DNA of 54,934 nucleotides, from NCBI GenBank assembly GCA_017624275.1, contig JAGANG010000077.1, positions 1-54,934 of the forward strand. Reading direction: 5' to 3'. The notes beneath the pieces are model-generated. The model was given only the letters and a program-made list of their open reading frames with translations, did not search any database and was not told the origin of the DNA. Position numbers and translations under genes: made by a program. This DNA is from Spirochaetales bacterium (GTDB lineage: Bacteria; Spirochaetota; GWE2-31-10). Of the stretch, positions 1-54,934 are shown piece after piece. Position 1 is the first letter of the stretch, and the number at the start of each line of letters is the position of its first letter.

Positions 1-2
1 GG

Positions 3-710
3 AAAATCGTCATTCTGATTGAACATCAATCGACAATTAACCAAAATATGCCGTTTCGGTTTCTGGAGTATATCGCTAGAATTTATGAGAAAATCACAAC
101 AAAAGATGAAAAGTTCGGGCGTAAACTTGTGAAGTTACCAGTCCCGGAATTCTATGTTTTTTACAACGGCAAAGATGACTATCCGACAGAAAGTGTAATG
201 AAATTGTCCGATGCATTCATGCAAATTGACGACTACAGCAAATTGAAAAATCAGCTTGAAAATACGAATTATCCGCTTGAAATATCCGTGAAAGTCATTA
301 ATATTAACGTAGATAAAGAAAATCCCATTTTGAAACGTTGTGAGACATTGAAAGAATACTCGGAATTTATAGAGCAAGTACGTTTCAATATTGAAAATGC
401 AGTTTCTGAACCGTTTACGACTGCGATAAAAGAGGCAATCAAGAAAGGCTTTCTTTCAGATTATTTAAACCGAAAATCGACGGAGGTACAAAATATGTTA
501 TTGGCAGAATATGATTACGACACAGACATTGCTGTTCAAAGAAGAGAAGCTCGTGAAGAAGGCATTTCTATCGGTCGCAACGAAGGTATTTCCTTGGGAG
601 CACATCAAAAAGCCATTGAAACTGCGAAAAGTATGCTACGAAAAAAACTCTCTATTAATATAGTTGCAGAATGTACCGGACTGTCGGTCGAAGAAATAGA
701 AAAATTATAA
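3..710 (+). CDS. Rpn family PD-(D/E)XK nuclease/transposase-like protein, 5'-partial
   Basis: The reading frame is open from base 3 through the ATG at 48, so that ATG is internal and the real start lies before the window. The visible N-terminal part has hydrophobic residues followed by E-H-Q-S, which matches the catalytic ExQ motif of the Rpn/PD-(D/E)XK family. The usual helix with F-R-F-L-E-Y follows, and the C-terminus carries a charged R/E-rich segment with I-G-x-N-E-G repeats typical of these proteins. Rpn proteins are DNA endonucleases that promote recombination and are often multicopy. The upstream catalytic aspartate is outside the window, so activity cannot be judged. The family call is fairly secure. 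The gene ends at a shared hairpin with the convergent DUF4956 gene. Confidence 0.8.
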   Translation, partial: KIVILIEHQSTINQNMPFRFLEYIARIYEKITTKDEKFGRKLVKLPVPEFYVFYNGKDDYPTESVMKLSDAFMQIDDYSKLKNQLENTNYPLEISVKVININVDKENPILKRCETLKEYSEFIEQVRFNIENAVSEPFTTAIKEAIKKGFLSDYLNRKSTEVQNMLLAEYDYDTDIAVQRREAREEGISIGRNEGISLGAHQKAIETAKSMLRKKLSINIVAECTGLSVEEIEKL

Positions 711-716
711 AACCAT

Positions 717-770
717 AAAAAAAGGAGCGAAGAAGACTTTCGATCGGAAAGTATCTCACTCCTTTTTGTT
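717..770. terminator. Bidirectional terminator between convergent genes
   Basis: An A-run plus GGAG (717-727) pairs with CTCC plus a T-run (759-767), and a second inner stem of ACTTTC/GGAAAGT type sits in the loop. The hairpin has A/T tracts on both sides, so it can end transcription of the Rpn gene (plus) and the DUF4956 gene (minus). Confidence 0.75.
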
Positions 771-783
771 TTAATTATTGATA

Positions 784-1533
784 TCAATATTTTTCACGAT
801 CTTCCAAATCCATTTCCAAAGTCGCTTCATTTAGCTTTGTTTGCAATCTGTTGTAAATACGGAAAATATCATCAACATGATGAAAATGCAGTAAATACTC
901 AATTTCACGTTTCATTTCCCCGTTTTTTGCTCGTACTTGACTGCAAGATATGTAATCATAGCATCTGAATTTCATCGTATCATTTGCCAATTCTTCTCGT
1001 TGTATTTCATCATCGAAAATTTTCTCAGCAATTGTTTTGATAATATCAACACCTTCGTTTCCGCGTACAACTACTTTTGCTGTTCTGTAACGTGTGTTTA
1101 AGAAAATAAAATGAATAATAAAAATTACAAAACCAATGATAAAGAATGAGATTATTGCTAAAAGGAATTGCCCTATCCCTGCAAGAAGTCCCATAATTAT
1201 AGAAAACAGAATAAAAGTAATACCTTTTTGGTCTGTCAATTCCGAACGAAATCTTACAATACTTAAAATCCCGAATATCCCAAAAAACATTACCGCACGA
1301 CTGCTGTCTATTCTCATTATTACAGCCATCAACATTGATAATACCGGAACAGATTGGATTAATGAAAAATCTCGTCGTCCTCTGTCACTTGTCATTGCGT
1401 AAATTCCGATAATCAAAAAGCCGATTAATGCCGCAAAAATGATATTAATCAATGAAGATAAACTCATAAATTGAGTATATAAATTTAGACTTCCGAGTCC
1501 TGCGATTTCCAAAAACTTGTCCGATGTTTCCAT
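784..1533 (-). CDS. DUF4956 domain membrane protein
   Basis: This 249-residue protein starts at the ATG at 1533, which has a strong GGAGGAG site just upstream. A longer reading frame to 1686 would run through the tRNA-Gln gene and is rejected. The first half holds several hydrophobic membrane segments, including one with L-I-G-F-L-I-I-G-I-Y and another near F-F-G-I-F-G-I-L-S-I-V-R-F-R-S, the hallmark stretch of the DUF4956 family. A soluble C-terminal domain follows. Family members often sit beside polyphosphate polymerase (VTC-like) genes, but none is present here. The substrate is unknown. Confidence 0.72.
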   Translation of the reverse strand: METSDKFLEIAGLGSLNLYTQFMSLSSLINIIFAALIGFLIIGIYAMTSDRGRRDFSLIQSVPVLSMLMAVIMRIDSSRAVMFFGIFGILSIVRFRSELTDQKGITFILFSIIMGLLAGIGQFLLAIISFFIIGFVIFIIHFIFLNTRYRTAKVVVRGNEGVDIIKTIAEKIFDDEIQREELANDTMKFRCYDYISCSQVRAKNGEMKREIEYLLHFHHVDDIFRIYNRLQTKLNEATLEMDLEDREKY

Positions 1534-1569
1534 ATTCTCCTCCGTTGTCAGTTGATAATTTATTTTTGC

Positions 1570-1608
1570 AAAAAAAAACGGCAAATTGATAAAAACATCA
1601 ACCTGCCG
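1570..1608 (-). terminator. Terminator of tRNA-Gln
   Basis: On the minus strand CGGCA and TTGAT pair with ATCAA and TGCCG around a short loop, followed by a run of T residues (plus-strand A's at 1571-1578). It lies directly 3' of the tRNA-Gln gene. Confidence 0.75.
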
Positions 1609-1614
1609 CCGTAT

Positions 1615-1685
1615 CTGTCGAAGAAGGACTCGAACCCTCACGAGCAGAACCAGAATCTGCGGTGCTACCATTACACTATTCGACA
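1615..1685 (-). tRNA. tRNA-Gln (anticodon CTG)
   Basis: The minus strand folds as a cloverleaf with a 7-bp acceptor stem TGTCGAA/TTCGACA, a D-arm containing AATGGTA, an anticodon stem GCAGA/TCTGC around loop TTCTGGT (anticodon CTG), and a T-arm with GTTCGAGTC. The discriminator is G and CCA is not encoded. A promoter and a terminator flank it, so it can be a single-gene unit. Confidence 0.93.
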
Positions 1686-1696
1686 TAGTGGTTAGG

Positions 1697-1725
1697 TGTA
1701 TAAATCATTCACCTTTTTTTGTCAA
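1697..1725 (-). promoter_or_regulatory. Promoter of tRNA-Gln
   Basis: The minus strand has a perfect -35 TTGACA (1720-1725), a 17-nt spacer and a -10 TATACA (1697-1702), ending 12 bases before the tRNA 5' end. It lies in the gap just after the stop codon of the outer-membrane-type gene. Confidence 0.85.
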
Positions 1726-1744
1726 GGGGAAGTTATACTCATTA

Positions 1745-3424
1745 TCAGAAACCGATTTTTGTATAAACAATAAATTCAAATCCCGGTTCGTCATATCCAC
1801 GCTTCAGCTGATGTTTATTTACATATATAATATTACTAAATTCTGCACCGATTCCCATTCGTTCCATATAAGACCAATCTACCCCGGCATCGAGCAGATA
1901 CAAATTATCCATTGCATTACCTTGGTCATCCGTTCGCATAAATTTCCCGGTAAATTGGAAAAAGAATTGCAATCCGGCACGTGATACGCCTAAATCCAAA
2001 CGAGCTTTTAGACTGTCACCGGCTTCAAACGCCAACTTATCTAAAAACTCATGTTCCCATTCTGCGGTAAACTTCACGATTTGTCGATAGCTTGCCGTAA
2101 GCCCCATACGCAATATCAAATCAAATGAATCTCGCTTTTCAAGAGTATAAAGCATTTCGTTTTTATCTGTCAAAGCCCACTCATATCCGCCCCAGTTATA
2201 AGCAAATTCTAAATTTGTATAACCGGTGATGTGCCCGCCGTACATTGCTTTTATTCCGGTTTTAAAATAACAATGTCGTCCCGGAGTTACGTCTTCAGGA
2301 ATCAATGAGAAATCATTTTCTTGAAACCATTCTCTGTCCGACTGTTTACGAAGTAAAATCCCGCCTTCTGCAAAACAATTAAAATATTCTTTAAAGTTGT
2401 AACCGATATTTGCCCAAGGTAAAAGCGACCAGAAAAAAGGATTATCTATATTATCAATATTTTTCCATGTTTCATCATTATCTTGCATTCCGCCTTTCCA
2501 TTGTCCGTAAAAGTCCAACTTACCCGATAAATAAAACGCGTCTTTAAAAATTCCGGAGTAATTTACTCCCATTTTTAACGCATGAAACATTCTTCGTTTC
2601 AAAATATCATCCACTCCGCCGGCGGTTGTATCAAAATAATTTAAATCATAACCCAAATTAAAATTAAGATAATTATCGTTCATCAAAACTTGTGAAAATA
2701 TAATATTTGACTCTAAAAAATAATCAAATCCATTTTTATAATTAATAACTTCACTTTCACCGTCATTCAAATCAGTGAAAAAGAAAGAATTGTGTAACGC
2801 CAAAGACAATTCACTCTTTGCCCCGAATTTCAACGACGGCGTAACATCCAGATTCAAAAGTTTCTTTCCCATATTTTGGTAAATACTTTGATTCTGCAAT
2901 GAATTTACATTGGAATAAAAACCGAGATTTGTATCTAAACTAAAAAAACTCTTAGCATAATTCACATCCGCCGTAAGTTTGTCGGTAGAATAATAATTTC
3001 GCCGGCGTGGTTCATCTATCCAAAAATTATCTTTAGCTCTGCGTGAGTAAGTCACTGCAATATTAGGATTTAATTCTCTGATAAATACAGAAAAATCTGC
3101 AACCATATTGTTGTTTGCACCGTACCCAAATTTTATTTGAGCATCCACCGGCTTCTTTTTGTCCGGAGCGTCGAGTTTCGCCGGCAAAGTTTTTTCCAAG
3201 TCTACTTTTATCGACTGTGTAATTTCCGGTTTTACCAACGGATCAAGTTCAATATTGAGAAATTCCCCGGAATCTTCAAGGGTATCAACATGAATTTCTT
3301 TCATATCCTGAATATTAATGTCTATTTCCGGTAAAAGAATTTCCGACGGAGCATTTTCTGCAGTCTGTGCAAAAATTGAGAATGCCATAAAAAAACATAT
3401 TGTGTTTATAAATATTTTTTTCAT
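1745..3424 (-). CDS. Predicted outer-membrane beta-barrel-type protein, unknown function
   Basis: The 559-residue product begins with a typical signal peptide (MKK, a hydrophobic core, then F-A-Q as likely cleavage site). An acidic linker follows, then about 450 residues of alternating strands rich in Tyr, Asn and Asp, such as G-Y-G-A-N-N-N and G-M-G-L-T-A-S-Y. It ends in T-K-I-G-F; a terminal aromatic residue is usual in outer-membrane barrels. I do not recognise a named family. Its ATG overlaps the stop of the TPR gene (ATGA), so the two are translationally coupled and probably act together at the cell surface. It is the last gene of the folP-cdaA unit. Confidence 0.7.
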   Translation of the reverse strand: MKKIFINTICFFMAFSIFAQTAENAPSEILLPEIDINIQDMKEIHVDTLEDSGEFLNIELDPLVKPEITQSIKVDLEKTLPAKLDAPDKKKPVDAQIKFGYGANNNMVADFSVFIRELNPNIAVTYSRRAKDNFWIDEPRRRNYYSTDKLTADVNYAKSFFSLDTNLGFYSNVNSLQNQSIYQNMGKKLLNLDVTPSLKFGAKSELSLALHNSFFFTDLNDGESEVINYKNGFDYFLESNIIFSQVLMNDNYLNFNLGYDLNYFDTTAGGVDDILKRRMFHALKMGVNYSGIFKDAFYLSGKLDFYGQWKGGMQDNDETWKNIDNIDNPFFWSLLPWANIGYNFKEYFNCFAEGGILLRKQSDREWFQENDFSLIPEDVTPGRHCYFKTGIKAMYGGHITGYTNLEFAYNWGGYEWALTDKNEMLYTLEKRDSFDLILRMGLTASYRQIVKFTAEWEHEFLDKLAFEAGDSLKARLDLGVSRAGLQFFFQFTGKFMRTDDQGNAMDNLYLLDAGVDWSYMERMGIGAEFSNIIYVNKHQLKRGYDEPGFEFIVYTKIGF

Positions 3425-6390
3425 TTCAGCCCGCCTTTAAGTGTTTTTGCATTTCCTGCCCATTCACTGTCCGGATAACGTGAAATCACCATATCAACAT
3501 ATTTTACAGCTTGTTCTTTCGCTCCCAATTTATAATAACAATACGCCAACTTATACAATGCTTCACTTATTTCGTCAGGTGTCGCTTTATAACCGGAAAC
3601 TGTCGCCGCATAATTTTGTAACGCTTCTTTATATTCACCTTTTCCATAAGCAATATCTCCGATAAAATTATTTGCACGAGCTCCGGCGACAGCTTTGTCT
3701 TCCTTTTGCAAAATTGTCATCATATCAAGGGCTTCTTGACCGCGACTGTTTTCGTAGTAAAACTTTGCAAGTTCAAACTCTGCTATTTTATCACCTTGAT
3801 TTTTACGTGCCAAAAGTCTGGCTTCATCGGCACTCACGCCTTTTTGCAATTCTTCAAGTTCTGCCATTCTGAATTGATATTTATTTTCTTTATCTCCGAA
3901 AGCTTGTGTATAAGCTTGAATTCTTTCTAATTCACACGGATAATTTTTCATTCGTCGATATATTTCAATTTGTGATAAAAGAGCCGTTTCTTTAAATCGT
4001 GTCTGCGGATAATCTGTAAGCAATACGTTAAATTGTTGCAGTGCAGTCTCGTCATCTTTATTTTGATATGCACTGTAACCCGCCCAATAATAGACATCAT
4101 CTATTTGTTCTTTATGATCTGCGTATTTCTTTAGATAATTTAACGCCGCACTTTGAACTTCGGAATAACGCTCTTGTGCCAAAAAACTTTCCATTTGCAA
4201 CAAAAGCACACTGGCATACAAAGGGCTGTCGGAAAAACGTCGTCCGAAATCATTTACCAACACATTCGCTTGTTCGAATTTCTTTTCTGCCAATGCCAAT
4301 CGTATCAATTCGTACAAAGCCTGAGATTGAAAATTATTTTCCCCCAACTGTCTGTAAATCCGTTGATACATTGATTGTGCTTTAGAATTATTTCCTAAAT
4401 TCTGATAAGACTTCGCTGCTTGAAACAAGGCTTTCATTCCGGATGTCGACGGATAATATTGATTAAATACTTCCGTAAATTTTATTGCAGCTTGTTGATA
4501 ATCCAACGATGAATAATAACACCAGCCTTCCATTAATAAAGATTCTTGTTGTAAAGACGGTGTTTTTATCAATTTCCCGGCAATCGCAAAATTTGTTGCT
4601 GCTTCCACATATTTTGACTGTTTGTAATAAACCCAGCCTAAGTAATAATAAGATTCATTCAAAAACTTGCGTTCTTTTGAGGATAAATCGGTTCGCTCTT
4701 TTGCCTTTTGTACTTGCAACAAAAATTCTTCACTTTTTTTATATTCTTTTTGTTGCATATAACTCATTCCGATAATGCAATCAGCCACAAGTTGCAAATT
4801 CTTCTGCTCTGAAAATGCAACGTCTTTCAAATAAACAGGAAAAACTTCACTTAATATTAAAACTTCTTGATAGTTTCCGCCGTTAAAATTCATTATCATT
4901 AGATTTAATGCTACATCCGCACGATTTTCAGCTGCTGTTATTGCCAATAATTTTCGCAAAAGTCCTGCCGCATCAAGCATTTTTCCTAATGCTGCATAAT
5001 TTTTTGCTCGTAATACAAGCACGTTATCATAAAAATGGCTTTCTTCATCAATATCTTCGATTCGGTTCAAGGAATTTTCATAATCTTTTACTTCATAAAG
5101 ATAACGTGCAAACAGTAAATCATATCTTGCACTTTTGTATTCATCTAAAACTTTCATTCCTGCGTCAATGCGAAGCTGTGTTACTTCTCCGTCATAACGC
5201 TTTAAAAATTCACCCAATGATACAATCTTTCTTTGTTCCAAAAGCAATTCTCCGCCACGAATCAACGCTTCTTCTTTCAACGGCAAATTACCGTTGATTA
5301 TAGGAAGCAAAGTTTCGTAAGCAATGTTTTTCTTTCCCATCGCATTATAAATTTCTGCCGTATAAAGAATCGCCTTACTTTTTAATGTCAACAATCGTTT
5401 TGAATCTTCTTTATTTTTTAGAGAATGCAATGAATTTTCCACTACACCTATAGATTCTCCAAAAATCTCTGCTGCTTTTTCATATGCACCTTCGTTATAA
5501 GCAATCGTCCCGGTCAAAAGCAGTGCATCAATATTATAAGTAGAAAGAGGATATTCATTTTTTAGTCGTAAAATATATTCTGCCGCCACTTCAGAATTTC
5601 CCTGACGCACTTCAATTTCGGACAAACGAAGTAACGCAGTATCAGATGAGGGACTGCCCGAAGCATAAGCATCTATCAATTTTAATAAACGGGAAGCTTC
5701 CTCATCGTTACCTTCCTGCAAATTCAACTCTGCAAGATAAAGCCAAAAACGGTCTCGGAATTCATACCCGTTTCCGTTTTTTCCTAGTTTATGCTCCCAC
5801 GCTTCAAGTAAATCACGAGCCATTTTATTTTCATGCTTTTTCAATAGCATATAAGCGTAAAAAACACTGGCTTCTTCTTGTTTCTCACTTTTATCGTTAT
5901 TTACAACATGAGTTATCGTAGCAATCGCCGAATCAATTCTGCCCTGTTCGTGCTGACAATTTGCCATTGCCAATAACGCACGATCCTCCAATTCCGAATT
6001 TGGTTGCAACTTAACAAATCTCAAGAATTGCTCTTCAGCATCATACCAGTTACCCATATTTTGAAAAACCAGTCCACGCCAAAAAATTATTTGTTGTGCA
6101 TAATCCGATGTTTTGTATTTTACGGAAAGTTCATCCATATACACCATTGCCTGCGTCTGATTTCCGTCAAAATAATAACTTATAGCAAGATAATACAAAG
6201 CCTTAGACCGTCCGATGTCGTCGGCTTCGTTTGTTAAAAGTAAATATTTTTTTAGATTAGTTATGGCAAAAGAATATTGCCCCTTATTAAAATCCTCCAA
6301 TCCGGAGGAAAGTAACATTTCCCATTTCCCGGCATGTAAAAATACCGATGTAAAAACAAGAAACATTACCGTTACAATTCTTTTTTTCAT
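3421..6390 (-). CDS. Secreted tetratricopeptide-repeat (TPR) protein
   Basis: This protein of about 989 residues starts at the ATG at 6390, preceded by AGGG; an in-frame GTG at 6399 is less well placed. After a signal peptide ending near F-L-H-A-G, nearly the whole chain is TPR-like helix pairs, for example A-L-Y-Y-L-A-I-S-Y-Y, Y-Y-L-G-W-V-Y-Y-K-Q-S-K-Y and A-L-Y-K-L-A-Y-C-Y-Y-K-L-G. Such proteins scaffold envelope complexes, and the pattern Y-P-D-S-E-W-A-x-x-A near the end resembles periplasmic YbgF/BamD-type TPRs. It lies 10 nt after cdaR and overlaps the downstream barrel gene by 4 nt. The partner is inferred, not shown. Confidence 0.8.
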   Translation of the reverse strand: MKKRIVTVMFLVFTSVFLHAGKWEMLLSSGLEDFNKGQYSFAITNLKKYLLLTNEADDIGRSKALYYLAISYYFDGNQTQAMVYMDELSVKYKTSDYAQQIIFWRGLVFQNMGNWYDAEEQFLRFVKLQPNSELEDRALLAMANCQHEQGRIDSAIATITHVVNNDKSEKQEEASVFYAYMLLKKHENKMARDLLEAWEHKLGKNGNGYEFRDRFWLYLAELNLQEGNDEEASRLLKLIDAYASGSPSSDTALLRLSEIEVRQGNSEVAAEYILRLKNEYPLSTYNIDALLLTGTIAYNEGAYEKAAEIFGESIGVVENSLHSLKNKEDSKRLLTLKSKAILYTAEIYNAMGKKNIAYETLLPIINGNLPLKEEALIRGGELLLEQRKIVSLGEFLKRYDGEVTQLRIDAGMKVLDEYKSARYDLLFARYLYEVKDYENSLNRIEDIDEESHFYDNVLVLRAKNYAALGKMLDAAGLLRKLLAITAAENRADVALNLMIMNFNGGNYQEVLILSEVFPVYLKDVAFSEQKNLQLVADCIIGMSYMQQKEYKKSEEFLLQVQKAKERTDLSSKERKFLNESYYYLGWVYYKQSKYVEAATNFAIAGKLIKTPSLQQESLLMEGWCYYSSLDYQQAAIKFTEVFNQYYPSTSGMKALFQAAKSYQNLGNNSKAQSMYQRIYRQLGENNFQSQALYELIRLALAEKKFEQANVLVNDFGRRFSDSPLYASVLLLQMESFLAQERYSEVQSAALNYLKKYADHKEQIDDVYYWAGYSAYQNKDDETALQQFNVLLTDYPQTRFKETALLSQIEIYRRMKNYPCELERIQAYTQAFGDKENKYQFRMAELEELQKGVSADEARLLARKNQGDKIAEFELAKFYYENSRGQEALDMMTILQKEDKAVAGARANNFIGDIAYGKGEYKEALQNYAATVSGYKATPDEISEALYKLAYCYYKLGAKEQAVKYVDMVISRYPDSEWAGNAKTLKGGLK

Positions 6391-6400
6391 GGAAAACACC

Positions 6401-7486
6401 CTATTCAGTTACAATCGGAACTTCTTCTTCCACTTCAACTTCCATTTCAACCTCAGCTTCTGATTTAACTTCAGCTTCTACTGTTTCCGGTTGAGAATTT
6501 TCTTCCGCTCGTTCTGTTACTGTAATATCAATCATTTGCGGACTCATTGAAGATACTGAAATTCCTCCAGGTAATACAATGTCTACTTTTTTGTATGAAT
6601 AATTTCCCGGAACTACAACATTGCTGCAATCTACACCAATTACAATATCGCTTTCTTTCAATTCTGCAATAGTCGTTTCCGAACCTACCAAAGTCAAACT
6701 GATAGGCGTATTGGTAACTTTGCCAGAAAATTTCTTATCCAAGTCGGTAAGATAAACTCGCTCTATAGAAATAGTCTTATTTCCTTGTTTTTTCGCCAAT
6801 ACAAAATAAACCGTAGCCGTATTATTTTGCAATCCTTGAAATTTAACTTTAGGATCGGGAGAGTTAATTCTTACATGTCGTTCAAACGATTCAAATTCAT
6901 CACTGATATCTACACGTTCGGTTTCTACAACTTTTATAGAATTTATAATACTTTCCGGGCCGCATATACGCACATCCGTAGGTTTTATTTTGCGTTCTTT
7001 AATATAATACCCCGGACGCAAAACACCGGCCGTAGGTACCGAAACTCGCACAGCTTTTTCCTTTATAGCTTCTACATTTACTACCAAAGATTCCGGAATT
7101 ACCGTAACACTGCTAAAAAAAGAAGCCATTATTTTAGGAATATTATATTCAACTTTAACTGTTTTCTCATTACCGATATCATTCGTCATTGAATCAAGAT
7201 TGATGTGAACATAAAAATCATCTTCAGATAATTTATTGATAACCTTTTTTTTGTCTTTAACTATAATTTTTATATTTTCCGGTATAGAGTTAGAAATAAT
7301 AAGATTTTCACTCAGTCCTTCAACCTGCAACTTTTTTACAAAAGTTTTTTCGGCCTGCTCAGAGAATGATACAAAAACATACAAAACAAGTGCCAAAAAA
7401 AAGCACACTAATTTCACTACAAAATTACGCTTTATAACAGTCGTTAAAGAAGAGAAAATATTATCTACTTTTTTATTCATTTTCAT
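6401..7486 (-). CDS. cdaR: CdaR (YbbR-domain regulator of diadenylate cyclase)
   Basis: The 361-residue protein has a single N-terminal membrane anchor (about residues 20-42) followed by extracytoplasmic YbbR repeats, recognisable by blocks such as V-K-V-E-Y-N-I-P and R-P-G-Y-Y-I-K-E-R-K-I-K-P-T-D-V. In Firmicutes CdaR binds and modulates the c-di-AMP synthase CdaA. The start overlaps the 3' end of cdaA by 14 nt, and a GGAGG lies 9 nt upstream inside cdaA. The last roughly 35 residues are an acidic Glu/Val low-complexity tail, unusual for the family. Identity is well supported by domain pattern and position. Confidence 0.88.
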   Translation of the reverse strand: MKMNKKVDNIFSSLTTVIKRNFVVKLVCFFLALVLYVFVSFSEQAEKTFVKKLQVEGLSENLIISNSIPENIKIIVKDKKKVINKLSEDDFYVHINLDSMTNDIGNEKTVKVEYNIPKIMASFFSSVTVIPESLVVNVEAIKEKAVRVSVPTAGVLRPGYYIKERKIKPTDVRICGPESIINSIKVVETERVDISDEFESFERHVRINSPDPKVKFQGLQNNTATVYFVLAKKQGNKTISIERVYLTDLDKKFSGKVTNTPISLTLVGSETTIAELKESDIVIGVDCSNVVVPGNYSYKKVDIVLPGGISVSSMSPQMIDITVTERAEENSQPETVEAEVKSEAEVEMEVEVEEEVPIVTE

Positions 7487-8279
7487 CAGGAAGAACCTCC
7501 TCTTCTTCCGGTTCGTACCCTAAATATTTATTTAATTCTTTACGCAACGATTCTTTGTCATAATTAGAATACAACTTCCCGTCAATTGCCATAGAAATTT
7601 TCCCGGTTTCCTCTGAAACTACCACTGCAATTGCATCGGTTTCTTCCGTCAAACCGATTGCCGCACGATGTCGAGTACCGTACTTCGGATCTATCGCATT
7701 GTTATCACTAACGGGAAGATAACATGCCGCAGCAGCGATTTGATCGTTTTTGATAATAACCGCACCGTCATGAAGTGCAGTTTTATCATAAAAGATTGTC
7801 ATTAAAAGCCTAGCCGAAATCTCTCCGTTAATACTCTGACCGCTTTCGATATAATTTTTCAACCCTACATTTCTTTCAAAAACAATTAACGCCCCGACAG
7901 ACAGCAGATGAAAATTTTCCACAGCCAATAAGATTTCATTCAATTTCTTAGGATCTTTTTTTATTATCTTCCCCATCCATTCCGATTGTCCGATTTTAAT
8001 AAGGATACGCCGCAGTTCCGGTTGAAATAAAACAAACAATACCACCACCGCAGCATTGGCAAGTTTATCAAGAATCCACGAAAACGTTTCCAATTTTAAA
8101 ATACGTGCTATTACATACAACAATACAAAAACAAAAAGTCCTTGCAAAATTTGAACAGCTTTAGTTTGAGCACAAATTCTGTAAAGACTATAAAATATAA
8201 ATGAGATAACAAAGATATCAATAATTGCAGAAAATATATTAGTAAAAATCACCCACGGACTTAATGTCAGCCAAACCAT
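7473..8279 (-). CDS. cdaA: Diadenylate cyclase CdaA
   Basis: CdaA makes c-di-AMP from two ATP. The 268-residue protein has three N-terminal membrane helices (within residues 10-88) and a DAC domain with the D-G-A motif at 171-173 (in L-H-D-G-A-V) and G-T-R-H-R at 201-205, both catalytic signatures, then V-V-S-E-E-T-G. Length matches the CdaA class. It starts two bases after the folP-like stop and overlaps cdaR, so the three are coupled. c-di-AMP controls potassium, osmolyte and cell-wall homeostasis in other bacteria; its role here is inferred. No c-di-AMP phosphodiesterase lies in the window. Confidence 0.95.
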   Translation of the reverse strand: MVWLTLSPWVIFTNIFSAIIDIFVISFIFYSLYRICAQTKAVQILQGLFVFVLLYVIARILKLETFSWILDKLANAAVVVLFVLFQPELRRILIKIGQSEWMGKIIKKDPKKLNEILLAVENFHLLSVGALIVFERNVGLKNYIESGQSINGEISARLLMTIFYDKTALHDGAVIIKNDQIAAAACYLPVSDNNAIDPKYGTRHRAAIGLTEETDAIAVVVSEETGKISMAIDGKLYSNYDKESLRKELNKYLGYEPEEEEVLPDENE

Positions 8280-8281
8280 AA

Positions 8282-9469
8282 TTATGCTTCTACTGCCGGA
8301 TGTAAAATATTCAAAATATTTCTAAGCAATGATATTTGTTCGGAACTTTCCATTCGAACAATATTACAATTGTTTAGTACTGCCAATGTATTTGAAATCA
8401 CACTGTTGATTTGTTGTTTTCGAACGCTTCCCACCAATGAAGAATTCAAGAAACTTTTTCTTGAAAACATTACCGACATCGGCATTCTAAGATGACGGAA
8501 ATTACTCAATTGACGCATCATTAAGAAATTGTCTTTATCTTTTCTTCCGAAACATATTGATGGATCTACAATAATTTTCTCTCTGGAAACTCCGTTGCTT
8601 ACCGCAAAATTTGTATTAGCTTGAATATCTCGTAAAATATCAGAAACAACTCCCAACGGTTGCGGCATACGATTTAAACTAGGAGCATACATCAAAAGCA
8701 TAGGTAAATTATGCTTTGCTATAAATTGAATCAATTCTAAATTGTAACGAATAGGAATTACATTACAAAACATTTCAGCTCCGGATTCAAGAGCAGCTTT
8801 TGCCAAAGCAACTTTTGAAACATCCGTAGAAACAACTACATGCGGAAAATTCTTTTTTACCATATAAATAAGGTGTGCAAAATCTTTGCATTCCTCTACA
8901 GATACTGCATCTCCATGGAACAATCTTCCGGAATATCCCACAAGGATTTCTATAATATCGGCACCGGCATTACAATATCGTTCGACCTTATCCAAAATAC
9001 GCTTTTCCGTAACGCCCGGACGTTGACGAATCATCCCGGATAAATATGCTGTATGATTAAAGTCAAAAACTTTATTTCCTACAACAAAATTTCCTTTAGC
9101 CTCATCTAAACAGCGTTCCAGTTCTTTACCTATTTTTTCAAGTTCAAACTGAGGTGTTGCAAGTTTCTTTGCCAAGAATTCTAAATTTTTACGTGATGCA
9201 GAAATCAACATATTCGTAGTTCTTACCGTATAAGAATACGCTTCTTGTGAAATTGCAGCTTCACCGCCAAGTTTAATAACTTCTTGTTTTATTCTGTTAG
9301 CTTCTCTAGTATCTACTTGTTCCAAACGAACATGAATAAATTCCATATTTGACGCCAACACATCTAATGCTCTTTTATCAGCATTTATATTTATAAGTTC
9401 TCTGCGAATATCGTATTGATTTTCTAACTTCAATATTCTTGCATTAAAACTCGCCCTTAATTCCACCAT
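8282..9469 (-). CDS. folP: Dihydropteroate synthase-like protein (FolP family, divergent)
   Basis: The 395-residue protein has an N-terminal domain of about 130 residues with I-K-Q-E-V-I-K-L-G-G, like the extended DHPS proteins of some anaerobes, and a C-terminal TIM barrel. Barrel landmarks are D-F-N-H-T (137-140), G-A-D-I-I-E (169-174), S-T-D-V (D216), N236, D-P-S-I-C-F-G (D302), S-R-K (K338) and R372. The pABA/pyrophosphate motifs are altered: the STRPG-like loop reads Y-S-G-R-L and the usual R-x-H reads R-M-E. It may be a weak DHPS or another pterin-binding enzyme. ATG 9469 follows a GGAGG; a GTG one codon later is also possible. First gene of the cdaA unit. Confidence 0.72.
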   Translation of the reverse strand: MVELRASFNARILKLENQYDIRRELININADKRALDVLASNMEFIHVRLEQVDTREANRIKQEVIKLGGEAAISQEAYSYTVRTTNMLISASRKNLEFLAKKLATPQFELEKIGKELERCLDEAKGNFVVGNKVFDFNHTAYLSGMIRQRPGVTEKRILDKVERYCNAGADIIEILVGYSGRLFHGDAVSVEECKDFAHLIYMVKKNFPHVVVSTDVSKVALAKAALESGAEMFCNVIPIRYNLELIQFIAKHNLPMLLMYAPSLNRMPQPLGVVSDILRDIQANTNFAVSNGVSREKIIVDPSICFGRKDKDNFLMMRQLSNFRHLRMPMSVMFSRKSFLNSSLVGSVRKQQINSVISNTLAVLNNCNIVRMESSEQISLLRNILNILHPAVEA

Positions 9470-9529
9470 AACCTCCGCCCGTCCTCTCTAATAAAGCTTT
9501 TATCATTCATTTTTTATATTTTCGATGGA

Positions 9530-9558
9530 TTTAAAACATCTTAGATAAATAATGTCAA
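9530..9558 (-). promoter_or_regulatory. Promoter of the folP-cdaA-cdaR-TPR-barrel unit
   Basis: On the minus strand a perfect -35 TTGACA (9553-9558) and a -10-like TTTAAA (9530-9535) are separated by 17 nt, about 60 bases before the folP start. It sits in the gap after murB. Confidence 0.65.
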
Positions 9559-9573
9559 GGTAATTATTCAAAT

Positions 9574-10566
9574 TTAGTCTATGACTTGCAGTTCCAATTC
9601 CAAATCTATACCGTTTTTCTCTTTTACTCGCTTTTGAACTTCATTAATTATTCGTTTTATATCAATTGCCTTGGCATTTTTTCTGTTAATGATAAAATTT
9701 GCATGTTTTTCATAAATCTGAGCTCCGCCGCTCGAAAAGCCTTTCAATCCGGCACCGTCTATCAATTTCCCGGCAGGAATCCCGACAGTATAATCATTTT
9801 TGAACACACAGCCGGCACTCGGATATGCAAATTGTCCTTTTTTCTCACGGTCAATGTAATTTTTTTTAGTCTGCTCACGAATTGCTTTCTTCGGTGCCGG
9901 CATAAGTGATACCACCACATCTACTATACAATACTCCGGATGTTCCATAAAAATACTGTGTTTATAGCCATAATCCAAATCTGCACCGGAAAGCACTTTA
10001 TATTGCAACGCTCCGTCTACAATACTTACTTCCTTTATAATCTGTGAAAATTCTCCGCCGTAACAACGAGCATTCATAAATGCAGCACCGCCAATGGTTC
10101 CCGGAAGTCCGCCGGCAAATTCCAGTCCGGACAAACCTTGCTTAGTTGCAAACTTTACGGCATCTTTTATAGTCACGCCGGCACCGAAACGCACTAATGC
10201 GGCAAGCTTCTCCTGCTCTTTTAATCTACAGCCGCCGTAAGCTGCAATTGAACAATTTTCACGATGTTCCGACGAACAGCCGCCGTTTTTTGTCAATGTA
10301 CAAGCCGGCGGAAGTATCTGAGCTGGTCTTTCTATTTCAATTTTATTCCAATTTAACGTAGAAATTATCATACGATTTATAATGCCGTCACCGAACAACA
10401 CATTAGCGCCGCCGCCGAGCAACATCGGCTTCACGCCGTTTCTTAAACAAAAGCTTATCGCTTCAAGATATTCACTGTGATCTTTAGGCTGACAAAAATA
10501 CTTTGCTTCACCGCCAATCTTAAAAGTTGTCCATTTATCCAGCTTAACATTTTCTTTTATCTTCAT
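9574..10566 (-). CDS. murB: UDP-N-acetylmuramate dehydrogenase (MurB) with Cys-rich insertion
   Basis: MurB is the FAD enzyme that reduces UDP-GlcNAc-enolpyruvate to UDP-MurNAc in peptidoglycan synthesis. Family blocks are T-F-K-I-G-G (14-19), L-L-G-G-G-A-N-V-L (49-57), L-P-G-T-I-G-G-A-A-F-M-N, and Y-P-S-A-G-C-V-F-K-N, where the usual proton-donor Ser is Cys. Between the FAD loop and F-G-A-G-V-T there is an insertion (about residues 80-120) with Cys at exactly 89, 97, 105 and 113; see findings. At 330 residues it is about 30 longer than compact relatives. The start ATG overlaps the end of the upstream small gene (TAAAATG), with AAGGA as ribosome site. Confidence 0.93.
   Translation of the reverse strand: MKIKENVKLDKWTTFKIGGEAKYFCQPKDHSEYLEAISFCLRNGVKPMLLGGGANVLFGDGIINRMIISTLNWNKIEIERPAQILPPACTLTKNGGCSSEHRENCSIAAYGGCRLKEQEKLAALVRFGAGVTIKDAVKFATKQGLSGLEFAGGLPGTIGGAAFMNARCYGGEFSQIIKEVSIVDGALQYKVLSGADLDYGYKHSIFMEHPEYCIVDVVVSLMPAPKKAIREQTKKNYIDREKKGQFAYPSAGCVFKNDYTVGIPAGKLIDGAGLKGFSSGGAQIYEKHANFIINRKNAKAIDIKRIINEVQKRVKEKNGIDLELELQVID
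10207..10302 (-). repeat. Four-unit 24-bp quasi-repeat inside murB
   Basis: The minus strand encodes four consecutive octapeptides, each starting with Cys (TGT): units 1 and 3 end in GGC GGC, and the string acggcggctgt recurs exactly 48 nt apart. It looks like an old tandem expansion that stayed in frame. Confidence 0.6.
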
Positions 10567-10567
10567 T

Positions 10568-11044
10568 TTATTTTCCTTGTGCCTTCTTTAATCTCTCAAG
10601 CTCTTCCATAGTAATTTGCTCAATTCTTTCCAATGTATGTTCCGAATAACCTTGTCTTTGAAACAAATCCAAAACCGAGTTTATAATATAAAGTTCCATT
10701 TCAACGGATGACAATATGGACTTTTTCATTTTAAAAATTAGAGACTTTACATATTCTTCGGCTTCTTCAAGAACTACAGAATCTAAATCTTCATCTGAAA
10801 TCAGATTCTCCAGTAACATAGCTTGGGCTACATGTTCTTCAGACAATGAAGAATCACCTTCACGGTAATTGTTTTCATTTCTATAAATAGCTTCTCTGCG
10901 TTTTTTTAAAATATTTTTATATTCTTTTATAAAAGGTTCATCACTGGACTTACGACTTTCCACTTTTGCTTGTAATTTTTTATTTTCTTCCGGCGTACAT
11001 TGTTCAAGAATTTTCTTGATTCGCTCTTCCAGAGATTTTTCCAT
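10568..11044 (-). CDS. Hypothetical helical protein upstream of murB
   Basis: This 158-residue, strongly charged protein has no signal peptide and no membrane segment. It is mostly helical: a Lys/Glu-rich N-terminal half with K-K-R-R-E-A, an acidic middle (S-D-E-D-L-D-S-V-V-L-E-E-A-E-E) and a C-terminal amphipathic helix with R-I-E-Q-I-T-M-E-E-L-E-R-L. I do not recognise the family. The start ATG has AAGGGAACTT upstream. It is directly coupled to murB, which suggests co-expression with cell-wall synthesis, but its function cannot be read from the sequence. Confidence 0.7.
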   Translation of the reverse strand: MEKSLEERIKKILEQCTPEENKKLQAKVESRKSSDEPFIKEYKNILKKRREAIYRNENNYREGDSSLSEEHVAQAMLLENLISDEDLDSVVLEEAEEYVKSLIFKMKKSILSSVEMELYIINSVLDLFQRQGYSEHTLERIEQITMEELERLKKAQGK

Positions 11045-11155
11045 AAGTTCCCTTTTTATTTTGTTTTTAGTTTATCGGAAAAGATTACCATTAATATTAA
11101 AATATTCAACATTCAATTTACATATAAAGGATTTTTCATTAGTTTCAAAAAACCC

Positions 11156-11183
11156 CTGACTAATCCATGTAATGTGGTATAGT
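11156..11183 (+). promoter_or_regulatory. Candidate promoter of the GH31 gene
   Basis: A -10 TATAGT (11178-11183) with a CTGACT -35 (11156-11161) and a 16-nt spacer lies about 70 bases before the GH31 start, in the divergent gap with the murB unit. Confidence 0.5.
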
Positions 11184-11252
11184 ATTTTTCTAATTTTTGG
11201 AAATAAAAATCTTTCCTAATATATATATTTTTTACAATCTAAAGGAGATTCC

Positions 11253-13439
11253 ATGAAAATTAAAATGAATCAAATTTCACCATCAACACAACTATTTCGC
11301 TTCGGAACACCATTTAATACCGAAGCCGTAACTCTTAATATAGACGCTTCCTCATTTTGCGAGACTGAAAACTTACCACAGTTCAAATGTGAAAAAAAAG
11401 ACAACACTTATTTATTTACATACGTTATGAACAAAAAACAATGTATTTTCGGATTGGGAGAATCCTTGGGCGGAATGAATAAACGCAGTCACAATTACAG
11501 AATGTGGAATTCTGACGACCCGTCTCATACCGAAGAAAAAGACGCTCTTTATGGCTCGCATCCTTTCTTTATAATAAGTGACGAAAATGAAAAAATCGGA
11601 ATCTTCATTGATTTTCCTACAGAATTTCACATCGACGCAGGATTTACCCAATACGACATTTTATCCATAAAAGTCCCTTCCGAAAATTTTGATTTATATA
11701 TTTTTACCGGAAACAGCGAATTACAAATAGTTCGAGAATATCTGAAACTTACCGGTACGCCATACATGCCACCGAAATGGGCCTTCGGTTTTCAGCAAAG
11801 TCGATGGAGTTATCCGAATGAAAACGCTGTAACTAATGTTGCCGACAAAATGGCTGATGCCGGTATTCCCTGTGATGCAATCTATATCGACATCGATTAC
11901 ATGGATAACTATAAAGTCTTTACCGTAGACAAAAACAAATTTGCTGATTTTAAAAAATTTACTGCCGAAATGAAACAACGAGGAATTCGTCTGATTCCGA
12001 TTATTGATCCCGGCGTACGAGTAGAAGAAAATTATTCAGTCTACGAAGACGGAGTAAAAAACAATTATTTCTGCAAAGAATCTGACGGGAAAACAGATTT
12101 TACTGCGGCAGTTTGGCCGGGACTGGTACATTTCCCTGATTTTCTTAACGACAATGCTCGAACTTGGTGGGGACAACTTTACCATTTCTTATGGGACGCC
12201 GGCATTGATGGAATCTGGAACGATATGAACGAACCAGCAATTTTTTATACTCCACGTAAACTTGAAGCCGCAAAAAAGAAAATTGCCGAACGAACAATAA
12301 ATAACAGCTGGGATTTCTTTGAAATTCGTGACAGTCTGGGAACTCTTGCAAATCGTCGTGACGACTATGCGGAAATGTATCATTTGCCCGGAGACGGAAA
12401 AAGCGGAATCGTAAGTCATGAAAATCTTCATAATCTCTATGGATTAAATATGACACGTGCAACAGTCGATGAATTTAAAAAAGATTTTCCGGATAAAAGA
12501 ATCTTTTTATTAACACGAAGCAGCAGTGCGGGAGCTCATCGTATGGCTGCAATTTGGATGGGAGACAATCAAAGTTGGTGGAGTCATCTTTTGTTGCACA
12601 TTCAAATGCTTGTAAGTTTAAACATCTGCGGATTTTTTTATACAGGTGCCGATGTTTGCGGTTTTTCCGGTAACGTTTCTAATGAACTCGCCCTTCGATG
12701 GATGCAATTTGCAATATTCAGTCCGCTTTTCCGCAATCACGCAGCACTCGGAACTAGAAATCAAGAACCGTACAATTTTGATGACAAAACCACAAATCGT
12801 ATGCGACATTTTATACGCACACGCTACAAATTGCTTCCGTATATGTACACAGAATTTGTTAATGCGGTAAAAACTCTCACTCCGCTTTGTACTCCGACTG
12901 CATTTTATGACAAATCATGTCAATCACTTGAATGTCAAGATGAGTTCTTTTTAGGCAGAAGCATACTTGTAACGCCTGTTTATCAACCTAACGCACAAGG
13001 CAGAAATGTTTATCTTGCCGGGAATCGTCCATATTTATATGTCAAACTTTGCAATAACGGGCTTGATAATTTTAATATTGTACAAGCCGGTAATTTTTAC
13101 GCTGAATATTCCGCTGATGAAGTCGCATTTTTTATAAAAGAAAACTGCGGTGTACCGACCGGTGTGCTTGAAGAAGACGGAAAAACATTTAACACAGTAG
13201 AAATAATTGCTTTTGTTTCCGGAGTAGCTACCGCAAGTTATTATGAAGATGACGGAGAAACAAATGATTACTTAAAAAACAATTTCTTCCAAATCGATTT
13301 TACTATCAAAAAAGAAATTAACAATTCATTCTGTATTCAAGCCACTACTCAAGGCAACAGACAACCGGAAATCAAAAACTATAATTTTGTAATTGTCGAT
13401 GAAAAGGGAGGAATAACAAGACAAACATTTTCCTTATAA
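11253..13439 (+). CDS. Glycoside hydrolase family 31 alpha-glucosidase
   Basis: The 728-residue enzyme has the GH31 N-terminal beta domain (G-L-G-E near 67-70), a TIM barrel with Y-I-D-I-D-Y-M (211-217), the nucleophile motif W-N-D-M-N-E-P (Asp 324), and the acid/base region R-S-S-S-A-G-A-H-R followed by W-M-G-D-N. C-terminal beta domains follow. There is no signal peptide, so it acts in the cytoplasm, probably removing terminal alpha-linked glucose from oligosaccharides and complementing the debranching enzyme at 20.6 kb. The start has AAGGAG 5 nt upstream. Exact linkage specificity (maltose, isomaltose or sulfoquinovose) cannot be assigned, although no sulfoquinovosidase-specific sequence was recognised. 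Confidence 0.92.
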   Translation: MKIKMNQISPSTQLFRFGTPFNTEAVTLNIDASSFCETENLPQFKCEKKDNTYLFTYVMNKKQCIFGLGESLGGMNKRSHNYRMWNSDDPSHTEEKDALYGSHPFFIISDENEKIGIFIDFPTEFHIDAGFTQYDILSIKVPSENFDLYIFTGNSELQIVREYLKLTGTPYMPPKWAFGFQQSRWSYPNENAVTNVADKMADAGIPCDAIYIDIDYMDNYKVFTVDKNKFADFKKFTAEMKQRGIRLIPIIDPGVRVEENYSVYEDGVKNNYFCKESDGKTDFTAAVWPGLVHFPDFLNDNARTWWGQLYHFLWDAGIDGIWNDMNEPAIFYTPRKLEAAKKKIAERTINNSWDFFEIRDSLGTLANRRDDYAEMYHLPGDGKSGIVSHENLHNLYGLNMTRATVDEFKKDFPDKRIFLLTRSSSAGAHRMAAIWMGDNQSWWSHLLLHIQMLVSLNICGFFYTGADVCGFSGNVSNELALRWMQFAIFSPLFRNHAALGTRNQEPYNFDDKTTNRMRHFIRTRYKLLPYMYTEFVNAVKTLTPLCTPTAFYDKSCQSLECQDEFFLGRSILVTPVYQPNAQGRNVYLAGNRPYLYVKLCNNGLDNFNIVQAGNFYAEYSADEVAFFIKENCGVPTGVLEEDGKTFNTVEIIAFVSGVATASYYEDDGETNDYLKNNFFQIDFTIKKEINNSFCIQATTQGNRQPEIKNYNFVIVDEKGGITRQTFSL

Positions 13440-13535
13440 AATTAATTACTGATTTTTATAATTATTCAGATATTAAGATTTAATTATAGTTATATAAGGA
13501 AGAAATCCGATTTTATCGGAGATTTTCCTCTTTGT

Positions 13536-13582
13536 AAAAAGACAAATCGTATTTTCATTTTGATATTACGATTTGTCTTTTT
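13536..13582. terminator. Strong bidirectional terminator after GH31
   Basis: A perfect 16-bp inverted repeat (13536-13551 with 13567-13582) begins with AAAAAGAC and ends with GTCTTTTT around a 15-nt T-rich loop, so either strand gives a hairpin followed by U's. Confidence 0.85.
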
Positions 13583-13659
13583 GTTTATTTACAAACTAAT
13601 TTGGTTAATATTGTTTTATTCGAAATAGAGATATCCTATCTCTATAGTATTTCAAAACA

Positions 13660-13781
13660 GCTTAGAATCTTTCGCTAAAATACGAAAAGTACCTAAAATA
13701 TCCGAAAAGGTATTAGAATTTTTCGGGAAAATCCTGTAGAAACACACACATCTTTAAATATAAAAAATCAAGGAGCTTATT
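13660..13781 (+). repeat. Leader repeat, copy A (pairs with 24229-24367)
   Basis: The stretch with tacgaaaagtacctaaaat, then ccgaaaaggtatt, aaatcctgtagaaa and caaggagcttatt is nearly the same as the leader before the intact lipoprotein gene. Both the leader and the gene were duplicated. Its role is unknown. Confidence 0.7.
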
Positions 13782-14230
13782 ATGAAAGATTTTCTTTTAC
13801 ATCTTTTTGCATTTGTATTTATACTTTGCAGTTATTCTTGTTCTTGTATGTAGTCTGAATCACCTCAATGTTTGACGGTAACACTTGATAAAAATGAAGC
13901 TAAACCCGGTAATGAAATTACTATAGATATCCTATTAATGAATGTATGACGATTTGTCCGTTTATAAGAGGAGATAAAGAGTATTATTTTCTTGATTTTG
14001 TTCGAGATATAGATTCATCAAAAAGTATTTGGAAAATTCCCAAAGAAACAAGTATCGGAGAAATTGAATTTCTTTTGAAAATGATAGTGGAATATGGATG
14101 TGATGGGAGACCTATTTCTTTTAGAAGAGATAATATATCGGAACTTTATGATGGAGAAAATTCTTGTACAACAAAAAAATTTTATGGTTCAGGAGAATCT
14201 GACAAACCGCTTACTATAGTGACTGAATAA
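13782..14230 (+). pseudogene. Decayed copy of the 24368 small lipoprotein gene
   Basis: The sequence matches the intact gene at 24368-24823 almost throughout, with the same ribosome site (aaggagcttatt) and signal peptide. Two lesions break it: codon 24 is TAG where the intact copy has TGG (Trp), and after 13927 ten bases (cggcggagaa in the other copy) are missing, which shifts the frame. The rest stays open from 13946 to 14230 and encodes the same C-terminal half, including F-R-R-D-N-I-S-E-L-Y-D. A short protein could begin at 13946 but would lack export signal and N-terminal half. Confidence 0.88.
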
Positions 14231-14256
14231 AAATAAACTTTACTAAGCAGCTTTAC

Positions 14257-16992
14257 TTATTCTGAATATTCGGCGTAATAAGCCCACGGCTCCCCGGAAA
14301 CCAGCGGCAAAACAATAAAGCAAATATCATCAAAATAAAAAGATATATCCGCAAAAAATGAAAAAGATAAATCCTCTCCCGAGAAAAATACCGGTTTACC
14401 CGTTTCCCAAACTTTTCCGTCAGATAACGTGATTTGTTGTACCGCAGAAACCATACGATCTTTTAATAAAAGTACGCATTGACGATTTTTTAATTCATCC
14501 GGTAAATGAACTTTCGCCAAATATTTCGTATTTTTCATCAAACGATCTCCGGAATACAGCGGCATATCGTCACAATCTTTTACTGAAAGTCGCAACATAT
14601 TTACGCCTACATCTATTTGATTTGAATAAAAACGCCCGTTAATCAAATAAAACAAATCTTCAGAACCATTTTTTGTAATTTTATAACGAATCTCACGCTG
14701 CCCGGTCATTGATACATAATTTTCGGGAAGTTCTATTTTGTTTACAACGGATTGTCCTTTTATTAAATTACCGGAATTCTTTACGGTAGGAGAAAAAGAT
14801 TGAGACAGCTCAAATTTTACGTCACTGTTTTTATCTTTAGATATTTCAGGTAATAATTGAATAATTTTACCTATCGTACTTTCAGGCGGATTAGATTTTT
14901 TCCCAGTAAATAACCAACTTTCAACCGGTTGACCGGCATATAAAAAGTCGCCGTTCTTTTTTGCAATTTTATGAGTTTCTTTTACACTGCGATAAAATAA
15001 TTCCTGTCGCAAAGGATTGTCCGATAACAATTCTAAATTGTTTCGAAAAAATGATATTATTGCTGCCGTTTTTTTAGGCATTTCTAAATCCGGAATTCTC
15101 GATGCCGCATATAAATAAAGTAATGATGAATCCACATCAAAATTTTTATCAAACGAAAAACGACGTATAAGATTTCGTTCACTAAAAAAACTATTCAGAA
15201 AATATGGATAAAAAAAGCCGAAATCATCATAACCTTCACGAGGGTGGCGTCTTTTTTGTAAATAATTCAACAATGCTTCTTCAAAAACATATTCAGCACA
15301 ATTTTCCGTAAGAAATCCTTTTGTCATTGAAAAAGCACCGGCATCTGTTGATAAAAAACAGTTCAATTCTCGTAAAACTTCATTCTCCGGTAAAACTACC
15401 GAAACTTCTGACGTTCTATTTTCTATCAATCTGCCGTACATAGTAAACGATTCAAAATAAGGTAAAATGTTTTCTACATTTTGTGACGGCATCCAAAATA
15501 CCGCATTTTCACCGTCTTGAGTCAATTCTGTTACCAAAAGATTTCTCGAACTTTTTTTTGTACTGTTCAGCGGTAAGTCAAATCTGATTTGCAGTTCTTC
15601 TTTCGGCTCAAGAATAATTGCCTGTTCTAACAGATTTTCACAAACTGCATCTTCCGGGAAAACAGTTTGCAATTTTATATTGCGTTGTTTTGCCTCTAAA
15701 TTTTTAATGAAAATTTCTCCGTACACGGCAGATTCGTCATCTGTAAAATTTCCCAGTTTGCAATAAAACTTTAATCCATTATCAACAGTATTTTTTTCAG
15801 GCGTTAAGAAAACAGCCGAATCTGCAACTTTTCCGATATCATAAAAAATTTCGTTTGCTGTATTAACAAAACGACAAAACAAACCGGCACTATTCCCCGA
15901 TTTTTCATCTGCACATACAATCGCCGCCGATATACATGAAGCTTCTTGTAAATCTACCGGCAATTCTATTTTATTTATACCTTTTACAAGAGAAATCGAA
16001 CGAGCGTATTTCAATTCATTATTATAAAAAATTAAAAATGCATCTTTCCATTCTTCTTGTGAAAAGAAAAATATTTCTTTATCCGCAGTCTCATAACTTC
16101 TGAATTTCTTATTCTCACAACTTAACGGCAATACCGGCATACAAAAATTTTCTTTTATCGAATCTCCATTTTTCATGATTATTTCCGCATTACCGGATAA
16201 AATCCCGTCGTTCATTGCCGGCTGTAAGTCAAATATTTTTCCATTATCGGCAAAATATAATTTTTCAGCTTTTTCTCCGCACCGTGAAAATGACAATAAC
16301 ATACTTTCTGCCGTACTAATTTTTCTGCAATCAAGTTGCATTTCCGATGTTATTTCTGTCTTTTGAGGAATAGAAGTTTTTATTTTATCAGCAGAAAAAA
16401 CATCCACATTTTGTACTCCCGCATTAATAAATGCAGTACAAACAAATTCTTCTTCTGTATAAATGTCTATAAAGAAAGGTTTATCTTCCAAAAGTAACTG
16501 CTGCCGAAACATTCCGTTATCAACTTCGACTTCTTGCTCATTTTCAACATCCTGACCGTTACGATAAACTAAACGAACTTTTTTTACTTCAGAAAAAATC
16601 TTTCCTTCTAAATGCAATAAATTATTTTCCCATTCCGCTTTAATTTCATGTCGTATGATATTTTTATATTGAGACAATGCAAATGTATGAATCGTACGAT
16701 AACTTCCGAATCTAAATTGAACAAAAGATTCTTCAGGACGCTTTATAAGTAAAGTTCCGTCTCTTGCCGTATTTTGCGGTTTTGTTATGTGCCCATCTTT
16801 ATAAAAACAAACTTTTGCATTCTTTATCGGATTTCCGTTCTTGCGAAAAAGCAAAAGTAATTCATCTTGCATAGGAAATATAACCAAAGAAAAATGTTCC
16901 GTTACAAAAAAAAGTTCATGTCTGGAAAATGATTGCGAAAAAACAGATAAGCAAAGAAACAAAAAAACAGAAATTAAAACTCTTTTTGTCAT
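14257..16992 (-). CDS. Large secreted protein of unknown function
   Basis: The 911-residue product has a clear signal peptide (M-T-K-R-V-L-I-S-V-F-L-F-L, cleavage near F-S-Q) and no further membrane span. Around residues 45-95 there is a segment with G-N-P-I-K-N-A-K-V and a D-G-T-L-L turn that resembles a carboxypeptidase-regulatory or macroglobulin-like beta domain. The rest alternates beta-rich parts with a helical part near residues 590-700 (A-L-L-N-Y-L-Q-K-R-R and S-L-L-Y-L-Y-A-A-S-R). A distant macroglobulin-like architecture is possible, but no thioester motif is visible. I cannot name the family. The start has no obvious ribosome site. It is transcribed alone, toward the pseudogene. 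Confidence 0.75.
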   Translation of the reverse strand: MTKRVLISVFLFLCLSVFSQSFSRHELFFVTEHFSLVIFPMQDELLLLFRKNGNPIKNAKVCFYKDGHITKPQNTARDGTLLIKRPEESFVQFRFGSYRTIHTFALSQYKNIIRHEIKAEWENNLLHLEGKIFSEVKKVRLVYRNGQDVENEQEVEVDNGMFRQQLLLEDKPFFIDIYTEEEFVCTAFINAGVQNVDVFSADKIKTSIPQKTEITSEMQLDCRKISTAESMLLSFSRCGEKAEKLYFADNGKIFDLQPAMNDGILSGNAEIIMKNGDSIKENFCMPVLPLSCENKKFRSYETADKEIFFFSQEEWKDAFLIFYNNELKYARSISLVKGINKIELPVDLQEASCISAAIVCADEKSGNSAGLFCRFVNTANEIFYDIGKVADSAVFLTPEKNTVDNGLKFYCKLGNFTDDESAVYGEIFIKNLEAKQRNIKLQTVFPEDAVCENLLEQAIILEPKEELQIRFDLPLNSTKKSSRNLLVTELTQDGENAVFWMPSQNVENILPYFESFTMYGRLIENRTSEVSVVLPENEVLRELNCFLSTDAGAFSMTKGFLTENCAEYVFEEALLNYLQKRRHPREGYDDFGFFYPYFLNSFFSERNLIRRFSFDKNFDVDSSLLYLYAASRIPDLEMPKKTAAIISFFRNNLELLSDNPLRQELFYRSVKETHKIAKKNGDFLYAGQPVESWLFTGKKSNPPESTIGKIIQLLPEISKDKNSDVKFELSQSFSPTVKNSGNLIKGQSVVNKIELPENYVSMTGQREIRYKITKNGSEDLFYLINGRFYSNQIDVGVNMLRLSVKDCDDMPLYSGDRLMKNTKYLAKVHLPDELKNRQCVLLLKDRMVSAVQQITLSDGKVWETGKPVFFSGEDLSFSFFADISFYFDDICFIVLPLVSGEPWAYYAEYSE

Positions 16993-17046
16993 AAAAAATG
17001 AAACCGTAACAAATTAAAATAAAGGGAAAGATTATTCCTGATAAAT

Positions 17047-17075
17047 AAAAAAAGGGAGATTTTTAAATCTCCCTT
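17047..17075 (-). terminator. Terminator of tRNA-Asp
   Basis: An 11-bp perfect inverted repeat AAGGGAGATTT/AAATCTCCCTT is followed on the minus strand by a T-run, directly after the tRNA. Confidence 0.85.
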
Positions 17076-17077
17076 GT

Positions 17078-17151
17078 CGATCGCAACGGGGCTCGAACCC
17101 GTGATCTTCGGCTTGACAGGCCGACGCGATAACCAACTTCGCTATGCAATC
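17078..17151 (-). tRNA. tRNA-Asp (anticodon GTC)
   Basis: The minus strand shows acceptor GATTGCA/TGCGATC with one G-T pair, a D-arm GCGA...TCGC containing AGTTGGTTA, an anticodon stem TCGGC/GCCGA with loop CTGTCAA (anticodon GTC), and a T-arm ACGGG/CCCGT with TTCGAGC. The discriminator is G; CCA is not encoded. Confidence 0.95.
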
Positions 17152-17163
17152 TCTGATGGTCTC

Positions 17164-17192
17164 TTTATACACTATAATACTTTTTGTGTCAA
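17164..17192 (-). promoter_or_regulatory. Promoter of tRNA-Asp
   Basis: The minus strand has -35 TTGACA (17187-17192), 17 nt, and -10 TATAAA (17164-17169), 12 bases before the tRNA. Confidence 0.88.
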
Positions 17193-17247
17193 CATTTTTT
17201 CGCACTTTTTTTTATTTTTTTTTATCACAAGTTTTAATGCACTTTAT

Positions 17248-18648
17248 TCAGTCTTTATACCAATATTCCAAAAGGCTAAACCAATTACCTGTCGTAACAT
17301 CATCTTTGCACCACGCCAAACTTCCGTAACATTCATTTTTAGATGAAGAAACTTCATTCCAAATCATATAATCCCATGAACAGCCATCACGTGAAAAATC
17401 CGGATAAAAAAATGAAAGTCCCATTTTACCAGGCTGAAATCTTGAATAATAACTTCGTCCAAATGATTCCAATATCATTTCTTCTATTGCCGTACAAACT
17501 TCATCTGACAAGCTTTTTAACTCTTGGTCTTTTTCTCCAATCTGAAATACAAAATCATATAAATCAAAATATGGAAAAGCTCTCCAATCTGGAGAAGAAG
17601 ATGACGGAAAATAATGAGTCATTTTATTAATACTGACATTTCCGAAACCTCGTATACTTTCTGCTAACTCTTTCTTATTCATTAATGCACTGCAAAGATT
17701 ATCAAATTTTTGCTTTACATTACTGATTTTAGATAAATCGCAAGCGATAAGAGATTGTTTTGATTTCAACGAATGCCAATCGCCCGAATATTGCGTATAT
17801 TCATCCTGAAGTTTCAAAATAAGACGTGCTAATTTTTCCGGAGTAATATCGGAAGTAAATTCTTTATAAATATTACTGTAATTTTGCCCCATTCCCCAAA
17901 CTTCAGGAGCAGAAGCCACTACATAATCCGCAGAAAAACCTCCGTTACCTTTGCGAATCTGATACAAAAATTCCACACACGCCATATAACAAAGATCCAA
18001 ATCTAAAAAATCAACGGAACAATTTTTATTTAAATTAGTTGTTAAATCTACAGCACAAATCATTCGTTTTGTGTCTTCGTCTATCAAAATGTTTTTTTGA
18101 ACAATATCAGAATAAACCGTAGAACCGACCCCCATCCCGTGACCGCCTAAAAACAATCCGTAATATTTTGCCGGATAATTTTCTTTGCAATAGGTAATAA
18201 ACGCTTGCAACCAATCTGTATCTCCGGTATCGATAGAGTCTTCATAAACAGTTTTGCAATATATATGAGGATTATCAAGTACTCTACTTGAATACTTATA
18301 AATATCTCGCATTTCTATGCGAATTAACTTGTTCTTTTCTACACGAAATACACCGGTTCCGGAAAAAGTTTCATCATAAATAGTACATTGAGACTCTGCT
18401 GAAACATCTATCAATACCAAGACGTTACAATTATCATTGTATCCTTTTATCACTTCTTCTATATCATCACACAAATCAAAAGCAAGCCCGTTGTCTCCGG
18501 CACAATAATGCATCATTGTCCAATCTGTATTTTTTATATACACATTGTCTTCTTCATTTTCACATAAATTATCAGCACAACATACTATTGATAATAAGAA
18601 AGGAATAAATAATAAAACTACAATTTTTTTAATTAAAAACTTTTCCAT
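17248..18648 (-). CDS. Clostripain-type (C11) cysteine peptidase, probable lipoprotein
   Basis: From the ATG at 18648 the protein has 466 residues; the reading frame upstream of it is not needed, although the ribosome site is weak. A signal peptide ends with L-S-I-V-C-C, a plausible spirochaetal lipobox (Cys 23 or 24). The C11 fold follows with D-W-T-M-M-H-Y-C-A-G-D-N (42-53), the catalytic His in L-G-G-H-G-M-G (His 170), and the catalytic Cys in D-L-C-Y-M (Cys 220) followed by V-E. C11 enzymes cleave after Arg or Lys. As a surface or periplasmic lipoprotein it may degrade host or diet protein. It sits downstream of the Cys-cluster gene. Confidence 0.87.
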   Translation of the reverse strand: MEKFLIKKIVVLLFIPFLLSIVCCADNLCENEEDNVYIKNTDWTMMHYCAGDNGLAFDLCDDIEEVIKGYNDNCNVLVLIDVSAESQCTIYDETFSGTGVFRVEKNKLIRIEMRDIYKYSSRVLDNPHIYCKTVYEDSIDTGDTDWLQAFITYCKENYPAKYYGLFLGGHGMGVGSTVYSDIVQKNILIDEDTKRMICAVDLTTNLNKNCSVDFLDLDLCYMACVEFLYQIRKGNGGFSADYVVASAPEVWGMGQNYSNIYKEFTSDITPEKLARLILKLQDEYTQYSGDWHSLKSKQSLIACDLSKISNVKQKFDNLCSALMNKKELAESIRGFGNVSINKMTHYFPSSSSPDWRAFPYFDLYDFVFQIGEKDQELKSLSDEVCTAIEEMILESFGRSYYSRFQPGKMGLSFFYPDFSRDGCSWDYMIWNEVSSSKNECYGSLAWCKDDVTTGNWFSLLEYWYKD

Positions 18649-18688
18649 AAAGACAAAATATCTTGTAAGCCACAAAAGAATAAAAAAA

Positions 18689-19147
18689 TTACTTCCATTC
18701 CAGATAACGAGCACATTTTTCTTCTTGATAAAAAGCTAATTTATCACTCAAACTTAAAGAATCTTCTTCAGAATCTAATCCGGGACAACGTTTTTTCTCC
18801 AAAACCCATTCAGCATCATCTTCTACAAGAAACGGCCAGAAAGGGAACGCCCTGCATTGTAACGGGCGAGCATTATAAATAGAACAGCCTTCTTTTTCCC
18901 AAAAAATACAATCATAATTCTTTTTCTCTTTCAGTCCTACATACACCTTAGAATCTCGATATATTTCACGACAATATTTTCGAATAAATTCTTCACGTGA
19001 AATATTTAGTAATGCAGCTGCATTATCTGCATCTTTTTCAGTAAGCATTACCATCCCCGGATCAATACGGCAACATTTAGAACATCTTTGACATGAGAAT
19101 TTTCTTTTTGATAATTTTTCTATAATTTGAGATTCAGAGAGAGCCAC
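18689..19147 (-). CDS. YkgJ-type Cys-cluster protein
   Basis: From the GTG at 19147, which has TGAGG eight bases upstream, the protein has 152 residues; the frame farther upstream runs through the terminator and into tRNA-Tyr. The N-terminus has C-Q-R-C-S-K-C-C-R and later parts have Y-D-C-I-F, E-G-C-S-I-Y and P-L-Q-C-R-A-F-P, the arrangement of the YkgJ/UPF0153 family, thought to bind zinc or an iron-sulfur centre. Function in the cell is not established. It is cytoplasmic and precedes the C11 peptidase by about 40 nt on the same strand, so the two may be co-transcribed. Confidence 0.87.
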   Translation of the reverse strand: MALSESQIIEKLSKRKFSCQRCSKCCRIDPGMVMLTEKDADNAAALLNISREEFIRKYCREIYRDSKVYVGLKEKKNYDCIFWEKEGCSIYNARPLQCRAFPFWPFLVEDDAEWVLEKKRCPGLDSEEDSLSLSDKLAFYQEEKCARYLEWK

Positions 19148-19176
19148 TTTTATCGCCTCACATATTTTGAAAAGAA

Positions 19177-19204
19177 TAAAAAAAAAGAGTCTTTTAAAGA
19201 CTCT
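19177..19204 (-). terminator. Terminator of the tRNA-Thr/tRNA-Tyr unit
   Basis: AGAGTCTTT/AAAGACTCT forms a 9-bp stem followed on the minus strand by nine T's. It abuts the tRNA-Tyr 3' end. Confidence 0.85.
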
Positions 19205-19286
19205 TGGGGAGACAGGGAATTGAACCCCTGTAGACAGAGTCAACAGATTTACAGGCTGTCGCCTTTAACCACTCGGCCATCTCCCC
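19205..19286 (-). tRNA. tRNA-Tyr (anticodon GTA)
   Basis: A class II tRNA with acceptor GGGGAGA/TCTCCCC, a D-arm with GGCCGAGTGGTTAAAGGC, loop CTGTAAA (anticodon GTA), a long variable arm, and a T-arm with GGGGTTCAATTCCC. The discriminator is A. The innermost anticodon-stem pair appears to be C-U rather than paired, a small oddity. Confidence 0.93.
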
Positions 19287-19334
19287 GTTTCAAAAATAAA
19301 GCACATCTGATAAGATGTACTTTATTTTCTTTAA

Positions 19335-19407
19335 AGCCGGCTAAAGGAATTGAACCCTCAACCTGCTGATTACAAGTCAGCTGCTCTACCGATTGAGCTA
19401 AGCCGGC
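19335..19407 (-). tRNA. tRNA-Thr (anticodon TGT)
   Basis: Acceptor GCCGGCT/AGCCGGC, D-arm with TAGCTCAATCGGTAGAGC, anticodon stem GCTGA/TCAGC with loop CTTGTAA (anticodon TGT), and T-arm GTTCAATTC. It is the first gene of a two-tRNA transcript with tRNA-Tyr; the spacer is about 48 nt. Confidence 0.95.
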
Positions 19408-19420
19408 AAACGATGTCTGT

Positions 19421-19449
19421 GTTATACACTACAATCTAATTTATGTCAA
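19421..19449 (-). promoter_or_regulatory. Promoter of tRNA-Thr/tRNA-Tyr
   Basis: The minus strand has a perfect -35 TTGACA (19444-19449), a 17-nt spacer and -10 TATAAC (19421-19426), 13 bases before tRNA-Thr. The tRNA promoters in this window share this layout. Confidence 0.9.
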
Positions 19450-19483
19450 ATACTTTTTTCATTTTTTTTTATTTTTTTTCGCA

Positions 19484-20347
19484 CTAAAAACTGATGTAGT
19501 ATTTAGGCGGAAATTTCTTGAACAAATCTTGTATCAAAGAGTCCAATTCATTACCAGAAGGAAATTGTGATGTCGTATTTAAAACAATACTATAACCTTT
19601 TGAATTTTCTACAATTACCGGAACAAACAATCCGGCTTCAAGCACATCCTTCACTTTTTTCTTTGGAATATACTCATTTTTTGTTTTTAACGAACAAGAT
19701 CCTATATCTCCCAAAGAGTTTTTTGTGTTTTCATCTTCGGAATACAACTTAAACATATCGGTAAAAGTAACATCTCCCATTTCTATATCATAAAAAGTTT
19801 GGGATACTCTATTTTGAATCATTTTCTTTTCTGACGCAGTTTTCTTTTTAGTCGAGAAAAACACATGAGAAACTTTTGTTGTCGGTAAAAGTCCTTTTTT
19901 TGCAAAATATTTCATTTTTAATAGAAAGAAAGTTGATTTATTCAAAAAGTCTTCCATATTCGCATACGGATCTGTAGTATCAAAATAAGCCTGAACTTTA
20001 TTTTCATCATTTAAATCGATTCCGATTTTGTCAAAGTAATATTCTGTGTAATACAAAACTTCCGACTGTTTCACTGTGATTTTTTCTTCAAGGCAAGCAT
20101 TTGTAAATAACAAATCTAAAACCATAGAATTTAAAACACTCAAAATATTTTCACCATTCCACTCTTTTATTGACTGATAACCCGCCATATACATTTTTAA
20201 TTCTAAAGCGGTAACTCCGTATTCTCCGACTTCCACTACAACGGCATCATCAGAAAGATCTTCCAATGTAGTATGCAAAGTTTGTGCAAACAATCCGACG
20301 CTGTTACACATTAATAATATCATCCAAAATAAAATTGTCTTTTTCAT
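19484..20347 (-). CDS. Secreted SurA/PpiC-like parvulin-type protein
   Basis: The 287-residue product has a signal peptide ending near L-F-A-Q, a helical SurA-like N-terminal region (residues 30-150), and a C-terminal segment with V-S-H-V-F-F-S-T, then F-T-D-M-F-K-L-Y-S-E-D and L-G-D-I-G, the pattern of a parvulin peptidyl-prolyl isomerase. It is likely a periplasmic chaperone for outer-membrane proteins. The parvulin part is short and divergent, so isomerase activity is uncertain. It is divergent from glgX. Confidence 0.7.
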   Translation of the reverse strand: MKKTILFWMILLMCNSVGLFAQTLHTTLEDLSDDAVVVEVGEYGVTALELKMYMAGYQSIKEWNGENILSVLNSMVLDLLFTNACLEEKITVKQSEVLYYTEYYFDKIGIDLNDENKVQAYFDTTDPYANMEDFLNKSTFFLLKMKYFAKKGLLPTTKVSHVFFSTKKKTASEKKMIQNRVSQTFYDIEMGDVTFTDMFKLYSEDENTKNSLGDIGSCSLKTKNEYIPKKKVKDVLEAGLFVPVIVENSKGYSIVLNTTSQFPSGNELDSLIQDLFKKFPPKYYISF

Positions 20348-20580
20348 ATTTTCTTAAATCCTTTATCTAAAATTCGTATCTAGTTTTCGACAAAAAAGCC
20401 ACAAAAAACAATTGAAAATAGCTTTTTTACATCTTTCATTGAAAACAATTCAATTTTATGCTAACTCTTACCCGCTTTTTTAGTAAAAAAGCAAATATAA
20501 AAAGTATGATCTCAAATCATTTAAAAAGCTTATTTCCAAATTTAAATATCTATTTTTACAAAAAGACTTTTCAAATGTCT

Positions 20581-20586
20581 TATAAT
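20581..20586 (+). promoter_or_regulatory. Candidate -10 box of the glgX unit
   Basis: A consensus TATAAT lies 32 bases before the glgX start. No good -35 is present at 17 nt (TTTACA lies 20 nt upstream), so the promoter call is weak. Confidence 0.35.
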
Positions 20587-20617
20587 CAATAACTTAATTT
20601 TTTTTTCAGGAAGGAAT

Positions 20618-22768
20618 ATGCATAACTTCATAATGTTTGGAAATCTAAAAACAGAACCGGGGACTCCTTTTTTACTGGGAGCAGAACTAAATCAAAACGG
20701 TTGTAACTTTGCTATTTTCTCAAGAAATGCAACCGCTGTATCTTTATTACTATTTGATCATCCGGAAGATTCAAAACCATCACACATTTTAGATTTAAAT
20801 CCAAAAATAAACAAAACCGGCGATATTTGGCATATTTTTATTGCAGGTATAAAAGAAGGTCAATGTTACGGTTACACTATCGACGGACCTTATTGGCCGG
20901 ATAATGAAGGACACCGCTTTAATAAAAATAAACTTCTTTTAGATCCTTATGCCAAAGCCATTTCCGGGAAATACAATTGGTCAAAACCGGAAGCATTTGC
21001 ATATCAAGTAGGCAGCCCTTTGGGAGATTTGTCTTTCAGCGAAGAAAATAATTTCGGTGTTACCGCAAAATCTATCGTTGTTGACGGTCAGAATTTTGAT
21101 TGGGAAGGCGATACTGCATTATCTACACCTATGAAAGATTCTATCATTTACGAAATGCATACTCGTGCATTTACTATAGGCAGTAAAAACGCAGAACACG
21201 AACCAGGAACTTATCTTGCCATAATAGATCAAATCCCGTATTTGAAAGAATTAGGAATTACAACAGTAGAATTAATGCCGGTACATCATTTTAATCATAA
21301 AGAAAATTTTAAAAAGAATCCGATTACAAATGAACCCCTTTATAACTTTTGGGGTTACTCCACTTTAGGCTTCTTTGCTCCGGACAGCTGGTATGCCAAA
21401 GACGAAAACGGTCTTAATGCAGTATATGAATTCAAAGAAATGGTAAAAGCTTTGCACAAAGCCGGAATCAGCGTAATTCTCGATGTTGTTTACAATCATA
21501 CCGGAGAAGGAAATGAGTACGGTCCGACAATCTGTTTTAAAGGTATAGATAATTCTATTTATTATATGACCGAACAAGGAAGATATTATAAAAACTATTC
21601 CGGTTGCGGAAATACTTTAAATTGTAATCATCCGGTTGTAAAAAGATTGATACTCGACAGTTTAAGATATTGGGTTGTCGATATGCATGTAGACGGATTC
21701 CGATTTGACCTTGCGGCAATTTTAGGTCGTGACGAAAACGGTAATTGGGTTCCTAATTATTCCATATTAAATGAAATCAGTAATGACCCAATTTTGAGTT
21801 CGGCACAAATAATCGCTGAAGGCTGGGACGCTGCCGGATTATACAAAGTCGGAGATTTCCCTTCAGGATGGGCTGAATGGAACGGAAAATACAGAGATGC
21901 AATTCGCGGTTTTATAAAAGGCGACAATAATCTTGTGGGAGAATTGGCACAACGTCTTTCCGGAAGTGCCGATTTATTTTCATTGCGAGACCGCCGTCCG
22001 TACCACAGTATAAACTTTATCACAGCTCATGACGGATTCACACTAAACGATATTGTGTCGTACAATACAAAACACAACATTGAAAACGGTGAAGGCAATC
22101 GTGACGGAAATGATAACAACGTCAGCTGGAATTGCGGTCATGAAGGAACAACAACAGATGAAAATGTTCTCGACCTTAGAGAACAACAAATGCGAAATCT
22201 GTTTACATTGTTAATGATAAGCCAAGGTACACCGATGTTTTTGTACGGCGATGAAGTGAAATTTTCTAAAAACGGTAATAATAATACATATTGCCACGAC
22301 AATAAACTTAACTGGTTTGATTGGAGTTTGTACCGCAAAAACAAGAAATTCTTCAATTTCTGCAAAAACATGATTGAATTCCGCAAATCTCATCCGGTTT
22401 TAAGAAGAGCAACTTTCTTTAACGGAATAAACTCTGACGAATACTGCTCTTCAGACATCAGCTGGCACGGATTTGAAATCGGTAAACCGGACTGGAGCGA
22501 AAACAGTCACTGTCTTGCATTTATGCTAAACGGTAATAAAGCTGTAACAGGTGCTGACTTAAATGACAATAATATTTATGTTGCAATCAATGCACATTGG
22601 GAAAATCAAAATTTCCATCTTCCGACACCGGCAAAGAAAAAATATTGGCATTTAGCGGTAGATACATCTACATCAACAGGATTTAAAACACCGGGCAAAG
22701 AAACTCGTGTAAAAACATCAATTATCACTGTTCCTGCAAGAAGTATCACTATTTTGATTGATAAATAA
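20618..22768 (+). CDS. glgX: Glycogen debranching enzyme / isoamylase-type GH13
   Basis: The 716-residue enzyme has an N-terminal CBM48 domain (roughly 15-115) and a GH13 barrel: D-V-V-Y-N-H-T (289-295), G-F-R-F-D-L (nucleophile Asp 364), A-E-G-W-D (acid/base Glu 401) and T-A-H-D-G (Asp 472), then a C-terminal beta domain. Length and motifs fit GlgX/TreX, which cleaves alpha-1,6 branches of glycogen limit dextrin. It is cytoplasmic. The start is supported by AGGAAGGA 4 nt upstream. It leads a plus-strand unit with tmk 11 nt downstream. Together with the GH31 gene it suggests storage-glucan turnover, though no glycogen synthase or phosphorylase is in the window. Confidence 0.93.
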   Translation: MHNFIMFGNLKTEPGTPFLLGAELNQNGCNFAIFSRNATAVSLLLFDHPEDSKPSHILDLNPKINKTGDIWHIFIAGIKEGQCYGYTIDGPYWPDNEGHRFNKNKLLLDPYAKAISGKYNWSKPEAFAYQVGSPLGDLSFSEENNFGVTAKSIVVDGQNFDWEGDTALSTPMKDSIIYEMHTRAFTIGSKNAEHEPGTYLAIIDQIPYLKELGITTVELMPVHHFNHKENFKKNPITNEPLYNFWGYSTLGFFAPDSWYAKDENGLNAVYEFKEMVKALHKAGISVILDVVYNHTGEGNEYGPTICFKGIDNSIYYMTEQGRYYKNYSGCGNTLNCNHPVVKRLILDSLRYWVVDMHVDGFRFDLAAILGRDENGNWVPNYSILNEISNDPILSSAQIIAEGWDAAGLYKVGDFPSGWAEWNGKYRDAIRGFIKGDNNLVGELAQRLSGSADLFSLRDRRPYHSINFITAHDGFTLNDIVSYNTKHNIENGEGNRDGNDNNVSWNCGHEGTTTDENVLDLREQQMRNLFTLLMISQGTPMFLYGDEVKFSKNGNNNTYCHDNKLNWFDWSLYRKNKKFFNFCKNMIEFRKSHPVLRRATFFNGINSDEYCSSDISWHGFEIGKPDWSENSHCLAFMLNGNKAVTGADLNDNNIYVAINAHWENQNFHLPTPAKKKYWHLAVDTSTSTGFKTPGKETRVKTSIITVPARSITILIDK

Positions 22769-22779
22769 AAGGTTTTACA

Positions 22780-23379
22780 ATGACTGAGAATGAAAAAAAA
22801 GTTATTTCCAATTTTTTTGTAATAGAAGGACTCGACGGAGCCGGAACAACAACACAAGCAAAAAAATTAGCCAAAGAATTACCAAACAGTATTTTTACTT
22901 GGGAACCTACAGACAGCGAAATCGGGAAATTACTCAGACGCATTCTCAGTCAAAATCTATCAATCGACAAAAACACGCTTGCTTATTTATTTGCAACCGA
23001 CAGAAGCAATCATTTATACAATGACAACGGAATTATAACGCAATGTAAAACGACAAAAGTTTTTTGCGATCGCTACATACTTTCTTCATTTGCGTATCAA
23101 AGTATCGACATCAGCGAAGAAATCGTTTTGAATTTAAATAAAAACTTTCCTATTCCGGAAAAAACATTTTTTATCGACACTCCGGTGGATGTTTGTATGC
23201 AACGATTAGAAAAGCGAGACAACCGTGAGATTTACGAACATTATGAATTGCAATTAAAAATTCGTGAAAAATATATAAAGAGTATAGATGTTTTCAAAAA
23301 CGAAGGCTGGAACATAAAAATCATCGACGGAACTAAAACCATTGATGAAATCTTTTCTGAAATCTGCAAAGATATTTAA
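22780..23379 (+). CDS. tmk: Thymidylate kinase with altered P-loop
   Basis: Tmk phosphorylates dTMP to dTDP. The 199-residue protein shows F-V-I-E-G-L-D-G-A-G at the N-terminus, F-A-T-D-R-S-N-H and F-C-D-R-Y-I-L-S-S-F-A-Y-Q, all Tmk signatures, and the lid-side R-L-E-K-R. In the P-loop the canonical G-K-T-T is replaced by G-T-T-T, losing the usual Walker A lysine; see findings. It begins 11 nt after glgX and is probably co-transcribed with it. Confidence 0.9.
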   Translation: MTENEKKVISNFFVIEGLDGAGTTTQAKKLAKELPNSIFTWEPTDSEIGKLLRRILSQNLSIDKNTLAYLFATDRSNHLYNDNGIITQCKTTKVFCDRYILSSFAYQSIDISEEIVLNLNKNFPIPEKTFFIDTPVDVCMQRLEKRDNREIYEHYELQLKIREKYIKSIDVFKNEGWNIKIIDGTKTIDEIFSEICKDI

Positions 23380-23460
23380 CCAAAAACAAAACTTTCTCTT
23401 CATGAAAAAAATATTCTTCCGACAATTATTAGAAGAATCATTTTTATTACGAGGGAAAGC

Positions 23461-24012
23461 ATGGAAAACAAGATTTTTTATTTCAGTGTTACCGGAAAAA
23501 GTTTCTGGACAGCACTTACATTGGCAAACGAATTGACAAATTGCGATATTATAGCCATGAAAGATTACGACATAGATAAACCGATATTTGCACAAAAAAT
23601 CGGATTTGTATTCCCGGTATATTACGGCGGAATTCCGGACACAGTAAAAAACTTTTTATCTAAAATAAAAATCGACGGCAATCCTTACTTATTTTCAATC
23701 CACACTTATAATAACAATGACGGAATCACATCATTACAAATCAGAGAAAAAATGATTTCATGTGAAACTCCGATTAATGCAGTTTTTCCGCTGAAAATGA
23801 CACAACGCAACAGTCAGCATTCTTATACAGATATTTTCGGTGAAAATGCAATATTGGAAATGTTGCGAAAAACACAAACTAAAATCACTAAAATAGCGAA
23901 AATAATTTCACAAGAAAAAGATTATTTGAAAAGAAGCTTCAATTTATTCAAACGACATAAATCACTTGCTAAAAAACAACATCATATAAAAGAAAAATTA
24001 ATAGTACGATAA
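23461..24012 (+). CDS. Flavodoxin-like protein (EFR1-related, no ferredoxin part)
   Basis: The 183-residue protein begins with I-F-Y-F-S-V-T-G-K-S-F-W, the FMN phosphate loop pattern (F-S-x-T-G-x-S) of EFR1/flavodoxin proteins, followed by F-V-F-P-V-Y-Y-G-G-I-P, the second FMN contact. EFR1 proteins normally continue with two 4Fe-4S clusters, but this one has no Cys-rich C-terminal part and ends in a basic helix (K-R-H-K-S-L-A-K-K). It is cytoplasmic and probably an FMN redox carrier. The start has GAGGGAAAGC before ATG. It lies 80 nt after tmk and ends before a strong hairpin. Confidence 0.72.
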   Translation: MENKIFYFSVTGKSFWTALTLANELTNCDIIAMKDYDIDKPIFAQKIGFVFPVYYGGIPDTVKNFLSKIKIDGNPYLFSIHTYNNNDGITSLQIREKMISCETPINAVFPLKMTQRNSQHSYTDIFGENAILEMLRKTQTKITKIAKIISQEKDYLKRSFNLFKRHKSLAKKQHHIKEKLIVR

Positions 24013-24065
24013 TTTCTTTATCTAAATAATTTCCCTTTCAAATAAAAAAGTCTATTGAATAAAAA

Positions 24066-24120
24066 GTGCATCCCCTAAAGTCGGACAAATAAAATTCCAT
24101 TTTAGGAGATGCATTTTTTT
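24066..24120. terminator. Terminator hairpin with IS-end-like sequence
   Basis: TGCATCcCCTAAA (24067-24079) pairs with TTTAGGaGATGCA (24101-24113), followed by seven T's and preceded by A's. It can end transcription from either side. The left arm plus loop (cccctaaagtcggacaaat) resembles the ends of IS150/IS3-type elements, so the hairpin may be a decayed pair of IS ends. Confidence 0.75.
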
Positions 24121-24228
24121 ATAAAGACGCAATTTTAGTTTTTCCCGCCGGCTTTGTAATCTTTACATATTCCGATATCTTATATCCTCAATAAAAATAT
24201 TTTAATTCTTGCAATATTCTAAAATAGC

Positions 24229-24367
24229 TTAAAGTTGGCCGTCAAAATCCGCAAAATCACCGAAAAATACGAAAAGTACCTAAAATACCCGAAAAGGTAT
24301 TGGAATTTTCCGGAAAAATCCTGTAGAAAAACACACATCTTGAAAATAAAAAATCAAGGAGCTTATT
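24229..24367 (+). repeat. Leader repeat, copy B (pairs with 13660-13781)
   Basis: It contains aaatacgaaaagtacctaaa, cccgaaaaggtatt, aaatcctgtagaaa and caaggagcttatt, nearly identical to copy A. Copy B has about 15 extra bases at its 5' side. Confidence 0.7.
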
Positions 24368-24823
24368 ATGAAAGATTTTCTTTTACATCTTTTTGCTTTT
24401 GTATTTATACTTTGCAGTTATTCTTGTGCTTGTATGTGGTCTGAATCACCTCAATGTTTGACGGTAACACTTGATAAATATGAAGCTAAACCCGGTGATG
24501 AAATTACTATAGACGGCGGAGAATATCCTATTGCTGATTGTATGGAGATTGATACCTATATAAAAGGAGATAATAAAAGATATTCTCTTGATTTTGTTCG
24601 GGACATAGATTCATCAAAAAGTATTTGGAAAATACCGGAAAAAGCAAGTAGCGGGAAAATTGAATTTTATATGGAAATGATCGTGGAATATGGATGTGAC
24701 GGGAAACCTATTTCTTTTAGAAGAGATAATATATCGGAACTTTATGATGGAGAAAATTCTTGTACAACAAGAAAATTTTATGGTTCAGGAGAATCTGATA
24801 AACCGCTTACTATTACACAGTAA
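24368..24823 (+). CDS. Small Cys-rich secreted lipoprotein, Ig-like, unknown family
   Basis: The 151-residue protein has a hydrophobic signal peptide and C-S-Y-S-C-A-C (Cys 17, 21, 23), where S-Y-S-C is a possible lipobox. The mature part begins V-T-L-D-K-Y-E-A-K-P-G-D-E-I-T-I, the look of a bacterial Ig-like beta sandwich, and carries more Cys (C-M-E-I, Y-G-C-D-G, N-S-C-T-T), suggesting disulfides. I do not recognise the family. The ribosome site AAGGAGCTTATT precedes ATG. A broken copy lies at 13782 and a frameshifted relative follows at 24899, so this is a small duplicating family, perhaps surface-exposed. Confidence 0.75.
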   Translation: MKDFLLHLFAFVFILCSYSCACMWSESPQCLTVTLDKYEAKPGDEITIDGGEYPIADCMEIDTYIKGDNKRYSLDFVRDIDSSKSIWKIPEKASSGKIEFYMEMIVEYGCDGKPISFRRDNISELYDGENSCTTRKFYGSGESDKPLTITQ

Positions 24824-24847
24824 ATATTAAATAACTAATTTTTTAAG

Positions 24848-24865
24848 CAGAACCAAAAGGTTCTG
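24848..24865 (+). other. Small intergenic hairpin
   Basis: CAGAACC and GGTTCTG form a perfect 7-bp stem around AAAA between the lipoprotein gene and its frameshifted neighbour. No T-run follows, so it is not a standard terminator; it may separate or protect the two cistrons' mRNA. Confidence 0.4.
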
Positions 24866-24898
24866 TACAAAGTAATAAATAAACAAAGGAGCTAGATA

Positions 24899-25194
24899 AT
24901 GAAAAAAAATGTTTTGAGTTTATTACCGACGAATACTCCGGTAAATCCTTTTTTGATGATGAATATAGAATTGAAAATATTTATAAGAAAATAAAATCAG
25001 GATACGATTGGTCGCAAGGTACAGAAATCAAACCTTGTGAAGATCTTTATTTTTATTATTCTGAAATTATCGTAAAGTATGACACAACTTATCATATACC
25101 TTTGACTATTAGATATATTTATGAAGCTCCGGAAAATCTAGCAGTAGATGGAACTTTTTATTATAAATTAACAGATTTTAAAGTAACAGAATAA
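24899..25194 (+). pseudogene. Frameshifted relative of the small lipoprotein (A8 tract)
   Basis: A good ribosome site (AAGGAGCTAGATA) and ATG at 24899 lead into eight A's. In the ATG frame only about 30 residues follow, but the next frame is open to TAA at 25194 and encodes about 97 residues starting C-F-E-F-I-T-D-E-Y, with a middle segment Y-F-Y-Y-S-E-I-I-V-K-Y that resembles the E-F-Y-M-E-M-I-V-E-Y region of the gene before it. One added A (or two fewer) would join ATG and the long frame. There is no signal peptide even then, so it may be a truncated copy, a switchable gene or a sequencing error. Confidence 0.6.
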
Positions 25195-25200
25195 TTTACT

Positions 25201-25239
25201 AAATGCAGTGTTACAAAAAGTAGCACTGCATTTTTTTTA
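25201..25239 (+). terminator. Terminator after the small lipoprotein cluster
   Basis: TGCAGTGtTAC (25204-25214) pairs with GTAgCACTGCA (25220-25230) around AAAAA, followed by eight T's. Confidence 0.88.
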
Positions 25240-25247
25240 CTTGTGCC

Positions 25248-25532
25248 CTAGTTTTTCACATCATAAATAATTTCAACATTTTCCAAATAATCCACCGTAA
25301 TTTTACGTGATGACGTAATGCCGGACACTTCAATGCTGATTGTAATTTCACCGGGCAATACTTCAAAGTGATCTTTTTTATTTTTCCCGATTGATACAAC
25401 TTTTTCGTTTTGGTCATTAGACACATTGATTGAATAATCCGACTGATTTTTCACAATTATTACGCTCGGCGAAAAAAGTGAGCATGATGATAATTGCAAC
25501 ACAAGTAAACAAAGTAAAATATTTTTTTTCAT
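25248..25532 (-). CDS. Small lipoprotein, unknown function
   Basis: The 94-residue product has MKKN, a Leu-rich core and L-S-S-C (Cys 17), a proper lipobox. The mature 78 residues are predicted beta-rich (S-V-I-I-V-K-N-Q-S, I-T-I-S-I-E-V-S-G, R-K-I-T-V-D-Y), compatible with one small beta-sandwich domain. The start has AGGAG 7 nt upstream. It is convergent with the small lipoprotein cluster and divergent from the cytidylate-kinase-like gene. No family is recognised. Confidence 0.7.
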   Translation of the reverse strand: MKKNILLCLLVLQLSSCSLFSPSVIIVKNQSDYSINVSNDQNEKVVSIGKNKKDHFEVLPGEITISIEVSGITSSRKITVDYLENVEIIYDVKN

Positions 25533-25634
25533 TATTAACTCCTAATTACTTTAATGTATTTTTTTTTCAAAATGCTGCACGATTCACGCAAAAAAGTTAA
25601 AATATTTTATAAAATAAATTTTTTGGGGGTAAAT

Positions 25635-26465
25635 ATGGCGATTATTGTACTTGCAAGAGAACTAGCTGCACTGGGGGATGAAACTGCAAAAGAACTTTGC
25701 TCTATGCTGCCGGGCTATCATTATATTAACAAAGAAGAAATCGAAGAAACATTACACGAACGTGGTATTACCGAAAAAATGATCGGACGCTACGGAGAGA
25801 AAAAGCCCGGATTTTTTGATGTTTTTTCCTCTGCACAAAATCAATTTTTACATCATTTGAAAACCGTTCTTTATGAAAAAACAGAATCGGGCAATTGTAT
25901 TTTAGTAGGACAAGGTGCTCCCGTATTGCTCAAAGGCGTTCCGGGCGTTGTTACATTCAGATTAATTTGTCCGGAAAATATTCGAATACAACGTATTATG
26001 AAGCGTTTTAATTGTGATGAACGAAGAGCTCAAATGATGATGACACATACTGATAATGATCGTGTAGGATTCAATCGTTATTTTTTTGATGTGGGCTGGC
26101 GAGATCCGATAAATTACGATTTTATTATCAACACCGAACGACTTAATGCTGCACAAACTGCCGGTATTATCAAAAACATTTTGCCGCAACTTGTCGATGA
26201 AAAGCAAGAAAACGAATGTAAAATCGCTATCAGCAATTTAATTACAGGTCAAAAAATTCTGACTAAAGTTTTGTACGAAGAAAAATTACCTATTTACTTT
26301 TTAGAAGCTTTGTATGACGGAAAAAGTGTTACGCTTAACGGTGTGACAAATGCTCCGTCGAGTATTGAAAAAGTTTCGAATATTGCAAAAGAAATTACCG
26401 GGTGCGATGAAGTTCATTCTAATATTTATATCGCTTCCGATATTCCGATGACTCACGAAGTTTAA
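25635..26465 (+). CDS. Cytidylate kinase-like protein with C-terminal BON-like domain
   Basis: From the ATG at 25635, which has GGGGG 5 nt upstream, the protein has 276 residues. The first 200 resemble the cytidylate kinase-like family: L-A-R-E-L-A-A-L-G-D-E at the N-terminus, then I-N-K-E-E-I, C-I-L-V-G-Q-G-A, R-I-Q-R-I-M and Y-D-F-I-I-N-T. The usual nucleotide loop G-S-G-G is replaced by A-A-L-G, so ATP binding may be changed. The last 65 residues (S-V-T-L-N-G-V and later I-A-K-E-I-T-G-C) look like a BON domain. It has no membrane segment. A signalling or regulatory role is possible but not shown; real CMP kinase activity is doubtful. Confidence 0.75.
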   Translation: MAIIVLARELAALGDETAKELCSMLPGYHYINKEEIEETLHERGITEKMIGRYGEKKPGFFDVFSSAQNQFLHHLKTVLYEKTESGNCILVGQGAPVLLKGVPGVVTFRLICPENIRIQRIMKRFNCDERRAQMMMTHTDNDRVGFNRYFFDVGWRDPINYDFIINTERLNAAQTAGIIKNILPQLVDEKQENECKIAISNLITGQKILTKVLYEEKLPIYFLEALYDGKSVTLNGVTNAPSSIEKVSNIAKEITGCDEVHSNIYIASDIPMTHEV

Positions 26466-26485
26466 AATTTTTAATACGTCAAAAA

Positions 26486-26520
26486 TGACAGCATTGTTTT
26501 TTACAATGCTGTTTTTTTTA
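26486..26520 (+). terminator. Terminator after the kinase-like gene
   Basis: ACAGCATTGT and ACAATGCTGT form a 10-bp perfect stem followed by eight T's. Confidence 0.9.
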
Positions 26521-26591
26521 TACTTATTCACTACTCTACGTTTTTTTTAGTTTGCTCCGATAATTAAAGAATGCGGGAGGGGATTTTTTCA

Positions 26592-27548
26592 ATGATAGAA
26601 ATAAAAAATTTGCGTGTGGAATTTGAAACCGAAAAGGGAACGCTCAAAGCTTTAAGGGGAATAGACTTTCAAGTGTTCCCGGGAGAAATCCTAGGAATTG
26701 TAGGAGAATCCGGCTCGGGTAAAAGTGTCACAGCTACATCTATGATGGGACTTTTGCCTAAGCGAGTAGTCAAAAGCGGCGAAATCTTAATAGACGGAAC
26801 TTCCGTTTTATCATTATCACGCAATGAATTATCAAAAATACGCGGTAATAAAATCAGTATGATTTTCCAAGAGCCGGGCAGATCTTTTGACCCTTTGTAC
26901 AGTATCGGAAAAACTTTTTCAGAAACTCTTTTACGAAATAATCCTGCATTATCCAGAGAACAATGTAATAACAAATCAATAGAATTATTAAAAGAAGTCG
27001 GTATCCCTAATCCTGAAGAACGTTTGAATAATTTTCCGCACCAACTTTCCGGCGGACAATTGCAACGTGTGATGATTGCTCTTGCCGTTGCTGCCAATCC
27101 GTCATATTTAATTGCCGATGAACCGACGACAGCTTTAGATGTTACGATTCAGGGGCGTATCGTGCGGTTGCTTAAAGAAATGAAAGAAAAATATAATCTT
27201 GCCGTAATTTTTATCACCCATGATTTATCTTTGATTCAATCTATTGCAGATAAAATTCTTGTTATGTACTCCGGACTCGTACTGGAATACGGTAAGGCGG
27301 CGGAAGTTTTATCCAATCCGCTTCATCCTTATACTCAAGGACTTTTATCTTCGATTCCTCGTCCGGGAGCAAATTATCGTACGGAAAAACTCGTAGCTAT
27401 TCCGGGAAATATTCCGGATCCGACAAATCCGCCGCCGGGTTGTCCGTTTGCTCCACGCTGTAAATACGCAAAAGATATTTGCCGTGAAAACGTAAGTCTG
27501 AAAACTTTGCAAAACAATCGACAATATCGATGCATTCGAGAGGTGTAA
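26592..27548 (+). CDS. Oligopeptide/dipeptide ABC transporter ATPase (OppD/DppD type)
   Basis: From the ATG at 26592, with GGGAGGGG 9 nt upstream, the 318-residue protein shows Walker A G-E-S-G-S-G-K-S, the signature L-S-G-G-Q-L-Q-R, Walker B L-I-A-D-E-P-T-T and the H-loop I-T-H-D. The C-terminal oligopeptide-type extension has P-P-G-C-P-F-A-P-R-C with a Cys-rich tail, typical of OppD. It energises uptake of peptides or related solutes at the inner membrane. It is followed after 3 nt by the OppF-type partner, but no permease or binding-protein genes are in the window. Confidence 0.92.
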   Translation: MIEIKNLRVEFETEKGTLKALRGIDFQVFPGEILGIVGESGSGKSVTATSMMGLLPKRVVKSGEILIDGTSVLSLSRNELSKIRGNKISMIFQEPGRSFDPLYSIGKTFSETLLRNNPALSREQCNNKSIELLKEVGIPNPEERLNNFPHQLSGGQLQRVMIALAVAANPSYLIADEPTTALDVTIQGRIVRLLKEMKEKYNLAVIFITHDLSLIQSIADKILVMYSGLVLEYGKAAEVLSNPLHPYTQGLLSSIPRPGANYRTEKLVAIPGNIPDPTNPPPGCPFAPRCKYAKDICRENVSLKTLQNNRQYRCIREV

Positions 27549-27551
27549 AAA

Positions 27552-28520
27552 ATGTTAGAAATCAATTCTTTATATAAAAAATTCAATCTTGAAGACGGAC
27601 TTTTTGCAAGATACGGTCGTTTTGTTTATGCCGTAAACGGAGTCAGCATAAAAATCAATGACGGTGAGACTTACGGGCTTGTGGGAGAATCCGGCTGCGG
27701 AAAATCTACATTATCACGAATAATCGCCGGCATTTATCCTTATGACAGCGGCGAAATCAAATTCACATCAAAATCCGGAGAGACTTTCTTTCCCGGATGT
27801 GAAAAAAAATCTGACCGCATAAAAAATTTGCGTAAAACAATCCGCTATATTTTTCAGGATCCAGCAAAATCTCTTGATCCCAGATTGCCGATTTCAGAGA
27901 TTTTGACCGAAGGCGTGAGATGGTCGGGGCAATTCAATAAAAAAGAAGCATTGGAACAAGCTAAAATAATGCTTGCGGCTGTAGGATTGAGTCCAGAAGA
28001 TTTGTCACGCCGTCCCGGAGATTTTTCCGGCGGTCAACGTCAACGAATTTCCATAGCTCGAGCTTTAATTACAAAACCGGAATTTTTATTGTGTGATGAA
28101 GTTGTTTCTGCGTTGGACGTTTCGGTACAAAGTCAAATTATCAATTTACTTTTAGAACTGAAAGAAAAATACGGAATCACCATTTTGTTTATCTCTCACG
28201 ATCTTTCCGTTGTTTCATATATTTCGGACAGAGTCGGCGTAATGTACGGCGGTATGTTGATGGAAGAAGCTCCGGCCGATAAGATTATGACAGAACACAA
28301 ACATCCGTACACAAAGCTATTATATTCTTCTGTAACCGGAAATTCCCAAAAAGCAATACTTGAAAAAAATGATACGGAAGTAGCAAACCTTGTCGTTCCT
28401 GTATCCGGCTGCCCTTTTGCCAATCGCTGCCCAATGTCTGACAGTTATTGCCGTGAAAAAGTAGCACAAATGAAAGAAATTTCAGCCGGTCACAAAGTTG
28501 CGTGTCATAAAATCAGCTAA
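27552..28520 (+). CDS. Oligopeptide/dipeptide ABC transporter ATPase (OppF/DppF type)
   Basis: The 322-residue protein carries Walker A G-E-S-G-C-G-K-S-T, signature F-S-G-G-Q-R-Q-R, Walker B L-L-C-D-E-V-V-S-A-L-D and I-S-H-D-L-S. The C-terminal extension has S-G-C-P-F-A-N-R-C-P. Walker B reads D-E-V rather than D-E-P, a common variant in OppF. With the preceding gene it forms the heterodimeric ATPase of a peptide-type importer. The genes are almost touching and clearly one operon. Confidence 0.92.
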   Translation: MLEINSLYKKFNLEDGLFARYGRFVYAVNGVSIKINDGETYGLVGESGCGKSTLSRIIAGIYPYDSGEIKFTSKSGETFFPGCEKKSDRIKNLRKTIRYIFQDPAKSLDPRLPISEILTEGVRWSGQFNKKEALEQAKIMLAAVGLSPEDLSRRPGDFSGGQRQRISIARALITKPEFLLCDEVVSALDVSVQSQIINLLLELKEKYGITILFISHDLSVVSYISDRVGVMYGGMLMEEAPADKIMTEHKHPYTKLLYSSVTGNSQKAILEKNDTEVANLVVPVSGCPFANRCPMSDSYCREKVAQMKEISAGHKVACHKIS

Positions 28521-28605
28521 TCGATTTACAATAAATTTTGTTATCAGCTATTTATCAATTACCATTCTCTTTAATAATTAATATATTCTTGTAAAGAGGT
28601 TTATC

Positions 28606-31398
28606 ATGAAGAAAATATCATTGTTGTTAATATTATTTTTGCTTCCTCTTACCGGCTGGTGCGAATTTGTTCCGTATCAAGGGCTGATGTATTCGCTGAA
28701 ATCTGAACATTTTTATGTTGTTTATCCAAAGAAATTTGAAGATAAAGCCAAAACAGTTTCTAATTATGCCGAATCAATTTTTGAAAATCTGCAACCTCTT
28801 ATGCAATGGAAACCACGCCGCAAAATTACGGTAATACTTACAGACCACACAGACAGTCCCAATGGGTTAGCAACAACATTTCCGGAAAATACAATTTATC
28901 TGTACATGGCACAATCCGGACTTTCCGATGAACTTCGAAATTTTTCCAATCCTTTGTACTCACTGATACTTCATGAACTTACGCATATTTTGCAGCTTGA
29001 TCAAATCAGTAAAGGTGCGTGGTTTTGGAGAATATTTTTCAGCCGTGCATATTTCCCTTTAAGCGGTGCTTTTACATGGTTTCATGAAGGAACGGCAGTT
29101 TATACCGAAAGTAAACACGGTGCCGGCGGACGACTGGACAGTGCAAAACATAAAGCCATTATTGATTCATTTGCTCGTAACCACGCACTGCCGGACTACG
29201 AAAGAATTGTCTATCCTATTGTTGATTATCCTTATAACAATTTGGCATATCATCTCGGAGCTCGATTTTTAGATTATCTGGCTTTAACTTACGGTGAAGA
29301 AAAATTTACCGCATTTCAAAAAGATTTATCTAATGATTTTTGGCCGTTTGTGTATGAATTTGTTCTGAAATTCAAAAAGCATTACGGTAAATCTTTGAAA
29401 AAACTTTGGAATGATTGGCGAGATTGGGAATATTCACGTATCGACAAAACGCAATGGCACGATGATGTCGGCATTGCACAACTTTCTACAAACGGCAATG
29501 TACACTCTATGACTGTACTTGATAATAAATTGATATTCAGTACAAGCAGTTTAAAAAAAGGGAAAGGGATTTTCTGCTGGGATTTGACTTCCGGTAAAAA
29601 AGAAAAACTTTCCGATAATACTGCCGGAAATATATGTAAATACAACGATGATATTTTATGTATCAGAAATAATATTTCGCCGGGGAATTTTGACAGCGAT
29701 GATATTTTCCTTTTTTCGGTAAAAAGAAAACGCTGGAAACGTTTAACATTCAACAAACGAATTACACGAATGACGTATAACGACAGTAAGAATTTCGGTG
29801 TATATTTTCGTGATAATAAAGCCTTTCGTTTTTCTGTTAATAACGGGGAAATTTATGAACACGAAGCTATCAATGCTCTAAATAATTTTGAATTTATTAA
29901 CAATTTTCATATTTCTCCAAACGGTAATCATTTACTTTTTTCGGCACAAAATAATACCGACGGAAATTATCTGATTTGTTTGTATGATTTCAAAAATGAT
30001 ACGGTAAAAATTCTACCGGAAATTCGCGGAACAGCTTCCGGCTGGGTTGATAACGAAAACATTTATTTTATAGGTTTTACAGATGACGGATATACAAAAC
30101 TGTTTTCGTATCAACTCCAATCATCTCAGGTAAAATTACTTTTTGCAGGAAATGATTTTGTAAATTATGCACAATTTGCCGGAAATAATAATTTTTGTAC
30201 TACGGTTTATACTTCAAACGGAGCTGAAATTCGGCTGGTAAATACTGACGATTCTAAAACTCCGGTTGATATAAAATGGAGAGTCGAACCGCAAAAACCC
30301 AAAACACAAATCGCCGCAGAAGCAAACAGCATTTCTCCGATTCAAGGTTTTTATAATCCGGGGCGTTACTTAAATCCCAATTGGATGATTTTACCGTATA
30401 CTTTAAATTACAATTTTTCACTATATGGTTTTGAAATTCCATATATTACCGGCGGACTTAATCTGTATAAAACTTTGCCGCTTGGGCGTTTTAGTTATTC
30501 ATTATCTACAGCTCTTGATTATATAAATTGGTATCCGTCGACATCATTGTCTTTGATATGGAATATTCCGTGTACTGCATTGCAATATGTTTTTTCTACT
30601 TTGCGAGAAAAAAATATTTTCCTGTTTGACAATCAATTTTCTGTTTCTCCGAAATTTTCATTTAACAATGAAAATACATTGTCATTCAATATCAATGCTG
30701 CATTATCAACATATTTTTCCGCCGACTATCACACCGCATTATTGACACATCAATATGGGGGAAAAATTCAATACAGTTATTTGAGAAAACATCCGGGAGC
30801 AGCTGCGTGGAATTGCGGAATGGTTTCGACGCTGTCCGGAAATGTCGGATTTGCCGAGAAGTATTTAGGATTTGCTGCTTTATCATTTAATGCAGAAGCC
30901 AGAATCCCGTTAAATGTGCATTATTTCTACATTACAAATACTTGCGGCTACAATTTAATTTCAAATGAAAATATTTTTAGTCTTGGAAATAAATTTGTTT
31001 CAATAGGAAGTTCGGCTCCGCTTTCATATAAAGGCGGTTCTTTCTCTCAACTTATAGAAATGAAATCATTTTCACAAAATTACGGATATACAGCAAATGC
31101 TTTTATCAAAAATGAAATCGGCTCACTTATTACATTGTATAGGCGATCTCATTATTGGAAATTTCTCACTATAGGCTTCCATGCAATTCATTTGCGACCT
31201 TTTGCCGAATACGCACTATTGCGTAATATTAATGATATTCAACATCTTTTCGGTACCGGAATGGAATTTATAGCCGACTTCTTTGTTGCATACGGAAATA
31301 TTCCTATATCAATAGTTCAAGGAAACGCAATAGGATACGAAATCGGAAATCCTTATCCAATTTATAATGGTTATATTGCTTTTAATGTTCTTTTGTAA
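28606..31398 (+). CDS. Secreted HExxH metalloprotease with propeller-like and beta-barrel-like regions
   Basis: The 930-residue protein has a signal peptide (cleavage near G-W-C-E). Residues 30-250 form a gluzincin-like domain: H-E-L-T-H at 123-127 and W-F-H-E-G with Glu 161 as probable third zinc ligand, about 34 residues later. Residues 300-565 contain repeats with N-I-Y-F-I-G-F-T-D-D-G and L-I-C-L-Y-D patterns like a TolB/WD propeller. The last 350 residues are aromatic-rich strands resembling an outer-membrane barrel. It is likely an outer-membrane-anchored protease, or a protease-derived assembly factor. No named family is recognised. AGAGG precedes the start. It follows the Opp ATPases on the same strand. 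Confidence 0.78.
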   Translation: MKKISLLLILFLLPLTGWCEFVPYQGLMYSLKSEHFYVVYPKKFEDKAKTVSNYAESIFENLQPLMQWKPRRKITVILTDHTDSPNGLATTFPENTIYLYMAQSGLSDELRNFSNPLYSLILHELTHILQLDQISKGAWFWRIFFSRAYFPLSGAFTWFHEGTAVYTESKHGAGGRLDSAKHKAIIDSFARNHALPDYERIVYPIVDYPYNNLAYHLGARFLDYLALTYGEEKFTAFQKDLSNDFWPFVYEFVLKFKKHYGKSLKKLWNDWRDWEYSRIDKTQWHDDVGIAQLSTNGNVHSMTVLDNKLIFSTSSLKKGKGIFCWDLTSGKKEKLSDNTAGNICKYNDDILCIRNNISPGNFDSDDIFLFSVKRKRWKRLTFNKRITRMTYNDSKNFGVYFRDNKAFRFSVNNGEIYEHEAINALNNFEFINNFHISPNGNHLLFSAQNNTDGNYLICLYDFKNDTVKILPEIRGTASGWVDNENIYFIGFTDDGYTKLFSYQLQSSQVKLLFAGNDFVNYAQFAGNNNFCTTVYTSNGAEIRLVNTDDSKTPVDIKWRVEPQKPKTQIAAEANSISPIQGFYNPGRYLNPNWMILPYTLNYNFSLYGFEIPYITGGLNLYKTLPLGRFSYSLSTALDYINWYPSTSLSLIWNIPCTALQYVFSTLREKNIFLFDNQFSVSPKFSFNNENTLSFNINAALSTYFSADYHTALLTHQYGGKIQYSYLRKHPGAAAWNCGMVSTLSGNVGFAEKYLGFAALSFNAEARIPLNVHYFYITNTCGYNLISNENIFSLGNKFVSIGSSAPLSYKGGSFSQLIEMKSFSQNYGYTANAFIKNEIGSLITLYRRSHYWKFLTIGFHAIHLRPFAEYALLRNINDIQHLFGTGMEFIADFFVAYGNIPISIVQGNAIGYEIGNPYPIYNGYIAFNVLL

Positions 31399-31494
31399 TC
31401 TTCTGCTATGAAAAGTCTTAATTTTATTTTTAAACACGAATGAAATATTTGACTGCTTTGTAACAAAGTATTACAGATTATCCTCTTAACGGCA

Positions 31495-31530
31495 TAAAAA
31501 AACCGTCGATTCGTAACAAACCGACGGTTT
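31495..31530 (-). terminator. Terminator of the 854-residue lipoprotein gene
   Basis: AAACCGTCG/CGACGGTTT forms a GC-rich 9-bp stem with a 13-nt loop, followed on the minus strand by seven T's. Confidence 0.88.
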
Positions 31531-31547
31531 AAGATTTCTTTAAAATA

Positions 31548-34112
31548 TTAGTTTAACATATGTCCTACACGAGCTTGAGCTGATGTTATATCATCAACAT
31601 CTTCTTTTTCTGCAGATGTACTTGCATCATCAGAACATGGATCTGTTGCAACATCAACCATACTAACATCCCATGGAGAACAATCCATCAAAGAACCACC
31701 ATTTGTAGTAAGCTGGCGAATACCGATACCTGTAGATTCAAGATATGCTTTGTCAATTCCGAGAGATTTCAAAGGAATTGTATACCAATAACTCATATCA
31801 AGATCTGTTGTATCAAACTCTTTATACTTAGTTGAAGCAAGTAAAGCAGCTCCGTCCTGTCCTGATGTTCCACGATTATCATTTGGAGTTGATTCCATGT
31901 AAATTTTAGAACTTACAGCACATTTTCTCATGTAACGAACATGAACTCCGGAACCATCTGCTGTAGCTCCCGCAAATTTCTTACAGTTTTCAGCACCATA
32001 GCTAAATACACCTGCACTTGTTGTTGTAAAGAAACCAGGAGTACCTACACCGACAAAAGCACTTTTATGTTCTGCGTATCCATATTTTGAAGAATGGTAG
32101 AACATTACGTCAAATCCTTGAGCATCAGAAAAATCAACCTTTCCCCAAATAGGACCACCTTGATCTACTGTAGGTTTATTTGATTTAGCACCTTTACCAG
32201 TGTTAAAAAGCATTCCCAACGGAATATCTCTGTTATCCCACCAAGCATTATCACTTGAAGCATAATCATGCCACATAAATAAATCGTTTGCTCTGTCTAC
32301 TCCGTTTACCAACTCAACCATTACATAGAGGTTATCGTTATCCCATGCTGCATACATAGCATAAACATCATAAGGAACTTCTTGATGTCCCTTCCATGTG
32401 CGAGGGTCATCGTAAGCCGCATTTTGTGCAATTCGTTCCGCTTCTGTCCAATCTGACCATGATTTGATAGTTTTGTTTGTTCCTACTGCACCATTTTTAT
32501 TTGTCCAATAGTACTCACCAGTTGACGGAACCGGAGTTGGAACAGGATTCGGATTCGGAGTCGGATTTACAGCCAATTTTCTTGTTACATTAACAATATA
32601 AGTCTTAGGAGTTCCATCTTCTGCAGTTACATTAATAGTAATAGGAGTTTTTACATTTTCCGGAAGAGAAACTACTCCAGAAGGCGTAACAACAACATTA
32701 GCTTTAGTTGACTCCGGAGTAGCAGTCACTGTAATACTTGAAACTGAATTTTCTACTGTCACATCATACTCTGTTGTGTTTTTATCAAATGATAAACTTC
32801 CGTCACTCAAAGTAATATCACTTAAACATGCATTACCATCTAACGGTGCAGGACTAGATGCTATTTTTACCTCATAAGTAATAGCAGTAACTCCATCCTC
32901 TGCAGTTACCATAATTACTACAGATGTTGTACTGCCACTGATTACACTAATATTATCAAGATTTGCAGGATTAGTAATTACTGTTGCTCCTGCGTGATTT
33001 TTCTCATAAGTCACAGAAACAGAAGCCGAATTTACAATTACGTCATATTCAAAAATTGTAGGATTAAACGATAAAGTTCCGCCGGTAACAGATAATGACT
33101 TTAATGTCGCATCGTTAGACTTAGGGGAACTTGGATCCGGTCTGTAAATCATTACTGTATAAACTTTTTTGTCTCCGCTTTCCGCTGTTACCGTAATATT
33201 TCTTTTTTCGGTTACTCCCGGTACAATAGAAAATTCAGCAGAACCATCTATAGTTGCTTTAGCATTAGCGTGAGAAGTCAAATAAGTTATTTTTGTACTT
33301 GTAATGTTTGCCGCTAAAGTCACATCATAAGTTAATTTATTTTTGTCAAACGCTATTGATGCTCCTTCCACTTCCAATGATGCAAGAGTGCAGTCACTAC
33401 TCTTTATATCTTGCTCATTCCCTTTAGCTCTATAAATACTAAATGTATAACGTTTTGTTGTACTTTTATCAGAAGATATTACTGTCAATGTAACAATCGT
33501 TGTTTTTCCGGCACTCAACGCAATATTTTGAAGAGACTGCACACCTTCTATAACGGTAGCACCGCTATTTGATTTTATATAATCAAGACTCACACTTTTA
33601 ATTTCATTAGGGACTTTAATATTATCATAAACAAAAGTATTTGAATTGAAAGTAAGGTTTGCATCAGAAATTGTTACTGATTTCAAGAATGCGTCATTAT
33701 TATCGGGAGAACTAATTGTTCCGTCAGAATAAATCCACTGAACTTTCATTGATCCGTTTTCATATCCATTTTTTACGGCTAGAATTTTTAAAGTAATTAT
33801 ATCTCCGTCTTTTGGTTGTAAAGACGTACTGCTTATTGTGAATTCACCTTTACATTGTGTACTCTTCTCTGTAGGTTCTTCACAGTCAACACCAACTGCA
33901 ATTTCATAATATAATTTTGCATCTGCAGCTCCTTGCGGTGCATAAATAGAAATTTCGTCAGTAGCAGAAATTTCACCGGGCAACGGTAAAACTTTCAATA
34001 CCCCCATCATTTGATCCGGGGTCTTTATAATATTTTTTGTATGCTCTTCAGTAGCACATGAGCATAATACCAAGAATAATACAGCAAGAAAAAAAGCATT
34101 GATTTTCTTCAT
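31548..34112 (-). CDS. Large multi-domain lipoprotein: cadherin-like repeats plus CBM9-like domain
   Basis: The 854-residue protein has a signal peptide with lipobox L-C-S-C (Cys 19). Residues 35-130 look like a chitobiase C-terminal type beta domain. Four repeats of about 90 residues follow (approximately 140-512), each opening with a variant of D-A-T-L-K-S-L-S-V and L-S-F-N-P-x-x-x-x-Y-D-V, and ending T-A-E-D-G-x-x-x-x-Y, the cadherin-like beta-sandwich pattern. A Pro/Thr linker (N-P-V-P-T-P-V-P) leads to about 320 residues with Y-A-A-W-D-N-D-N-L-Y-V, like a CBM9/DOMON carbohydrate-binding domain. This suggests a surface polysaccharide-binding protein. It is monocistronic, with GGGAGTG upstream of ATG. 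Confidence 0.82.
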   Translation of the reverse strand: MKKINAFFLAVLFLVLCSCATEEHTKNIIKTPDQMMGVLKVLPLPGEISATDEISIYAPQGAADAKLYYEIAVGVDCEEPTEKSTQCKGEFTISSTSLQPKDGDIITLKILAVKNGYENGSMKVQWIYSDGTISSPDNNDAFLKSVTISDANLTFNSNTFVYDNIKVPNEIKSVSLDYIKSNSGATVIEGVQSLQNIALSAGKTTIVTLTVISSDKSTTKRYTFSIYRAKGNEQDIKSSDCTLASLEVEGASIAFDKNKLTYDVTLAANITSTKITYLTSHANAKATIDGSAEFSIVPGVTEKRNITVTAESGDKKVYTVMIYRPDPSSPKSNDATLKSLSVTGGTLSFNPTIFEYDVIVNSASVSVTYEKNHAGATVITNPANLDNISVISGSTTSVVIMVTAEDGVTAITYEVKIASSPAPLDGNACLSDITLSDGSLSFDKNTTEYDVTVENSVSSITVTATPESTKANVVVTPSGVVSLPENVKTPITINVTAEDGTPKTYIVNVTRKLAVNPTPNPNPVPTPVPSTGEYYWTNKNGAVGTNKTIKSWSDWTEAERIAQNAAYDDPRTWKGHQEVPYDVYAMYAAWDNDNLYVMVELVNGVDRANDLFMWHDYASSDNAWWDNRDIPLGMLFNTGKGAKSNKPTVDQGGPIWGKVDFSDAQGFDVMFYHSSKYGYAEHKSAFVGVGTPGFFTTTSAGVFSYGAENCKKFAGATADGSGVHVRYMRKCAVSSKIYMESTPNDNRGTSGQDGAALLASTKYKEFDTTDLDMSYWYTIPLKSLGIDKAYLESTGIGIRQLTTNGGSLMDCSPWDVSMVDVATDPCSDDASTSAEKEDVDDITSAQARVGHMLN

Positions 34113-34201
34113 TATATATTCACTCCCTGTTTTATATTTTTACTTATAAAAGCAATCAATATGCCAGCTTTGCAAATACTAATTAAAAGAAATAATGCTT
34201 T

Positions 34202-35926
34202 TTACTGTCCCATAATGTAAAAAATATCCATTACGGCCACCAGCAATCCTAACCCCATCAATAATACAAGAGTTGCAAAATTTAAAATATAAACATAACG
34301 CATTCTTACCGGTTTACGCATTACCATTTCGACTACACTCATGACAATATATCCGCCGTCAAGTGCAGGTAAAGGCAATAAATTAAAAAATGCCAATGCT
34401 AATGAAATATTAGCCAATACAAGAAAGAAGTTTCTCATTCCTTCTATAAAACTATTAGAAAAACCTGCATCGGCGATATTCTTCATTAAATAACCTATTT
34501 TTATCGGACCGCCGACTTGTTCGCTGATATCTCCTTTTGGTTTTGCAATCAATGCATAAGTAGATAATGCTGTCATTTTTATCAATTTATTACTCTCTTT
34601 AAAGCTTTCACCTAATGCTGCAAACCAATTTTTCCCTTTCATCTCACGAATTTCAAAATAATAAGGAAGGAAAATATCTTTCTGTTCAAAATTATTTACA
34701 TTAATATCAATGTCGAATTCCGTATCATTACGCAAAACAGTTAAAGTCCCGGCAGTTTTTGTTTCCCACAGATTCATCAAATAACGTTCTACAAACACTG
34801 TTGAAATTAAATCTCTTTTTCCGCCTATTGCCGTAATTTTATCGCCATTTTGTAAATCCAAAAACTTTGCTAGTTTAGATTCTTCTGCTCGATCTATAAG
34901 CGGCTCTTGATAAAAATAAACTCCGAGTAAAGGACGCATAGTATTTTTGTCCCACTCCGGCAAAACTTGAAATTCTAACTTTTCACCGTTACGGTCTACG
35001 ACTACTTTTAGTTTTGAACGAGTACCGGCCAACATCATTTCTTCTGTTAAATCACTAAAAGAATCAATAACATGATTATTTACCGAAATTATTTTATCAC
35101 CGGAAAGCAAACCTGCTTTTTTTGCCGGAGAAATCGACGCTTCTTCTCGCCCTACATCATCAGACAATAAAATCTTATTAGGAATAATAACTTCTTTCCT
35201 TGCTCCGACAAAAACAAGCGAGAACAAAATAATTGCAAATAAATAATTCATAAACGGCCCGGCAAAAGCTACCAACAAACGTTTAAACGGATGAACTCCG
35301 AAAAAGCTGTCCGAATCTCTTAATTTTCTCAAGTTCATTGCTTTATAAACAAGATTTATAAAATCTTTGCGTTCTTTTTCATTTGTAAAACCTTTATCAT
35401 CTAAATGATATTCAAATTCATGTATTCCGACAGACTCCAGATATTCTAATAAAACAAAAATATCTTTATCACTTAAATCTTTTTTTCTTACACAAACATT
35501 GCCGCTTTGTTCATAGCAATCAAACAAACATTCTGCATCAGGTCGATTTTCTTTATCTTTCGTAAGTTCTAAAAACTTTGCAGATTCTATTGTTTGTGGC
35601 GGCAATTTTTTATAAAACTTTGCTAATTTTTCATCAGAAATTTTGTTATTCAAAATCGAAGCCAATAAACGAAACTTTTTTTCAGTCAAGATTTCCGGCA
35701 AATCATCTTTAAGAGCATCTTGTTTAAATTGACAAAAACCGCCCATCGGAATTGCTCCGATTTGATAAACGGTATCGCCTTTTTTAAAACCAAATACTTT
35801 CGGTCCCATCCCGATTGAAAAACATTCAACTTTTACTCCAAATAATTTAGCAACAAAAAAATGTCCCAATTCATGAATAAAAACAAGAAATCCGAATCCT
35901 AAAATTGCTAATAACAAAGAAAACAA
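34202..35926 (-). CDS. rseP: RseP-type site-2 intramembrane metalloprotease
   Basis: RseP cleaves membrane-embedded substrates such as anti-sigma factors and signal-peptide remnants. The 574-residue protein has the zinc motif H-E-L-G-H (18-22), the membrane segment with A-G-P-F-M-N-Y (222-228), a PDZ region with G-L-L-S-G-D-K-I-I-S-V-N, and the second active motif N-L-L-P-L-P-A-L-D-G-G near the C-terminus. It is more than 100 residues longer than E. coli RseP; the extra part lies at about 72-205, between G-G-F and H-P-F-K-R-L. The start codon is TTG at 35926, one base after the dxr stop, with GGAG 6 nt upstream. Confidence 0.93.
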   Translation of the reverse strand: MFSLLLAILGFGFLVFIHELGHFFVAKLFGVKVECFSIGMGPKVFGFKKGDTVYQIGAIPMGGFCQFKQDALKDDLPEILTEKKFRLLASILNNKISDEKLAKFYKKLPPQTIESAKFLELTKDKENRPDAECLFDCYEQSGNVCVRKKDLSDKDIFVLLEYLESVGIHEFEYHLDDKGFTNEKERKDFINLVYKAMNLRKLRDSDSFFGVHPFKRLLVAFAGPFMNYLFAIILFSLVFVGARKEVIIPNKILLSDDVGREEASISPAKKAGLLSGDKIISVNNHVIDSFSDLTEEMMLAGTRSKLKVVVDRNGEKLEFQVLPEWDKNTMRPLLGVYFYQEPLIDRAEESKLAKFLDLQNGDKITAIGGKRDLISTVFVERYLMNLWETKTAGTLTVLRNDTEFDIDINVNNFEQKDIFLPYYFEIREMKGKNWFAALGESFKESNKLIKMTALSTYALIAKPKGDISEQVGGPIKIGYLMKNIADAGFSNSFIEGMRNFFLVLANISLALAFFNLLPLPALDGGYIVMSVVEMVMRKPVRMRYVYILNFATLVLLMGLGLLVAVMDIFYIMGQ

Positions 35927-35927
35927 A

Positions 35928-37106
35928 TTATTCTCCTTTTATAAAGGTTATTGCCTTTGACGCTATTTCACATGAAAGTTGATCTATTTTTACTAAATCA
36001 TCAACATTATTTAATTTTTTAGAGAAATTTTCTTTTTCTAATAACTCTAAAGATTTTTCCATTCCGCCTTCAATTTGCAAGAATGAAATTTTTTCATCCA
36101 AAAACTGCATAACAAGATATTCATTGACGTTATTAAAAAATGCAGGATATATTCCTTCCCTTTTACCGCATTGAATTGCAAAATCTAACATTCTGAATTT
36201 TTGCATATCTATCGGTAAAAACTCCAATGTAAAACCGTTAAAAAAATTCAATCTGCTGTAATTATTTTCTATTACATCTGGATAAGAAAAAGCATTTTGT
36301 ATAGGAATCGCCATGTCTTTAGGCCCAAGCTGTGCGTAAATTTCGCCGTCAACCATTTCTACCATAGAATGAATTAACGATTGCGGATGAACGACAACAT
36401 TGATTTTTTCGTAAGGCATGGAAAAAAGATAATGAGCTTCGATTACTTCCAGTCCTTTATTTGCCATCGTAGCAGAATCAATAGAAATTTTTCGTCCCAT
36501 ACTCCAGGTAGGATGTTTTAATGCATCTGCCGGAGAAATTTTACTCCATTCACTTTTATCTGTATTAAGAAAAGGACCGCCGGACGCTGTAATATGGATA
36601 TTTTTTATAAGATCTAACGGTTTGTCTTTTAATAAAGAAAAAATCGCCGAATGTTCTGAATCTACAGGAATAATCTTACAATTATTTTTTTTTGCCTCGT
36701 CAAATAATAAATTCCCGGCACAAACAACGCTTTCTTTATTTGCCAAAGCCAATTCTTTACAATGAGGCATTACGGCAAACGATAACGTTACTCCGGCTTT
36801 CCCGGCAACGGCATTTAACACCACATCCGTATTATCATTACAAATGCGTTCCATTCCGTCACTTCCGCTGTAAATTGTGATTCCGTCACATTCAATGGAA
36901 GTTTTACCGGTCTGATTAAAAAAATACTCACCATCGGCACAAATCGCATAATTGGGACGATATTTCTTTACAATCTCAAGCAGTTTGTCCAATTGCCTGT
37001 TCGCAGAAATCGCATGAAGATGAAAACGGTCACTGTGGTTATCCAAAACTTTTAACGCAGAAGTCCCTATTGAACCGGTAACTCCCAAAATTGTAATATT
37101 TTTCAT
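35928..37106 (-). CDS. dxr: 1-deoxy-D-xylulose 5-phosphate reductoisomerase
   Basis: Dxr makes MEP in the non-mevalonate isoprenoid pathway, supplying undecaprenyl carriers used with uppS. The 392-residue protein has the NADPH loop G-V-T-G-S-I-G (8-14), A-N-K-E-S, V-D-S-E-H-S-A (metal-binding), T-A-S-G-G-P-F, H-P-x-W-S-M-G-x-K-I-x-I-D-S-A-T and N-K-G-L-E-V-I-E-A-H, all typical. Its start overlaps the cdsA stop by one base (TAATG). No other MEP-pathway gene is in the window. Confidence 0.97.
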   Translation of the reverse strand: MKNITILGVTGSIGTSALKVLDNHSDRFHLHAISANRQLDKLLEIVKKYRPNYAICADGEYFFNQTGKTSIECDGITIYSGSDGMERICNDNTDVVLNAVAGKAGVTLSFAVMPHCKELALANKESVVCAGNLLFDEAKKNNCKIIPVDSEHSAIFSLLKDKPLDLIKNIHITASGGPFLNTDKSEWSKISPADALKHPTWSMGRKISIDSATMANKGLEVIEAHYLFSMPYEKINVVVHPQSLIHSMVEMVDGEIYAQLGPKDMAIPIQNAFSYPDVIENNYSRLNFFNGFTLEFLPIDMQKFRMLDFAIQCGKREGIYPAFFNNVNEYLVMQFLDEKISFLQIEGGMEKSLELLEKENFSKKLNNVDDLVKIDQLSCEIASKAITFIKGE

Positions 37107-38068
37107 TATTTACTCACAATAAATGAAAAATAAACTTGCAATATTACAAAATAAATAGGCAACAAAAACAACAATGTATCTACAGAATCTAAAACTCCGC
37201 CACGTCCCATTATCACATGACCAGAATCTTTTACATTAACACTGCGTTTTACAACTGACTCTACCAAATCTCCAATCGGTACTAAAAAACCGCTTAATAC
37301 CGGAAACAGAAAATAAAAAGCAACAGGCATTTGTGATAAATATTTATGAAACAATCCATAATAAACACCTACAAACGCAAAAGTTGTCAAATATCCGCCG
37401 ATATATCCGGCTAATGATTTATTCGGACTGGCAGTAATTCCCAACTTTTTCTTTCTACCGAAAGTCATTCCAAAAACATAAGCAAAAATATCATTTACCC
37501 AAATACAAATCGTAAGGAATATCACCAACATCGCCGAAAATTGCGTACCTTGAGATTTTACACAATAAAAAATCGGTACATTCGGAACATCTGCAAGCTT
37601 ATTTACAGGGTCGATGTTCAATAAGAACGGAAGCACAAAGGATGGAATCCCAATATACAAGATACCAAACAATGTATATGCAATTTTTTCAAATGAAGCT
37701 GTCAAATCTTTTGCAAAAATATCACGTGCATATATAAAAGATAAAAGTGAAATCAAGAAAAGAAAAAACAACGGCAATGCTTGCGGATATGAATGAATTG
37801 AAAAATAATTGTTTGCATAAATATAAGCAAATATATAAATCAGTAAATTCACTCCGGGAATAAAATGTCGATTAACTTTAATACCTTTATTAAAGATGAG
37901 TGAATTTATTTCAAAACTTCCGAGATAAGTAATGACAAAACCAAAAATCAACACCAAGAAAATATGACTTTTTAATGGAAAAAATAATGTCAGGAAAACT
38001 ACAGGAACGGTTATTGTTGTTAAGAGCATTCGTTTAAACAAATTACTTTGAAAAAAGTCTTTTAGCAT
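37106..38068 (-). CDS. cdsA: Phosphatidate cytidylyltransferase
   Basis: CdsA forms CDP-diacylglycerol from CTP and phosphatidate in the inner membrane. The 320-residue protein has about eight hydrophobic spans and the C-terminal signature S-V-V-K-R-S-V-N-V-K-D-S-G-H, continuing M-G-R-G-G-V-L-D-S-V-D, where G-R-G-G and D-S replace the usual G-H-G-G and D-R. It lies between uppS and dxr, the usual order in many bacteria. The start has AAGGAG and 6 nt to ATG. Confidence 0.94.
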   Translation of the reverse strand: MLKDFFQSNLFKRMLLTTITVPVVFLTLFFPLKSHIFLVLIFGFVITYLGSFEINSLIFNKGIKVNRHFIPGVNLLIYIFAYIYANNYFSIHSYPQALPLFFLFLISLLSFIYARDIFAKDLTASFEKIAYTLFGILYIGIPSFVLPFLLNIDPVNKLADVPNVPIFYCVKSQGTQFSAMLVIFLTICIWVNDIFAYVFGMTFGRKKKLGITASPNKSLAGYIGGYLTTFAFVGVYYGLFHKYLSQMPVAFYFLFPVLSGFLVPIGDLVESVVKRSVNVKDSGHVIMGRGGVLDSVDTLLFLLPIYFVILQVYFSFIVSK

Positions 38069-38126
38069 TTATACTCCTTTTCGGGGAAACACGAATTTGA
38101 CAATCAAAGATAGCTCTTTTAACATT

Positions 38127-38819
38127 TTATACACCGCCAAATCTTCGATCTCGATGATAAAAAGAATCTATCGCCTTATCAATTTCTGTTTTACTCATAT
38201 CCGGCCATAACGTATCTGTTACATAAAATTCCGAATATGCTGCTTGATATAAAAAATAGTTACTTATACGGAATTCTCCGCTTGTTCGTATTATCAAATC
38301 CGGATCTGGATAATCTGAAGTCAAAAGGTACTTGCGTATTTCTTTTTCATCCGTACAACTAACTTTATCAGCTAACATTTTATTTAATGCTTGTGCAATA
38401 TCATACTGTCCGGAATAATTAAACACAAGCAAAACTGTTACAGAATTAAAATTCTTACTATTCTGTTCTATTTCTTCTATTGCGTTACAAACATCAGATG
38501 GTATACCGTTTTTATCACCGATATGAACAATCCGAATTTGATTATCAATATAGAATTGAAAATCATTTTTAAAATGATCAATAATCAATTTCATTAAAAA
38601 AGAAACTTCATCTTTAGGACGTTTCCAATTTTCTTTTGAAAAAGTATAAAGAGAAACAAAGGGAATTTTATGAGCTTTTGCATGCAAAATTACCTCTTTG
38701 GCTTTTTTTACACCTTCCTTATGACCAAAAGTTCTGGGCAACAAGCGTTTTTTCGCCCATCGCCCATTACCGTCCATTATGAAAGAAATATGTTCCAGTT
38801 TTTTTTCTTTAGAACTCAA
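38127..38819 (-). CDS. uppS: Undecaprenyl (isoprenyl) diphosphate synthase
   Basis: UppS adds isopentenyl units to make the C55 lipid carrier for cell-wall precursors. Motifs are F-I-M-D-G-N-G-R-W-A with the catalytic Asp, L-Y-T-F-S-K-E-N-W-x-R-P, and R-T-S-G-E-F-R-I-S-N-Y-F-L-Y-Q. No ATG lies before the catalytic motif. The best start is TTG at 38819, with AAGGA about 11 nt upstream; another TTG at 38843 would add 8 residues. Either way the gene overlaps the 3' end of frr. Confidence 0.94.
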   Translation of the reverse strand: MSSKEKKLEHISFIMDGNGRWAKKRLLPRTFGHKEGVKKAKEVILHAKAHKIPFVSLYTFSKENWKRPKDEVSFLMKLIIDHFKNDFQFYIDNQIRIVHIGDKNGIPSDVCNAIEEIEQNSKNFNSVTVLLVFNYSGQYDIAQALNKMLADKVSCTDEKEIRKYLLTSDYPDPDLIIRTSGEFRISNYFLYQAAYSEFYVTDTLWPDMSKTEIDKAIDSFYHRDRRFGGV

Positions 38820-39366
38820 GGATTTCTTTTTCCTTCTTTTCAAAAATTTTTGTTATTTCATCAATAAATTTATCTGTTAATTTTTGAACATCATCAAGAC
38901 CTTTCTTTTCCTGATCTTCAGCTATTTCATGGTCTTTCAACAATTTTTTTAATTGCTCATTTGCGTCTCGGCGTAAGTTTCTGATAGCAACTTTTGCTTG
39001 TTCTGCAATTTGTTTTGCACTTTTCGCTAACTCAACACGAGTTTCTTGTGTTAAAGGAGCTATCGTAATACGAATAATACTTCCGTCATTGTTTGGATTA
39101 AATCCTAACTCAGCTTTTAAAATAGCTTTCTCAATAGGAGCAAGCATATTCTTTTCCCATGGAGAAATCGTAATCAAACGAGCTTCCGGAACACTGATTT
39201 GTGCCACCTGATTAATAGGTGTCGGAGTTCCGTAATAATCAACCATAACTTTATCAAAAACCGCAGTTGACGCTCTTCCGGTTCTAACTTTTTTTAATTC
39301 CTCTTGGTATGCCGCAATTGCTTTAGCAGCTTTATCACTAAATTGATTTTTAACATCATCTAACAT
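38809..39366 (-). CDS. frr: Ribosome recycling factor
   Basis: RRF splits post-termination ribosomes with EF-G. The 185-residue protein has the usual length and motifs: K-V-R-T-G-R-A-S (24-31), D-Y-Y-G-T-P-T-P-I-N-Q-V-A, I-S-P-W, N-P-N-N-D-G-S-I-I-R-I, and R-N-L-R-R-D-A-N. The start has AAGGAG 6 nt before ATG. It follows pyrH by 19 nt. Confidence 0.97.
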   Translation of the reverse strand: MLDDVKNQFSDKAAKAIAAYQEELKKVRTGRASTAVFDKVMVDYYGTPTPINQVAQISVPEARLITISPWEKNMLAPIEKAILKAELGFNPNNDGSIIRITIAPLTQETRVELAKSAKQIAEQAKVAIRNLRRDANEQLKKLLKDHEIAEDQEKKGLDDVQKLTDKFIDEITKIFEKKEKEILEF

Positions 39367-39385
39367 TTATTACTCCTTTTATCTT

Positions 39386-40093
39386 CTATTCTACAATAGT
39401 TCCGACTTTTTCACCACGACAAACTGCTTCCAGATTGCCTTTTTGTGTCATATCATAAACAAGAAGTTTCATATTATTTTTCGCAAGCAATTGAATTGCT
39501 GTTAAATCTAAAACTTCTAACTTTTTTTCAATAATTTCATTATATGAGACTTTCTCATAACGTTTCGCATCCGCATTTTTCATCGGATCGCTATCATAAA
39601 CGCCGTCAACTTTAGTTGCTTTAGCCAAATAATCAGCTTTTATCTGCAAACTACGCAATGCTGCTGTCATATCGGTAGAGAAATACGGACTTCCTATTCC
39701 TCCAGCAAAAACAACGACTCCGCCTTCTTTAAACTGGCGTTCAACTACATCTGCATTAAAAAGAGGTGCAATCCCGTCAATCTGAACACCAGATTGCAAG
39801 ATTGCATTCACTCCGTTCCCCCTCAATCGCTCCACAAGAGCAAGAGCATTAATCACCGTTGCCATCATCCCCATGCTATCACCAAGAAGACGATCATAAT
39901 TACGAATATTCAAATCCGGAGTTGCACCACGAAAAATATTTCCACCGCCTATAACAAACCCCAATTCTGCTTTCGTATTTTTTACAGCTCCGGCAATCTC
40001 TGAACATATAGTATCAACTACTGTCCAATCTATACCGGCCTGAAGAGATCCTTTTAAGACCTCTCCAGATAATTTTACCAGTATTCTAGACAA
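39386..40093 (-). CDS. pyrH: UMP kinase
   Basis: PyrH phosphorylates UMP to UDP. The 235-residue protein shows L-V-K-L-S-G-E (6-12), G-F-V-I-G-G-G-N-I-F-R-G, D-R-L-L-G-D-S-M-G-M-M-A-T-V-I-N-A-L-A and F-A-G-G-I-G-S-P-Y-F-S-T-D, classic bacterial UMP kinase motifs. The start codon is TTG at 40093, with GGAG upstream inside the tsf end and only two bases after the tsf stop; no ATG is available. Confidence 0.97.
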   Translation of the reverse strand: MSRILVKLSGEVLKGSLQAGIDWTVVDTICSEIAGAVKNTKAELGFVIGGGNIFRGATPDLNIRNYDRLLGDSMGMMATVINALALVERLRGNGVNAILQSGVQIDGIAPLFNADVVERQFKEGGVVVFAGGIGSPYFSTDMTAALRSLQIKADYLAKATKVDGVYDSDPMKNADAKRYEKVSYNEIIEKKLEVLDLTAIQLLAKNNMKLLVYDMTQKGNLEAVCRGEKVGTIVE

Positions 40094-40095
40094 GA

Positions 40096-40929
40096 TTATT
40101 CTCCAACGTTAAAACGAATAAAGTTTACAACTTTAACTTCAGTACCTAAAGCCTTAGATGTATTTGCTACGTATTGTTGTACAGAAATTTTATCATCTTT
40201 AATATATTTTTGATCCATCAAACAAATTTCTGATTTATATTTTGAAAGTTTTCCTTTAAGGATATTTTCAAGAATATTAGCAGGTTTATTTTCTCCTTCC
40301 ATTTGTTTAGCAAAAATAGCTTTTTGTTCTTCCAAATCTGCTTCCGGAACATCATCTCCTACTAAATACATAGGAGCTGATGCAGCAACATGCAATGCAA
40401 TGTTTTTAGCCATATCAGCAAATTCTGTTTTTTCTGCAACAGCTTTATCAGCCATATCATAAACAACAACAACACCGATTTGGTTGTTACCGTGAATATA
40501 AGTAGAAACATACTGATTATCTGCAACGTTTAAGCATTTCAATTTTTTAACATTAACGTTTTCTTTTGTAATCTGTGCAATGTGCTGTAAATCTTCTTTA
40601 TAATCATCAGCGTTTTCAGAACCTTTATCGATGATTTTTCCTACAAGCTCATTACAAGCATCTTTAAACTGTGCATTGTTAGCAACAAAGTCTGTTTCAC
40701 ATGCAACTAAAGCGATTGCAACTTTTCCGTCTTTTGTTCCGACATAAACGCCGCCTTCTTTAGTTTCACGGTCACTTCTTTTCTTTGCGTCAGCTAATCC
40801 TTTTTCTTTCAAAATTTTCATAGCTTCGTCAATATTTCCGTTTGATGCTTCCAATGCTTTTTTACAATCAAGCATTCCGGCATTAGTAAGATCTCTTAAT
40901 TCTTTTACTTGTTGCATTGATACTGCTAT
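40096..40929 (-). CDS. tsf: Elongation factor Ts, probable AUA start
   Basis: EF-Ts recycles EF-Tu-GDP. The protein has V-K-E-L-R-D-L-T-N-A-G-M-L-D-C-K-K-A-L at the N-terminus and the core T-D-F-V-A-N-N, as expected. The first ATG (40917) gives only three residues before the conserved V-K-E-L-R and leaves 18 nt between GGAG and start. In frame upstream, ATA at 40927-40929 lies exactly 6 nt after AGGAG and gives (M)A-V-S-M-Q-Q, matching the usual length and paralleling M-A-V-V-T-M in rpsB. A stop two codons before the ATA excludes anything longer. The start at 40929 is inferred; 40917 is the conservative alternative. Confidence 0.85.
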   Translation of the reverse strand: MAVSMQQVKELRDLTNAGMLDCKKALEASNGNIDEAMKILKEKGLADAKKRSDRETKEGGVYVGTKDGKVAIALVACETDFVANNAQFKDACNELVGKIIDKGSENADDYKEDLQHIAQITKENVNVKKLKCLNVADNQYVSTYIHGNNQIGVVVVYDMADKAVAEKTEFADMAKNIALHVAASAPMYLVGDDVPEADLEEQKAIFAKQMEGENKPANILENILKGKLSKYKSEICLMDQKYIKDDKISVQQYVANTSKALGTEVKVVNFIRFNVGE

Positions 40930-40939
40930 TTTTTACTCC

Positions 40940-41710
40940 TTATTCTTCATCATTTGATTCATTTTCTTTTTTTTCAGGAACAACACTGTTCATATCTACA
41001 GGTTCTTCTTCTACAATTACTAATTCTTCATCAGAACCAGAATCTAAACAAGCATTTCCGATGATTTCACAGAATAAGTTAATAGCACGAATTGCATCAT
41101 CATTTCCTGGGATTGGATAATCTACAACATCCGGGTTACAATTTGTATCTACAACTGCAACTACAGGAATTCCCAATTTTTTTGCTTCTGCAATAGCAAT
41201 TGTTTCTTTTTTAGAATCAATGATGAAAAGAACGCCAGGAAGCTTTTTCATTCCTTTAATTCCGCCGAGATTCTTTTCTAATTTTTCTTTTTCTTTTTGT
41301 AATAATTGTTTTTCTTTCTTTGTAATAGATTCAAAAGTTCCATCAACTTCCATTTTTTCAATTTTTGTCAAACGGTTAATTGATTGTTGAATTGTAGAAA
41401 AGTTTGTAAGCATTCCACCTAACCAGCGGTTGTTTACATAAAATTGTCCGCATCTTTCAGCTTCTCTTTGAACAGCCAATCTAGCTTGTTTTTTTGTTCC
41501 TACGAAAAGAACCGGTTTACCTTCTTTAGCTACTTTTCTGATAATTTCGTAAGCTTTTTTTACTTCTACTGTTGTTTTTTGAAGGTCGATGATATGAATC
41601 CCGTTTCTTTCAGAGAAAATATATCTCTTCATTCTAGGATCCCATCTTTTTGTTTGATGTCCGAAATGAACTCCAGACTCCAATAAACTTTTCATTGTTA
41701 CTACTGCCAA
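40940..41710 (-). CDS. rpsB: 30S ribosomal protein S2
   Basis: S2 is recognised by [15 protein letters not shown] (9-23), [25 protein letters not shown] and [10 protein letters not shown]. The family N-terminus supports the TTG start at 41710 (M-A-V-V-T-M-K-S), which has AAGGAG 7 nt upstream. An acidic C-terminal tail of about 30 residues extends beyond the core. The 177-nt gap before it, after maf, may hold a leader or promoter but shows no clear boxes; an imperfect CCGGTT/AACCGG repeat spans the maf stop. Confidence 0.97.
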
Positions 41711-41887
41711 TTCAATACTCCTTAAATTAAAAATTTATCTTTTTTTTCTTTTTCTAATTTACCGACACTACAGGCAACAGCAAAGCAATGAACGATTTAT
41801 CTCAAGATATTCCAAAGCTTCGGATACACCATTATTTCTCGTGCACTTTACCGCATGCAGTAAATGCCGGATATTTCTGCGTACCGG

Positions 41888-42481
41888 TTACATAAACCGG
41901 AAACCAGATTGACGGAGAAGTCTATATAACAATTCTAAAGGCAACCCAACGACATTGCTGTAAGACCCCTCAATTTTTTCAACAACACAGGCAAATATCC
42001 CCTGAATTGCATAGCCGCCAGCATACCCATCAAAAAGGCGATTGTCAAGGTAAAAATCAATAAATCGCTTTTCTAAATTGCAAAATTTCACAAAAGTTAC
42101 ACTTTCACCTTGATATTTTACTCCGTTTTCCAAATCCAACAATGTCACCCCGGAATAAACCTTATGTGTATTGCCCGACAATCTTAAAATATTATATTCT
42201 GCCTCTTCACGATTTCCCGGTTTGCCCAAAATTTCACTGTCAAAATAAACAATTGTATCTACTCCGCAAACCCAGCGAGCATTATCCGGTAACACCGCAG
42301 CTCTAGCTTTACCTTCCGATAAATTACGAACATAAACTTCTGGAGAACAAATTCCCTGAACTGTTTCATCAAAATTTTGAGGTACAACACAAAAAGGAAT
42401 CCCCACACTTTCTAATAATTCTTTTCTGCGAGGAGACGCCGAAGCTAGATATAATAAATCATTATTTTCATTAAAATTCAT
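41888..42481 (-). CDS. maf: Maf-like nucleotide pyrophosphatase
   Basis: Maf proteins hydrolyse non-canonical or modified nucleoside triphosphates. From the ATG at 42481 the protein has 197 residues with L-A-S-A-S-P-R-R-K-E-L-L (11-22), F-D-E-T, G-V-D-T-I-V and the C-terminal Y-A-I-Q-G-I-F-A. The ATG lies 5 nt after the pheA stop; the frame extends 8 codons into pheA but has no better start. It is probably co-transcribed from secA through rpsB. Confidence 0.9.
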   Translation of the reverse strand: MNFNENNDLLYLASASPRRKELLESVGIPFCVVPQNFDETVQGICSPEVYVRNLSEGKARAAVLPDNARWVCGVDTIVYFDSEILGKPGNREEAEYNILRLSGNTHKVYSGVTLLDLENGVKYQGESVTFVKFCNLEKRFIDFYLDNRLFDGYAGGYAIQGIFACVVEKIEGSYSNVVGLPLELLYRLLRQSGFRFM

Positions 42482-42486
42482 AATTA

Positions 42487-43302
42487 TTAATACATTCCGA
42501 CACAATTATAGTAAACACATTTACTTTCAATCTCTTTTAACATTGCTTGATTCTTTTCGATATCAGACAACGTATCAAATTCTACAACAAACAAGTATTC
42601 CCAATTCTTCATTCTTGAAGGCCTGGAAGAAATCTGTGTCATATTACAATTATAATCATTAAAAATTTTTAATACTTGATAAAGAGCTCCCGCTTGATTC
42701 TGTAAAGAGAAAAGAATGATGGAATGCTTTCCGAATTCAACAGAAGATGTTTTCCCTACTACAAAAAAACGAGTTTCATTACCTTCATTGTCATTTATGT
42801 TTTCTCGTAAAACATTTAAACCATAAACTTCCGATAGAATTTTTGCACCGATTGCAGCTGATGATTTTTCCGCAGCAGCAATCTTAGCAGCAACAGCGTT
42901 AGACAAAGCATCTATTAATTCTGCATTCGGCAAATTCTTATTAAGAAAATCCCGACATTGCGATAATGATTGCGGATGAGCATAAATAAATTTTATATTT
43001 TCAATATCCGCTTCTTTTGATAACAAATTCTGCACAATAGGAAGACGAATCTCATTAAGAACTTTTAGATTGCTGCTGATTAACAAATCAAACGTATCGT
43101 TTACCATACCGCCTGTAGAATTTTCAGCCGGAACGACACAATAATCCGCTTTATTCTCATTTAAAATATTATTTGCTTCTGAAATACGTATAAAATTCTC
43201 ATTTACCAACTGTAAGTTTGGAGTTTTATTGCAATATTGTAATGCCGCTAAATGAGTGAAAGCCCCTTCAGCTCCGAAAAAAGCAACTTTCTTATTTATC
43301 AT
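42487..43302 (-). CDS. pheA: Prephenate dehydratase (monofunctional)
   Basis: PheA converts prephenate to phenylpyruvate for phenylalanine. The 271-residue protein has F-F-G-A-E-G-A-F-T-H at the N-terminus, the catalytic N-E-T-R-F-F block, and a C-terminal ACT domain with Q-N-Q-A-G-A-L-Y and S-S-R-P-S-R-M, the Phe-binding E-S-R-P-like motif, so feedback inhibition is likely. There is no chorismate mutase domain. The start overlaps aroQ by 11 nt, so it is coupled to another aromatic pathway gene. Confidence 0.95.
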   Translation of the reverse strand: MINKKVAFFGAEGAFTHLAALQYCNKTPNLQLVNENFIRISEANNILNENKADYCVVPAENSTGGMVNDTFDLLISSNLKVLNEIRLPIVQNLLSKEADIENIKFIYAHPQSLSQCRDFLNKNLPNAELIDALSNAVAAKIAAAEKSSAAIGAKILSEVYGLNVLRENINDNEGNETRFFVVGKTSSVEFGKHSIILFSLQNQAGALYQVLKIFNDYNCNMTQISSRPSRMKNWEYLFVVEFDTLSDIEKNQAMLKEIESKCVYYNCVGMY

Positions 43303-43744
43303 TTTTACTTTCCAAACCCAGAATATAATCTAATGCCATTCCGTATCCTGCAATTCCGAAACCTACAATTTGCCCCATTGCAACAGGAGCAATATATGAA
43401 TTTCTGCGATATTCTTCACGCTTATGAATATTTGAAATGTGAACTTCAACAACATTAGCTTGAACGCCGCTGATAGCATCATGTAATGCTATCGATGTAT
43501 GAGTATAAGCTCCGGGATTAAAAATAATATATTTAATCCCTTGAGCTTTAGATTGCTGAATGAAATCAATCAAATCCCCTTCAGAATTTGATTGATAACA
43601 AATTAATTCTATATTATTTCCGGAGGCGACAATTTTTTCCTTTAAAAGATTTTCTACATCTTTAAGAGTTTCGCCCCCGTAAATTTCCGGTTCTCGCAAT
43701 CCTAGCAAATTTAAATTCGGTCCATTTAACAATGCTATTTTCAT
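43292..43744 (-). CDS. aroQ: 3-dehydroquinate dehydratase, type II
   Basis: AroQ makes 3-dehydroshikimate in the shikimate pathway. From ATG 43744 the protein has 150 residues with L-L-N-G-P-N-L-N-L-L-G-L-R-E-P-E-I-Y-G (4-22, Tyr and Arg catalytic), N-P-G-A-Y-T-H-T-S, and H-I-S-N-I-H-K-R-E. The start overlaps the secA stop (ATGA). A longer frame to 43762 is unnecessary. Confidence 0.97.
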   Translation of the reverse strand: MKIALLNGPNLNLLGLREPEIYGGETLKDVENLLKEKIVASGNNIELICYQSNSEGDLIDFIQQSKAQGIKYIIFNPGAYTHTSIALHDAISGVQANVVEVHISNIHKREEYRRNSYIAPVAMGQIVGFGIAGYGMALDYILGLESKNDK

Positions 43745-46569
43745 GTATTTTGTCCGCAACATTTCTTATATTTTTTTCCGCTGCCGCATGGACACAATTC
43801 ATTTCTTCCGATTTTAGCAGAGTTTACGATTGTAGTACCACGATTAGCGTTTGCAGCTTGCTTCATATTACCGGAGAATGTACTGTAAGTATCATGTGCC
43901 ATCGTATATGAAGATTCAGATGTCTGCGGTGCAGAAACGGTTTCAATTTTGATACGGAAAATCTGATTGATTACACGAGAACTGATAGTATCAATCAAGG
44001 CATCAAACATATTGCTTCCTTCGATTTTATATTCAACCAAAGGATTTTTTTGTGAATATGAACGCAAATAAACAGCCTCACGTAATTGTTCCATATTTTC
44101 AATATGACTCTGCCACAATTTATCAATCAAATATAAATACAACTCTTTAAGTTTTCCGTTCAAATAATCATGATCTAACACTTTATCTTTTTGATCCAAC
44201 TCTTCTTTTAATATAGAAGCAAGTGTATTCTTCAAATCTTCCGGTGCAGACAAATGGTCACGAAGCTGCAAGTTCAAATCTAAGAAAAACGTTTCTTTCA
44301 AATCTTTCAATAAAGCAGTAAAAGCTTCTTTTCCTAAATGCTTGATGTTACCGAAGTAATCGTCTGCAAACGAATCTGAATATTCACAAGAACTTTGATA
44401 AACACGGTCAATTATATTTTTATCAGTAAGAAGCTCATCACGTTTCTTATAAATATAATTTCTTTGAGTATTCATAACATCATCATAATCAAGCAAATGC
44501 TTTCTGATTTCGAAGTTTCGCATTTCAACTTTCTTCTGAGCTTTTTCAATCGCACCTGTTATCCATTTATGCTCAATATTTTCACCTTCTTCCATACCTA
44601 ATTTAGCAAGCATTCCTTGAATACGCTCTCCACCGAACAACCGCATAAGGTTATCTTCTAGTGAAATGTAAAAACGGCTTTTCCCCGGGTCTCCCTGTCG
44701 ACCGGAACGTCCTCGCAGCTGATTATCTATACGACGAGATTCATGACGTTCTGTTCCGAGGATATACAAACCTCCGATTTTTTTAACCTCTTCGTGTTCA
44801 TCTATCCAGTCATACACTGATTGTAAAATTTCTTGAGCAGCTTTTTTCACTGCACCGGACATTTTACCGATATCAGCTTCTGCTTCTTCGAGTTTCATTT
44901 TGTCAATTTTTTCTTTAAACTCTTGTAATAACGGATGAAGTTCTTCCGGTGTATCTTCATCATTTATTAATTCTTCATACAAATAGTCGGCACGTTTATC
45001 ACCACCTAGTTTAATATCCGTACCACGACCTGCCATATTAGTAGCAATAGTTACAGCCCCAACACGTCCTGCTTCCGCAATAATATCAGCTTCTCGTGCA
45101 TGATTTTTCGCATTTAACACATTGTGACGAATATGATGACGAGTCAACATTGCAGATAATTGTTCTGATTTTTCAACACTGATTGTTCCTACAAGAATCG
45201 GCTGACCAGTCTTATGTGTTTCGATAATATCTTCAACAACAGCTTTGAGTTTTTCACGTTCAGACATATATACACGATCTGCAAAATCTTGACGTTGAAC
45301 AGGAACATGAGTCGGTATTACAACAACATCAAGATTGTAAATACTTTTGAATTCTCCAGCTTCAGTATCAGCCGTACCAGTCATACCACCAAGTTTTGAG
45401 TACATTCTAAAGAAATTCTGGAAAGTAATAGACGCATATGTTACGGAACGACGTTGAATCGTAATATTTTCCTTCGCCTCAATTGCCTGATGTAAACCGT
45501 CGGAGTAACGTCTTCCCGGTAATGCACGTCCCGTATGTTCATCAATAATCTGAACTTCATTATCTTTTACCATATAATCAACATCTCGTTGATACATCAA
45601 TGATGCACGCAACGCCTGCAAAACATAATGAACATATTCAAAATTCTCTTGGTCATATAATGACCCATGAATTACATTACGTTCTTGCAAAAGCTGTTCT
45701 GCTTTATTCATACCGTCATCGGTAAAAGTTACATTTTTTGATTTCTCTTCAATTTTATAATCACCGACAGGTTTTTGCGGATTAAACGGATCTGCTTCGT
45801 CCGGATATCTACCGTCAGGGTTTTTCTCACATTCTTTAAAGAAAGGAACAATTTTTTTAGCAGCAAGAATTTTCTTTGTATCATTTTCTGCCGGTCCTGA
45901 AATAATCAACGGAGTTCTGGCTTCATCGATTAAAACGGAGTCTATTTCATCGACTATACAATATGCAAAATCTCGTTGAACTTTCATTGATGAGTCGTAA
46001 ACCATATTATCACGCAAATAATCGAATCCAAATTCGTTATTTGTTCCGTATGTAATGTCTTTTCTGTAGTTTTCACGACGTTCCTGATTTGTCATAGTAG
46101 TAAGAATACAACCTACAGAAAGTCCTAAAAATCTATATACAGGAGCCATCCACTCAGAGTCACGCTCAGCCAAATAATCATTTACGGTAACGACATGCAC
46201 TCCTTTTCCCGGAAGAGCATTCAAATAAACTGCCGGTGTAGCAGTTAAAGTTTTACCTTCACCGGTTTTCATTTCGGCAATTTTACCATGATGCAACGCC
46301 AAAGCTCCTATCAACTGAACATCATAATGACGCTGTCCCAAAGTTCTCCATGCAGCCTCACGTACCAATGCAAAAGCTTCCGGAACCAAACTTTCCAAAT
46401 CTTCACCTTTAGCAAGTCTGTCTTTAAATTCTTTTGTTTTTGCCGGGAAATCTTTATCTGCTAATTTCTTTGTATCCGCCTCTAATGAATTAATTTTTTC
46501 AATTATCGGCTTTAAACTCTTCAAATAACGTTCGTTTTGAGAACCAAAAAGTTTTGTTAATATCGACAT
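43741..46569 (-). CDS. secA: Preprotein translocase ATPase SecA
   Basis: SecA drives Sec-dependent export, needed here for the many secreted proteins. The 942-residue protein has Walker A M-K-T-G-E-G-K-T near residue 103, V-D-E-I-D-S-V-L-I-D-E-A-R-T-P-L, the second motor domain with M-A-G-R-G-T-D-I and G-R-S-G-R-Q-G-D-P-G, and the C-terminal zinc SEC-C motif C-P-C-G-S-G-K-K-Y-K-K-C-C. Length is slightly above E. coli SecA. ATG has GGAG 6 nt upstream. It heads secA-aroQ-pheA-maf. Confidence 0.98.
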   Translation of the reverse strand: MSILTKLFGSQNERYLKSLKPIIEKINSLEADTKKLADKDFPAKTKEFKDRLAKGEDLESLVPEAFALVREAAWRTLGQRHYDVQLIGALALHHGKIAEMKTGEGKTLTATPAVYLNALPGKGVHVVTVNDYLAERDSEWMAPVYRFLGLSVGCILTTMTNQERRENYRKDITYGTNNEFGFDYLRDNMVYDSSMKVQRDFAYCIVDEIDSVLIDEARTPLIISGPAENDTKKILAAKKIVPFFKECEKNPDGRYPDEADPFNPQKPVGDYKIEEKSKNVTFTDDGMNKAEQLLQERNVIHGSLYDQENFEYVHYVLQALRASLMYQRDVDYMVKDNEVQIIDEHTGRALPGRRYSDGLHQAIEAKENITIQRRSVTYASITFQNFFRMYSKLGGMTGTADTEAGEFKSIYNLDVVVIPTHVPVQRQDFADRVYMSEREKLKAVVEDIIETHKTGQPILVGTISVEKSEQLSAMLTRHHIRHNVLNAKNHAREADIIAEAGRVGAVTIATNMAGRGTDIKLGGDKRADYLYEELINDEDTPEELHPLLQEFKEKIDKMKLEEAEADIGKMSGAVKKAAQEILQSVYDWIDEHEEVKKIGGLYILGTERHESRRIDNQLRGRSGRQGDPGKSRFYISLEDNLMRLFGGERIQGMLAKLGMEEGENIEHKWITGAIEKAQKKVEMRNFEIRKHLLDYDDVMNTQRNYIYKKRDELLTDKNIIDRVYQSSCEYSDSFADDYFGNIKHLGKEAFTALLKDLKETFFLDLNLQLRDHLSAPEDLKNTLASILKEELDQKDKVLDHDYLNGKLKELYLYLIDKLWQSHIENMEQLREAVYLRSYSQKNPLVEYKIEGSNMFDALIDTISSRVINQIFRIKIETVSAPQTSESSYTMAHDTYSTFSGNMKQAANANRGTTIVNSAKIGRNELCPCGSGKKYKKCCGQNT

Positions 46570-46646
46570 TTCTCACTCCTACACATCTTTATCAAATTAA
46601 AAGATGGAAAATAATTTATAAATCATTTTTCATAAGTCAATTAAAA

Positions 46647-47405
46647 CTATTTTTTTGCTCGCAAATCTTTCAATTGCTTACTCATTGTTTCTTTCAACAT
46701 TTTATATGTTTCAATATATTGCTTATTTTCTTCAATTATTGTTTGGCTGTTTTCATCAGATGCCAATTTCGCATTTTGAGCTAAATATCCATCGATAATA
46801 AGCTGAGCTACATTATAAATATCCGTCTTATTACCAATCTGATCTTTTTTCAAAAGAGCAATACGCTTTTTATCATCAGAACTTTTAGTTTCACCGTTCG
46901 CATATTTCTGCTCTATCATACTTTTTATTGTTTCATCTTTGTATAAAAGACTGTTCAACAGATAAATGTAATCTTCCACCGACAGACTTTCATTTTCACG
47001 ATAACGAAATAAAACCGTTAAAGCATCCAAATTTTCCATTGAATAATAATTTCTCGCAGCGTTAGCCGAAGTCGAAAGAGGAACTATATTTCCCGATAAG
47101 GTTTCAACAAATTGTCCGGTAGTATTATCACGTATCAAGAAATACGAGCGATACAGACCGTTTTTCTTTGTTCTTACAAGAAACTCAATAAAATTACTTT
47201 TTCCTAATCGTGAAATTTTATCATTTAAAAACATGTGAATTGCACGTTCACTGCTTAAAACAGAACTGTCTTTGTAAATCATCAATTCATTATTTTTCAT
47301 ATAAGTCATTATTTCGACAATATAATCTTGAATTGCACTTTGAGACCACAAAGACATACTCATAGTAAACAATAAACATATTATAAAAAAACTTTTTTTC
47401 TTCAC
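46647..47405 (-). CDS. Secreted protein of unknown function
   Basis: The 252-residue product starts with GTG at 47405 (GGAGATATAA upstream) and a signal peptide cleaved near L-W-S-Q-S. The mature protein is mostly helical and polar, with a moderately conserved-looking middle (F-I-E-F-L-V-R-T-K-K-N-G-L-Y-R-S-Y) and a Lys/Glu-rich C-terminal helix. No family is recognised. It lies 16 nt after aspartate kinase and 77 nt before secA on the same strand, so it may be read with either. Confidence 0.7.
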   Translation of the reverse strand: MKKKSFFIICLLFTMSMSLWSQSAIQDYIVEIMTYMKNNELMIYKDSSVLSSERAIHMFLNDKISRLGKSNFIEFLVRTKKNGLYRSYFLIRDNTTGQFVETLSGNIVPLSTSANAARNYYSMENLDALTVLFRYRENESLSVEDYIYLLNSLLYKDETIKSMIEQKYANGETKSSDDKKRIALLKKDQIGNKTDIYNVAQLIIDGYLAQNAKLASDENSQTIIEENKQYIETYKMLKETMSKQLKDLRAKK

Positions 47406-47421
47406 TTATATCTCCGGTCTG

Positions 47422-48843
47422 CTAATTCTGGAAAAATTCCTCATAAAGAACTTCTACTGCTTTTTTAGATTTTGAATAATCTTCTTCATCTTTAAAACAA
47501 AGTATTACATTTCGTTCACTAGGCCCTTGATCTACAATTTCAATATTAATTCCGGCATTAGATAAACTTGTTGCAATTCGTCCCAAAGTACCTACTGATT
47601 TTCTCATTCCCTGCCCTACAACACACATTAATGAACGATTGCGACTGATTTTTACTTTATCTGCATTTAATTGATGTTTTAAATAATCAATAAATTCTTC
47701 AAAATCTATTTCCTTACGAACAGATTCGCTTATTCCGAAATGTATAGATTTTTCTTTAAAATCACTTTCTTTTGCCAAAATAGCAATTGTATCAATACTT
47801 GTAGCAATTTGTTCAATACTGATTCTGTTTTCTCTGAACAACGCCATTACTTTTTCCGCAAAACCGATTTCCTCATTCATCATGCGTTTTTCAATATTGA
47901 TTACACAAATTCCTTTCAATCCGGCAATACCGATTACAGGACGATTTTCAATATGTTCTCTGTCATGAACAATCAATGTTCCGCGGCTGTCCGGTTTCAA
48001 TAAATTCTTAATATTTACAGGGATTCCGGCATTCATTACCGGCAACATTGCTTCTTGATGAAGTACGTTAAAACTTATGTATGAAAGCTCTCTTATTTCT
48101 TTATAAGTAACTTCAGCCATTAATTCTGGATTTTTTACGATTCTCGGATCCGCACAATAAATACCGTCAACATCTTTCCAGTTTTCATAAAGAGTCGCAT
48201 CTATAGCCGCTGCAATATCAGCTGCAGTTTTATCCGTACCTCCTCGACTGTAAATCATCGGCTCGCCTCGATTGCTGATTGCGAAGAAACCCGGATAAAC
48301 AATAATTCCGTCCATATCTTTAAGACGTGACAAATTGTTATAAGACTCCGGTAAAATATGACCGTCTAAAGGATTTCCTCCCAAATAATGCCCTATTTCA
48401 CGAGGATCTACATAACGAGCTTTTAATTTTCTAATTTCTTTTAAATAATACGTATCAAGACGAGAAAATAATTCTTCACCGGAACCGATAATCAACGCTC
48501 TGAAATGATCTGGTGATAAAGAATCTTTCATCGGTAAACGGTCTTCTAATAATTTTAAAACACCGTCTATAACATCTTCAGGCACTCCCAGCGGTTTAAA
48601 TACTGCATAATGATTTAATTTTATTTTTTCCAATATATCTTCCGGGAAAACACCGGTCTTTAATGTAACTTCTGCTCCTTCAGTAAGTAAATCAGTAACT
48701 TTAGGCAAACCTTCTACTTTTCCGATAGCAGAATTAACTTTTATTTTTCTATCATGATTTTTTTCAAACAAATCTGCCGCAAGTTTTACATTTTCTGCAC
48801 TTGCATTAGCCCAGCCGCCAAATTTCGCTACAATATATCCCAT
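47422..48843 (-). CDS. lysC: Aspartate kinase
   Basis: Aspartate kinase makes aspartyl phosphate, first step to Lys, Thr and Met. The 473-residue protein has K-F-G-G near the N-terminus (as K-F-G-G-W-A rather than K-F-G-G-T-S), the loop S-R-G-G-T-D-K-T-A-A-D-I-A-A, the K-D-V-D-G-I-Y segment, and two C-terminal ACT domains (I-S-I-E-Q-I and I-N-I-E-I-V-D-Q). The start ATG at 48843 has AAGGAAG upstream. No homoserine dehydrogenase domain is fused. Feedback control by Lys or Thr is likely from the ACT domains but not readable. Confidence 0.92.
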   Translation of the reverse strand: MGYIVAKFGGWANASAENVKLAADLFEKNHDRKIKVNSAIGKVEGLPKVTDLLTEGAEVTLKTGVFPEDILEKIKLNHYAVFKPLGVPEDVIDGVLKLLEDRLPMKDSLSPDHFRALIIGSGEELFSRLDTYYLKEIRKLKARYVDPREIGHYLGGNPLDGHILPESYNNLSRLKDMDGIIVYPGFFAISNRGEPMIYSRGGTDKTAADIAAAIDATLYENWKDVDGIYCADPRIVKNPELMAEVTYKEIRELSYISFNVLHQEAMLPVMNAGIPVNIKNLLKPDSRGTLIVHDREHIENRPVIGIAGLKGICVINIEKRMMNEEIGFAEKVMALFRENRISIEQIATSIDTIAILAKESDFKEKSIHFGISESVRKEIDFEEFIDYLKHQLNADKVKISRNRSLMCVVGQGMRKSVGTLGRIATSLSNAGINIEIVDQGPSERNVILCFKDEEDYSKSKKAVEVLYEEFFQN

Positions 48844-48936
48844 AGTCAACTTCCTTAAAATCACAATCTATAAAACATAGACATCATTCATGTTTTAACA
48901 TTTTTGGCGACTATATGATATTTTGTATTAAAAGGC

Positions 48937-48959
48937 AATATTAACGTATTGTTAATATT
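48937..48959. promoter_or_regulatory. Perfect palindrome in the lysC/PilZ divergent gap
   Basis: AATATTAAC and GTTAATATT form a perfect 9-bp inverted repeat around GTATT, between the divergent starts of lysC and the PilZ gene. It has the shape of a repressor operator but no regulator is identified. Confidence 0.4.
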
Positions 48960-49075
48960 TCTAAATCAGCTCTAAAATATAGTCCCCATAAAATACAAAT
49001 ATTATTACGTAACTTATAATTTGAAATTATATAAATGTTATGTTATCTTTCTGTCAATATTTTAAAGAGGTAATT

Positions 49076-49408
49076 ATGCTGACTCCTAAGAATTCAAACA
49101 GAAGAAAAAATACTCGATTCGCACTAAACGTTGACGGTCATTATTTCTATCAAGAAAATTGGATTAAATGCAGAATTTACGATCTTAACATAAATGGTGC
49201 ATGTCTTTGGTTGAAACAATCTTTTGTTATCGGTGATATTATAAAAGTAAGATTCGGACTTGCCGAAGGTGAAGAAAATACCTTTGATACAACAGTAGCA
49301 AATGTCAACGGCCCACGAATAGGCATACAATTCGTGGGACTCGACGAATTTGATCGCACATTCATAAATAAAGTTATCAGTGCAAAATCAAAACATTTTA
49401 AAATATAA
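49076..49408 (+). CDS. PilZ domain protein
   Basis: From the ATG at 49076, with AGAGG upstream, the protein has 110 residues and is a single PilZ domain. It shows R-R-K-N-T-R (Arg 10 and 14; RxxxR) and D-L-N-I-N-G-A (36-42; the D/NxSxxG motif with Asn for Ser). These bind c-di-GMP in the family, controlling motility or surface properties. It is cytoplasmic, faces the FHA gene tail to tail with one base between them, and diverges from lysC. Confidence 0.88.
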   Translation: MLTPKNSNRRKNTRFALNVDGHYFYQENWIKCRIYDLNINGACLWLKQSFVIGDIIKVRFGLAEGEENTFDTTVANVNGPRIGIQFVGLDEFDRTFINKVISAKSKHFKI

Positions 49409-49409
49409 T

Positions 49410-49784
49410 TTATTGTTTCAAAGTAAGAACTGTTGTTCCGACTTTTATTCGGTCACCATTTTTTAACTTTACTTTTTTGTTCGACGCAATTTTCACATCA
49501 TTAACAAATGTTCCGTTTGAACTTTCTGTATCTTTAATATAAACACAGTTATTTTCAAATGTAATAACGGCATGAAATCTCGACGCTTTTGGATCTGCCA
49601 CTACAATTTGATTTGTTTTATCACGCCCGATAGAAAAACATTTATTCGATAAAGGTTTGCTCTGACCGCCTACTTCTAAATGCGGAACTGTTGATTTTGC
49701 ATTAATCATTGCATTTTTTCTAATTTCCTTAGGATCATTTATTAAAAATTTCCCGGTTTCTTGTGTAAAGAGATTTTTTCCCAT
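49410..49784 (-). CDS. FHA domain protein
   Basis: The 124-residue protein ends in a complete FHA domain: S-I-G-R-D (51-55), S-R-F-H (68-71), and D-T-E-S-S-N-G-T-F-V (85-94), the residues that bind phosphothreonine. The N-terminal 35 residues are a basic-polar tail with several Thr/Ser that could be the phosphorylation or binding partner site. No Ser/Thr kinase lies in the window. ATG has AAGGAG 7 nt upstream. It is in the same direction as, and 2 nt after, the DUF1361 gene. Confidence 0.93.
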   Translation of the reverse strand: MGKNLFTQETGKFLINDPKEIRKNAMINAKSTVPHLEVGGQSKPLSNKCFSIGRDKTNQIVVADPKASRFHAVITFENNCVYIKDTESSNGTFVNDVKIASNKKVKLKNGDRIKVGTTVLTLKQ

Positions 49785-49786
49785 TA

Positions 49787-50449
49787 TTATTCTCCTTTTT
49801 TATTTACTCCGAATAAGTTCGGCAATAAGGTACGATAAAATATAGATAAACATTCATATAATATGATAATCGCAACATAAAAATAGATTATATAAAAATA
49901 AAAACTTGGCTTTTTTATCTCTGTGAATAAAATTTGCAGCATTGAAGGAAAATGCAATATTATATCCCATGAATTGTATCGATAATTTCTGCCCAAAAAT
50001 ACACCAAACGCCATAAAAATCGGAATTGTAATTTTTAGTAATACGATAATTCCCTTTTTTAAATTTATATGTTGCATAAACACTACAAAATTACGAAATG
50101 CAATTGTGTAACAACTCATTCCCAAAAATATAAAAATAAAATACTGGGGAATTAAACCATAAAGAATCTGAGAATCCGTCAAATCAAAATATTTATAATC
50201 TCTTATTTGCCTGATTAAATGAATCAAATCTGTAATTGTATACGGTGCATTGGGTAAAAAAACAAAAAAAACTAACATTGCAAGAATGTGAATTACTCTG
50301 AAAAAAATAGAAATCACATTAGCTTCATTATGCTTTTCCCATAAAGAATACTGAAATATAAAAAACGATAATACCAAAGGAATTACGGCTAAAATAAGAT
50401 TATTTCCCATCCAGGTAAAAATATTTTCTAAAAAAACAGAACTAATCAC
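49787..50449 (-). CDS. DUF1361 family membrane protein
   Basis: The 220-residue protein has about six hydrophobic spans and the motif N-A-P-Y-T-I-T-D-L-I-H-L, followed by Y-S-F/Y-N-S-W-D-I-like Y-R-Y-N-S-W-D, both characteristic of DUF1361. Function is unknown. The start is GTG at 50449, with AAAGGTG 7 nt upstream. It follows rsgA by 67 nt and is coupled to the FHA gene. Confidence 0.8.
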   Translation of the reverse strand: MISSVFLENIFTWMGNNLILAVIPLVLSFFIFQYSLWEKHNEANVISIFFRVIHILAMLVFFVFLPNAPYTITDLIHLIRQIRDYKYFDLTDSQILYGLIPQYFIFIFLGMSCYTIAFRNFVVFMQHINLKKGIIVLLKITIPIFMAFGVFLGRNYRYNSWDIILHFPSMLQILFTEIKKPSFYFYIIYFYVAIIILYECLSIFYRTLLPNLFGVNKKGE

Positions 50450-50516
50450 TGATTTTCACCTTTATAAATTTCATTCAATATTAAAAACGGTTTTTTATTC
50501 GGAAAACTATAATTTT

Positions 50517-51476
50517 TTATTTCAATCCCATCTTTGCGTCTGAAAGTTTCAAAACTGTTTCACGCATACGTAAATAACTTTCATATCGAAAATCATTTAT
50601 TTTTCCATCTTCCAATGCTTTTCTGATACCGCAGTCCGGTTCTTGAATATGTTGACAATCTGAAAAACGACAATTGCAATATGGTCGAAAATCTCTAAAT
50701 CCCATCGCCAATTCTTCCGGTTTATCAAGGAAAACTGAAAATTCTCGTACTCCGGGAGTATCAATAATTCTCCCGCCGAAGGATAAACGATAAGCACAAG
50801 CTCTCGTTGTAGTGTGTGTTCCTCGATTAAACTTGCGACTGACTTCGCCTACTTGAATCTTTTTATTTTCCAATTCCGGATCTATAGTTCGAACCAATGT
50901 GCTTTTTCCCACACCGGAACGTCCGTTAAAACTACAAGTTTTGTCTTTCAAAATATTACGCAATTCTTCGATTCCTTGACCGGTAACAGTAGATGTTACT
51001 AATGTTGGATATCCCAAATCTTCATACGCTTGTCTGATTCTTTTAAATTCCTCAGGGTCTTCACCGTCCAATAAATCAAATTTATTAAACACAATCATTG
51101 CTTTTATATTCATCAAATCTGCGGTAAATAAACAGCGATCAATAAAAAAAGGACGAAGCGGCGGAGAGACTACGCTGTCGACAACAATTAACCAATCTAC
51201 ATTCGCAACTAATGTTTGAACCACACGTCCCCCGGCTTTTAATCTGGTGAATTCATTTTTACGAGGCAAACGTTGCAAAATTACCCCTTCATCACAAGAT
51301 GTTTTCTCAAACATTACATAGTCACCGGCTACAATCGGAGAAGCTTCATTCCTGCCTTTTAAATCAAAACCGCTGTCCAATCGTTTACTTTTGATTACAC
51401 ATTTGTATTCTTTACCTTCAGAATCTTCTACATAGAAAATAGATCTGACCCCCCACAGTACTAAACCTTTTTCCAT
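50517..51476 (-). CDS. rsgA: Ribosome small subunit-dependent GTPase A
   Basis: RsgA is a circularly permuted GTPase in 30S maturation. From ATG 51476, with GGAGG 7 nt upstream, the 319-residue protein shows an OB-like N-terminal domain, then the permuted order N-K-F-D (G4), G-R-S-G-V-G-K-S-T (G1), and D-T-P-G-V-R-E-F (G3), then a zinc motif C-N-C-x5-C-Q-H with a further Cys. It overlaps murI by 16 nt, so the genes are coupled. Confidence 0.96.
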   Translation of the reverse strand: MEKGLVLWGVRSIFYVEDSEGKEYKCVIKSKRLDSGFDLKGRNEASPIVAGDYVMFEKTSCDEGVILQRLPRKNEFTRLKAGGRVVQTLVANVDWLIVVDSVVSPPLRPFFIDRCLFTADLMNIKAMIVFNKFDLLDGEDPEEFKRIRQAYEDLGYPTLVTSTVTGQGIEELRNILKDKTCSFNGRSGVGKSTLVRTIDPELENKKIQVGEVSRKFNRGTHTTTRACAYRLSFGGRIIDTPGVREFSVFLDKPEELAMGFRDFRPYCNCRFSDCQHIQEPDCGIRKALEDGKINDFRYESYLRMRETVLKLSDAKMGLK

Positions 51477-52264
51477 GTTCCGTCCTCCACAAAAATTTCC
51501 TGAAACCATTTATAATTCTGATTCCAGCGTTCATATTGCTCCAAACGTTTGATATCATTAAGAAATAAACAATTATAATTTAGAGAATTGCCCAAAGCTT
51601 CGGGTAATAAAGATAAGATTCTTCTGGTAACACCATCACAAGAATCTATAATGCGAACTTTCCCTTGAAAAAAATCATTAAGTGCGTCTTTCAAAAAAGT
51701 ATAATGCGTACACCCCAAAACTAAAGTATCAATATTTTTATCCGCAAAAAAAGCCAATTCTTTCGATAAAAGTTCTTGTAAATCTGCCCCATTAACTTCT
51801 TCTTCTACCGCAGTTGCAAGGTTTTCTGTTCCGCAAATATAGACATTAGAACCAACTGCAAATTTATTCGCCAAATCAGACAAATAATTTTGTTTTACAC
51901 TGGTTTTAGTTGCAATAACACCAATGTTTCCATTTTTAGTTAATTCAGCTGCTGTTTTTATCGCAGGAACAGTACCGACTACAGGGACATCCACAACTGC
52001 TCTGAGTTTATCAATCGCAGAAATTGACGCTGTATTACAGGCTATAACAATCATTTTTACCGTAAACTTTGAGATTGCAAACTTATAAATGTCTTCTAAA
52101 AAAGAAGCAATTTCATATACACTTTTTTCGCCATACGGAAAATGTTTTGCATCGGCATAAAAAGCAATCGGATATCCGCACTTTCTTTGTATTAAAGTAT
52201 CCATTACAGACATTCCGCCAAGTCCCGAATCGATAAAAAGAATGTACTCATCGGTAATATTCAT
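51461..52264 (-). CDS. murI: Glutamate racemase
   Basis: MurI supplies D-glutamate for peptidoglycan. The 267-residue protein has D-S-G-L-G-G-M-S-V (12-20), P-Y-G-E-K-S, the catalytic Cys in I-A-C-N-T-A-S and the second in L-G-C-T-H-Y, as in the family. Its start overlaps the stop of the preceding parvulin gene (TAATG). It is co-transcribed with rsgA and probably pta. Confidence 0.96.
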   Translation of the reverse strand: MNITDEYILFIDSGLGGMSVMDTLIQRKCGYPIAFYADAKHFPYGEKSVYEIASFLEDIYKFAISKFTVKMIVIACNTASISAIDKLRAVVDVPVVGTVPAIKTAAELTKNGNIGVIATKTSVKQNYLSDLANKFAVGSNVYICGTENLATAVEEEVNGADLQELLSKELAFFADKNIDTLVLGCTHYTFLKDALNDFFQGKVRIIDSCDGVTRRILSLLPEALGNSLNYNCLFLNDIKRLEQYERWNQNYKWFQEIFVEDGTWKKV

Positions 52265-53619
52265 TATGGTTTTAACCCCCGTTCCTTCATTAAAAGAAGT
52301 AACGCTTCTTCCGCTATTTGCAAATTATATTTTTTTACCAAATCTTGATACAGTCGATATCTGGCATTTTGTACCTTATTATCCTGAACTTTTTGTTCTA
52401 TAAATTTTCTTACTTCAGAAATCGGTTGAATAAAAGTTTTTCCTTTTTCATCTTTAAAAGTAAAAAGAGTTGCCTGATTTTTCTCATAGAATTCTTCTAT
52501 TTCTGCATCTGTAATCGGTTCCATCTTTTTATTTCTATCAATATATTCATTCATTAAATAATAATCACAAGATTTCTTTGCACTTGCCTTAAAATTTTCA
52601 GATTCTAAAAGGGTAGAGCTATTCATTTTATCTTCCAAAATTAATTTAGCAGCCATATCTTTAAGTTTTAATTTTAACTCACTTTTTGTAGGTGTTGGGA
52701 AACCACTTTTACGTAAATCAGCAATCATCTGATTTATTTCAGCATTAGTGATTTTATTTTCTTTATAAACAATGATTTCCGCATTTTCATCCGAAGAACC
52801 AATTTTATCTTCAAAAATCTGCAATCCATCTTCATTTAATAGATTTTCATACCACACATTTTCAAGATTTTCTTGCTTCTGTGCATAAATAGCATCGTAC
52901 AATCTTCTGTCTTTAAAAAGCTCATTCATATCAGCTTTTTCTGTAGATTCAATCCATAAAAGATGAAGCCCCGCATAAGTTTCTACAATATCTGATACTT
53001 TATGCGGAGTCATTTTTACCAAAGCTTCATCAATAGCACTATCCATTATTCCAAAACGGATTTTACCCAAATAGCCTCCTTCATAAGAAGTTGCATCTTC
53101 TGAATACTCACGTGCATATTTTTTAAAATCATCTAAAGATTTTATTTCTGATGATAATTTTTTCAATAATCTTCTAGATTGCTCAATCTTTTCATTTTTC
53201 AGCGTATCCGTTCTACAAACGATATGATAAAGTTCATAAATTGTCGAATATTTAGAATAATCACTTTCCACAATTTTGATTTTATCAATTACATTTTTTG
53301 TATGTAAAATTTCAAATGCGGTCTTTCGGTGAATTGAAGCCAATTTATCCTGAATTTCAGTCTCATCTAAAAGTCCGGTTTTATTTACTTCCATCAATAT
53401 GATTTGTTCTAACGCAATTTTTCTCACAAACTTAAAATAATCATCTTTCGTTTGCAAATGGTTAAGCTCTTGAATTCCCATTCCATTAATAATTTTAGAA
53501 AGTTCATTCTTAGCCAAACTCCCGCCGTCAAATTTAGCGACTTCAACATTCGAATTTCCGCATGAAAAAAAGCAGAACATTGAGATTAAAAAAAATAAAG
53601 ATTGAGCAATAAACTTCAT
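52264..53619 (-). CDS. SurA/PpiC-like peptidyl-prolyl isomerase lipoprotein
   Basis: The 451-residue product has a signal peptide with F-F-S-C (lipobox-like), a SurA-type helical N-terminus, and a parvulin domain with E-L-Y-H-I-V-C-R and G-G-Y-L-G-K-I-R-F-G (around 180-190). The long C-terminal half contains more helices and a K-D-E-K-G-K-T segment. As a lipid-anchored periplasmic chaperone it probably helps fold outer-membrane proteins. It starts 3 nt after the pta stop and ends at the murI start. Confidence 0.82.
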   Translation of the reverse strand: MKFIAQSLFFLISMFCFFSCGNSNVEVAKFDGGSLAKNELSKIINGMGIQELNHLQTKDDYFKFVRKIALEQIILMEVNKTGLLDETEIQDKLASIHRKTAFEILHTKNVIDKIKIVESDYSKYSTIYELYHIVCRTDTLKNEKIEQSRRLLKKLSSEIKSLDDFKKYAREYSEDATSYEGGYLGKIRFGIMDSAIDEALVKMTPHKVSDIVETYAGLHLLWIESTEKADMNELFKDRRLYDAIYAQKQENLENVWYENLLNEDGLQIFEDKIGSSDENAEIIVYKENKITNAEINQMIADLRKSGFPTPTKSELKLKLKDMAAKLILEDKMNSSTLLESENFKASAKKSCDYYLMNEYIDRNKKMEPITDAEIEEFYEKNQATLFTFKDEKGKTFIQPISEVRKFIEQKVQDNKVQNARYRLYQDLVKKYNLQIAEEALLLLMKERGLKP

Positions 53620-53622
53620 ATT

Positions 53623-54618
53623 TTATTCCTGCACTGATGTAATAGCTATTACATTAACAATATCTTGAACATTACATCCGCGAGATAAATCATTTACCGG
53701 ATGATTTGCTCCTTGCAAAATTGGACCTAAAGCTTCTGCATCGCCATAACGTTGAGCTATTTTATATCCAATATTTCCTGCATCCAATGTCGGAAAGATT
53801 AAAACATTAGCTTGACCGGCCACAGTTGAACCAGGAGCTTTTTTCGAACCTACTTCAGGAACCAACGCTGCATCAAATTGCATTTCTCCATCAACATTCA
53901 AATCATTTCGTCTTTTTTTAAGAATTTCTACCGCCGCAGCAACTTTTTTTGTTTCATCTGTATCTGCAGAGCCTTTTGTACTAAAACTTAACATCGCTGT
54001 TTTAGAATCTTTTCCGGTAAAGTTTTTAAAATTATCTGATGTTGCTTCTGCAATATCTGCCAATTGTTCAGAATCAGGATTAGGAATAACCGCACAATCT
54101 CCAAAGAAAGCAACACCATCACTACCTAGATTTTTATTAGGCGAAACTATCATAAAAAATGAACTGATTGATTTTGTACCAGGTTTAGTACCTACACACT
54201 GAATCATAGCACGTAAAGTATGTGCCGTAGTATTTACAGCTCCAGCTACCATTCCGTGTGCTAATCCTTTCTCAACCATCATTGCACCAAAAAACATATA
54301 ATCAGTAGACATTATTTCTCTTGCTTTTTCTAATGTCATTCCTTTTTTTTCTCTTTTCTTCTGAAATTTAGTAACAAATTCATCTAAATATTCTGAAGTT
54401 GCAGGATCTTCACATAAAGCCACAGATAAATCAATTCCTAATTCTTTTGCCTTTGAATCTATTTTTTCACGATTTCCAATTAACATAACACGTGCAATTT
54501 TTTCTTTCGTCGCAATCGCCGCTGCTTTCAATACTCTTTCATCATCTGTTTCAGGTAAAACGATTACCTTATCCAATTCTTTTGCTTTTGCTACAATTCC
54601 GTCAATAAATGCTGACAT
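53623..54618 (-). CDS. pta: Phosphate acetyltransferase
   Basis: Pta exchanges acetyl-CoA and acetyl phosphate, normally with acetate kinase. The 331-residue protein has the short Pta form: V-L-P-E-T-D-D-E-R, G-A-V-N-T-T-A-H-T-L-R, F-F-G-D-C-A-V-I-P-N-P, M-L-S-F-S-T-K-G-S-A, Q-F-D-A-A-L-V-P-E and the C-terminal G-P-I-L-Q-G-A-N. No ackA is in the window. AGAAAGGAG lies 7 nt before ATG. Confidence 0.97.
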   Translation of the reverse strand: MSAFIDGIVAKAKELDKVIVLPETDDERVLKAAAIATKEKIARVMLIGNREKIDSKAKELGIDLSVALCEDPATSEYLDEFVTKFQKKREKKGMTLEKAREIMSTDYMFFGAMMVEKGLAHGMVAGAVNTTAHTLRAMIQCVGTKPGTKSISSFFMIVSPNKNLGSDGVAFFGDCAVIPNPDSEQLADIAEATSDNFKNFTGKDSKTAMLSFSTKGSADTDETKKVAAAVEILKKRRNDLNVDGEMQFDAALVPEVGSKKAPGSTVAGQANVLIFPTLDAGNIGYKIAQRYGDAEALGPILQGANHPVNDLSRGCNVQDIVNVIAITSVQE

Positions 54619-54670
54619 AAAATAGCTCCTTTCTAAAAAATAAAATTACCACAATTAATGTGTTGTCGGC

Positions 54671-54698
54671 ATCATACCTTTTTTAAATATTTTTTCAA
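54671..54698 (-). promoter_or_regulatory. Candidate promoter of the pta unit
   Basis: On the minus strand TTGAAA (54693-54698) and TATGAT (54671-54676) are separated by 16 nt, about 50 bases before the pta start and downstream of 5S rRNA. Confidence 0.55.
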
Positions 54699-54807
54699 AT
54701 TAAAAATATAAATAAGTAAGTCAGAATGCATAATAGTAATAATTCAGTCGACATTAGTAAATATAGCGGATATGGATATAGGAATAGACATGGGGGGATA
54801 AAAAAAG

Positions 54808-54921
54808 CCCGGCAACTTCCTACTCTCCCATCTCCCGAAAGAAACAGTACCATCGGCACTAAGGGGCTTAACTTCTGTGTTCGAAATGGGAACAGGTGGA
54901 CACCCTCGTTATGATCACCGG
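54808..54921 (-). rRNA. rrf: 5S ribosomal RNA
   Basis: The minus strand begins CCGGTGATCATAACGAGGG, includes the conserved GTTCCCATTTCGAACACAGAAG loop and CGATGGTACT, and ends GTAGGAAGTTGCCGG. The ends pair. A T-run follows (A's 54801-54806 on plus). The 23S gene should lie beyond the window end, if this is a normal rRNA operon. Ends are approximate by a few bases. Confidence 0.95.
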
Positions 54922-54934
54922 ACATATATATTAC

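Follow-up and report, generated by a model that had tools for sequence, protein, structure and literature searches.

The MurB described here, from an uncultured spirochaete genus, is a newly seen version of a known enzyme. Its FAD-binding domain carries an insert that runs about 42 residues beyond the typical loop and holds four cysteines, each exactly eight residues from the last. The data support the insertion, a duplication within it and constraint on its sequence. The best explanation, to which we would give a probability of about 40%, is a genus-level insert, duplicated and constrained, that houses a putative structural Cys4 metal site. We favour the metal site as the mechanism, but weakly, both the bound metal and its role being things that we infer. 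The stretch of DNA that was analysed, referred to here as the window, spans 54,934 nucleotides of a Spirochaetales genome (contig JAGANG010000077.1 of assembly GCA_017624275.1).

An ordinary enzyme with an added loop

The host of the insert is an otherwise ordinary type II-like MurB, and its gene is the sole copy found, a profile search of the genome with PF02873 (MurB_C) giving one match. The protein exceeds the curated Pfam cut-offs for MurB_C and FAD_binding_4 alike. Its fold matches those of solved MurBs; the top match in a Foldseek search of the PDB was the Staphylococcus aureus enzyme (1hsk; E 5.7e-31, TM 0.82/0.89). With this structure and those from Listeria monocytogenes (3tx1 and 4pyt), all type II-like MurBs, the window protein shares the whole fold, FAD-binding and C-terminal domains included, and the Arg167, Glu325 and Ser/Cys253 positions. 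It differs from them in the added residues with their four cysteines and in having Cys, not Ser, as the residue at the proton-donor position. The catalytic Arg167 is present in 85 of the 91 spirochaete MurBs that we aligned. The gene neighbourhood (folP-like, cdaA and ybbR) is conventional. Just upstream of murB lies a 158-aa open reading frame without a Pfam match (10568–11044, minus strand). Acidic reading frames occupy the equivalent position in two genomes of the same family (248 aa in G002, locus L004; 243 aa in G003, locus L006), and together the three may represent a conserved spirochaete gene.

Table 1. Positions of murB, its insert and individual residues in the window
Feature	Position	Strand	Remarks
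murB, UDP-N-acetylenolpyruvoylglucosamine reductase	9574..10566	-	330 aa; MurB_C 2.1e-30, FAD_binding_4 2.9e-15 (Pfam)
Insert region, residues 80-123, β-hairpin between strands 76-80 and 123-128	10198..10329	-	Alignment; AlphaFold2 strands
Cys89 codon TGT	10300..10302	-	TGT also in G001
Cys97 codon TGT	10276..10278	-	TGT also in G001
Cys105 codon TGT	10252..10254	-	TGT also in G001
Cys113 codon TGT	10228..10230	-	TGT also in G001
Repeat unit 1, residues 89-104, CTLTKNGGCSSEHREN	10255..10302	-	28/48 bases identical to unit 2; direct repeat, 48-nt spacing
Repeat unit 2, residues 105-120, CSIAAYGGCRLKEQEK	10207..10254	-	28/48 bases identical to unit 1; direct repeat, 48-nt spacing
Cys253, proton-donor (Ser in AGS) position, outside insert	9808..9810	-	Cys 19/90, Ser 71/90
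Glu325, catalytic Glu position	9592..9594	-	Glu in 90/90 MurBs covering position

The first-pass annotation had read the element as an insertion, with cysteines in the pattern C-x7-C-x7-C-x7-C. The murB codons bear this out, as does the alignment, in which the element follows the glycine motif for FAD binding and precedes the GAG block. The hairpin that received it normally has nine residues. Over all six frames of the window the pattern occurs once. A calculation at 1.4% Cys expects it about 0.0006 times among the window's open reading frames, a naive figure since half of the regularity is explained by a duplication. Four cysteines in 25 residues compare with that 1.4% for the window background. 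Pfam and PDB sequence searches with the insert returned no match at E 10, which includes any known metal-binding family or structure, and protein and DNA searches of the genome found no second copy. The literature searched held no relevant account of a MurB with a Cys insert or with metal. Elsewhere in the window are a small Cys-rich protein (18689–19054, minus strand; 5% Cys) that matches PF03692, the CxxCxxCC putative zinc-/iron-chelating domain, and a 151-aa reading frame (24368–24823, plus strand) that matches nothing in Pfam and is 4.6% Cys.

AlphaFold2 models the body of MurB at pLDDT above 90 and the insert at about 50–67. A second run, centred on the protein of a congener (G001), agrees, with the insert again at about 50–67, and both models place a weak bridge between residues 91 and 97 and a short turn at 102–104, at low confidence. 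Two rows only of the underlying alignment cover the insert, so the pLDDT should be low whether or not metal holds the fold together, and by itself it has no weight for or against metal.

Another cysteine of note lies outside the insert. It had been reported as a replacement for the Ser of the AGS motif, and so it is, at residue 253. The same exchange is found in 18 further spirochaete MurBs (n = 90 with any residue at this position), the rest of the window organism's family among them. We read Cys253 as an ordinary variant unrelated to the insert and as the putative proton donor, either Ser or Cys apparently being accepted at this position.

Probable duplication, and distribution

The interval 10207–10302 corresponds exactly to residues 89–120, or two units of 48 nt, and the recurring ACGGCGGCTGT has two copies in the window, both here and 48 nt apart. 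Tandem duplication, as proposed at first reading, remains the probable origin; the octad as its unit does not. The octads CTLTKNGG, CSSEHREN, CSIAAYGG and CRLKEQEK alternate as A-B-A-B (the first resembles the third, the second resembles the fourth), which sets the repeat unit at 16 residues rather than eight. The two units share 58% DNA identity, and with the Cys codons removed 22 of 42 bases still agree (permutation p ~6e-4). No other pair in murB reaches this level of similarity, which is attained at 5e-5 of window positions. Two 16-residue units with this identity make a single 48-nt tandem duplication their likely source. Such an event would explain the step from Cys89 to Cys105 and that from Cys97 to Cys113. 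The inner spacing also equals half of the repeat unit, an extra coincidence of about 1 in 15.

Our sample comprised 91 MurBs of the phylum, collected by genome searches. Nine genomes belong to the class, which makes for thin sampling near the window, and one congener was compared. That congener, G001 (MAG HAN109), is the only other genome with the four-Cys insert, which is absent from the remaining 89 aligned MurBs. Its MurB is 85% identical to that of the window and equal in length, with zero indels. The one close relative, G001, neither lacks the cysteines nor varies them: it has all four. It also carries the insert at 81% DNA identity, which rules out an assembly artefact. Loops are short in G002 and G003, and likewise in those members of the order with a MurB that spans the region.

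Longer loops do occur at this hairpin (median 9 residues over the 91 MurBs): 13 of the 91 have at least 20 residues, unrelated inserts included. In families that we read from their sequences as Treponema-like, the loop has 24–53 residues of unrelated sequence without the Cys pattern. The site therefore readily accepts insertion, and the position of the four-Cys insert is not special. Six such MurBs (L041, L042, L043, L045, L051 and L059) share the insertion point and a similar or shorter length with the window protein; they differ in being mostly rich in Ala, Gly, Ser, Gln and Asp, in having no regular Cys and in varying in length within one pair. One of them, L041 (murB of G199), has a 53-residue insert with an internal repeat, GDSGESADFAAG and GDSGKSGDFAAG, so that this hairpin has taken up a repeat-bearing insert independently in another MurB. 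In G015 (L122), from another spirochaete genus, the hairpin loop has two extra cysteines seven residues apart (CAALPEQAC), and its congener G027 (L123) has none of them, so loop cysteines vary freely there. Clade-specific surface inserts are known in this enzyme from the Mycobacterium tuberculosis complex, where a four-residue insert is a conserved signature indel (PMC6306742); that one is far shorter and lies elsewhere, in alignment region 249–298 of the M. tuberculosis protein.

Selection on the insert

Between the window and G001, pN and pS are 0.099 and 0.61 for the insert (residues 80–123) and 0.084 and 0.67 for the MurB core. The resulting pN/pS ratios, 0.16 for the insert (bootstrap 0.06–0.30) and 0.125 for the core (0.09–0.17), are indistinguishable, and both are far from neutral. 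Since the insert and the core cannot be told apart by this ratio, with synonymous sites near saturation, the protein sequence of the insert is under purifying selection, and its high pS indicates that the constraint acts on the protein, not on the DNA or RNA. Loop and core change in a ratio of 0.99 in this pair. In other MurB pairs, a short loop at this hairpin changes at a median of about 1.7 times the rate of the core, and in the most divergent long-insert Treponema pair the loop changes at 1.95 times the core rate, with indels. The loops of two closer long-insert Treponema pairs are constrained too, without the Cys pattern. In the central insert 26 of 34 residues are unchanged, at which level the four cysteines would all be kept by chance with a probability of about 0.3; with one pair to compare, the constraint is shown for the insert as a whole.

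What the four cysteines may do

The explanation that we favour would begin with an insertion into a tolerant β-hairpin of the FAD-binding domain, which became a surface element of the genus. A 48-nt tandem duplication would predate the split of the two known species, and purifying selection now keeps the result. The insert would fold as a small two-fold repeat, each unit contributing a C-x7-C pair whose second Cys is preceded by a G-G-C turn. In the reducing cytoplasm the four cysteines would, as thiolates, together hold a single structural metal ion, with zinc the likeliest, that stabilises the loop or its contact and takes no part in catalysis. We lean this way because of the four cysteines within 25 residues of a cytoplasmic protein, the G-G-C turns and a constraint at the level of an essential enzyme. 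A zinc or iron-sulphur site would call for four cysteines shared by the homologues that have the insert; these number two, and both keep all four. We also counted in favour of our explanation that the loop cysteines of G015 are missing from its congener. Against a metal site stand the small sample of two insert sequences, the low pLDDT, the lack of a metal-binding match in Pfam or the PDB and the constrained Treponema loops without the Cys pattern. C-x7-C spacing is also uncommon as a zinc-site signature.

Ranking close behind, and a serious possibility, is a tolerated loop, disordered or loosely packed, in which the four cysteines simply came with the duplication of a 16-mer that contained Cys and have no joint role. 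The 13 MurBs with long loops here, the internally repetitive insert of L041, the low pLDDT in both models and the confinement of the Cys version to two species are all in keeping with it. It sits less easily with an insert as constrained as the core, free of indels although synonymous sites are near saturation: drift predicts about 60 nonsynonymous differences, and 10 are observed.

Constraint of this kind might fall on an ordered surface through which MurB touches a partner enzyme or forms a dimer, with non-Cys residues such as those of ILPPACTLTKNGGC under constraint and the cysteines as buried thiols. The longest stretch unchanged between the window and G001, AQILPPACTLTKNGGCSS, is largely non-Cys; the conventional neighbourhood, however, points to no partner, and we consider this reading unlikely. 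Rather less probable is an extension of the metal site, in which a mini-domain born of the duplicated C-x7-C binds zinc or an iron-sulphur cluster and thereby links metal or redox state to the synthesis of peptidoglycan precursors in a single spirochaete genus. We give slightly less credence still to a redox switch, whereby oxidative stress would join the cysteines in disulphide pairs and alter MurB activity or stability. A flavoenzyme with four cysteines in a surface loop invites the idea, but the bacterial cytoplasm is normally reducing, there is no CxxC motif and the literature searched on MurB yielded no such switch.

An in-frame mobile or palindromic coding element, akin to those of Rickettsia, has a very small chance of being right: each copy does have short inverted repeats (13 nt in G001, 11 nt in the window genome), but these differ between the two species, and the folding is not strongly better than that of shuffled sequence (z -1.3 and -2.3). 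The 13-nt repeat, with a 7-nt loop, lies at 1770–1802 of L003 in the murB insert of G001 and is absent from the window copy. Protein and DNA searches of the genome, with their single copy of the insert, speak strongly against a dispersed element. An RNA-level element was rejected, given that synonymous sites in the insert vary as freely as those elsewhere and that the two species fold differently. Likenesses to EGF-like C..NGGC and twin-CX9C motifs, which are extracytoplasmic or mitochondrial, were dropped for want of a sequence match.

To our knowledge no metal site is known in MurB, and the literature searched described none. What the insert would show is how duplication within a loop of an essential enzyme can give rise to four cysteines at regular spacing, an element then retained by selection. 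Should that element bind metal, MurB would have no known precedent for it.
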